The notes beneath the pieces were generated by a model. It was not told where the DNA came from. It worked only from the letters and a program-made list of their open reading frames with translations, and searched no databases. This document shows positions 1 through 34,301 of a stretch of DNA of 34,301 nt, one piece after another. A program made the position numbers and the translations under genes. Numbering within the stretch: the first letter of the stretch is position 1; the number at the start of each line of letters is the position of its first letter. This DNA is from Candidatus Giovannonibacteria bacterium RIFCSPLOWO2_02_FULL_45_28 (GTDB lineage: Bacteria > Patescibacteriota > Minisyncoccia > UBA11713 > 2-01-FULL-45-33): contig MFIM01000012.1 of assembly GCA_001780725.1 (NCBI GenBank), forward strand, positions 1-34,301, given 5' to 3'.

Positions 1-9
1 ATCTTTTTT

Positions 10-84
10 ATGAGATTTATGCTGGTAATATCCCCTTAATCCTACCAGCGACGGCGCCGCAGGGGTATTACCGATGTATCTCAT
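10..84. repeat. Long imperfect palindrome
   Basis: Outer arms ATGAGAT and ATCTCAT enclose inner arms GGTAATATCCCCT and AGGGGTATTACC around a GC-rich centre. It lies just downstream of the broken reading frame at 111-311 (minus) and could be the palindromic insertion that disrupted it. The family is not recognised. Confidence 0.55.
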
Positions 85-110
85 CTTCTTCAGTCTCATT
101 TTTCAACAAA

Positions 111-311
111 TCATACATGCGCAATCTCATCCGTCAGCGCCGGATGAGTCGTCTGATCGTCATAAGCAAAAGAAACCGCAGGCAACAATAACAATAAAAA
201 GAGCAAGCCGAATATTCTTGAGCGGGTTTTGCCACCAGGCAACCCCGAGAGCCGCTTCGGCCGCGAGGAAAGCAAAATAATATTTGGCTTGTTCTTGCAC
301 ATTAAACCCAA
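111..311 (-). pseudogene. N-terminal remnant of a secreted protein
   Basis: The frame encodes a hydrophobic signal sequence (RIFGLLFLLLLLPAVSFA) followed by AYDDQTTHPALTDEIAHV and then a stop. A signal peptide followed by a THPxLTxEI segment resembles the start of secreted zinc-dependent phospholipase C/P1-nuclease-like proteins; this family link is from memory. Immediately after the stop a second frame continues with YDLLKNETEEDEIHR and then stops too, and the palindrome at 10-84 follows. The region before the signal sequence also contains small hairpins and is not a convincing N-terminus. I read this as a truncated, frameshifted relic, but a real short secreted peptide cannot be excluded. 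Confidence 0.4.
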
Positions 312-354
312 CTAAGCAAAATCTACTTGAGTGGTCAAGCTCAAAGCGCCCGCT

Positions 355-645
355 CTATTTTCTTCTGCCCATATACACTCCGAGAAACGCACCCACCAAA
401 GAAACCACGATGTCCAAAGCCCCGATAATCACAATAAAAACCGGCGCCACCACCAGCACCCCCAGTATCCCCAAGCCGGTTTTTTCCAAATGAACAAAAG
501 CAAAATAAACCCACACATTTACCCCAGCCGCAAAAATCCCCAAAAACGGCGCTGCAAGTAAGGTCCAATATCTTTTTATTTTAAATCCAATCAAATAGGA
601 AACTCCGAACACCGCCGAAAACAAAATCCAAAATATGTAATTCAT
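355..645 (-). CDS. Small hydrophobic membrane protein, unknown
   Basis: The 96-residue product is almost entirely hydrophobic, with about three membrane helices (roughly residues 4-22, 29-51 and 60-90), a basic KIKRYW turn after helix one and a basic C-terminal MGRRK. No family is recognised. It begins with an ATG at 645 and has no clear Shine-Dalgarno sequence. It is transcribed in the same direction as the next genes upstream, but with a gap of about 40 nt. The hydrophobic periodicity and the basic loop positions support a real protein; the function is unknown. Confidence 0.6.
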   Translation of the reverse strand: MNYIFWILFSAVFGVSYLIGFKIKRYWTLLAAPFLGIFAAGVNVWVYFAFVHLEKTGLGILGVLVVAPVFIVIIGALDIVVSLVGAFLGVYMGRRK

Positions 646-682
646 ATTCTCCTAATTTTTTGTTGGCCAGAACATAAATCCA

Positions 683-1162
683 CTAAATCGTAATGGATTC
701 TGAGTTTTTATTCAAGCTCGTTTTTGATTTTGACTGGAGATTATAATTTTTTATTATCTCTAAACAATCTTTGTACGCTTCTGCCTTGCCGCAAATAAAT
801 TCATTCATTCCAAATTCTACTATTTTCTTATTATCTGGAAATTTCTTTTGGCAAGCATTTTTATAGCTGCGAACTAATTTAAAAATTTGTAATTCCAAAG
901 ATTTTTTATTGATTTTTTCTAAAAATCCTTTGGCCATAAACTCGATGGTTGACTCATCCAAATTTTTTAAATTTTCCCAAAGCTGAAAGGTCTGATATTT
1001 ATCGTCCAGCTTGATATTCTTCCATTCGTTTGGTTCAATTTCTACAAAATCATCATCTTCTTCGGAGTATTCGCGATTCATAACAATAAATGGGAAATAA
1101 AAATTTTTATTTGTATCTAAATATTCTAATATTTGAATTGCCAATTCTCTACTAATATCCAT
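683..1162 (-). CDS. Hypothetical protein, 159 aa
   Basis: A soluble, charged, mostly helical protein with an acidic patch near residues 31-45 (SEEDDDFVEIEPNEW) and a Lys-rich C-terminal half. No domain is recognised. Its DNA is more AT-rich than the surrounding housekeeping genes, which suggests an accessory origin. It lies downstream of the DpnI-type gene on the same strand, but a candidate promoter (TTGACT, 17 nt, AAGGAT) ends 5 nt before the ATG, so it may be transcribed on its own as a leaderless mRNA. No functional connection to DpnI can be shown. Confidence 0.6.
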   Translation of the reverse strand: MDISRELAIQILEYLDTNKNFYFPFIVMNREYSEEDDDFVEIEPNEWKNIKLDDKYQTFQLWENLKNLDESTIEFMAKGFLEKINKKSLELQIFKLVRSYKNACQKKFPDNKKIVEFGMNEFICGKAEAYKDCLEIIKNYNLQSKSKTSLNKNSESITI

Positions 1163-1167
1163 ACCCG

Positions 1168-1196
1168 ATCCTTGATCGTTTTAGTACAATAGTCAA
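1168..1196 (-). promoter_or_regulatory. Candidate sigma70 promoter, leaderless start
   Basis: -35 TTGACT (1191-1196) and -10 AAGGAT (1168-1173) are separated by 17 nt. The ATG at 1162 follows the -10 after 5 nt, so transcription would start at or near the start codon. The -10 match is weak. Confidence 0.4.
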
Positions 1197-1209
1197 AAGT
1201 GGATAACTA

Positions 1210-1980
1210 TTACCGTAAACAATAACGTCCTTGTCCCATAAATTGCAGATAGCCCTTATCTCTTAAAATCTGCAACTGTTGACGGATTTTGTCTTTGACA
1301 TGTCGGTTGCCGGGGTGTTTGTTGCCCAATTCGCGTTCAAACGCATATACATCGTCCAAAATGAAATTGACCCGATTGAGCTTCTCAATGCATTTCATAA
1401 CATCCAACACCCACCCGCGTGCGCCAATTTCTTTCTCCTCGCGCAAAAACAAGGTTTTCTGCCATTGCGAAAGCACTTTCTTTTTCGGTTCAATAACATG
1501 ATTTTTAATAAAAAATATTTTTCCTGCAGATGGGATATTTTGAAAAGAAATATTGCAGCCAATCCAGCCAGCACGCCTCGCCGTTTGTGAAAGCGGCTTG
1601 CGTTTTTCGATTATCTCGGGGACGAAAAAATGTTTCGGTACAACCAAAAAATTTGACACATCAAAATTAGCCGAGTTATAACTCAATAAAAACAAATTTG
1701 GTATCACATTGCTTCGTAGACGCTCCATCATTGTCCGATATGCGCCATCGACAATTTTTGTGCCAAAATTTTCCTGTTTACTTTTTAATTCGTAGTCCTC
1801 ATTACAGTTTGAGCAATAAAAATCCGCAACAGGCCGATTATTTGGATACTTGTCAATGTTTAAGCGCCCGCAATTAGGACAGAAGGCGACATTATCAACC
1901 CACGCTTCCGTCAAAACACGCGCTTTTTGTTGAGCACTTTTATAATTTTTCGCAAGTTTTGTATCAAAGGTTAGTTGCAT
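1210..1980 (-). CDS. dpnI: DpnI-type methyl-directed restriction endonuclease
   Basis: This matches Streptococcus DpnI along its whole length (256 aa here, 254 in DpnI, as I recall that sequence). DpnI is a type IIM enzyme that cuts GATC only when the adenine is methylated. The PD-(D/E)xK residues fall at the same numbers: D53 (VADFYC), E64 and K66 (YELKSK). The zinc cysteines C34, C37, C56 and C59 are present, as is the conserved TARRAGWIGCNI segment. The C-terminal winged helix ends in DKIRQQLQILRDKGYLQFMG, nearly identical to DpnI. I chose the ATG at 1980 because it aligns with the DpnI start; an in-frame ATG at 2007 would add nine unmatched residues. No methyltransferase is adjacent, as expected for an enzyme that attacks methylated DNA. 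It follows the 2017-2499 gene closely and may be cotranscribed with it. Confidence 0.93.
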   Translation of the reverse strand: MQLTFDTKLAKNYKSAQQKARVLTEAWVDNVAFCPNCGRLNIDKYPNNRPVADFYCSNCNEDYELKSKQENFGTKIVDGAYRTMMERLRSNVIPNLFLLSYNSANFDVSNFLVVPKHFFVPEIIEKRKPLSQTARRAGWIGCNISFQNIPSAGKIFFIKNHVIEPKKKVLSQWQKTLFLREEKEIGARGWVLDVMKCIEKLNRVNFILDDVYAFERELGNKHPGNRHVKDKIRQQLQILRDKGYLQFMGQGRYCLR

Positions 1981-2016
1981 GGAAACGTTTGATGAAATTG
2001 TCAACATCCAATCAAA

Positions 2017-2499
2017 TTACAAATCCAAAATTTTCCAAACGCCATTCGGGCCCCTAGCAATATCTATAGCCAAAGCCAGTTGATTAGAATCATTATAAAT
2101 ATAAAAGGTAAAACGTGTATCACTAAGCGCTTTTTTTTCTTTAGGCCTATTTAAATCAGATGCCATAAGACCTAGTTGATTTTTATTTTTGATTTCTATT
2201 AATTTCCCTCTCCACTTTTCCTGTTCATCAATCACAAAATATTTCGCTGCCAAATCGGTGTCGCCTTTTTTGAGGGCGTCAATGAAGAAGGCGAGGGTTT
2301 CTTCGGGCGTTTTGCCGCCGTAAGTGTCCTCGGTGTAACGCTTTTGCGTGGCGTCGTATGCCGCTTGCTGGCGCGCCTGCTCGCGCTGAATTTTGTATTT
2401 CGCGTAAAAATTAGTTCCCGAAACCACCAAAAACCCGAGCGCCACCAGCCCCAACAGCCCCGCAAAAAATTTCCAAAAATGTTTATTAAGCAAACTCAT
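2017..2499 (-). CDS. Membrane-anchored hypothetical protein
   Basis: The 160-residue protein has one N-terminal membrane helix (about residues 9-31, FFAGLLGLVALGFLVVSGTNFYA), a basic Gln-rich helix (KIQREQARQQAAYDA) and an external domain. TPEETLAFFIDALKKGDTDLAAKYF at about residues 64-88 resembles the first helices of NTF2/SnoaL-like folds; this is a weak structural guess. The C-terminus has the alternating pattern of a beta sheet (RFTFYIYNDSNQLALAIDI). The palindrome at 2565-2604 lies 66 nt upstream. The dpnI start is 36 nt downstream. Function unknown. Confidence 0.65.
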   Translation of the reverse strand: MSLLNKHFWKFFAGLLGLVALGFLVVSGTNFYAKYKIQREQARQQAAYDATQKRYTEDTYGGKTPEETLAFFIDALKKGDTDLAAKYFVIDEQEKWRGKLIEIKNKNQLGLMASDLNRPKEKKALSDTRFTFYIYNDSNQLALAIDIARGPNGVWKILDL

Positions 2500-2564
2500 G
2501 GTTATTTTCTAACCCTAGCTCCGGTCACCCTTTCCGTCAAGCCGCCCACCCCCCACCTCTCCAC

Positions 2565-2604
2565 AAAAACATTCCGACATTCTCAAGAATGTCGGAATGT
2601 TTTT
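2565..2604. repeat. Palindrome copy 1 (ACATTCCGACATTCT family)
   Basis: Two perfect 19-nt arms surround the dinucleotide CA. The stop codon of the ArsR-like gene lies at its centre, so this gene's last residues are encoded by the palindrome. On the minus strand the hairpin ends in five T residues and could terminate arsR transcription. No good -10 follows its central TTGAGA, unlike copy 2. Other copies are at 2884-2921 and 16118-16153. Confidence 0.85.
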
Positions 2605-2870
2605 AGAAAGCTGGAGAAAATTTTGCCGTATGGAGAAAGTGTGTGGATAACGGATCGACCTCTGTATTCTTTGTTGATGAGTCCGGCGTGAGCAAGACGC
2701 CGGGTATGCTCCGAGATGGTTTTGAAATTACAATTTAAACTATTCGCGATTTCCTCAACCGTAAGACTATCGTTTTGGGAAACCAACAATAAAATATCAA
2801 TCCTCCGGTGGTTAGCAACCCCCTTGAAATGCCGTTCCATCTGTTTTGCTGTTTTTAAATTTTTCGCCAT
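2583..2870 (-). CDS. ArsR-family winged-helix regulator
   Basis: A 95-residue HTH protein. RRIDILLLVSQNDSLTVEEIANSL (residues 22-45) followed by CNFKTISEHTRRLAHAGLI (46-64) is the ArsR helix-turn-helix with recognition helix, and KEYRGRSVIHTLSPYG is the beta wing. There is no CxC metal site, so it is not an obvious arsenic or cadmium sensor. The gene lies exactly between two copies of the same palindrome. Its promoter (2876-2904) has its -35 at the centre of the upstream copy, so autoregulation by operator binding is likely. The predicted transcription start coincides with the ATG (leaderless). The C-terminal KTFRHS comes from the downstream palindrome. Confidence 0.85.
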   Translation of the reverse strand: MAKNLKTAKQMERHFKGVANHRRIDILLLVSQNDSLTVEEIANSLNCNFKTISEHTRRLAHAGLINKEYRGRSVIHTLSPYGKIFSSFLKTFRHS

Positions 2871-2875
2871 ACCCT

Positions 2876-2904
2876 ACTTTACCACAACATTCCGACATTC
2901 TCAA
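2876..2904 (-). promoter_or_regulatory. arsR promoter embedded in palindrome
   Basis: -35 TTGAGA (2899-2904), a 17-nt spacer and -10 TAAAGT (2876-2881) with an extended TGG just upstream. The -35 is the exact centre of the palindrome at 2884-2921, so a dimer bound to the palindrome would cover the RNA polymerase site. The ATG starts 5 nt after the -10. Confidence 0.65.
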
Positions 2905-2921
2905 GAATGTCGGAATGTTGT
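2884..2921. repeat. Palindrome copy 2, likely operator
   Basis: Two perfect 18-nt arms around CA, sharing the core ACATTCCGACATTCT with copy 1. It overlaps the arsR promoter and is therefore a good candidate operator for the ArsR-like protein. Confidence 0.8.
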
Positions 2922-2940
2922 ATGCGGTTGTATGCAGAGA

Positions 2941-3189
2941 TTAGATTTTATAAATTCTATGCCACCAGTATTTACCTTGCCGGAAACCCAGATATGCGCC
3001 CGCCAAAAAAACGACAACCGCACCGATGTTATGTATCAAAACCCACGTCTCCCACGTCATCCCGAGGCCGTATGTCGCGAAATTATTAATCAAAAGATTG
3101 ATATACCAAATTTCAATAATTGCGTGTGCCAAAAACTGCAAAATAATCCCAAGGAGAATGAATAAAATTATGTAGATGGTCTTTTTCAT
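2941..3189 (-). CDS. Small two-helix membrane protein, unknown
   Basis: I place the start at the ATG at 3189 (MKKTIYIILFILLG...), giving 82 aa; the upstream extension of the frame is hydrophilic, Cys/His-rich and out of character. Helices lie at about residues 4-24 and 50-68, joined by an amphipathic segment (IIEIWYINLLINNFATYGLG), and the C-terminus is basic and aromatic (GKYWWHRIYKI). The gene is divergent from the small gene at 3220, with 30 nt between them. No family recognised. Confidence 0.6.
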   Translation of the reverse strand: MKKTIYIILFILLGIILQFLAHAIIEIWYINLLINNFATYGLGMTWETWVLIHNIGAVVVFLAGAYLGFRQGKYWWHRIYKI

Positions 3190-3198
3190 GTGTGACGC

Positions 3199-3204
3199 TA
3201 TAAT
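3199..3204 (+). promoter_or_regulatory. Perfect -10 box TATAAT
   Basis: TATAAT lies 15 nt before the ATG of the 57-residue ORF at 3220; the -35 region is weak. A terminator follows the ORF, which supports an independent short transcription unit. Confidence 0.5.
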
Positions 3205-3219
3205 GGATACAGAACAAAA

Positions 3220-3393
3220 ATGCGTATGAAAAAATTTCTGTGGTGGTTCGTATTTGACATCATTGACCCGATTTTGAGCCAATTCATGCTTTGGTACATG
3301 CGCTTTATAGTCGTTGCGGTTGCATCGGTATTTATTGTGCATTTTCTAAAAGTCATTTTTGGAATAGATTTGATTGCATACTTTTTTCAATAA
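3220..3393 (+). CDS. 57-aa membrane microprotein
   Basis: The frame encodes MRMKKFLWWFVFDIIDPIL, then a membrane helix (RFIVVAVASVFIVHFLKVIF) and ends in DLIAYFFQ; a second ATG two codons later is an alternative start. It has a perfect TATAAT upstream and a rho-independent terminator 28 nt after the stop, so it forms a complete small transcription unit. The amphipathic, aromatic N-terminus followed by a single transmembrane helix fits a small membrane-associated protein. No homologue is recognised. Confidence 0.5.
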   Translation: MRMKKFLWWFVFDIIDPILSQFMLWYMRFIVVAVASVFIVHFLKVIFGIDLIAYFFQ

Positions 3394-3420
3394 TATCACG
3401 AAACGTTTTTGATCAAATTA

Positions 3421-3445
3421 AAGTCCGCTTGAGCGGATTTTTTTT
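3421..3445 (+). terminator. Rho-independent terminator
   Basis: Stem TCCGC/GCGGA with loop TTGA followed by a run of eight T residues, downstream of the 57-aa ORF. Confidence 0.75.
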
Positions 3446-3503
3446 ACTGCAGTTTGTAAATATTAAAAATTAATTTGATAATCTTAAAAATTTTCATAAT
3501 TTT

Positions 3504-4073
3504 TTATCCGCCGCCCTGCCAGCGCAAAATCGCTTTAAACGGATAAATCAGCATAATGATGTTTAACGCAAGATTGTCGCGAATGTAATAGCCCACAAAA
3601 AGCTCCAGTCCGATTGCGATTAAAACAATCGTCCACATCGGCATGCGCCAAGCCATCCAGAACCCCAGAACCATAAAAAGCGCGTCAAAAACCGAATTAA
3701 TAACGCTGTCTCCGTAATAATCCAAAGAAATCGTGGTTTCGCGGTATCTGTTTATAGTAAAATCCGTATTTTCAAAAATTTCCCAGCCAACCTCCACAAA
3801 CAAAGCGAGTAAAAATCTCAAACCGAGCGACCAGCCGCGCTTCCGGCCAATACGCCAGAAAAACCAATAAAAAATAAAGCCGTGAATGATATGTGAAAAA
3901 GAATACCAATCGGAAAGATGCTGGGAATTTTCGGAGCTTACAACCACGCCCTGCCAAAGCTTTACATAACCGCATTTGCAAATCGGCACCCTTCCCATCC
4001 AAAGCAAAATAGCGGCAAACACCAAAAGAACCGCAATTGCGGCAGTAAACCAAAACCAAGAAAAGCTTTTCAT
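3504..4073 (-). CDS. DUF2585/UPF0314-family membrane protein
   Basis: The 189-residue protein matches the DUF2585 pattern: an N-terminal membrane helix, then GRVPICKCGYVKLW with two cysteines, then SSENSQHLSDWYSFSHIIHGFIFYW, then an acidic VEVGWEIFENTDFTI segment, then RYRETTISLDYYGDSVINS, and finally helices near residues 135-155 and 160-180. The conserved Asp, His and Glu residues in and beside membrane segments suggest a metal or enzymatic site, but the biochemical role of the family is not known to me. A TGC-extended -10 box TAATAT (4080-4085) sits 6 nt before the ATG, predicting a leaderless mRNA. Confidence 0.85.
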   Translation of the reverse strand: MKSFSWFWFTAAIAVLLVFAAILLWMGRVPICKCGYVKLWQGVVVSSENSQHLSDWYSFSHIIHGFIFYWFFWRIGRKRGWSLGLRFLLALFVEVGWEIFENTDFTINRYRETTISLDYYGDSVINSVFDALFMVLGFWMAWRMPMWTIVLIAIGLELFVGYYIRDNLALNIIMLIYPFKAILRWQGGG

Positions 4074-4099
4074 TTATTCATATTAGCACAAATAAAAAA

Positions 4100-4119
4100 G
4101 CGCCCGCTGGAGCGGGCGC
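4100..4119 (-). terminator. Rho-independent terminator
   Basis: A perfect 9-bp GC-rich stem (GCGCCCGCT/AGCGGGCGC) followed on the minus strand by TTTTTT. It ends the gene at 4121-4891. Confidence 0.85.
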
Positions 4120-4120
4120 A

Positions 4121-4891
4121 CTAATTTACTACAAATTTTGCCTTGAGATGACGCAGCGTAGAAAGGCGGTAATTGCCTGCAAGGGTGGCTAAAATTTCCG
4201 TTTCTTTTTTTGTTAATTTTGGCTTTGTAAGAAAATCGCGAGCGAGAAGCATTAGATCGTATCTAGGCGCTCCCAAAATCGCTTGAATGTATCTGGAATT
4301 CTCCCGCAAAAAATCGGATAGCTCGTCGTAATCAATATACAAAGAAGAATCTCCGAAATCAATCCGCTTCCAACAGCGGTTAAGTTTGAGCCGACCGTAG
4401 CGCCACATCTGATGCACAATATTTTGAGATTTTTTGCCGTTTTCCGAATCGGTAACATCTTGGCTGACGGCTATGCCAGCTTTGCTAAAATAAAAAACGA
4501 ATTCGTCCCATTCGTGTATTTTTACCGTACCCTCTCCGGGATATTCCCGCAAAAAATAATCTGTGCCTTCAACCCACTCGTAAAGATAAGCCTCTTCTTT
4601 TTCTTTCTGGTCGCTTACGGAACCCAACGGTCTGGCGATGTGCGGAAAAGTGTATCGGCCGACTTGGCAAAAATAATCATCCAGTTTTTTTAATATTAAA
4701 TGCTTGAAAAACAAACGGTCGCCCATGCCGGGATTCGGCGAAAAACATTTTCTGTAAGCCGCTATCGCAATCTCATTGCTTCGCATCGCTCCGCCCCAGC
4801 CCGGAAAAAAATTGCGGGCTTCCGCAGACACTTCGGCTTCTTCACCAGCTCCACCTTCATCAAGCGGATCAATCACAATGTGATTCTTCAC
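4121..4891 (-). CDS. Hypothetical soluble protein, kinase-like hints
   Basis: A 256-residue soluble protein. AYLYEWVEGTDYF (about residues 101-113) resembles the hinge of aminoglycoside-phosphotransferase/kinase-like folds, and IDYDELSDFL follows later, but no clear catalytic loop is seen, so no activity is claimed. The C-terminus (LTKKETEILATLAGNYRLSTLRHLKAKF) looks like a helical DNA- or protein-binding tail. The start at 4891 is a GTG with no Shine-Dalgarno sequence; an in-frame GTG lies five codons later. Its upstream and N-terminal DNA has several TGTGA/TCACA half-sites including the palindrome AATCACAATGTGATT (4871-4885). It is followed by a strong terminator. Confidence 0.65.
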   Translation of the reverse strand: MKNHIVIDPLDEGGAGEEAEVSAEARNFFPGWGGAMRSNEIAIAAYRKCFSPNPGMGDRLFFKHLILKKLDDYFCQVGRYTFPHIARPLGSVSDQKEKEEAYLYEWVEGTDYFLREYPGEGTVKIHEWDEFVFYFSKAGIAVSQDVTDSENGKKSQNIVHQMWRYGRLKLNRCWKRIDFGDSSLYIDYDELSDFLRENSRYIQAILGAPRYDLMLLARDFLTKPKLTKKETEILATLAGNYRLSTLRHLKAKFVVN

Positions 4892-4969
4892 AGAATGTCA
4901 CAATTCTCTAATCCAAAAATAACACAAATTCGCGCACAAGCCAAACCAAAAACCGTCTTCGAAAAATCA

Positions 4970-4993
4970 AAAAGGGCACGCTGGTGCCCTTTT
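4970..4993. terminator. Bidirectional terminator hairpin
   Basis: Perfect 10-bp stem AAAAGGGCAC/GTGCCCTTTT with loop GCTG. On the minus strand it is the second terminator after the PhoH gene. Confidence 0.7.
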
Positions 4994-5054
4994 AAATTTC
5001 TCTACATCAAAATATAAAGTCCGGAGAGATAAGAAATGAGCCAAGCCAAAAAAT

Positions 5055-5079
5055 AAAATAGCGCGTTTCGCGCTATTTT
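5055..5079 (-). terminator. Terminator of the phoH-type gene
   Basis: Perfect 11-bp stem AAAATAGCGCG/CGCGCTATTTT with a 3-nt loop, followed on the minus strand by ATTTTTT. It starts 2 nt after the phoH stop codon. Confidence 0.85.
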
Positions 5080-5080
5080 G

Positions 5081-6490
5081 CTAGGTTTGTGTTCTTTGTT
5101 TAGCCCGCTCAATCATGTCCTGCACCACATCATCCCTTTCCGAAATGGGCATATTAAGATGGCCGTAATATTCCGCGCCTGCAAGCAACGCAATGGTGCT
5201 TACAAGGCCATTGGATATTGAATCCAGATGTGGACGGACAATTTGAGTCGGATCGCCGGTAAAAACTATTTTTGATCCCTCTCCTAGGCGCGTCCTGACA
5301 ATCTCCGCTTCCTTTGGGGTTATATTTTGAGTTTCATCTGCGATCACGAATTGATTGAAAAACGTGTCTCCCTGAAGATACATAATTGGACCAATCTCTA
5401 AAGAGTCTCCCAAAGACGCTTCAGTAATTTCTAAATCACTAGATCTGGATTTTTTAGAAGATTTTTTCTTATCATCTTTTGCCGGATGACCAAGCATTCT
5501 ATTAAATAATTTTAAAATCGGCTTTTTCCAATCCTTAAATTTTTCGTGCAAGTCTCCAGGCATAAAACCAAGCTCCAAACCAACTCCTGCAGGCGTGCGA
5601 AAAACTGTAAGTTGGTTATATAAGCCTCCTAGTTGTTCTATGCCCGCGCATAGGCTCATAAGCGTTTTGCCAGCTCCAGCAACCCCACACAGAGTCAGAA
5701 CGCGAACAGAAGGATCCGTAAGCAGCGCGTAAGCAAACCACTGATACATATTTCTCGGAATGAGTTCGTCGGCTGTTTTTTTGCTACGCGGTTTTACCAA
5801 AACAAACGTGTGAGCCTGTTTTTTATAAATCGCCATGGCTTCTTGGCCATCGCTGTTGCGGATTAGGCAGCACTGGTTTGGATGCAAATTCAAATCGGAA
5901 GCAAGCGCATCTTTTATAAAACTTTCGTCCAAAGATCCAACCTTCAAAAGCTCCGCCACCGCCCCAAGCTCGTCTTTTTCCAACACAATGGTTGAAAAGC
6001 CGGAATAAAGTTCGTTTAAAGACGACACAAGCTTATCGTGCTTATAGTCTTGAGCGAGAAGCCCGCACGCGTTTGCTTTTATGCGCATGCTGTTTTCTTT
6101 GCTGACAACAATAACTTGCCGACATGGATTCGCATTTTGAAGTTTCTTGGCCAGCAAAATCATCCTGTTATCATTGGTTTTTTCCAAACCAACAGGCAAA
6201 AGCTGGAAATCCTCATCAGAAGTATAAGAAATGAAAATCCTGCCGCCGCCGCGCGTAGGCACGCCATTTGTAAGCGATCCTTGATCGGAGAAGGCCACGA
6301 TTTTTCTTAAAGCGGCTCTGGCTGATGCGCCCTTTTCTCCATCCGCCTTTTTCAAACCCTCTAGCTCCTCAACAACGGCTATGTGCAAAAAAACACAGTT
6401 GTCTCCAAAATTCTCCAAAGCCTCATCTTCATGCATCGGAACGCTTGTATCCACAACGTAAATCTTTGGCGTCTCTGGTGTATCGCTCAA
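5081..6490 (-). CDS. PhoH2-type protein: PIN nuclease domain plus PhoH ATPase
   Basis: The N-terminal half is a PIN domain (IYVVDTSVPMHEDEAL with the first catalytic Asp, then VVEELEGLKK). The C-terminal half is a PhoH P-loop ATPase with Walker A GVAGAGKTLMS (about residue 270) and Walker B-like VIADETQNITPKEAE plus TGDPTQ. PhoH2 proteins couple an RNA helicase activity to a PIN ribonuclease; that is family knowledge. The start chosen is the TTG at 6490 because AGGAGG lies 8 nt upstream; an upstream TTG at 6523 lacks a ribosome site and its TTGACA looks more like promoter sequence. It is monocistronic with two terminators, and divergent from the gene at 6645. Confidence 0.9.
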   Translation of the reverse strand: MSDTPETPKIYVVDTSVPMHEDEALENFGDNCVFLHIAVVEELEGLKKADGEKGASARAALRKIVAFSDQGSLTNGVPTRGGGRIFISYTSDEDFQLLPVGLEKTNDNRMILLAKKLQNANPCRQVIVVSKENSMRIKANACGLLAQDYKHDKLVSSLNELYSGFSTIVLEKDELGAVAELLKVGSLDESFIKDALASDLNLHPNQCCLIRNSDGQEAMAIYKKQAHTFVLVKPRSKKTADELIPRNMYQWFAYALLTDPSVRVLTLCGVAGAGKTLMSLCAGIEQLGGLYNQLTVFRTPAGVGLELGFMPGDLHEKFKDWKKPILKLFNRMLGHPAKDDKKKSSKKSRSSDLEITEASLGDSLEIGPIMYLQGDTFFNQFVIADETQNITPKEAEIVRTRLGEGSKIVFTGDPTQIVRPHLDSISNGLVSTIALLAGAEYYGHLNMPISERDDVVQDMIERAKQRTQT

Positions 6491-6573
6491 AAAGCACCTC
6501 CTGATGCTAGACTTCTTTGTCAAAAAGCCTTATTTGTAAGATTAAATTATTGTGAGAATTTGTCAAATTGTAT

Positions 6574-6602
6574 TTGACTTCGATCTTAAAGTATGCTAGG
6601 GT
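6574..6602 (+). promoter_or_regulatory. Sigma70 promoter with extended -10
   Basis: -35 TTGACT, 17-nt spacer, -10 TAGGGT with TGC immediately upstream. It drives the gene at 6645, whose AAGGAG ribosome site lies 7 nt before the ATG. Confidence 0.65.
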
Positions 6603-6644
6603 AAAACAAGAAAGAAAAAGGCTTGGTCAGGAAGGAGATTTGCA

Positions 6645-7565
6645 ATGGGATTAGTTGAACATTGTGAAAATTTGGGGTGGGAGGGGTGTATTAATATAGA
6701 CAAAAAACCGGAAAGCGTTTTGCTTGTTAAAAACCTCTTGCGTAATACAAAGATCAATGAGGAGCTTAAAAAACACAGGTGGCCTAACACTCGCTATTAT
6801 GTTGATATGGTTACAGCCGAGCTTGAAAAAAACGGCGAGCTGCAAAAGCCGTGGCGGTGGGAACTTGCCGGATCCGGAAAAATCTCATGGTGGGCCGGGA
6901 ATGAAACTCTGCAAGAAGAGTTTCAAGCGCTCGCGCTGGAAGTAAAAGTTAAATTTTCTAAGAAATCAAAATTCAATATCGATAGCCCAGCGCAGAAAGA
7001 ATTTTTAAGTCATGTCGCGGAGCGCGTCCTGCAAGATGATACACTGCTTTTGCGGGCGGCGGATGCCACAGTAGAGTGCGAGAGTCTTGAAGAAACAGGC
7101 CTTCAAATTACGGAAAAAGAGCTCATTCACCGATTCACCGGCAAAAACAGGGACAGCGGCGGTCCATATCCGAAATTTCTTTATTTAGTTAAATCTGCAG
7201 AAGGCGAATTACGCAACGAACCAGTTAAAACAACTATTTCAGCGCCGAAATGGGTTAAGCTCCGAGATCTCTATGTGTGGAAAGATCGCGATGTTGAAGA
7301 AGAGCAGTTTTTAATTCACAAGAGCCACTTAGGAGCGATATTAATAGCTCTTAAGAAATTTATAGACGGCGGTGAACCAAAATTCCAGCATCTAGCCAAT
7401 TTGCTTGAAAAGAGAATGGTCAGACCGTACTACAATAATCCACGCGCCGCCGAACAGGAAAAAGCCATTAGAGCGCCAGAAGAAGAAAAGCAGACTCCGG
7501 CAATCAATTACGAAAGCTGGAGGGAGGTAGCCGAAGACAGCAAAATCAAGCCGCTACGCAAGTAG
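6645..7565 (+). CDS. Hypothetical protein with degenerate Nudix-like motif
   Basis: A 306-residue soluble protein with its own promoter, a strong ribosome site (AAGGAG) and a terminator overlapping its stop. VECESLEETGLQITEKEL (about residues 145-162) resembles the second half of a Nudix box (RExxEExGL), but the Arg is Cys and the upstream Gly and Glu are not evident, so catalytic activity is doubtful. The N-terminal third (ELKKHRWPNTRYYVDMVTAELEKNGEL, GKISWWAG) is helical and aromatic. The C-terminus is charged and probably disordered. It is convergent with rnc. The function is unknown; the Nudix relation is only a hint. Confidence 0.7.
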   Translation: MGLVEHCENLGWEGCINIDKKPESVLLVKNLLRNTKINEELKKHRWPNTRYYVDMVTAELEKNGELQKPWRWELAGSGKISWWAGNETLQEEFQALALEVKVKFSKKSKFNIDSPAQKEFLSHVAERVLQDDTLLLRAADATVECESLEETGLQITEKELIHRFTGKNRDSGGPYPKFLYLVKSAEGELRNEPVKTTISAPKWVKLRDLYVWKDRDVEEEQFLIHKSHLGAILIALKKFIDGGEPKFQHLANLLEKRMVRPYYNNPRAAEQEKAIRAPEEEKQTPAINYESWREVAEDSKIKPLRK

Positions 7566-7570
7566 CGGCT
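7549..7570 (+). terminator. Terminator overlapping stop codon
   Basis: Perfect 9-bp stem AGCCGCTAC/GTAGCGGCT with loop GCAA, followed by TTTATTT. The stop codon TAG lies in the 3' arm. Confidence 0.85.
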
Positions 7571-7577
7571 TTTATTT

Positions 7578-7716
7578 ACCCCCACACCAATTGAGTTATT
7601 GCAAATTTTCTGTGGGAATAGTTACTAACAGTTTTCAATGCAAAATATTAAGCGAGGTTTAGGCAAGTAAATATAAATTTGCGTCAGCCACAGAATACCT
7701 CAATTGGTGTGGGGGT
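7578..7716. repeat. 139-bp element with 18-bp terminal inverted repeats
   Basis: Perfect 18-bp arms begin ACCCCCACACC (7578-7595) and end GGTGTGGGGGT (7699-7716). They sit between a convergent pair and end exactly at the rnc stop codon. Two nested complementary pairs, GCAAATTT/AAATTTGC and CTGTGG/CCACAG, cannot form together, so alternative folds exist. It could be a miniature mobile element, a two-sided transcription barrier or a structured 3' UTR of rnc. No ORF is inside. Confidence 0.75.
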
Positions 7717-8409
7717 TTATCCCCAATTTTTCACTTTTAGCGCGGCCTCGGCGGCACTTTGCTGCGCCATCTGTTTAGACGCGCCTTCGCCTTCGGCTAC
7801 CAACTCCTTCCCCAAATAAACTCCGACAATAAAATGCTTGTCGTGATCCGGCCCCCATTCTTTAATAACTTGATAAGTAGGAGTAATCCCGACGCGCTCT
7901 TGGGCTTCTTCTTGAAAAAGACTTTTTGCGTCCCTGTAGAGTTTTTTTTCTAAAATTTCTGAAAGTTTCGCGGTCAAAACTCTTAAAATAAAATCCCGCG
8001 TCGGGTTGTAACCTTGGTCAAGATAGATCGCCCCTACAACCGCTTCAAAGGTGTTTGCTAAAATGTACTGCCTCGCACGGCCTATGTCTTTCGCCTCGCC
8101 GCGCGAAAGCAGCAAAAAATTATTAAAATCCAGCTCGCTCGCCACAGCCCCAAGCATATTTGCGTTAACCAAAGAAGCGCGCAGAGCCGTCAAATCGCCC
8201 TCCGGTTTTTCCGGAAATTTTTCATAGAGATATTCGGTAATCACAAGCTCTAAAACCGCATCTCCTAAAAACTCAAGCCGCTCGTTGTGTCCGCCACCCA
8301 TATTCGGGTTCTCATTTAAATAAGAACGGTGAGTTAAAGCTGTACGCAAAAGATCTTTGTTATGAAAAACAATGCCCAATGTTTCTTCAAATTTTGATAA
8401 GTTAAGCAA
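7717..8409 (-). CDS. rnc: Ribonuclease III
   Basis: A 230-residue double-strand-specific RNase that processes rRNA and other structured transcripts. The RNase III signature NERLEFLGDAVLELV (residues 42-56) carries the metal-binding Glu and Asp, and EAVVGAIYLDQGY is the second acidic motif. The double-stranded RNA-binding domain follows (DAKSLFQEEAQERVGITPTYQVI to the end, AAEAALKVKNWG). It lies 10 nt downstream of nusB-nudix in the same operon. Long perfect stems occur both after its stop codon (7578-7716) and in the intergenic region upstream of nusB (9363-9421), so self-processing of its own mRNA is plausible. Confidence 0.97.
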   Translation of the reverse strand: MLNLSKFEETLGIVFHNKDLLRTALTHRSYLNENPNMGGGHNERLEFLGDAVLELVITEYLYEKFPEKPEGDLTALRASLVNANMLGAVASELDFNNFLLLSRGEAKDIGRARQYILANTFEAVVGAIYLDQGYNPTRDFILRVLTAKLSEILEKKLYRDAKSLFQEEAQERVGITPTYQVIKEWGPDHDKHFIVGVYLGKELVAEGEGASKQMAQQSAAEAALKVKNWG

Positions 8410-8419
8410 GTTAAGTGAA

Positions 8420-9313
8420 TTAAGTTGTTAAACCAAGCTCTTTGAGAGCTGATTCCAAAATCGGCTTAATGTCCGAATACATTTTAAGTCCTCTAACTTC
8501 GTCCAGCGTAAACCAGCGCACGTCATCCAATCCGCCGGAGCTTTCAAGTTTTAATTCCTTATCTTTTGTCTCGGCGAGAAAAAAATTTACATGCCGCCTG
8601 GTCGGGCCGGTCTCCGGATCGGAGGCGATATATTCATTTTCGCCTATTTTTTTAATAATATTCAGATTTTTTAGACCAATTTCTTCCTTAGTTTTTCTGA
8701 CAGTGCCCTTTTCAACATCTTCGTTTTTATTCAAATGTCCTTTTGAAAAAGTCCAGTAGCCGAAGACGTCGTGCACTAAGGCAAATAAAATTTCCTTTCC
8801 GTCTCTGCGGATAACCACCGCTCCGCCCAAATCTTCTTTGGGTAGTTTTGCCAAATCCAATTCGTAATGTTTTTTGCCTTTTCCGTCTTTTCCCGGCTCG
8901 CCGAGTTCCCTGTAAACGGTTCCCAAAACGCCGTTAACAAACCTGCCGGAAGAATCTCCACCGAAAGTTTTTGCAAGCTCAATCGCTTCATTAATCGCCA
9001 CCTTTTGCGGCACCTCTTTGTGATTTCCGAAAAGCAATTCGTAAAGGCCTATGCGAAGAACATTCCTGTCCACGGGCGCAATCTGCGCAATCGGCCAGTC
9101 CGGCGCGGCTTTTTCAATGATGCCGTCTATTTCTTCTTTGCGCTTAACCACGCCTTCCGCCATTTTTTTAGCAAAACCGCCGTCTTCCAATCCGGGTCCG
9201 AATTCGGAAATATCACGATCCAAAATCGCGCCGATTTTACTTTTCCCGCCGTAGAAATCCCATTCAAAAAGGGACTGCATGACGATTGATCTTGAAAGGT
9301 GCCGGTTGGCCAT
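8420..9313 (-). CDS. nusB: NusB antitermination factor fused to a Nudix hydrolase domain
   Basis: Residues 1-135 are a complete NusB (starting MANRHLSRSIVMQSLFEWDF, with APVDRNVLRIGLYELLF and VAINEAIELAKTFGGDSSGRFVNGVLG). NusB binds boxA RNA with S10 during rRNA transcription antitermination. After a basic linker (GKDGKGKKHYELDLAKLPKE) residues 163-297 form a Nudix domain of the NTP/Ap4A-hydrolase type, with the box at G192 through L214. The usual Arg-Glu pair is Arg-Lys (R206, K207), while the metal-binding E210 and E211 are kept. The next gene is rnc. No Shine-Dalgarno is visible before the ATG; instead the start region repeats a GCCAACCG that can pair with the upstream stem-loop. A fusion from a deletion between two genes is the simplest origin. 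Confidence 0.93.
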   Translation of the reverse strand: MANRHLSRSIVMQSLFEWDFYGGKSKIGAILDRDISEFGPGLEDGGFAKKMAEGVVKRKEEIDGIIEKAAPDWPIAQIAPVDRNVLRIGLYELLFGNHKEVPQKVAINEAIELAKTFGGDSSGRFVNGVLGTVYRELGEPGKDGKGKKHYELDLAKLPKEDLGGAVVIRRDGKEILFALVHDVFGYWTFSKGHLNKNEDVEKGTVRKTKEEIGLKNLNIIKKIGENEYIASDPETGPTRRHVNFFLAETKDKELKLESSGGLDDVRWFTLDEVRGLKMYSDIKPILESALKELGLTT

Positions 9314-9338
9314 AAGTGTTTTAGATAAATCAGAATAG

Positions 9339-9421
9339 TTTTTACGGTTGGCCTATTAATTAAGTCAAACTAAATAATTTTTACTAAAAGAAGCCAACCG
9401 TAAAAATTATTTAGTTTGACT
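9339..9421 (-). promoter_or_regulatory. Mutually exclusive stem-loops between rpmF and nusB
   Basis: A perfect 22-bp stem joins 9363-9384 and 9400-9421 with a 15-nt loop. An alternative 14-bp stem joins 9339-9352 and 9393-9406. They share 9400-9406, so only one can form. The loop sequence CGGTTGGC can also pair with GCCAACCG at codons 2-4 of nusB (9303-9310). The rpmF stop codon lies in the 22-bp stem. It may be a terminator, an RNase III site or a translational switch. Confidence 0.7.
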
Positions 9422-9643
9422 GGTCTCTAATTCTCTTGTTTTCTCCTTGCGTTCCTTTTTTGTTAATTTTTTAAGCACATCAATTACCTCCCGCCCTTTA
9501 TAAAACCCACAGTTTTGGCAAACCGTGTGCGGCGGTGTTTTTGCCCCGCATTTCTGGCATTTCGCAAGACTCCCAAGCTTTAAAGCGTGGTGAGACCTGC
9601 GGTGTCCTGTATGGGAAGGGGTGTGCCTCATTCTGACTGTCAT
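9407..9643 (-). CDS. rpmF: Ribosomal protein L32
   Basis: A 78-residue large-subunit protein with the L32 pattern: basic His-rich start ([21 protein letters not shown]), then the zinc ribbon [18 protein letters not shown], then [11 protein letters not shown] and a basic tail. The usual AVPKRRxSK start is replaced by [11 protein letters not shown] chose the ATG at 9643; the upstream extension ([12 protein letters not shown]) covers the promoter and is not L32-like. The -10 TAGAAT (9651-9656) lies 7 nt before the ATG, predicting a leaderless mRNA. The stop codon is part of a 22-bp stem that precedes nusB-nudix and rnc. Confidence 0.93.
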
Positions 9644-9650
9644 AAAGCAT

Positions 9651-9679
9651 ATTCTAGCATAAAAAAGAAAAGCCCGCAA
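9651..9679 (-). promoter_or_regulatory. rpmF promoter
   Basis: -10 TAGAAT (9651-9656), 17-nt spacer and a weak -35 TTGCGG (9674-9679). The -35 lies in the terminator of the upstream unit. Confidence 0.5.
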
Positions 9680-9703
9680 ACTTGCAGGCCAAAAGCGGGC
9701 TTT
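9669..9703 (-). terminator. Terminator upstream of rpmF
   Basis: Stem AAAGCCCGC/GCGGGCTTT with a 17-nt loop, then on the minus strand TTTTCTTTTTT. It would end transcripts from rnhB. Between it and rnhB (9705-9822) there is only a 29-codon frame (9702-9791, minus), which I do not call as a gene. Confidence 0.7.
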
Positions 9704-9822
9704 ATTTTACTGGCAAAAATTTTTGATCAAATCTTATTACCAAAAGCCAATTATCTATGAACCGCTTATCAGCGCTACCGTTAATATGCATCTTTGAGGC
9801 TCTGTCTTGTTTTAGACTAGCA

Positions 9823-10419
9823 TTAAACAAAATTATGACAAAAGCTAAGGCGGTGGATAGATGATAAGCCGTGTTTTTTTATTGCTTGTCGATGGAGTTT
9901 CGTGCCATAACCCTTGTGAACAGCAAGGCCGTATTGCGGAAACAACTTATGCAGCCGCGTCATTTTTCTGTCGCGGTAAACTTTAGCGACAATGGATGCG
10001 GCGGCAATCAGCGGAATTTTTTCATCGCCCTTGATTATTGTCTTTTGGTTCAAATATGTTCTGGGGGCATAGAGACTGCCGTCCAGCAAAATTTTGTAGT
10101 TTATGGTTGATAGTTGGTAGTTGGTAGTTAATTTGCGCAGGCACCTGCTGACAGCCAAACGCGCCGAGGCAGATATGCCAATTCTATCTATAATTTGCGA
10201 ACCGACCGAAGCAATAGCAAAGCCGAGTGCTTTATGCCGTAAGCCATACGCCTTAATTTTGGATTCCCAAACTTTGCGCTGCTTTGCGCTTAATTTTTTG
10301 GAATCTCTGATGCCGCGAAAATTAACCGCGCGCCGCATTAAAACCGCGGCAACGGTCAATGGACCCGCAAGACATCCTCGCCCAACCTCGTCAATTCCTA
10401 CAATAAATTTTCTTGCCAT
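9823..10419 (-). CDS. rnhB: Ribonuclease HII
   Basis: A 198-residue enzyme that removes ribonucleotides and RNA primers from RNA-DNA hybrids. It starts MARKFIVGIDEVGRGCLAGPL, with the catalytic Asp10-Glu11 pair, followed by DSKKLSAKQR, the Asp of ILLDGSLY (about residue 113), IPLIAAASIVAKVYRDR and the C-terminal YGLAVHKGYGTKLH. Between RKLT and KILLDG lies an in-frame tandem repeat encoding TNYQLSTINY (DNA near 10096-10131), absent from usual RNase HII proteins. The -10 TAGGAT (10426-10431, with TGA upstream) ends 6 nt before the ATG, so the mRNA is probably leaderless. Confidence 0.96.
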   Translation of the reverse strand: MARKFIVGIDEVGRGCLAGPLTVAAVLMRRAVNFRGIRDSKKLSAKQRKVWESKIKAYGLRHKALGFAIASVGSQIIDRIGISASARLAVSRCLRKLTTNYQLSTINYKILLDGSLYAPRTYLNQKTIIKGDEKIPLIAAASIVAKVYRDRKMTRLHKLFPQYGLAVHKGYGTKLHRQAIKKHGLSSIHRLSFCHNFV

Positions 10420-10443
10420 ATTAAAATCCTATCACAACCCCAC

Positions 10444-10472
10444 ACATGTTAGACGCCGAGCTTCTAACATGT
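10444..10472. repeat. REP-like hairpin, left of RAYT gene
   Basis: Perfect 10-bp arms ACATGTTAGA/TCTAACATGT around CGCCGAGCT. The 25-nt core is identical to the copy at 11119-11143. TAGCAT right after it (10473-10478) serves as a -10 box 7 nt before the transposase ATG. Confidence 0.85.
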
Positions 10473-10485
10473 TAGCATAACACCA

Positions 10486-11148
10486 ATGAGAACAACGCCA
10501 ATTGCGCCCGGAGAATATTACCACATCTTTAATCGAAGTAATGATAAACAACCAATCTTTTACGAAACAAAAGACTGGGTGCGCTTCTTGTTCCTTATTT
10601 TACATATGCAATCTCCAGAAATATTTTATAACATCGGCCGCAATATCTCCAAATTTGTTAGAAGCCGAGCTTTTAACATAAATGGCGAAATAATGTCTGA
10701 AATAATCAAAAACCGTACCGTAGAATTAGTTTCTTACGCTTTAATGCCTAATCATTTCCACCTGACAGTTAAAGAAGTTAAAGAAAATGGTATTTCACAG
10801 TACATGCAGCGTGTTTTGACAGCTTACCCAAAATACTTCAACACAAAATACAATAAATCAGGTCATTTATTTCAAGGGCCGTATAAAATCGTACACACGG
10901 AAGATAACAAGCAACTTTTATATCTCTCTGCGTACATTCATAAAAACCCTCGAGAACTAAAGGAGTGGAGACAAAAGGAACATAATTATCCTTGGTCCAG
11001 CTACCAAGATTATGTTGGCGAAAACAGATGGGGGAATTTATTATCGCAAGACATTATTTTGGATCAGTTTGAAAACAAATCCGAATATTACAACTTTGTA
11101 AAAACAAATACCGCAAAAATGTTAGACGCCGAGCTTCTAACATTTTAA
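10486..11148 (+). CDS. REP-associated tyrosine transposase (RAYT, Y1/IS200 superfamily)
   Basis: A 220-residue Y1 transposase. It has the start APGEYYHIFNRSNDKQPIF, the HUH motif MPNHFHL (H90, H92), the catalytic tyrosine helix YMQRVLTAYPKYFNTKY, and SGHLFQGPYK followed by YIHKNPRELK and YPWSSYQDY. Such proteins nick single-stranded DNA at REP hairpins. The gene is bracketed by two identical 25-bp hairpin cores, and a third variant lies inside the coding sequence (10656-10678). The right copy encodes the C-terminus and holds the stop codon. It has a -10 seven nt upstream of the ATG and no ribosome site. It appears intact. Confidence 0.92.
   Translation: MRTTPIAPGEYYHIFNRSNDKQPIFYETKDWVRFLFLILHMQSPEIFYNIGRNISKFVRSRAFNINGEIMSEIIKNRTVELVSYALMPNHFHLTVKEVKENGISQYMQRVLTAYPKYFNTKYNKSGHLFQGPYKIVHTEDNKQLLYLSAYIHKNPRELKEWRQKEHNYPWSSYQDYVGENRWGNLLSQDIILDQFENKSEYYNFVKTNTAKMLDAELLTF
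10656..10678. repeat. REP-like hairpin inside the RAYT gene
   Basis: TGTTAGAAGC/GCTTTTAACA arms with loop CGA (one G-T mismatch), a variant of the flanking repeats, in frame within the transposase. Confidence 0.7.
11116..11146. repeat. REP-like hairpin at the end of the RAYT gene
   Basis: Perfect 11-bp arms AAAATGTTAGA/TCTAACATTTT with the same core loop as the left copy; it encodes MLDAELLTF and overlaps the stop. Confidence 0.85.
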
Positions 11149-11166
11149 GTCAAAAAAATAAGCAAA

Positions 11167-11186
11167 AAGACGGGTGCGCCCGTCTT
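11167..11186 (-). terminator. Terminator of the secreted-protein gene
   Basis: 8-bp stem AAGACGGG/CCCGTCTT with loop TGCG, followed by TTTTTGC on the minus strand; overlaps the stop codon region at 11185. Confidence 0.75.
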
Positions 11187-11682
11187 AATCTAAAACCTCA
11201 TAGCCATGTTTTTTCCAATAAAGTTTTAACCTTCTCCAGTCGTTCGAAATAAAGTTTTTTAGCCATTCCTCTGTTCTTGATTTGTCATCAGCCCCGCACA
11301 TATCAACCACAGCCTCGCTGCCATCAGCATGTTTCGTTGGCCAAATGCCTCCAAAAAACATAGGTTTACAACCACCGACTAAATTGCTGCTACCCAGCAA
11401 GGCATTAACCTGTTCTGACTCAAGCGGCTGACCATAAATATAAATTGGCCGGTGGCTCAATTTCTTAACATTGGTTATCAAATCCTTAATTTGGCCACGA
11501 ACTGTCTGGTCAGATGCATCATAAAATTTCATAGATACTGCCAAGCCCCTTATGCCGTCCTTTTTTGAAACTGCATTCTGTAGTTCGTCAAAAGAAGCCA
11601 CAAAAGAAATATCGTCTTCTGCTCCTAAAGCCGGGTTGCCAAACAAAAAGAGTGCAAATAAAACCGCAATTACCGTTTTCAT
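11185..11682 (-). CDS. Secreted hypothetical protein
   Basis: A 165-residue protein with a clear Sec signal peptide (MKTVIAVLFALFLFGNPALGA, cleavage after about residue 21). The mature part alternates strands and helices and has two cysteines (GGCKPMFF and VDMCGADD) that could form a disulfide. DLITNVKKLSHRPIYIYGQPLESEQVNAL recalls a periplasmic binding-type fold but no family is identified. It has an AGGAGG ribosome site 4 nt before the ATG, a promoter (TAGACA, 17 nt, TAGGCT) and a terminator, so it is a monocistronic accessory gene divergent from dnaE. Confidence 0.75.
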   Translation of the reverse strand: MKTVIAVLFALFLFGNPALGAEDDISFVASFDELQNAVSKKDGIRGLAVSMKFYDASDQTVRGQIKDLITNVKKLSHRPIYIYGQPLESEQVNALLGSSNLVGGCKPMFFGGIWPTKHADGSEAVVDMCGADDKSRTEEWLKNFISNDWRRLKLYWKKHGYEVLD

Positions 11683-11730
11683 GAAACCTCCTAATCTGCT
11701 AAAAGCCTAGCGCAATTAAAAATTTTTGTC

Positions 11731-11736
11731 TAGAAT
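11731..11736 (+). promoter_or_regulatory. dnaE -10 box
   Basis: TAGAAT ends 9 nt before the dnaE ATG, so the leader is at most 2-3 nt. No clear -35 is seen. Confidence 0.5.
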
Positions 11737-11745
11737 GGTATCATT

Positions 11746-14700
11746 ATGTCTTTCGTTCATCTCCATACACACTCCCACTACTCTCTCTTGGACGGGCTTT
11801 CCAAGATAGACGATATTGTGCAGCTCGCAAAAAAGCACAAAATGCCGGCAATTGCCATTACCGACCACGGCGCGATGTACGGCGTAATTGAATTTTATTT
11901 AAAATGCCAAAAGCAAGGCATAAAACCGATTATCGGAGTTGAAGCATATGTCGCCAACCGTTCCAGATTCCAAAAAGAACCGCACGTGGACAACAAGCGC
12001 TACCATCTTACGCTTTTGGCCAAAAACAACGCCGGATACCAAAATTTGATAAAGCTTACAACGTCCGCGCATCTTGAAGGATACTATTATAAACCGCGCG
12101 TGGACAAGGAACTTCTCCGAAAGCATTCGAAGGGGCTTATCGCGCTATCCGGATGCCCCGCGGGCGAACTCGGCCGCGCAATACAATCCGGAAACATTGA
12201 AAAAGCCGAAGCTGTCATAAAAGAATATCGGGAAATTTTCGGGGAAGAAAATTACTATTTGGAAATTATGCACCATCCGGAATTGCCGTATTACAGCGAA
12301 TGGAGGGCCTCGCTTATAAAGCTCGGGCGCAAACTCGGCGTGCCTCTGGCTGCAACACAGGACTCGCATTATCTCCATCCGGAAGACAAACTCGCGCACA
12401 AAACTCTTGTCGCTATTTCAACCAACTCCGATCTTGAGGATACTGCCATCTTTTCTGAAAACGGCGACTATCATTTAATTTCTACCGAAGAGGCCAATGA
12501 ATACTTCAAAGACATCCCGGAAGCGGTCAAAAATACGGAAAAGATCGCGGAAGTATGCAACGTAAATCTCACGTTAGGCAAATTCATTTTCCCCAATTTC
12601 CCCTTAGAACCCAAAAAAACGGCCGACCAAATGCTGGAAGATTTGACATTGAAGGCGGCTAAAGAACACGACTTGAACAAAAACAGCGAAGCAACGGAGC
12701 GTTTGCAATACGAGCTCGGAGTAATAAAAGAAAAAGGGTATTCAACTTATTTCCTGGTAGTAGCGGACCTCATACGCTTCGCCCGGGAAGCAAAAATTTA
12801 CACCACGGTTCGCGGCTCGGTAGCTGGCTCCCTGGTCGCGTATCTGTCTGGCATTACCAATGTAAATCCTCTAGAATTTCAGCTGCCTTTTGAACGCTTT
12901 TTAAATCCTTTTCGTCCGTCGGCTCCGGACATAGACATGGATTTTGCGGATAACCGCAGGCAAGAAGTAATTGATTACGCCAAAAGCAAATACGGAGCCG
13001 ACAAAGTCGCGCAGATCGGCACGTTCGGCACCATGCTGGCAAGGGGCGCCGTGCGGGATGTTGCCCGCGCGACCGGAAAATCCTACGAAACCGGAGATCG
13101 GATTGCCCGCTTAATACCGATGGGCTCCCAAGGATTTCCGATGACCATTGAACACGCCATGGAGCTTGAGCCGGAGCTGAAAAAGCTTTATGAAAATAAT
13201 CCGGAAGCGCGCGAAATAATTGATACGGCAAAAAAACTAGAGGGCACCGTCCGCCATGTTTCAGTTCACGCTGCCGGAGTGGTAATAGCCCCCGAGCCGC
13301 TTACAGAATACGTACCAATACAATACGATCCAAAAGGAACCGACAACATCATAACACAATATGACATGTATACCGTCGGCGAGGACGGCGTTGGGCTAAC
13401 CAAGCTTGATTTTTTAGGCATCCGCAACCTGGCCATTTTGGAAAACGCAGTAAGTTTGGTACTGGAGTATCGCGGCATAACAATTGATATTGAAAAAATT
13501 CCATTCAACGACGATAAAACTTTTACGATGCTTGCAAGAGGAGAAACAGAGGGCGTGTTCCAGTTAAACGGGGCCGGAATGACCAAACATCTTATGGAAC
13601 TTAAGCCGTCAACCGTATACGACATTAACGCTATGATTGCGCTTTACCGGCCGGGGCCGATGAACAACATTCCAGAATACATAGCGCGCAAGCACGGCGA
13701 ACGGAAAGTAACTTACTTTCATCCCAAAGTCGCAAAGTTTCTTGAAAAATCATACGGCATTTTGGTTTATCAGGACGACCTTTTGTTTACGGCAATGGAA
13801 TTGGCCGGATACAACTGGGAATCGGTGGATAAATTCCGCAAAGCCGTTGGCAAGAAAATACCGGCGGAAATGGCAAAACAGCATGAAATTTTTGTAAAAG
13901 GATGCCAAGAACATAGCGGCATGACAAAAGAAGAAGCGGAGAATGTCTGGAAATTATTTGAGCCATTCCAAGGGTATGGATTCAATAAAGCCCACGCAGC
14001 AAGCTACGGCCGGGTGGCTTACCAAACTGCGTATATGAAAGCCAATTATCCGGGGGAATATATGTGCGCAATACTTACTGCCGAAGCTGGAGATACCGAA
14101 AAAATCGGCCAGATAATAACCGAGTGCAAAAGAATGAATATACCCGTACTTCCTCCGAGCATTAACTTCTCCAACAAAGATTTTACTTTAATTAAAAGCG
14201 GCGGCAATCCTCCGCCAGCTGGCGGACGGGATCAGATTCGTTTTGGGCTTTTATCAATTAAAAACGTTGGCGCTGGCATAGTTGAAGCCATTATTGCAGA
14301 AAGAAAAAGAGGCGGAGCGTATAAAATGTTGGCTGACTTTTTGGAAAGGGTTGAGTCAAGGGATTTAAACAAAAAGTCCGTTGAATCGCTGGCAAAAGCC
14401 GGCGCGCTGGATGAATTTGGCGAAAGAAACAAAATCTTAAAAAATATGGACCGCATTTTAGAATACGCGCGCGAGTCTCATCAAACCAAGGCGCGCAACC
14501 AATCATCGCTTTTCAGCGTAATGGCGGATGCTTCGTCCGTCCCGCCGCTTCGCCTGGAAAAAACCCCGTCGGCGACACTTGAAGAAAAATTAAAATGGGA
14601 GCACGAGCTTTTGGGGCTTTACGTTTCGGGACATCCGTTGGAAAAAACTTTGGAGGCTGTCAAAAAAAGCCAAAACGGCAAAGCGATGACCATTGAAGCG

Positions 14701-14964
14701 TTCAAATTAAATAAACCTCCGAGCACCGTAGCGGTTCCCGTCCTTATTACGCAAACCAGAAGAATCATAACAAAAAACGGGGACGCGATGATGTTCGTTA
14801 AACTTCAGGACATGACCGACGAAATAGAGGCGGTCGTTTTCCCCGGCGCACTACGGGACTACGGCGAGCATATTTTGGAAGGAAACTGCATTATAATCCG
14901 CGGCCGCTACTCCTTCCGCAACGATTCTCCGTCAATAATCGCCGAGGAGATTAGGAAGATATGA
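11746..14964 (+). CDS. dnaE: DNA polymerase III alpha subunit
   Basis: The replicative polymerase, 1072 aa, slightly shorter than typical DnaE (about 1160). The N-terminal PHP domain shows [15 protein letters not shown] (residues 3-17) and [13 protein letters not shown]. The palm has the catalytic acid motif [13 protein letters not shown] (D395, D397, D399), with [13 protein letters not shown] before it. The fingers follow, including [13 protein letters not shown] and [27 protein letters not shown]. A helix-hairpin-helix region and an OB-fold ([26 protein letters not shown]) close the protein. Within the region before [12 protein letters not shown] an in-frame GNPPPAGGR is encoded by the 16-bp palindrome at 14211-14226. 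The start has a -10 nine nt upstream and no ribosome site. Confidence 0.98.
   Translation: [1072 protein letters not shown]
14211..14226. repeat. 16-bp palindrome inside dnaE
   Basis: TCCGCCAGCTGGCGGA, a perfect palindrome, encodes PPAGG in frame. An identical copy is at 31707-31722 (rRNA terminator) and a one-base variant at 33152-33167 (23S intron). Confidence 0.85.
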
Positions 14965-14973
14965 ACTGAATAA

Positions 14974-15390
14974 TTAGCGGCTTACCAAATAAGTTTTAAT
15001 AAACTTTTGAATCGCCAAAAGAGTTTCGGCTTTGAGTTTGGAGTTGCTTGCCGCAACCCATTTGGCAAAGTTGTAAAGCTCTTGGTTATCTACTTTCAGC
15101 CACTTTTTGTTTTTATATAAAAAATAAAAAAGCGCAGTCATGGCAATGCGCTTATTGCCGTTTTGGAACGGGTGATTTTTAATCATTAAATAAAACAACG
15201 CCGATGCGCGCGGAATAAGCCCTTTGTAAAGATTTTTGCCGCCGAAAGTATGAAATAGCGCGGCCAAGCAGCTTTCTAAAACATTCGGAAATCGCGAGCC
15301 GAAATCGGGAATTGGCTCATCCCAACTCAGAAGTTCTTTGGCTAAACTATAAGCAATATATTCAACCTCAACTATTGAGATTGTTTTCAT
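14974..15390 (-). CDS. doc: Doc-type (Fic/DOC) toxin
   Basis: A 138-residue protein of the death-on-curing branch of the Fic family. The active-site loop is HPFQNGNKR (residues 73-81), preceded by ASALFYLMIKN and an N-terminal VEVEYIAYSLAKELL. In phage P1 Doc the enzyme phosphorylates EF-Tu; whether this homologue does so is inferred. Its start codon overlaps the stop of the upstream antitoxin by 4 nt, the usual toxin-antitoxin layout. It lies tail-to-tail with dnaE with only 9 nt between the stops. Confidence 0.9.
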   Translation of the reverse strand: MKTISIVEVEYIAYSLAKELLSWDEPIPDFGSRFPNVLESCLAALFHTFGGKNLYKGLIPRASALFYLMIKNHPFQNGNKRIAMTALFYFLYKNKKWLKVDNQELYNFAKWVAASNSKLKAETLLAIQKFIKTYLVSR

Positions 15391-15641
15391 TCTTGGCCGA
15401 GTAATTTTAATGTTTCGCCGTATTCTCGGACAACCCGCTTTACCGCGGAGGCAATTTCCCTCTTTTTATCTTCAGTCAATACTTTTCCTAAAATAACCGG
15501 CAAATCTTTTCTGTGTACAACGAAATTGCGGCCGGCTCTAACCGCCTTTATTTCTCCGGATTTAATCTTCTTAAACACCGCAACCCGGCTGATTCCCAAT
15601 ATCTTAGCCACTTCGCTTGTAGAAAACAGCTCTTTTGTCAT
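15387..15641 (-). CDS. Antitoxin with excisionase-type HTH
   Basis: An 84-residue protein with an N-terminal MerR/excisionase-like helix-turn-helix (LFSTSEVAKILGISRVAVFKKIKSGEIKAVRAGRNFVVHRKDL, residues 5-48) and a charged helical C-terminus likely to cover the toxin. In the DOC family, the antitoxin both neutralises the toxin and represses the operon. The promoter region has three GTTAAC sites, good candidates for its operator. The -10 TATCAT lies 8 nt before the ATG. Confidence 0.85.
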   Translation of the reverse strand: MTKELFSTSEVAKILGISRVAVFKKIKSGEIKAVRAGRNFVVHRKDLPVILGKVLTEDKKREIASAVKRVVREYGETLKLLGQE

Positions 15642-15649
15642 ATAGAATA

Positions 15650-15678
15650 ATGATAATCCCTGTTAACTGATGTGTCAA
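15650..15678 (-). promoter_or_regulatory. Toxin-antitoxin promoter
   Basis: -35 TTGACA (15673-15678), 17-nt spacer, -10 TATCAT (15650-15655). The start codon at 15641 follows the -10 by 8 nt. Confidence 0.75.
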
Positions 15679-15696
15679 TTGTTAACAAATGTTAAC
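15662..15696. promoter_or_regulatory. Triple GTTAAC operator candidate
   Basis: The 6-bp palindrome GTTAAC occurs at 15662, 15681 and 15691, flanking and overlapping the -35 region. Starts are 19 and 10 nt apart, close to two and one helical turns, which fits cooperative binding of the antitoxin. Confidence 0.6.
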
Positions 15697-15704
15697 TAAA
15701 ATAT

Positions 15705-15735
15705 AAAAAACGGGCTTACTTTTGCCCGTCTTTTT
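15705..15735 (-). terminator. Rho-independent terminator
   Basis: Stem ACGGGC/GCCCGT with 8-nt loop, followed by TTTTTT on the minus strand; overlaps the end of the 15716-16021 gene. Confidence 0.75.
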
Positions 15736-16021
15736 TAGAAACGTCTATTTTTGAATATGGTTTATAAAAGCCATTAAAACTACAGCCATCGCCGTGAAAT
15801 CCACCGCTTAAATCGCTGCCGCATTCCAAACAGGCGTTGTTGGCCGTATCCAAAACTGACTTTGAAATTTCCTTCGCTACCACAAATGAGTAGCGAAATC
15901 CCATGTTTTCTTTATGCCACTTTTCGGCTTTCTCGCTTGCTTCCCCGTCGCTCTGCGCCTTAATTCGCTCAACATAAACATCAGGATATTTACTTGAAGT
16001 AGCAATAGCCCAATAAACCAT
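15716..16021 (-). CDS. Hypothetical protein with Cys cluster
   Basis: A 101-residue protein. The N-terminal half (MVYWAIATSSKYPDVYVERIKAQSDGEASEKAEKW) looks like a small alpha/beta domain with a periodic SDGEASEKAEKW helix. CLECGSDLSGGFHGDGC (about residues 64-80) contains three cysteines and a histidine, possibly a metal site. It has a strong AAAGGAG ribosome site, a candidate promoter (TTGACT, 17 nt, TAATTT) and a terminator. A copy of the ArsR-associated palindrome lies 97 nt upstream. Function unknown. Confidence 0.7.
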   Translation of the reverse strand: MVYWAIATSSKYPDVYVERIKAQSDGEASEKAEKWHKENMGFRYSFVVAKEISKSVLDTANNACLECGSDLSGGFHGDGCSFNGFYKPYSKIDVSKKDGQK

Positions 16022-16117
16022 TGATTCTCCTTTCTATCCTATCTGAAAATTAGCAAGTACTCTTTGTAAAGTCAACGGTGCTCGCTCTATTCTACAATTC
16101 GCGCGAATCGGGGAATC

Positions 16118-16153
16118 AAACATTCCGACATTCTTGAGAATGTTGGAATGTTT
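16118..16153. repeat. Palindrome copy 3 (ACATTCCGACATTCT family)
   Basis: 17-nt arms with one G-T mismatch around TG; inverted relative to the copies at 2565 and 2884. It sits between a terminator (16165-16181) and the 15716-16021 gene, so it could be another binding site for the ArsR-like protein, or just a dispersed repeat. Confidence 0.8.
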
Positions 16154-16164
16154 TGGAAGTGAAA

Positions 16165-16181
16165 AGCCCGCGGGGCGGGCT
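16165..16181 (-). terminator. Terminator of the 16190-16618 gene
   Basis: 7-bp stem AGCCCGC/GCGGGCT with loop GGG; on the minus strand it is followed by TTTTCA. Confidence 0.75.
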
Positions 16182-16189
16182 CGTGATTC

Positions 16190-16618
16190 TTACATTCTTA
16201 GGGATTTGCTGATTGTCCGGCACCAATCGCATTTGCAAACTATGCGCTCGGAAATAATTCTTGCAACCTCGCGCGCGTCCAAAATCTGTTCGGTTGTAAA
16301 ACGGCTTAAAATTTTTTCTTTCACGATTTCTGTTGCGTCTTGAGTTATGCCAAACGCGTGAAATTCCCCGTCTTGCTTTATCATTCTGGAAAGCGACAGC
16401 CATCTAAACGCCTCGTCCAGCTTCTCCGACCAGACTTGCGGCCAGCGCGTATCAAAGCCGTCAAATTCTCTAAGGATAGGGTGATAAGCTCTCAACTCTC
16501 CAAATAATGTATGAACTTTTTCGCGGCCGGCAATTCTTGCAAAATCCGGCACTAAAGCCAAGATAGCCGCGAGTAATTCTGATGTGGTTATTTTTTCACC
16601 AAACTTATCAGTAAGCAT
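16190..16618 (-). CDS. Hypothetical protein, helical
   Basis: A 142-residue, mostly alpha-helical protein. SELLAAILALVPDFARIAGREKVHTLFGEL at the N-terminus and KLDEAFRWLSLSRMIKQDGEFHAFGIT (about residues 68-94) resemble small regulatory proteins with a winged-helix-like middle, as in short phage- or antitoxin-like proteins, but no family is recognised. The C-terminus has CKCDWC, a possible metal site. A TGC-extended TATCAT lies about 22 nt before the ATG, so this gene has a short leader. A terminator follows. Confidence 0.65.
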   Translation of the reverse strand: MLTDKFGEKITTSELLAAILALVPDFARIAGREKVHTLFGELRAYHPILREFDGFDTRWPQVWSEKLDEAFRWLSLSRMIKQDGEFHAFGITQDATEIVKEKILSRFTTEQILDAREVARIISERIVCKCDWCRTISKSLRM

Positions 16619-16752
16619 AGCGCCATATTTCCTGCCAGAAATGATAGCAAATTCTTATTAAAAACTCAACAATCGCAACAACATTGCGCATGTTAATCTG
16701 CCATCTCCCTTATCACCAAGGAAATTGGTGGGGGTTAAATTTATATAAAAAT

Positions 16753-17715
16753 TTATTTTATGAAAAAATCGTCGTAGGGAATATTTGGCACCAAGCCAAA
16801 TTCTATGGCTTTTTTGATTGCCATCTTATGGACTTCCGGATCCCAAGAATCCGGTATAACCCGCTTAACGTCATTTTTGGCGACCTCCAGTCCTTTTTCT
16901 GTTTTTATGCCAAGCATATCTTTGTAATCAGCAACTATTTCCGGGTGCTCAAAAACATATTTTTCCGCCTCTAAAAACACCCTGCTGACTTTTTTGAAAG
17001 TTTCCGGATGGGCGTCTATCCAACTTTTATGCGCAGACATCATTGCAAATGACATACGCGATCCGGTCGTGTTCCGCCATCTTGATTCCAGATCAAGCAC
17101 TGTTCTTACTTTGCCTTCCGCGATAAGATCGGCGCCGCCGAAAGGCACAGAGAGAACTGCGTCCACTTCTTTTTTAAAAAACGATGCTAAATTGTCAGGA
17201 ATAGAACCGAACGTTAATCTGTAGTCCTTTTCCAAATTAAATCCGGCGACTTTCATTGCCAACGCCAAGCTTTTGTACGCAGCTGATACTTTCGGCCTAA
17301 TTGCCACTCGCGCGCCCTTGAGATTGTCCAAACTCTGGTAATGCGAATTTGCGTCAACAATAAAGTCCAGGCTTCCCCAAATGAGAGGCGCGAAAGCCAC
17401 AAGGTCGTGCCCCTTGGAATTTACCTCAACCAATGAAAGCGTTGGAATACTGCCCACTTCCACGCCACCGACTTTTTCGGAAATGACTCTTACTGTTTCC
17501 CCGGGAGCCGTATAGCTGAATTCAATATTTAAGCCGTTTTTTTTATCAAAACTCTTGTCTTTTATAACCCTGGTGATTAATTTATCCACAGGCGCATCCG
17601 CAGACGACACTTTTAACGGCTCTATCACAACTTCGCTCTTGTAATTGCGATAAAAATAAAAACCTATAGCTATGGCTAATAATAGAACAATCCCAACCTT
17701 ATATAAATTTTTCAT
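16753..17715 (-). CDS. NMT1/SsuA-like periplasmic substrate-binding protein
   Basis: A 320-residue protein with an N-terminal membrane anchor (residues 5-24, no lipobox cysteine) and a type II binding-protein fold. Features are APVDKLITRVIKDKSFDKKNGLNIEF, GGVEVGSIPTLSLVEVNSKG, the hinge-like SLDNLKGARVAIRPKVSAAYKSLALAMKVAG and KKEVDAVLSVPFGGADLIAEGKV. This family binds nitrate, sulfonates or thiamine precursors. No permease or ATPase gene is next to it, so it is an orphan here; the ligand is unknown. The ATG at 17715 is chosen because TATAAT (17724-17729) covers the three extra upstream codons. Confidence 0.88.
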   Translation of the reverse strand: MKNLYKVGIVLLLAIAIGFYFYRNYKSEVVIEPLKVSSADAPVDKLITRVIKDKSFDKKNGLNIEFSYTAPGETVRVISEKVGGVEVGSIPTLSLVEVNSKGHDLVAFAPLIWGSLDFIVDANSHYQSLDNLKGARVAIRPKVSAAYKSLALAMKVAGFNLEKDYRLTFGSIPDNLASFFKKEVDAVLSVPFGGADLIAEGKVRTVLDLESRWRNTTGSRMSFAMMSAHKSWIDAHPETFKKVSRVFLEAEKYVFEHPEIVADYKDMLGIKTEKGLEVAKNDVKRVIPDSWDPEVHKMAIKKAIEFGLVPNIPYDDFFIK

Positions 17716-17723
17716 ATAAATCA

Positions 17724-17729
17724 ATTATA
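17724..17729 (-). promoter_or_regulatory. Perfect -10 box
   Basis: TATAAT, 8 nt before the ATG of the substrate-binding protein gene; a leaderless or nearly leaderless mRNA is expected. Confidence 0.55.
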
Positions 17730-17766
17730 GCACCGAAATCCTCTTTCTGTAAAACCCAAAAAGTGC

Positions 17767-17772
17767 TAGCAT
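17767..17772 (+). promoter_or_regulatory. thrS extended -10
   Basis: TAGCAT with TGC upstream, 6 nt before the thrS ATG. The same TGCTAGCAT precedes miaA. Confidence 0.55.
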
Positions 17773-17778
17773 AAAACC

Positions 17779-18978
17779 ATGCCTGAAAGCAAGAAACACA
17801 GAGACCATCGCGAGTTGGGACAGGAAATGGACCTTTTTTCATTTCATGAAATCGCACCGGGGGCGCCTTTTTGGCATCCCAAGGGAATGATAATTTTCAG
17901 GGAACTTGAGAAAAAAGCGCGCGAGATAAACGACCGCGAAGGATACGATGAAATTTCCACGCCGATAATGGTAAAAAGGGAAGTTTTTGAGAAATCAGGC
18001 CATTGGGAGCATTACCGCAACAATATGTTTTGGTTTAAAAATCCCGTGGATGAAAACGAAACGCTTGCCATAAAACCGATGAATTGTCCCGAATCAACTT
18101 ATATTTATAATTCAAAAATCAGAAGCTACCGCGATCTGCCTTTGCGCCTAGCAGAAATCGGTAGACTGCACAGAAACGAACTTTCTGGAACTTTGGGCGG
18201 GATGTTTAGGGTGCGGCAAATCACGATGGACGATGCGCACATTTACGTGCGCCAAGATCAGGCTGAAACGGAAATTTTAAAGGTGATACAAACAATCAGC
18301 GAATTTTACAAAAGTCTTGGCTTTGAAACAGAGTATTATCTGGCTACCCGCCCGGACAAGGCGCTGGGCGAACAAAAAGAATGGGAACTTGCGGAAAAAG
18401 CGCTTGAGAACGGGCTTGGGCGGTCTAAAATAAAATATAAGCTTGCCAGGGGCGAGGGCGCTTTTTACGGGCCAAAAATTGAAGCACATATCAAAGACAG
18501 CCAGGGGCGGGATTGGCAATTGGGAACAGCCCAGCTGGATTTGGTCATGCTGCCTGACAAATTTGATTTAGCGTACACGGATGAAGCCGGTAAAAAACAA
18601 AAACCGTGGGTAATACACCGCGCGATTTTCGGTTCTTTTGAAAGATTTATCGGGATTTTACTGGAACATTTTGACGGGGCTCTCCCTTTTTGGCTCTCGC
18701 CAGTACAAGTAGCGGTTCTTACAATAAACGAAAAAGTTTTGGGCTACGCTCAAAACGTAACCGCAGAGCTTCAAGGTAAAAATATTAGAACCGAATTAGA
18801 TTCTAGAAATGAAACAATCGCCAAAAAAATCCGCGAGGCGGAAATCCAGCACGTTCCGTACATTTTAGTGGTAGGCGAAAAAGAAATGAAAGAAAATAAA
18901 GTTGCCGTGCGCGAACGCGGCAAGGGAGATATTGGGATAATGAATATTGACGAGCTTATTAAAAAGGTTTTAAGCTAA
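17779..18978 (+). CDS. thrS: Threonyl-tRNA synthetase, minimal form
   Basis: Charges tRNA-Thr with threonine. The 399 residues contain only the class II catalytic core and anticodon-binding domain. The core shows PGAPFWHPKG, the zinc Cys in IKPMNCPE, motif 2 (RLAEIGRLHRNELSGTLGGMFRVRQITMDDAHIY, with zinc His) and motif 3 (VIHRAIFGSFERFIGILLEHF, with zinc His). The anticodon-binding domain starts at LPFWLSPVQVAVLTI. The TGS and second-additional editing domains of standard ThrRS (about 640 aa) are missing, so Ser-tRNA-Thr could not be edited in cis. The -10 box is 6 nt upstream and there is no ribosome site. Confidence 0.96.
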   Translation: MPESKKHRDHRELGQEMDLFSFHEIAPGAPFWHPKGMIIFRELEKKAREINDREGYDEISTPIMVKREVFEKSGHWEHYRNNMFWFKNPVDENETLAIKPMNCPESTYIYNSKIRSYRDLPLRLAEIGRLHRNELSGTLGGMFRVRQITMDDAHIYVRQDQAETEILKVIQTISEFYKSLGFETEYYLATRPDKALGEQKEWELAEKALENGLGRSKIKYKLARGEGAFYGPKIEAHIKDSQGRDWQLGTAQLDLVMLPDKFDLAYTDEAGKKQKPWVIHRAIFGSFERFIGILLEHFDGALPFWLSPVQVAVLTINEKVLGYAQNVTAELQGKNIRTELDSRNETIAKKIREAEIQHVPYILVVGEKEMKENKVAVRERGKGDIGIMNIDELIKKVLS

Positions 18979-18998
18979 AGTTAGATTTAGAGAAGTTT

Positions 18999-19529
18999 GT
19001 GGCAAAATCCATAGGGCTCCGCGTCACAGTGGTTATTTTGAGCACCCTCCGCCAAGAAACAAGGTCAGATGAGATTGCATATCAAAACAAAAATCTGATT
19101 ACTGTGCATGAAATCTTGAGGCATTTTGCGATCAACAAGCCTCAAGGTAACAATAAAATTTGGATAAAACGCGCCGACCCGGGCACTTTTCGGGAAACGC
19201 CCTACGAAATGGGTTCGCAGCTCCCGTGGGAATCTTTCAATAACTGCACAATGGTGCTTGCGCCAACACTTGCAAAGGCGATGGCGGCTTTAAATCCGCA
19301 AGCAAAAACGGCCATTGATTCAGATGCGGCGTATCAAAAAAAATTAGAAGAACAGGTAGAGCTTTGGCGGGAAAAGAAAGAACTAAAAGAAAAACGCGGC
19401 CAGCGCCTCCCCCGCTCAATTGAACTCAAACGGCAAAAATTGTTGGTAATTAGAAAAAGGAAACGCAAAGCCAGAATTGAAATTTTAAAAAAAGAAAACG
19501 AAAACAAAGAAAAACCCCCCGCCTCTTAA
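18999..19529 (+). CDS. Hypothetical basic coiled-coil protein
   Basis: A 176-residue protein. The first 100 residues look folded (LITVHEILRHFAINKPQGNNKIWIKR, then PWESFNNCTMVLAPTLAKAM). The C-terminal third is a very basic, charged helix (EEQVELWREKKELKEKRGQRLPRSIELKRQK to the end), probably a coiled coil or nucleic-acid-binding tail. The GTG start at 18999 lies 20 nt after thrS, so it may be cotranscribed. A terminator overlaps the stop. No family recognised. Confidence 0.6.
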   Translation: MAKSIGLRVTVVILSTLRQETRSDEIAYQNKNLITVHEILRHFAINKPQGNNKIWIKRADPGTFRETPYEMGSQLPWESFNNCTMVLAPTLAKAMAALNPQAKTAIDSDAAYQKKLEEQVELWREKKELKEKRGQRLPRSIELKRQKLLVIRKRKRKARIEILKKENENKEKPPAS

Positions 19530-19539
19530 CGGGGGTTTT
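19511..19539 (+). terminator. Rho-independent terminator
   Basis: 9-bp stem AAAACCCCC/GGGGGTTTT overlapping the stop codon of the preceding gene. Confidence 0.75.
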
Positions 19540-19552
19540 GATTTACTATTAT

Positions 19553-19972
19553 TCAAATAGACACACTTTTCTTGTCATTCATCGCATGCAAAGCGTGTCT
19601 TGCCCAATTAGCGTATTGCCACAACGTCATCGGTCTAAGCAAATCCGCCCTAAAGCTAACATCAATCATACAATCTCCACCGGTTTCATAAAGCCCGTCA
19701 GGAAGCATAAGCACATAAATAAGATCTTTATCTCCTTCTCTTGGTGCATGCACCAAGATGCCGGTGAGCAAAACTTCATGAAAAACAGAGCCGTGTTGAA
19801 CAGAAAAGGTCATTTTTGGAAAATTATCCTCAAACAGCTCTTTGGCAACACTAACAAGAAGTGCTTTAATTACTTGTCCTTTTTCGCCTTCAATATCGTG
19901 AAACGCAGCGAAAGCCCGCTCCACAGACGGCACATACCTGTTAGATAAAGCTTCACTCTCTAAATCGCCCAT
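19553..19972 (-). CDS. Hypothetical protein, 139 aa
   Basis: A soluble protein. The start is set at the ATG at 19972 because GGAGG lies 6 nt before it; a frame-extending ATG at 19984 contains that ribosome site. The N-terminus is acidic and helical (VERAFAAFHDIEGEKGQVIKALLVSVAKELFEDNF). The middle is strand-rich (KMTFSVQHGSVFHEVLLTGILVHAPREGDKDLIYVLMLPDG), and the C-terminus is helical. TATACA lies about 20 nt upstream as a possible -10. Function unknown. Confidence 0.65.
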   Translation of the reverse strand: MGDLESEALSNRYVPSVERAFAAFHDIEGEKGQVIKALLVSVAKELFEDNFPKMTFSVQHGSVFHEVLLTGILVHAPREGDKDLIYVLMLPDGLYETGGDCMIDVSFRADLLRPMTLWQYANWARHALHAMNDKKSVSI

Positions 19973-20012
19973 ATCAACCTCCATTTTCTTGTATAAATTT
20001 CTTCCGTAATGC

Positions 20013-20018
20013 TAGCAT
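20013..20018 (+). promoter_or_regulatory. miaA extended -10
   Basis: TAGCAT with TGC upstream, 6 nt before the miaA ATG. Confidence 0.55.
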
Positions 20019-20024
20019 TTGGCT

Positions 20025-21092
20025 ATGAAAGAGTCAAGGATTATTGTGATTGTCGGGCCGAACGCGAGCGGGAAATCAGAATTGGGAGTGAAATTGGCCA
20101 AGAAATTAAACGGCGAGATTATCTCCGCCGATTCGCGGCAAGTGTATAAAAAATTGGATGTTGGAAGTGGGAAAGTTAGAGGTAGATGGAAAAAAGGAGT
20201 TTTCATTTATAAAAACGTCACCCATCGTTGCATAGACATTGCCGATCCGAAAAAAGTTTTTACCGCGCTGGATTTTAGAAAATGCGCAGAGAAAGCTATT
20301 GCGGATCTTTTAAGCCGCGGGAAAACGCCAATTATAGTAGGCGGCGCTGGTTTTTATATTGACGCAGCGCTTGGACGCATAAAATTAGGCGGAGTTCCGC
20401 CGGACCCAGTGCTCCGCAAAAAACTTGCCGACTATTCAACCACTCAACTACTCAACTATTTAACTGAATTAGATCCCGCGCGCGCCAAATCAATAGAACA
20501 AAAAAATCCGCGGCGGCTGATTCGGGCAATTGAAATAGCGTCAGCAAAGCATGACTCTTCTCCAAAAAAGCGCTGCGGTGTTGATTTTGCTAGCAGAGGA
20601 GAAACTAATGACCCTCTGAACGGGTTTTTCGCCCTTTTTGGCACGGTCCCCAAGCGTAGCGAGGGGCAAAAAGGTGCGAAACCCTCGGAGCCCCGCGCTG
20701 GCGGAGCGAGAATGAGTGAAGAGGGTGCATTAGTTTCTCCTAAAAACATTCTCTGGTTAGGCATCAAACGCATGCCGGAAGAGCTTAAAAAACGCATTCG
20801 TACGCGTTTAATCAAACGCCTTCTCGGAATTATTCGCGAAGTAAAGAAGCTCCGCCGAAGCGGAGTTTCTTGGAAAAGGCTCTATGATTTTGGGCTGGAA
20901 TACAGATACATATCGCTATATCTGCGCGGCAGGTTGGACTATAAACTAATGGCTACTCAACTACAAACTGCCACATGGCACTATGCAAAACGCCAGATGA
21001 CATACTTCAAAAAAAACAAGGAGATCCGCTGGATTTCCGCAAACAAAGAAGCACTCCGAAGAGTGCCAATATCAATCAAGGACGGGAAATAA
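20025..21092 (+). CDS. miaA: tRNA dimethylallyltransferase with in-frame repeat insertion
   Basis: Adds the isopentenyl group to A37 of tRNAs reading UNN codons. Walker A IVGPNASGKSELG (residues 8-20), DSRQVYKKLDVGSGKV (about 37-52), IIVGGAGFYIDAAL, and the C-terminal KRQMTYFKKNKEIRWI are typical. The protein is 355 aa against about 300-310 normally. The extra 45-50 residues (NDPLNGFFALFGTVPKRSEG to about SEEGALVSPKN) are encoded by a 145-nt palindromic element between the RAIEIA and LWLGIKR regions. A short tandem repeat encodes STTQLLNYL. The start is the ATG at 20025; a TTG two codons earlier overlaps the promoter. No ribosome site is present. Confidence 0.95.
   Translation: MKESRIIVIVGPNASGKSELGVKLAKKLNGEIISADSRQVYKKLDVGSGKVRGRWKKGVFIYKNVTHRCIDIADPKKVFTALDFRKCAEKAIADLLSRGKTPIIVGGAGFYIDAALGRIKLGGVPPDPVLRKKLADYSTTQLLNYLTELDPARAKSIEQKNPRRLIRAIEIASAKHDSSPKKRCGVDFASRGETNDPLNGFFALFGTVPKRSEGQKGAKPSEPRAGGARMSEEGALVSPKNILWLGIKRMPEELKKRIRTRLIKRLLGIIREVKKLRRSGVSWKRLYDFGLEYRYISLYLRGRLDYKLMATQLQTATWHYAKRQMTYFKKNKEIRWISANKEALRRVPISIKDGK
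20597..20741. repeat. 145-nt palindromic element inserted in miaA
   Basis: Outer arms AGGAGAAACTAATG/CATTAGTTTCTCCT extend into ACCCTC/GAGGGT with one bulged base. Inside, GGGTTT/AAACCC and CTTTTTG/CAAAAAG form a second level of pairing. The reading frame stays open across it. Confidence 0.85.
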
Positions 21093-21109
21093 CCCCGTAT
21101 TTACTTTTA

Positions 21110-22714
21110 TTATACTCCTCCTATTATTTTTGTCAATACCTCCCTAATCATCTCCGGATTTGCGGTGCCTTTAGTTTCTTTCATCACTTGACCGACCAGA
21201 AATTGGAGAGATTGCTGTTTCCCCTTTTTAAAATCCTCAACCGCTTTTGGATTTTGAGAAATTGTTTTTTTAGCGATTTCCGAAAGAGCTGATTCGTCCC
21301 CTACTTGTTTTAGCCCCTTGGATTCTATGATTGTAGACGGGTCGCCGCCATGCTCAACCATTATTCGCAAAACATCTTTGGCGACGCGCGAATTAATTTC
21401 TTTTTTATAAATCATTTTAATCAGTTCTGCGAAATTTTCCGGATCAACCAAAAGTTCGTTCGGCGGAATTTCTTTTTCTTTCATTAATCCCAAAAGATCG
21501 GAGGTAAAATAATTAGCAGCCAATTTGTAGCTTTCCTCCTCAACACTACCCGGCTCCTCGAAACCTGGTTTTGAGACTGCCAAAAAACCAGGTTTCTTCC
21601 CGCCGGGCAGTGTTTTCCCGGAAAGCCATTCCCGCAATTCAGAAATAACTTTTTCCCAAAAAGCTGAAAGCGAGCGTTCACGAACCAAAGTCTCAACTAA
21701 ACCGGCCGAAATTCCGTATTCCTCCGTAAATCTTTTTCTCTTCCCTGCGGGCAACTCCGGAATAGTCGCGCGCAATTCCTCAATATAATCATCCGAAAAC
21801 TCCATCGGCGGCAAATCCGGTTCAGGAAAATAACGGTAATCATGCGCTGATTCCTTGGAGCGCTGGGAAAAAGTTGCTTCTTTATTTTCATCCCATCCGC
21901 GCGTTTCCTGTACGACCTTTTTACCCGATTCTAAAACCTCAATTTGCCGTTTTGCTTCGTATTCAATCGCTTTTTCAACCGAGCGAAAAGAATTAAGATT
22001 TTTTACCTCAACCTTTGTACCCAAGGTCGCAGAATTACGCTGATCTGACGCAGAATTACGCAGAACAGAATCAGTTCCGCGACCTTCTGCGCCCATTCCG
22101 CGTTGTTCGGCGGTTTCAGTTTTTTTAACTGAAACATTGGCCTCGCACCTCATTTCCCCTTTTTCCATGTTTGCTTCGGAAACGCCAAGATACTGAAAAA
22201 CCAACTGCAGTTCCTCGGCAAATTCACGCGCTTGCCTTGCTGAAGTCATATCCGGTTCAGTAACTAATTCCATTAACGGAATCCCGGCTCTGTTGAAATC
22301 CACAAGACTTGATGTTTCGTGTTTCGTGCTTCGTGCTTCGTGAATTAATCTGGCAGTATCTTCCTCCAAATGCACCCTTGTAATCCTTACGCCTTTTAAA
22401 TTGCCGCCAAACACCAATGGGTGTTTATATTGCGAAATTTGATAGCCCTTCGGAAGATCCGGATAAAAATAATTTTTGCGGTCAAAACGCGAAAATTTCT
22501 TAACCTCGCCACCCAAAGCCAACCCGACCCGCTGGACATGCCGCACCGCCTCTTCGTTTATCACAGGAAGCGTCCCCGGGTGCCCCATGCACACGGGACA
22601 AATGTTTATGTTTGGGTGTTTCTCATCCGGATCGTTCTTGGAAGCGCAAAACATCTTCGTTTTTGTGCGAAGCTCCGCGTGTATTTCCAGACCGATTGTC
22701 GCTTGATATTCCAC
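21110..22714 (-). CDS. gatB: Aspartyl/glutamyl-tRNA amidotransferase subunit B
   Basis: The GatB kinase-like subunit of GatCAB, which makes Gln-tRNA or Asn-tRNA by transamidation. Seen are TIGLEIHAELRTKTKMFC, NINICPVCMGHPGTLPVIN, FDRKNYFYPDLPKGYQISQY, LVDFNRAGIPLMELVTEPD, RCEANVSVK and the C-terminal Yqey-like helical domain ending NPEMIREVLTKIIGG. It is 534 aa against about 475-490. Three in-frame repeat tracts explain the excess: a tandem TTCGTG tract (22315-22342), doubled CGCAGAATTACGC (22028-22061) and a 73-nt palindromic element (21542-21614). gatA and gatC are not in the window. The start is a GTG with TATATT 7 nt upstream. Confidence 0.96.
   Translation of the reverse strand: MEYQATIGLEIHAELRTKTKMFCASKNDPDEKHPNINICPVCMGHPGTLPVINEEAVRHVQRVGLALGGEVKKFSRFDRKNYFYPDLPKGYQISQYKHPLVFGGNLKGVRITRVHLEEDTARLIHEARSTKHETSSLVDFNRAGIPLMELVTEPDMTSARQAREFAEELQLVFQYLGVSEANMEKGEMRCEANVSVKKTETAEQRGMGAEGRGTDSVLRNSASDQRNSATLGTKVEVKNLNSFRSVEKAIEYEAKRQIEVLESGKKVVQETRGWDENKEATFSQRSKESAHDYRYFPEPDLPPMEFSDDYIEELRATIPELPAGKRKRFTEEYGISAGLVETLVRERSLSAFWEKVISELREWLSGKTLPGGKKPGFLAVSKPGFEEPGSVEEESYKLAANYFTSDLLGLMKEKEIPPNELLVDPENFAELIKMIYKKEINSRVAKDVLRIMVEHGGDPSTIIESKGLKQVGDESALSEIAKKTISQNPKAVEDFKKGKQQSLQFLVGQVMKETKGTANPEMIREVLTKIIGGV
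21542..21614. repeat. 73-nt palindromic element in gatB
   Basis: Outer arms AACACTACCCGGC/GCCGGGCAGTGTT (one mismatch) and inner perfect arms AAACCTGGTTTT/AAAACCAGGTTT. It encodes roughly TLPGGKKPGFLAVSKPGFEE, which is out of place in GatB. Confidence 0.8.
22028..22061. repeat. Direct repeat in gatB
   Basis: CGCAGAATTACGC at 22028-22040 and 22049-22061, 21 nt apart, so the frame is kept; encodes the RNSASDQRNSAT stretch. Confidence 0.75.
22315..22342. repeat. Tandem TTCGTG(C/T) repeat in gatB
   Basis: About four copies of a 7-nt unit, encoding HEARSTKHETSS in place of a short loop. Confidence 0.7.
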
Positions 22715-22731
22715 TAAATTTAATATACAAT
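22703..22731 (+). promoter_or_regulatory. efp promoter
   Basis: -35 TTGATA (22703-22708), 17-nt spacer, -10 TACAAT (22726-22731). The ATG at 22741 is 9 nt downstream. It overlaps a divergent gatB promoter on the minus strand (ATGACA, 17 nt, TATATT). Confidence 0.7.
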
Positions 22732-22740
22732 TTTTTCAAC

Positions 22741-23352
22741 ATGTTGTCATACACCGATTTAACAAAGGGGACAATGTTTGAGATGGACGGCGAGCCATAT
22801 CTTGTTTTGGAGTACACTTTTTTGCGCATGCAGCAGCGCAAACCCACCGTGCAAACCAAGCTCAAAAATCTGATTACGGGCAAAATCGTTGCCAAATCTT
22901 TCCAAGGAAGCGACGCCTTTCCCGAAGCCGAAATAGAAAAACAGCCGATAATTTTCCTCTATTCCAACAAAGGAGAATTTTGGTTTTGCGAAAAAGGCAA
23001 TCCCCCGCCTCGCCTTGACGATCAAGGCGAGTCGAGGCGGGCAAAAACCGTCCGCTTTTCTATGAAAGAAGAGCAATTGGGCGACATTGCAAAATTTTTA
23101 AAACCGAATACAGAGGCAATCGCTTACAAATTCGGAGAGAAAATCATCAATATAGAGCTTCCGGTAAAAATGGATTACAAAGTCGTTGAAGCCCCGCCTT
23201 CTTACAAAGGCGATACCGCCACCGGCGGCTCAAAAACCGTCAAATTAGAAAACGGCCTTATGGTGCAAGTCCCGATGTTTATCAACGAAGGCGACATCAT
23301 CCGCATAAACACCTCAACCGGCGAATACGTTGAGCGCGCCGAGAAAAAATAA
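22741..23352 (+). CDS. efp: Elongation factor P with in-frame repeat insertion
   Basis: EF-P relieves ribosomes stalled at polyproline. The 203 residues carry the KOW domain (starting LTKGTMFEMDGEPYLVLEYTF), the middle OB domain (SFQGSDAFPEAEIEKQPIIFLYSNKGEFWF) and the C-terminal OB domain ending MFINEGDIIRINTSTGEYVERA. Normal length is about 187; the extra residues GNPPPRLDDQGESRRAK are encoded around the palindrome at 23004-23041. The domain I tip, usually KPGKGQA with a modifiable Lys34, reads RMQQRKP, so the canonical lysine position appears to be Gln. It is transcribed from a good promoter and is divergent from gatB. Confidence 0.96.
   Translation: MLSYTDLTKGTMFEMDGEPYLVLEYTFLRMQQRKPTVQTKLKNLITGKIVAKSFQGSDAFPEAEIEKQPIIFLYSNKGEFWFCEKGNPPPRLDDQGESRRAKTVRFSMKEEQLGDIAKFLKPNTEAIAYKFGEKIINIELPVKMDYKVVEAPPSYKGDTATGGSKTVKLENGLMVQVPMFINEGDIIRINTSTGEYVERAEKK
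23004..23041. repeat. Palindromic insertion in efp
   Basis: CCCGCCTCG/CGAGGCGGG and CCTTGA/TCAAGG pair around a 3-nt loop, with a small bulge in the right arm. It is preceded by GGCAATCC, as is the dnaE palindrome, and both encode GNPPP. Confidence 0.8.
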
Positions 23353-23354
23353 AA
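23333..23354 (+). repeat. 22-bp direct repeat, left copy (efp 3' end)
   Basis: Starts AGCGCGCCGAG and ends AATAAAA; covers the last efp codons and stop. An identical copy lies at 23705-23726. Confidence 0.85.
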
Positions 23355-23366
23355 GCGCAAAAATGC

Positions 23367-23394
23367 AAAGGGGCTGTCAAGGACAGCCCCTTTT
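23367..23394. terminator. Strong bidirectional terminator
   Basis: 12-bp stem AAAGGGGCTGTC/GACAGCCCCTTT with a 3-nt loop. It can serve efp on the plus strand and the non-coding RNA on the minus strand. Confidence 0.85.
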
Positions 23395-23576
23395 AAAATG
23401 GAGATGCGGCGAGATTGCATCACGTATTTCGCCTCTTGGTCAGCTCGTCAGCTGACGGTCTAGGCCGCTCCCCAAGTAGGAACGCCGGTTTCACTTGCGA
23501 CGTAGCGCTTTTCGCATGCCCATTAGTTCCAGCTCTGGGCCAGCATAGTCCCTCCTCTGTGCAACTCGGTAGAGAC
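23371..23576 (-). ncRNA. Structured non-coding RNA, family not identified
   Basis: A perfect extended -10 (TGT-TATAAT, 23583-23588, minus) precedes about 180 nt of GC-rich DNA without a convincing ORF, ending in a strong terminator. The ends can pair (CGAG...TTGCA with TGCAA...CTCG). Internal pairs include GCCCA/TGGGC and GGAAC/GTTCC, giving a rod-like or branched fold. Size, promoter and rod shape recall 6S RNA, but I cannot confirm it. I see no SRP GGAAGGAAGCAG motif, tmRNA tag or RNase P signature. A GAGGAGGGACT before an ATG opens only a 7-codon frame (MLAQSWN). Confidence 0.6.
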
Positions 23577-23582
23577 ATGGGT

Positions 23583-23588
23583 ATTATA
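23583..23588 (-). promoter_or_regulatory. Extended -10 of the non-coding RNA
   Basis: TATAAT with TGT immediately upstream on the minus strand; TTGAGC lies 19 nt further up as a poor -35. Expected start near 23576. Confidence 0.6.
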
Positions 23589-23704
23589 ACACAATACGCA
23601 AATTAGAGCTCAACTTTTATCCATCTAAAATTGCAAGTTTGAGCGCTATAGCTGTCAGATTTGTAATTTAACAAACTCATCCGATCGGTCAAAATTGTTA
23701 AATC

Positions 23705-23726
23705 AGCGCGCCGAGAAAAAATAAAA
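23705..23726 (+). repeat. 22-bp direct repeat, right copy
   Basis: Identical to the efp 3' end (23333-23354). The 372-bp offset brackets the non-coding RNA gene and its promoter. Between the RNA promoter and this repeat I see only a 9-bp inverted repeat (ATTTAACAA/TTGTTAAAT) near 23668-23700. Confidence 0.85.
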
Positions 23727-23749
23727 ACTCCGACGGTGTCGGGGTTTTT
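23723..23749 (-). terminator. Rho-independent terminator
   Basis: Stem AAAAACTCCGAC/GTCGGGGTTTTT with loop GGT; terminates the 23749-24060 gene on the minus strand and may also act on the plus strand. Confidence 0.8.
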
Positions 23750-24060
23750 CACTCACCAAACTTTAGATACCATTTAATTCTATGACAACACATCAAAATG
23801 GTTTTATGTGCTTTAGTTAAACAACCATCATCATCCCGAATTGCGTTTGGGCCGCAACAATATTCGTGCCCGCCTGTAACGTACTCTATGAATTTTTTCC
23901 AAACCTTAGGGCGTTGTTCAGCCACAAGCCTTGAAAATTCTTCTTCAGCTACTGGATCACTAGCCTTTGCTGTTTTTAAATATTGTAAAAGCGCCTCAAA
24001 TACCGTCCTGCCAGAAATTGTGCTGTCCATCAGCATTTTCGTGAATGTCTCTTTATCCAT
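23749..24060 (-). CDS. Hypothetical protein with His-Cys cluster
   Basis: A 103-residue protein from the ATG at 24060 (MDKETFTKMLMDSTISGRTV). A longer frame from a GTG at 24099 would start inside the likely promoter (TAGACA, 18 nt, TATTTT). The middle is helical (EEEFSRLVAEQRPKVWKKFIEYV) and the C-terminus carries GGHEYCCGPNAIRDDDGC and MCCHRIKWY, five cysteines and two histidines that could bind metal. It has its own terminator. Function unknown. Confidence 0.65.
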   Translation of the reverse strand: MDKETFTKMLMDSTISGRTVFEALLQYLKTAKASDPVAEEEFSRLVAEQRPKVWKKFIEYVTGGHEYCCGPNAIRDDDGCLTKAHKTILMCCHRIKWYLKFGE

Positions 24061-24116
24061 TGAAATTCCGCCGTATCCCTTCTGGATAAAAAATAGCACA
24101 ATTTCATTATTTTTGT

Positions 24117-25928
24117 CTAGAGCTCCAGTTTTTCGCCGGGGCGGAGGGTGCCAGAACTGGAAGAACCCTCCCCCTCTCCCCCTCTCTTAGGGAGGGGGTT
24201 GGGGGGTGGGTTATCTACCTCTTGCGAAACATTTTGTTTTTTTGATTCTAGTGATTTCTTCAGCGCCTCGCGCAAAACTTGGAGATTTTCCGGGCGCCGG
24301 AAAGGCTGATGCATTTCAACACGCTGCGGGCGAAAATCTCTGCGTTCCGGCGGACGCCCTTCAAGTTCTCTTAAAGATGCTGTGCGCTCTGTGGGTCTCG
24401 CCGAAAATTCACCGGTACTTGGCCGAGGTGGCCTCGGTGGTTCGCGGCGCGGCATTTGCTGTTTATATTGTCCGGCCATTCCGATATGCTCTTTGCAAAA
24501 TACCGGCCTGTTCGGATCCGGCTGAAAAGGCACTTTTGTGAGCTTTCCGCAAACAAAACAGGTAGCGTCATATAACTGCGCTTGAGGCCGGGCATCTTCC
24601 CCAAATTCGCGCGGCGCAGCCGCAGTCTTTTTTTCCGCAGCGACCTCCATTTCCTCCATCCACTTGTTTATTTTGTCCGAAACATCGGCCTTAGGAGCGC
24701 CGTAATTTTTACGTGAAAATTCAATAATTTGGCTGCGAAAAGATTCGTCCGGTTTCTTTATCGGCGGCAAAGTCGCGGCCGAAAAAGGCCGCGAAGCTAC
24801 CCCGTCAATCATAAGTTTTAAATAAATATTTGCGAAGCCGATATTAACAATGTCCTGCACTTCAAATTCGGGAGAAAATTCTTTTTCCAAAAGCTCGGCG
24901 TCTTCCGCGCCAATCCGGAAAGTTACTGTAGTGCCGACGTTTCCGAAAACCGCATCCCTCACTTTTTCGTCCATTTGCGCAACATATTGATGCGTAAGTA
25001 TTAAAGACAAGCGGTATTTTCTCGCCTCCGAAAGAATATTGGCAAAAGATTCCGAAGCGAAGTTTTGAAACTCGTCTACATACAAAAAGAAGTCCGGGCG
25101 CGCCGCCTCCTGCGTATCCACGCGGCTCATCGCCGAAAGATAAATTTTGGTAACAAGCATGGCGCCGATTAGCCTTGAGTTGTCCTCCCCAACCATCCCT
25201 TTGGAAAGATTGACTATAATTATTTTTTTTTCGTCCATGGCCTGGCGCATATTAAAAGAAGATTTCGGCTGGCCTATGATATTTCTAATCAGCGGATTTG
25301 AAACAAATTGCCCGACTTTATTTTGAATCGCCGGAGTCGCCTCGGCAGCGTATCTGTCGGTATATTTGGCAAATTCCTGCGTCCAAAAGGCTTTTACGAC
25401 CGGATCGGTTATATGCTCAATCACTTTTTTTCTGAAATCCTTATTTATCAGCATCTGATTAATTCCCAAAAGCGTGGAATCCGGATATTCCAAAAGCGCC
25501 AAAATCGTATTATTTAAAATATATTCCATGCGCGCCGACCAGACATCCTGCCATAATTTTTTAAAGACACCCATCAAGCCATCTGCAACCAAATGCCGGC
25601 GCTCTGAATCAATGTTCTCCATAATATTAAAGCCAATAGGCCAATCAGTATCGGCGGGGTTAAGATAAATGACGTCGCCAATTCTTTCTTTTGGCACAAA
25701 ATCCAAAAGGCGGTCTGCGGTATCTCCGTGAGGATCAATAAAAGCCACTCCCTCGCCGGATTGGATGTCCTGTACTGCCATATTTTCCAAAAGAGTGGTT
25801 TTTCCCATGCCGGTCTTCCCGATCACATACATATGCTTCCTGCGGTCTATGTTTTTTATGCCAAATTTCTTCAGCTGATTTCTGAAGTTGGTCTCTCCAA
25901 AATATGTGGTTTTTTGCTCGTCGTTCAT
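24117..25928 (-). CDS. TraD/HerA-like DNA-translocation ATPase
   Basis: A 603-residue hexameric-type ATPase of the conjugative coupling-protein/HerA class. Walker A is YVIGKTGMGKTTLLENMA (residues 34-51), followed by GVAFIDPHGDTADRLLDFVP and DVIYLNPADTDWPIGFNIM. Walker B is FFLYVDEFQNFASESF, and ILTHQYVAQMDEKVRDAVFGN carries the sensor region. A CxxC pair (CFVCGKL) and a later Cys-His (VFCKEHIG) form a small zinc-like site at about residues 455-485, and the tail is Pro/Arg-rich and disordered. The C-terminal NPPPNPLPKRGGEGEG comes from a G/C-rich repeat near 24160-24215. It overlaps the upstream membrane-protein gene by 4 nt. Role in DNA or macromolecule transfer is inferred. Confidence 0.88.
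   Translation of the reverse strand: MNDEQKTTYFGETNFRNQLKKFGIKNIDRRKHMYVIGKTGMGKTTLLENMAVQDIQSGEGVAFIDPHGDTADRLLDFVPKERIGDVIYLNPADTDWPIGFNIMENIDSERRHLVADGLMGVFKKLWQDVWSARMEYILNNTILALLEYPDSTLLGINQMLINKDFRKKVIEHITDPVVKAFWTQEFAKYTDRYAAEATPAIQNKVGQFVSNPLIRNIIGQPKSSFNMRQAMDEKKIIIVNLSKGMVGEDNSRLIGAMLVTKIYLSAMSRVDTQEAARPDFFLYVDEFQNFASESFANILSEARKYRLSLILTHQYVAQMDEKVRDAVFGNVGTTVTFRIGAEDAELLEKEFSPEFEVQDIVNIGFANIYLKLMIDGVASRPFSAATLPPIKKPDESFRSQIIEFSRKNYGAPKADVSDKINKWMEEMEVAAEKKTAAAPREFGEDARPQAQLYDATCFVCGKLTKVPFQPDPNRPVFCKEHIGMAGQYKQQMPRREPPRPPRPSTGEFSARPTERTASLRELEGRPPERRDFRPQRVEMHQPFRRPENLQVLREALKKSLESKKQNVSQEVDNPPPNPLPKRGGEGEGSSSSGTLRPGEKLEL
24163..24210. repeat. G/C-rich inverted repeat in the ATPase gene tail
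   Basis: CCCTCCCCCTCTC is complementary to GGGAGGGGG a few nt on; encodes NPPPNPLPKRGGEGEG in frame. Similar proline-rich repeat peptides are common in repeat-rich genomes. Confidence 0.6.
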
Positions 25929-27211
25929 ATCGGCAAATTAGGAGGAGGGGCGCCGCGTTTGGCTTCTATGCGCGGAGTTGTCGGGGCGGCGACTACCATG
26001 CCCGGGAAATGATAAACCGTAGCCAGTTCTGAAGAAGAGAGCACAAAAGGTTTGCTGCGTCTTTTGTACGGGGGTAAAAAAACAGAGCGCAGTTTGTAAG
26101 ACTTAAAAAGCCTCTGTTTTCTTTTTGGTTCGCGGTAATTTTTAAAAAAATAATCAATGCTGACTGTAATTTTCTTATTCGTCTTAAAGCCGTTCAACGA
26201 CTGCGAAGAAAATTGTTTAAAAATCCCGAACATCGCGGGCACCGCCAAAAAATTATATACATCCCTCTTTGCCAAATATATCCAGCGGATGCAAACCTCA
26301 AAACCAATTTTGGCAATATTGCGTTCAATTGCCTCAATGGTAGTGCGCTCGCCGGGAGAAAGATTGAGCATCCTGAACTGATCAGATTCTTTTTTTGTTG
26401 GCTTGGATTCTGCAGAAACTCCCAAAATGGTTTTAACCGTGTCGTGGATCGCGTCAACCAGTTGCGTTATGAGTGGGCTTTTACTTACGGCTTTTTTCCC
26501 GGTCATCTTAGCCACCAACACTTCGCCCTCCTTTTTCCATTTATCATCCGCGGCCCTCACCAACATTTGTATCCACAGCCGCTCACCGGGCCTCAATTGC
26601 CCAAAAAATTCAAAAAGTGAAGACAGCGGATCAATTTTTCGCTCCTCTTCTTTAGAACTAATATCTTCCAAAACAAAATCTTCATACGTGCGAATCGGAT
26701 AAGCATCCGGTTTGGTCAAAACAAATTCCGTTCCCCACAAATTCCAGTCTTTGTCTGGTAAAACCGCAGGCAAACTTTTTGTATAATCTTCCACAACCCT
26801 AACTTCGCTTGAGGGGTACTGTGCATAAATCTGCGCCTCAAACATTCTTTTAAAAAACTCCATCGTCCATATGTAAAAATGAATGCCTGTTTCGTCTCCT
26901 ATTACCTCCAAAGAAAACCAAGGAGTAACCCATCCATCCCAATACCTGTCTATTAAATTTCCTTTACGCGCCGCGCCGTGTATGCCAGCGAAAATACTCT
27001 CCATAGCCTTGGGGCTTTTTGACACTTCTCTTGGTATTCTTACTTCAAGCAAAATGTACTTTTTGGTAGAAATAAAATTTGCGCGCACGTAATGCAGCCA
27101 GGAGTCGCGGAAAATAAAAAAAAACAGAATAGGCATCCACAAAAACCAGGTTCTGCTCGCCCAAAAAATGAACTCCTTTACGACGGGGTCATTTAAGATT
27201 ATATCTGCCAT
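25925..27211 (-). CDS. Membrane partner of the translocation ATPase
   Basis: A 428-residue protein with one N-terminal membrane segment (FIFWASRTWFLWMPILFFFIFRD, about residues 14-36) and a long cytoplasmic part. IPREVSKSPKAMESIFAGIHG and WFSLEVIGDETGIHFYIW (about residues 59-112) look like an alpha/beta domain, LRPGERLWIQMLVRAADDKWKKEG a second one, and FLPPYKRRSKPFVLSSSELATVYHFPG, then APPPNLPI, a conserved-looking C-terminal tail. The 4-nt overlap with the ATPase and 23-nt overlap with the sigma4-HARE gene imply translational coupling. I infer a membrane platform for the ATPase; no named family is claimed. Confidence 0.8.
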   Translation of the reverse strand: MADIILNDPVVKEFIFWASRTWFLWMPILFFFIFRDSWLHYVRANFISTKKYILLEVRIPREVSKSPKAMESIFAGIHGAARKGNLIDRYWDGWVTPWFSLEVIGDETGIHFYIWTMEFFKRMFEAQIYAQYPSSEVRVVEDYTKSLPAVLPDKDWNLWGTEFVLTKPDAYPIRTYEDFVLEDISSKEEERKIDPLSSLFEFFGQLRPGERLWIQMLVRAADDKWKKEGEVLVAKMTGKKAVSKSPLITQLVDAIHDTVKTILGVSAESKPTKKESDQFRMLNLSPGERTTIEAIERNIAKIGFEVCIRWIYLAKRDVYNFLAVPAMFGIFKQFSSQSLNGFKTNKKITVSIDYFFKNYREPKRKQRLFKSYKLRSVFLPPYKRRSKPFVLSSSELATVYHFPGMVVAAPTTPRIEAKRGAPPPNLPI

Positions 27212-28223
27212 CAGCTAACTTTTTGAAATATTTTTTGTTTTCCAGATTAATAAACACAGTGTTTGGCTTCACGATTCGCTGGCGCAAAACAGCCGAAATT
27301 ATTTTATCTTTAGCCATTGGGCCGTCTTTTTTGAGCACCTCCGTAATCACATCTTTAACCACCCCAGGAGCATATCCCCAGTTTTTAAGCGCGTAAAGAC
27401 CCCTACCCACCAAAACAAAGCGGTCGTCTTTAATAAGTTCATTGTGCACGGTTTGCGTGTGTACCGGCTTGCCAACCAATTTGCCGATTTTAGAAGCGAC
27501 CTCGGAAAAATGCAGTGGCTTGCCGTGCCGCACAAGCACCATGTGCGAAAGATCCCGCACGCCTCTGGGCTTTATTTCCGGAAATTCCGTAAGACCCCAC
27601 TGGCCGAAATAATTTTTGGCAATCAGCTTGGAAAGGCCGAGCCAATTCGCCAAAACGATATTGCTTACTTCCCCGCCAGTAATATGCCGCGCGGACGAAG
27701 AAAGCGTTTCAAACAGCCCGCTTTCTTCCACCGGGTGGCCTGTTTTGCGCAATTCCTCAACCGCGTGAGAAAGGGATTTCTGAGCGCGTTCTTCGGCCCC
27801 TTCGCCATATGCCCAACGATCGCAAAGCTCGTCGTTTTCATGAAATCTTAAGAATGGGTTGTGCAAAGAAAGCAAAAAATACACATGGTTTTCGTGTTTT
27901 GGATGCGGTGCAAGATTTTTCAAAACATGCTCCTCTTTTAAAACACGCCCCTCGTGTTCAAAATACTCCTCCAAGGCCGTAAAAACCACCGTCAGCTCCT
28001 GCATTTGCGGAGATTTTCTAATGCGATTAAAGCCATCTGCTTCAACCTGCCGCACCCGCTCGCGGGTAATGCTGTATTTTTGGCCAATTGCCTCCAAAGT
28101 CATTCGCCTTGGATTTTTACTCAAACCAAAACGCTGCTCCAATATATCTTTGGTCCGCTTTGGCAAAACCATAAACAGCTTTTTTGTGACCTCCTCCGGA
28201 TGAACCGGTAATGCGTATTTCAT
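27189..28223 (-). CDS. Sigma-70 region 4 fused to HARE-HTH domain
   Basis: A 344-residue regulator. Residues 15-72 match sigma region 4: PKRTKDILEQRFGL, then TLEAIGQKYSITRERVRQVEADGFNRIRK, the -35-binding helix-turn-helix. There is no region 2, so it cannot act as a normal sigma factor. The C-terminal part (GKPLHFSEVASKIGKLVGKPVHTQTVHNELIKDDRFVLVGRGLYALKNWG, about 245-295) is a HARE-HTH domain, as in the RNA polymerase delta subunit and some restriction enzymes, and a second winged-helix-like repeat follows (KDVITEVLKKDGPMAKDKIISAVL). It opens the ATPase operon. A strong promoter (TTGACA, 17 nt, TAGTGT) precedes it. Confidence 0.88.
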   Translation of the reverse strand: MKYALPVHPEEVTKKLFMVLPKRTKDILEQRFGLSKNPRRMTLEAIGQKYSITRERVRQVEADGFNRIRKSPQMQELTVVFTALEEYFEHEGRVLKEEHVLKNLAPHPKHENHVYFLLSLHNPFLRFHENDELCDRWAYGEGAEERAQKSLSHAVEELRKTGHPVEESGLFETLSSSARHITGGEVSNIVLANWLGLSKLIAKNYFGQWGLTEFPEIKPRGVRDLSHMVLVRHGKPLHFSEVASKIGKLVGKPVHTQTVHNELIKDDRFVLVGRGLYALKNWGYAPGVVKDVITEVLKKDGPMAKDKIISAVLRQRIVKPNTVFINLENKKYFKKLADGRYNLK

Positions 28224-28235
28224 ATGTTTAAATAA

Positions 28236-28264
28236 ACACTAGCAAACTTATAAAAAAGTGTCAA
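28236..28264 (-). promoter_or_regulatory. Promoter of the ATPase operon
   Basis: Perfect -35 TTGACA (28259-28264), 17-nt spacer, -10 TAGTGT (28236-28241) with TGC upstream. Leader about 6 nt. Confidence 0.75.
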
Positions 28265-28305
28265 ATCCATGTCACCTTCAGCCTAACAAGAGCACCAAAA
28301 TCATG

Positions 28306-29466
28306 TCAAGCCCCCAAAATACCTTCTTTGTAGCGCTCTTCCCCACCAAGCAAAATGCCTTTTTTGTGTAAAGAAAAGCTTTCCAAAATGCCTAAAGCTA
28401 AAAACAAAGTAATCAGGCTTGAACCGCCGTAACTTAAAAACGGCATTCCCAAACCGGTGATCGGCAAAACTCCGGAATTCATGCCAATATGAATCCCCGC
28501 CTGAAAAGATAAAAAAATGGCAAGCCCTGTCGCGTAAAGTTTCTCAAAATTAGATTCACCGTAAATCCCCGCGCGCAAAATCCGCCAAACAACTAAAGAA
28601 AAAAATAGCAGTAAAATTAAAATACCTAAAAATCCCCATTCCTCCGCAAAAGCCGCGAAAATAAAATCAGTCTCGTGCTCCGGCAAAAACTCAAGACGCG
28701 ATTGGGTTCCGAAACCTATACCCTTTCCGAAAATTTGCCCGGAACCTATTGCAATAACCGATTGAATTGCGTGATAACCCCTGCCGCTAACATCGCTTTG
28801 GGGATTTAAAAAAGAAATGACGCGCGCCTTTTGATACGGCAGAAGAAAATAGCTCCAAAATATCAAAGCGGCAACCGCGCCTAGAACAAAAAGCGCCAAA
28901 AGATGTTTGAGCTTTATTCCGCCAACCAAAGCCATACCGAGCCAAATCGCTCCCAAAACCAAAGCCGAGCCGAGATCTGGCTGCAACGCAACCAAAACCA
29001 TCGGCAACGCCGCGTATAAAAAAGATATTGCCAAATGGAGAATTCGCGCAATTTCAATGTGCCGCTTAGAAAAATACTTAGCCAAAATTAAAACAATGAT
29101 CAGCTTAATCAATTCAACCGGCTCAACGCTGGTTCCGCCAACCTTGAGCCAGCTTGCGGCCCCTTTTATTGCGCGGCCCGCCAATATCAGAAACACAAGA
29201 GTCAAAATTAAAATTAGATAAAGTATCATCAAAAATATGCTGTTTGTTTTTAAAAAGCTCCAATCTATGAAAATCGCGCTCACAAAAAAAACCGCAAGCC
29301 CTACGAATATCCAGACAATTTGCCTGTTAAAAAAATAGTCGCCGCCCTGTTCTCCGCCAATCGGCGGGCTAAATGATTTCATCGTTGTAAGCCCCAAAAA
29401 AACCAGCGTAAGAACGCTTAAAATAAGCACCCAATCCAAACGTTTAAATGCCTGCGCTGGGTTCAT
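28306..29466 (-). CDS. rodA: RodA/FtsW-type peptidoglycan glycosyltransferase
   Basis: A 386-residue SEDS protein with about ten membrane helices that polymerises lipid II. Signature segments are DWVLILSVLTLVFLGLTTM, GAASWLKVGGTSVEPVELIKL, LLPYQKARVISFLNPQSDVSGRGYHAIQSVIAIGSG, EHETDFIFAAFAEEWG, and GLGMPFLSYGGSSLITLFLALGILES. The spacing resembles RodA more than FtsW, but the two are hard to separate from sequence alone. A short CCGCC/GGCGG hairpin encodes PPIGG after the first helix and could be another repeat insertion. It overlaps the upstream Cys-rich membrane gene by 4 nt (operon). Confidence 0.93.
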   Translation of the reverse strand: MNPAQAFKRLDWVLILSVLTLVFLGLTTMKSFSPPIGGEQGGDYFFNRQIVWIFVGLAVFFVSAIFIDWSFLKTNSIFLMILYLILILTLVFLILAGRAIKGAASWLKVGGTSVEPVELIKLIIVLILAKYFSKRHIEIARILHLAISFLYAALPMVLVALQPDLGSALVLGAIWLGMALVGGIKLKHLLALFVLGAVAALIFWSYFLLPYQKARVISFLNPQSDVSGRGYHAIQSVIAIGSGQIFGKGIGFGTQSRLEFLPEHETDFIFAAFAEEWGFLGILILLLFFSLVVWRILRAGIYGESNFEKLYATGLAIFLSFQAGIHIGMNSGVLPITGLGMPFLSYGGSSLITLFLALGILESFSLHKKGILLGGEERYKEGILGA

Positions 29467-30230
29467 GGAATCGGTCTGAAAAAGATTTCCGCCTTAAAAA
29501 CCCCCTCTATGGCCTGCGGCCACGTAAAGGTCACGCCTCTTTCTTCAAAAATATTTAATTTATCAATAACTGTTTTGGAGGCGCCCAAACTCTCGCCTTC
29601 TTTATTTAGCAAAACAGCGCTGGTTTCTATTTTTTGATAAACTTCGCTGTTTGATTGGTTTTTTACTCCGATCTCCAGCCGCGGGGCAATCGCATCAGTA
29701 AGAAACAGGTCCTTTTTTAAAACATCAATTCGGAGCGGATCCGACCTGCTGGATTCCCAGCTTACGGCGCGCATTTCCAAAACTGCATTTTTCGGCGTCC
29801 GGTTTTGGGTTACAATACTAGGCTCAAAAACAAGAAACTTTTCTCCCGGCAAAATAAAAGTTGAGTTTTCGCGGATAGCAATTAAAACATTGTTTTCATC
29901 ATACAGTTTGACAGCGTAAACAAATTTTTGGGCTTTGAGAAATTGGTTGCCGTTATTCAAAAGCGCAGCGATGTCATATACGCCCTCTCTGACCGGAAAA
30001 AATCTCGTCCATAAAATCGTGAGGTCGTGAATTTTTTCCGAGCAAGGCGCGCAGCGCGCGACCTCGCCGCCGCAATCCACGCCTTCTTCATCCTGATTTT
30101 GGCGGTTGTCAAAACAAGTAGGCTGCGGTCGGAGATAATAAATAACGCCGAAGACAATCAGCAAAACAACTATTGCAAAAACAGAAAAAATGGCGAGCTG
30201 TCTCCGGAGTCCCCAAGTAAAAAACGGCAT
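29463..30230 (-). CDS. Membrane-anchored protein with Cys-rich DCGG motif
   Basis: A 255-residue protein with one N-terminal helix (LAIFSVFAIVVLLIVFGVIYYL, residues 11-32) and a periplasmic part. It starts with TCFDNRQNQDEEGVDCGG and then CAPC, a four-cysteine N-x-x-E-x-G-x-DCGG motif found at the start of extracellular domains in many bacteria. The rest is beta-rich and Ig-like (LTILWTRFFPVREGVYDIAALLNNGNQF and onward). The ATG is preceded by GGAG and by TATATA. It is in an operon with rodA, so a cell-envelope role is likely; the exact function is unknown. Confidence 0.8.
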   Translation of the reverse strand: MPFFTWGLRRQLAIFSVFAIVVLLIVFGVIYYLRPQPTCFDNRQNQDEEGVDCGGEVARCAPCSEKIHDLTILWTRFFPVREGVYDIAALLNNGNQFLKAQKFVYAVKLYDENNVLIAIRENSTFILPGEKFLVFEPSIVTQNRTPKNAVLEMRAVSWESSRSDPLRIDVLKKDLFLTDAIAPRLEIGVKNQSNSEVYQKIETSAVLLNKEGESLGASKTVIDKLNIFEERGVTFTWPQAIEGVFKAEIFFRPIP

Positions 30231-30263
30231 AACTCCAGTATATAAAATTTAACGCAAAAATAC

Positions 30264-30269
30264 TATAAT
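30264..30269 (+). promoter_or_regulatory. Perfect -10 before the amidase gene
   Basis: TATAAT, 6 nt before the ATG at 30276; leaderless mRNA expected. Confidence 0.6.
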
Positions 30270-30275
30270 ACCCTT

Positions 30276-31214
30276 ATGGCTACGCGGGCGAAAATATTGG
30301 TAATATCGCTTTTGGCTTTTGCATTGACTTATTGGACCGGCTTTTCATATTTAGGCACCGCGCTTGAAACTCCGGCTTACTATATTGCGAGTTTGATTTT
30401 TGAAAAGACGACGTCGCCGCAAGAATTGATTAAAAAATACGAAAAGGGCAACATAAAAATTCTGATAGTCCCCGGACATAACAAAGAAAGTTACGGGGCG
30501 CAATACCGCGGGGTCACGGAGGCGAGCCTAAATGCCGAATTGGGCAGTCAGCTCTTTGAATATTTCAGAAGCGACCCAAAATTTACCGCGTTCATTACAA
30601 ATAAAAACACCGGGGAGTATAATGACTGGATTTCGGATTATTTAAAAAACCAAGAAACGGCAATCAACACTTTTAAAGAAAAGGTAAAATCAATTTTTAA
30701 AAACGCCGTGAAAATAGGGGCGATTAAAATAGAAACAAAAGTTTACCACAACCCCGCGGCTGATAATTCTTCAAAACTTCTTTATGGCATAAACAAGTGG
30801 GCAAATGATAGTGGTGTAGACATAGTTTTGCATCTGCATTTCAACGATTACCCCGGCAGAAAATACGACATGCCGGGCAAATACAACGGTTTTGCGATAT
30901 ATATTCCGGACGATCAACTTCCTAATCATCAGGCAAGTTTAGAGATTGCAAAATCAATAAGAAAAGAGCTCAAAAAAATCCAGACCGAGAGCAATTTTCC
31001 AAAAGAAAAAGATATTATCATAGAAGATCAGCAGTTAATAGCAATCGGCTCCAACGCCTCGCGCGACGGAGTTTCTATTTTGGTGGAATACGGATATATC
31101 TACGAACCTGAATTTTATGACAAAGAAATCCGCCCATACGCCCTGCGTGACGCGGCTCTCACAACATACCAAGGCGTCAAAAACTTTTTTGAGAAAAAGT
31201 CTGTCCGAAACTAA
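30276..31214 (+). CDS. N-acetylmuramoyl-L-alanine amidase (Amidase_3)
   Basis: A 312-residue zinc amidase that cleaves the peptide stem from peptidoglycan. It has an N-terminal membrane anchor or signal (ILVISLLAFALTYWTGFSYL). The zinc and catalytic residues appear in order: H68 (IVPGHNKES), E82 (GVTEASLN), H186/H188 (IVLHLHFND) and E270 (ILVEYGYI). The spacing between E82 and the second His is long because of a helical insert (about residues 113-165). It is divergent from the rodA operon, fitting a wall-remodelling module. Confidence 0.9.
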   Translation: MATRAKILVISLLAFALTYWTGFSYLGTALETPAYYIASLIFEKTTSPQELIKKYEKGNIKILIVPGHNKESYGAQYRGVTEASLNAELGSQLFEYFRSDPKFTAFITNKNTGEYNDWISDYLKNQETAINTFKEKVKSIFKNAVKIGAIKIETKVYHNPAADNSSKLLYGINKWANDSGVDIVLHLHFNDYPGRKYDMPGKYNGFAIYIPDDQLPNHQASLEIAKSIRKELKKIQTESNFPKEKDIIIEDQQLIAIGSNASRDGVSILVEYGYIYEPEFYDKEIRPYALRDAALTTYQGVKNFFEKKSVRN

Positions 31215-31302
31215 GTTTAGGACATTGTAAAAAGCAAGGGCGATGCAGGAATTTTTCTCCCCGCACCGCCCCATAGAAACTATCCGTGCAACCATCGTAG
31301 CG

Positions 31303-31563
31303 CTAGAAGTTTGCCTTAGCGCGCCGATTCTTCTCCTCGTGGCCTTCGATCATGCTATGGAGCCAGAGAACAAGAATCGCTGCAAAAGTAGCCAGATAAA
31401 TACCGCTGCCAAGAAGCGGAACCCCGAGAGATTTCTCGCCAGCTATCATGTAGGCAGCGATGGTCATCTCTAAACCGCCATTAAACACCAGAAACAAATC
31501 GACCAAAAACCCACATGTCGCCACCGCGACAACCCATGAACCAAACATTGTTATGGTTTTCAT
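31303..31563 (-). CDS. Small two- to three-helix membrane protein
   Basis: An 86-residue protein from the ATG at 31563 (MKTITMFGSWVVAVATCGF), chosen because GGAGG lies 9 nt upstream; an in-frame ATG at 31593 overlaps the promoter. Hydrophobic helices lie at about residues 7-27, 30-42 and 46-70, and the tail is charged (SMIEGHEEKNRRAKANF). It has a strong promoter. No family recognised. Confidence 0.7.
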   Translation of the reverse strand: MKTITMFGSWVVAVATCGFLVDLFLVFNGGLEMTIAAYMIAGEKSLGVPLLGSGIYLATFAAILVLWLHSMIEGHEEKNRRAKANF

Positions 31564-31583
31564 AATCGGCACCTCCTGTTGTG

Positions 31584-31612
31584 AGTTTATCATAGAAATT
31601 ATGATTTGTCAA
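31584..31612 (-). promoter_or_regulatory. Sigma70 promoter of the small membrane gene
   Basis: -35 TTGACA (31607-31612), 17-nt spacer, -10 TAAACT (31584-31589). Confidence 0.8.
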
Positions 31613-31654
31613 TAGCGCAAAAGCCTTATTTTATAAGGTATTTTTGAGTAGTTA

Positions 31655-31679
31655 CACTTGGCGGTGGCACCGCCAAGTG
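31655..31679. terminator. Perfect hairpin after the rRNA operon
   Basis: 11-bp stem CACTTGGCGGT/ACCGCCAAGTG with loop GGC; no T-run beside it, so probably a back-up or protective hairpin behind the main terminator. Confidence 0.5.
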
Positions 31680-31700
31680 GTTAGCGCAAAAAATGAAAAA

Positions 31701-31727
31701 GCCCCGTCCGCCAGCTGGCGGAGAGGC
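31701..31727 (-). terminator. rRNA operon terminator containing a repeat palindrome
   Basis: The stem is the 16-bp palindrome TCCGCCAGCTGGCGGA extended by GCC/GGC, followed on the minus strand by TTTTTCATTTTTT. Confidence 0.85.
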
Positions 31728-31733
31728 TGAATA

Positions 31734-31875
31734 TGGTGGGAGCGGTCCCGCTTAGCAGGACAGCGTGCAGCCGAGCCGGAAAGGAGGCCGCCTTTCAATG
31801 AGTGGCGGTGGGGATTTGAACCCCAAGGCAGTTTTTACTGCCAACGACTCTTGAGCCACAGCCAAAACCGCTCCC
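31734..31875 (-). tRNA. Interrupted or degenerate tRNA-like gene
   Basis: A 9-bp helix (GGGAGCGGT with ACCGCTCCC) closes a 142-nt RNA that ends in ACCA. Inside are a D-arm-like hairpin (GGCT/AGTC with GG in the loop), a hairpin GGCAG/CTGCC with a 6-nt loop TAAAAA, and a perfect T-arm (TGGGG, loop TTCAAAT, CCCCA). After the T-arm ACCGC occurs twice, 63 nt apart. Removing the 63 nt restores a 79-nt cloverleaf with CCA. No normal 7-nt anticodon loop is visible, so no amino acid is assigned; it may be a pseudo-tRNA. Confidence 0.5.
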
Positions 31876-31913
31876 ATAAAACACAGACTACCATATAAAT
31901 TAAATCCTTTCAA

Positions 31914-32018
31914 TCGGCGGCTGCCTACTTTCCCCCAAAAGGAGTATCATCGGCAGTACAGCGTTTTACTTCTCTGTTCGGAATGGGAAGAGGTAGTTCC
32001 ACCGCCTCAAGCCACCGA
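31914..32018 (-). rRNA. rrf: 5S ribosomal RNA
   Basis: Terminal helix TCGGTGGC with GCCGCCGA encloses the typical 5S core: CCTCTTCCCATTCCGAACAG, GAAGTAAAACGC and GGGGGAAAGTAGG. About 105 nt, somewhat short. Ends may be off by a few nt. Confidence 0.95.
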
Positions 32019-32194
32019 ATGAAAAGATTCAATATTTTTTGTAATTCATAAGCGCATTTCCTAACAAGACGGATAAATCTTATCAGGTTTGTTTGATCTA
32101 TTAGTACTCCACGGCTGAAATCCTTGCGGATCTTACACCTAGAGCCTATCAACCTCGTAGTCTTCAAGGGATCAGATTCCTAATCTTGGGGCAT

Positions 32195-32225
<31 letters not shown>

Positions 32226-32432
32226 ACTTGGCGACTTAGCGACCCTGCGGTGCCCTTGGCAGGACAGCAGGTAAACCAGAGGTCACCTCCTTCCGGTCCT
32301 CTCGTACTAGGAAGAACCCCCCTCAAGAATCAACGAGTGCAGTAGATAGGAGACCAACCTGTCTCACGACGGTTTGAACCCAGCTCACGTACCTTTTTAA
32401 TTGGCGAACAGCCAAACCCTTGGGAGCTCGTT

Positions 32433-33066
32433 TCTTTGTTATCTTGCGTTACCGCAAGTATCAGACTATTCCATCACCGTTTCTGTCTTTGTTACCAAAG
32501 AAGAAGTAGGTGCAAGCCGTGTTATACCCCCGCTTAGCGGGGCATATCTCATGTTGTAACTAAAATTACAACAATCAGTCGTTAGGGGAGATAAATAATT
32601 AGATCATTGATGCATAATTTTTGCGGCGATTTTTAGATCGTACATTAAATCGCGACAATGCATCCGCCAATCTCGCCATGCGAATCAAATCGACCTTGGT
32701 TTGAATATCTATATTCAAAATTTGTATAGCCAATTTAATTTGCTTTTGTTTAGCCAAAGAATACGGCGAAATAAAATTAAGTATAATTCTGAGTAATTTT
32801 TATTTCCAACCGAACTCTAAAACCAAACTTTTTCTCGCTGTGTTTTTCGATGGTAGCCATAATAGCCCCGTCACCATCAATCAAGCCAGCAAGATAGGCT
32901 CGACCAGCTTCATTACTTATCTTTCCCACGGCGTTAGCCTTCATGTGCGTGAATTGTATCACACCTGGGACCTGCGAGAAACTTCGCAGATCGCATGAAT
33001 AGGCCTTCACCGTTTTGAGCTTGTTTATTACTCCGATGTTTCCATCGGAGAGAGAAGTTTTGTTTT
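32433..33066 (-). other. 23S intron 1, group I-like, in helix 91 loop
   Basis: About 635 nt interrupt the loop between CTGGGGGTGGAG and CTCCCAAGGG, near E. coli 2530-2535. It contains a GAAA-capped hairpin (CTCCGATG/CATCGGAG, 33031-33050), the P7-like pair GACT/AGTC (ACGACTGA and AATAGTCTGATA), and several short hairpins near its 3' end. It carries a decayed LAGLIDADG gene. Exact splice sites are uncertain by a few nt. Confidence 0.8.
32599..33010 (-). pseudogene. Decayed LAGLIDADG homing endonuclease
   Basis: The N-terminal frame (32777-33010) has AYLAGLIDGDGAIMATIEKH, the LAGLIDADG helix, and RVRLEIKITQ, then stops after NYT. A second frame down to 32599 continues with YSLAKQKQIKLAIQILNI and RMARLADALSRFNVRSKNRR, the expected C-terminal helices of single-motif 23S intron endonucleases. 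The middle, about 40 residues of the beta-sheet DNA-binding core, is missing. An internal deletion with frameshift fits best. The endonuclease should be inactive; any maturase role is probably lost too. Confidence 0.85.
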
Positions 33067-33151
33067 CTCCACCCCCAGGATAAGATGAGCCGACATCGCT
33101 GTCGTATTTGTCTTCTATTACTAGAAGGATCGGACTATATCTTCACCCTGC

Positions 33152-33167
33152 TCCGCCGGCTGGCGGA
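33152..33167. repeat. 16-bp palindrome variant in intron 2
   Basis: TCCGCCGGCTGGCGGA, one base different from the copies in dnaE and the rRNA terminator. Confidence 0.8.
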
Positions 33168-33281
33168 TGCTGGGGTTGGCGTCTTAGCCGCGCATTATGT
33201 CTGCGCCGCTCTCTCCGATGTACATCGGAGAAGTCTCTACGGGGTCAATCCACTCAAAATTTTGGAATCAAGCCTTGATAC

Positions 33282-33309
33282 TTGACAAATTAATTGTATA
33301 TGCTAAACT
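33282..33309 (+). promoter_or_regulatory. Promoter inside the rRNA intron, antisense to 23S
   Basis: Perfect -35 TTGACA (33282-33287), 16-nt spacer, -10 TAAACT (33304-33309) with extended TGC. Confidence 0.8.
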
Positions 33310-33328
33310 CCCTTAAGGAGGGTGAGAA

Positions 33329-33583
33329 ATGAAAAAAATTATTTTTGTGTTAACTTCGGTTTGTCTCAACACACATTGGTCTAAACCTAATTATTCGCTT
33401 GATCCAGTCGGTCCATTTTTTCATGAAAAGGCCGCAAAAAAATGGGTTAAGAAATTCAAGGCGTTCTGTCGTAGTCACAATGAAATTGAGTATGTCTATT
33501 GTAAAATAACTGAGTTGAATACGAGAGCCAAACGAGCTCCAAAATCATTCCTCACTAATTTTCTTAGCGAATATGGCTCTTAA
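33329..33583 (+). CDS. 84-aa protein encoded antisense within 23S intron 2
   Basis: The ATG at 33329 is preceded by AAGGAGG with 7-nt spacing, and by a strong promoter. The product starts MKKIIFVLTSVCLNTHW and contains DPVGPFFHEKAAKKWVKKF, KAFCRSHNEIEYVYCKITEL and a basic tail (TRAKRAPKSFLTNFLSEYGS). It has three cysteines and a strand-helix-strand pattern of a small soluble alpha/beta protein; it is not a LAGLIDADG, HNH or GIY-YIG nuclease. A rho-independent terminator follows 21 nt after the stop. No family recognised. Transcription runs against the rRNA operon. Confidence 0.8.
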   Translation: MKKIIFVLTSVCLNTHWSKPNYSLDPVGPFFHEKAAKKWVKKFKAFCRSHNEIEYVYCKITELNTRAKRAPKSFLTNFLSEYGS

Positions 33584-33604
33584 CACATTTCTGTTCTATC
33601 TATC

Positions 33605-33633
33605 ATGACCGTTAGCATGCGGTCATTTTTTTA
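33605..33633 (+). terminator. Terminator of the intron-encoded gene
   Basis: 7-bp stem ATGACCG/CGGTCAT with 8-nt loop, followed by TTTTTTT. Confidence 0.85.
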
Positions 33634-34301
33634 TTCTATTTTTCCAAAATTTTGAGTAGACGACTTCCCACGGTATTGTCCAAATAAATTTCCTATCATT
33701 TATTTTTTGGAGTCCACCGTTATAAGCCAAATTTTTATTCGGGCAAATTTAATTGCCCCAGGAATGAAATTACTTTCATTGCGCCCCGATTTGAGGTGCC
33801 GAACTCCGTCGTCGATATGGACTCTTGGACGGAACTAGCCTGTTATCCCCGGAGTAGCTTTTATCCGTTAATCTTCCGTGGCATCGAGTGCCAACGGTCG
33901 GTTCACTATGTTCTGCTTTCGCATCTGGTCGTCATGTCCGACTTCCAGTCAAGCCAGCTTATGCCATTGCACGACTAGCGCGGTGTCCATCCGCGCCTAG
34001 CTGACCTTAATAAACGCCTCCGTTACTTTTTAGGAGGCTTGCGCCCCACACAAACTGCCCAGCAGCTACTGTCCCCATCCGGTTTTGCCGGACAGGTTAG
34101 ATTTTACATTTTTAAAAATGGGTATTTCATTGGCGGCTCCACGCCTCCCGAGAGAAACGCTTCAAAGCCTCCCCACTACGCTACGTATTAAAAACATAAA
34201 GCCAATAACAACTTACAGTAAAGCTTCCGGGGTCTTTTCGTCTAACTGCACTTAACCGGCATCTTCACCGGTATCGCATTTTCACCGAGTAAATCCCCGA
34301 G

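Follow-up and report, generated by a model that had tools for sequence, protein, structure and literature searches.

The palindrome at 20597-20741 of the window (the whole 34,301-nucleotide stretch of DNA analyzed here, from genome G000) is one copy of a dispersed structured family found in many Patescibacteria, mainly in one class. We conclude that this is probably a non-autonomous mobile palindromic family of ~130-190 bp that has spread through the Patescibacteria, chiefly through that class. The window copy lies in frame within miaA, and copies of the same core occur in other genes, in intergenic DNA and in other genomes.

The palindrome within miaA

The features of the miaA copy are as follows.

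20019-21092, + strand: miaA, encoding tRNA dimethylallyltransferase, the gene in which the element lies (TIGR00174, 187.7 bits, cut-off 148.65; PF01715, E=9e-48)
20570-20590, + strand: probably the leftover arm of an earlier palindrome that occupied this miaA site (G001 has it intact, G005 and G006 in short form)
20597-20741, + strand: palindromic element, in frame (fold z -6.1; core at 20612-20725, 114 bits to covariance model R1, this copy being itself one of the 15 model-building sequences)
20597-20617, + strand: outer stem P1, 5' arm, with a 14-bp perfect distal part at 20597-20610 (arm complementarity, fold)
20622-20684, + strand: P2, a long bulged hairpin (fold, consensus structure, covariation)
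20640-20647, + strand: conserved unpaired motif GGCACGGT, family form GGCAYGGT (alignment of copies)
20685-20690, + strand: conserved TCGGAG joining P2 and P3 (alignment of copies)
20689-20708, + strand: P3 hairpin with a conserved CGCTGG loop region (alignment, consensus structure, covariation)
20707-20719, + strand: conserved CGAGAATGAGTGA 3' of P3 (alignment of copies)
20720-20741, + strand: outer stem P1, 3' arm (arm complementarity, fold)

The presence of a palindrome inside the miaA ORF, as described in an earlier note on this DNA, was confirmed. Its outermost arms, at 20597-20610 and at 20728-20741, show 100% complementarity along their 14 nt, and the predicted RNA fold of the element reaches -75.4 kcal/mol, with 0 of 200 shuffled sequences folding as well. 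Folding of the other strand as DNA gave a z of -6.7. Its shape goes beyond the two nested levels described in the note: the element forms a three-way junction, built from the outer stem, a bulged hairpin and a small hairpin.

The miaA reading frame crosses 20597-20741 with zero stops. The 145 nt are not in themselves a multiple of three, so it is the complete insertion, edges included, that preserves the frame. In an alignment to MiaA 2QGN, a solved structure, query residues 176-234 stand against template residues 171-182 (59 residues against 12), which gives ~47 extra residues where ~48 had been claimed. The extra segment follows a conserved stretch that closes with RRLIRAIEI and precedes the next conserved block; it is absent from the MiaA proteins of G010 and G012, which belong to other families of the class. 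The proposal that the added peptide forms a surface loop is supported only by this position between conserved blocks, the AlphaFold prediction (mean pLDDT 40) being too poor for use. The miaA copy would be tolerated because it sits in a permissive loop, in frame and stop-free, and MiaA would be made with the ~47 extra residues.

Spread, conserved core and copies inside genes

BLASTN of the window's own genome returned no second copy. The covariance model R1 gave a weak second copy at G000:C24:11620-11746, which lies within a DUF2079 membrane-protein gene, in frame but on the strand opposite to it. Second copies were found in related genomes, both by DNA similarity (11 of the 55 genomes searched) and by R1. 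The model, built from 15 aligned copies, matched 7/10 family genomes, 53/285 class genomes (with up to 13 copies per genome) and, phylum-wide, 9/380 genomes, five of them outside the class. A scan of 84,980 species genomes for a subfamily motif returned 40 stretches, from Giovannonibacteria, Terrybacteria, Spechtbacteria, Jorgensenbacteria, Niyogibacteria, Harrisonbacteria and other Parcubacteria or MAG records, with no match in Rickettsia. Viral contigs held no match to the element motif, and the open-access literature searched did not describe elements of this kind from Patescibacteria. One copy from the motif scan (L151) is on a contig labelled Omnitrophota, through either horizontal transfer or misassignment of the contig.

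The core common to these copies comprises the P1 stem, P2 with the unpaired GGCAYGGT on its 5' side and P3 with CGCTGG, while other lengths vary; more distant subfamilies mostly keep GCAYGG and CGCTGG. Double changes occur in 25 of the 34 pairs in the consensus fold of the 15 copies. In the named three-helix structure, both sides have changed in 25 of 29 pairs and 90.6 percent of cells pair. The covariation score is 0.55, against 0.23 when shuffled and at most 0.16 when slid, and 0/500 shuffles reach 0.55. Across 91 copies there are 825 double-change cells. At L087:1530-1590, L126:319-460, L279 and L284, the element's P2 or P3 loops harbor further palindromic repeats.

Among 102 copies inspected, 12 are in frame, at nine gene loci, each spanned by a long ORF with substantial coding sequence on both sides; the other copies are mostly intergenic. 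The in-frame copies are distributed as follows.

miaA: G000, G001, G003 and G007
uvrC: G007, and G153 at another position
glycosyltransferase gene: G153
Elp3-like gene: G091
two PMT-type genes: G001
O-antigen ligase-like gene: G136
DUF2079 gene: G000, the window's own genome

The weakest of them, G001:C12 (26.8 bits to R1), is a tentative member. Pfam domains flank the element on either side in the uvrC product, the glycosyltransferase and the Elp3-like protein, and inside genes the element is found both along and against the coding strand. Of the 38 full-motif copies, which are not independent of one another, 29-30 are open in each of the three reverse-strand frames taken singly, compared with 5-9/38 after shuffling. 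The open frames that span the intragenic copies suggest that the element is translated as part of its host proteins.

Arms, orientation and proposed mode of movement

Copies with 100% identical cores were found in G244 (three copies), G265 (two) and G028 (two), and the identical cores at three places in G244 show recent amplification or conversion. The outer flanks of the identical-core copies in G244 and G265 differ between copies and are complementary within each. Across 88 copies, the 20 bp flanking the core agree with the opposite flank of the same copy at 14.3/20 positions, versus 8.6/20 for the flank of another copy. Some arms are nevertheless common to the miaA and uvrC copies; since these arms travel with the core, the arms are best seen as part of the element, but a part that is quickly rewritten.

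In the genus of G244, four orthologous intergenic loci (A-D) are occupied by the element in several species, and its orientation at them varies; at locus D it is absent in other species. No target-site duplication was evident by eye around near-identical copies, and no exact empty site was seen among the loci compared. Comparison of G102 with 787 kb of G036 likewise gave no clean empty site; the best locus has an arm-like palindrome too. General concerted evolution of cores within genomes was considered and rejected, mean identity being 61-69 percent within genomes versus 67 percent between genomes. The similarity of these values is more in keeping with recent bursts and re-insertion than with general homogenization.

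Mismatches in the stems are G-T in 80 cases versus A-C in 25, an excess that is partly favored by the covariance-model alignment. This G-T excess favors one strand as the folded one. Taken with the tolerance of both orientations within genes, this strand preference appears to point to single-stranded DNA as the folded form more than to a role in the transcript of the host. In the mechanism that we propose, an enzyme acting in trans would recognize the core in its folded single-stranded form and mobilize it. Fold-back copying (template switching) at insertion or replication would rewrite the outer arms again and again, or create them. Such copying would explain how the arms can differ between copies with identical cores yet stay complementary. 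A more specific version is offered tentatively, as one that we hold less likely than not: insertion or fold-back replication may make an inverted copy of the flank, giving each copy its own, mutually complementary arms and leaving a core that can be replaced or flipped in place. If true, flank-inverting insertion would be a mode of transposition without the usual direct target duplication.

A variant of the mobile-element reading, which we regard as unlikely, is that the core inserts into pre-existing palindromes, so that insertion would not create the outer arms, which would be hairpins of the host. Copy-specific arms around identical cores would follow from it, and the miaA and uvrC loops of relatives do hold other palindromes. 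The arms, however, would need to be long, almost loopless palindromes, and those common to the miaA and uvrC copies can evidently travel with the core. At locus D, moreover, a terminator is the only hairpin at the site in relatives lacking the element, though these relatives are distant (the neighboring gene is only ~74-80% identical).

It is also quite unlikely, in our estimation, that the element is a structured RNA (a regulatory RNA, terminator or processing site) kept for its fold in the host transcript. Strong covariation, conserved unpaired motifs and the excess of G-T over A-C speak for this reading, and several copies are directly 3' of genes or terminators. Against this, intragenic copies take both orientations relative to the gene, orientation differs between orthologous sites, and copy number is patchy among relatives. 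The share of G-U among pairs, at 5.4 percent, is below the 8.5 percent found in tRNAs folded alike, and the curated Rfam covariance models gave only chance-level matches in or near the element.

The hairpins with strand-specific signals resemble REP/REPIN-type elements, which are moved by RAYT (TnpA_REP, a Y1 transposase), and Y1 genes are present in the window and, in several copies, in relatives. This origin is improbable on the distribution of the enzyme: Y1_Tnp occurs in 33/53 carriers and 154/232 non-carriers of the element among the 285 class genomes (p=0.63), and thus has no association with it. Eight strong carriers have no PF01797 match at E<=1e-3, and G244, with its three identical-core copies, has no Y1_Tnp at E<=0.1. 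The Y1 gene in the window is flanked by different hairpins, of the form ATGTTAGACGCCGAGCTTCTAACAT. Reverse transcriptase was found in 7 of the 16 element-carrying genomes examined; several high-copy genomes, among them G244, G102 and G161, lack it. Neither Y1_Tnp association nor the reverse-transcriptase search thus identified a transposase for the family.

The Y1 gene of the window is an IS200-like transposase gene of RAYT size (10486-11148, + strand), and with its ATGTTAGACGCCGAGCTTCTAACAT hairpins at 10446-10469 and 11116-11146 it forms a REP-RAYT-like arrangement. The window also contains three copies of a short palindrome, ACATTCCGACATTCT-nn-AGAATGTCGGAATGT, at 2565-2604, 2884-2921 and 16118-16153, which make up a REP-like family.

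Finally, a self-splicing intron or translational bypass element, whose insert would never appear in the protein, would account for a compact structured insert in conserved genes but is highly improbable, as the intragenic copies keep the frame and are stop-free, which neither splicing nor bypass needs (the spanning-frame search was biased towards in-frame cases), and 24 same-strand pairs of flanking ORFs, judged by their ends, gave no sign of a split gene.

Known elements and turnover at insertion sites

Protein-coding palindromes are rare, and have been described in Rickettsia and Wolbachia. Rickettsia palindromic elements (RPEs) measure 105-146 bp, form long stem-loops with terminal inverted repeats, and are found in intergenic DNA as well as fused in frame in 19 protein genes; whether they duplicate their target is unknown (Ogata et al., 2000; PMC2229807, PMC10969869). 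The Patescibacteria element, with its 145 bp and 14-bp perfect arms, is alike in palindrome size and terminal inverted repeats, and its family is also both intergenic and in frame in protein genes (12 copies, nine loci). The resemblance to RPE insertion into a protein gene, to which the earlier note had pointed, is well supported by the in-frame copies, by their occurrence in other genes and genomes and by the conserved structure. Neither of the two findings that the note had named as refuting it, conservation of the segment in distant MiaA proteins or lack of a second copy in related genomes, was obtained. Membership among the RPEs is not claimed, because the family belongs to another phylum and is likened to RPEs from descriptions rather than by sequence comparison. 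It further differs in its conserved three-way-junction core, in its copy-specific complementary arms and in its differing orientation at orthologous sites. By analogy, then, the family behaves like a Rickettsia palindromic element, which does not establish it as one.

Bacterial MITEs such as Correia, ERIC and RUP are short, dispersed, non-autonomous and stem-loop forming (PMC2229807). All four properties are shared by the Patescibacteria family, in which, however, no target-site duplication or parent transposon was identified in the copies compared, and the outer arms are not conserved. REP/REPIN sequences mobilized with RAYT are dispersed palindromic DNA with a strand-specific fold (PMC6006769, PMC8266576). 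The Patescibacteria family fits this description as well, but is larger and branched, has few copies per genome and lacks the Y1 association. Integron attC sites are imperfect palindromes with unpaired signals that are read on one strand. The Patescibacteria element is likewise an imperfect palindrome with unpaired signals on one strand; unlike attC sites, it is found inside genes and in both orientations, with a conserved core, variable outer arms and, as far as inspected, no cassette arrays.

A structured family in housekeeping proteins of Patescibacteria, whose genomes are very small, would mean that selfish DNA is able to lengthen conserved proteins, and to do so repeatedly, in an unrelated phylum. 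The identical cores of G244 and the orientation-variable orthologous sites of its genus offer a natural system for testing how such elements move.

At the miaA site, the element is more conserved than the gene around it. Across genera, its identity is 91% between G000 and G003 and 90% between G000 and G007, versus 67-71% for the miaA flanks, and G003 and G007 share 97% identity in the element versus 78-79% in the flanks. At the corresponding position, G001 carries a diverged relative of the element, and G005 and G006 have a shortened palindrome with covarying arms. The miaA gene of G002 (L026) holds a different palindrome, in frame, which is the reverse complement of a second palindrome in G003 and G007 (L003). 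The UvrC loop after the CC motif (uvrC loci L176-L185) contains a different palindrome or insert in most family genomes. These different palindromes in the miaA and uvrC loops of relatives indicate that the loops are repeatedly used insertion sites. Within the window, another in-frame palindrome, with no evident likeness to the miaA element, is present inside gatB at 21530-21626; its 43-nt arms are 74% complementary.
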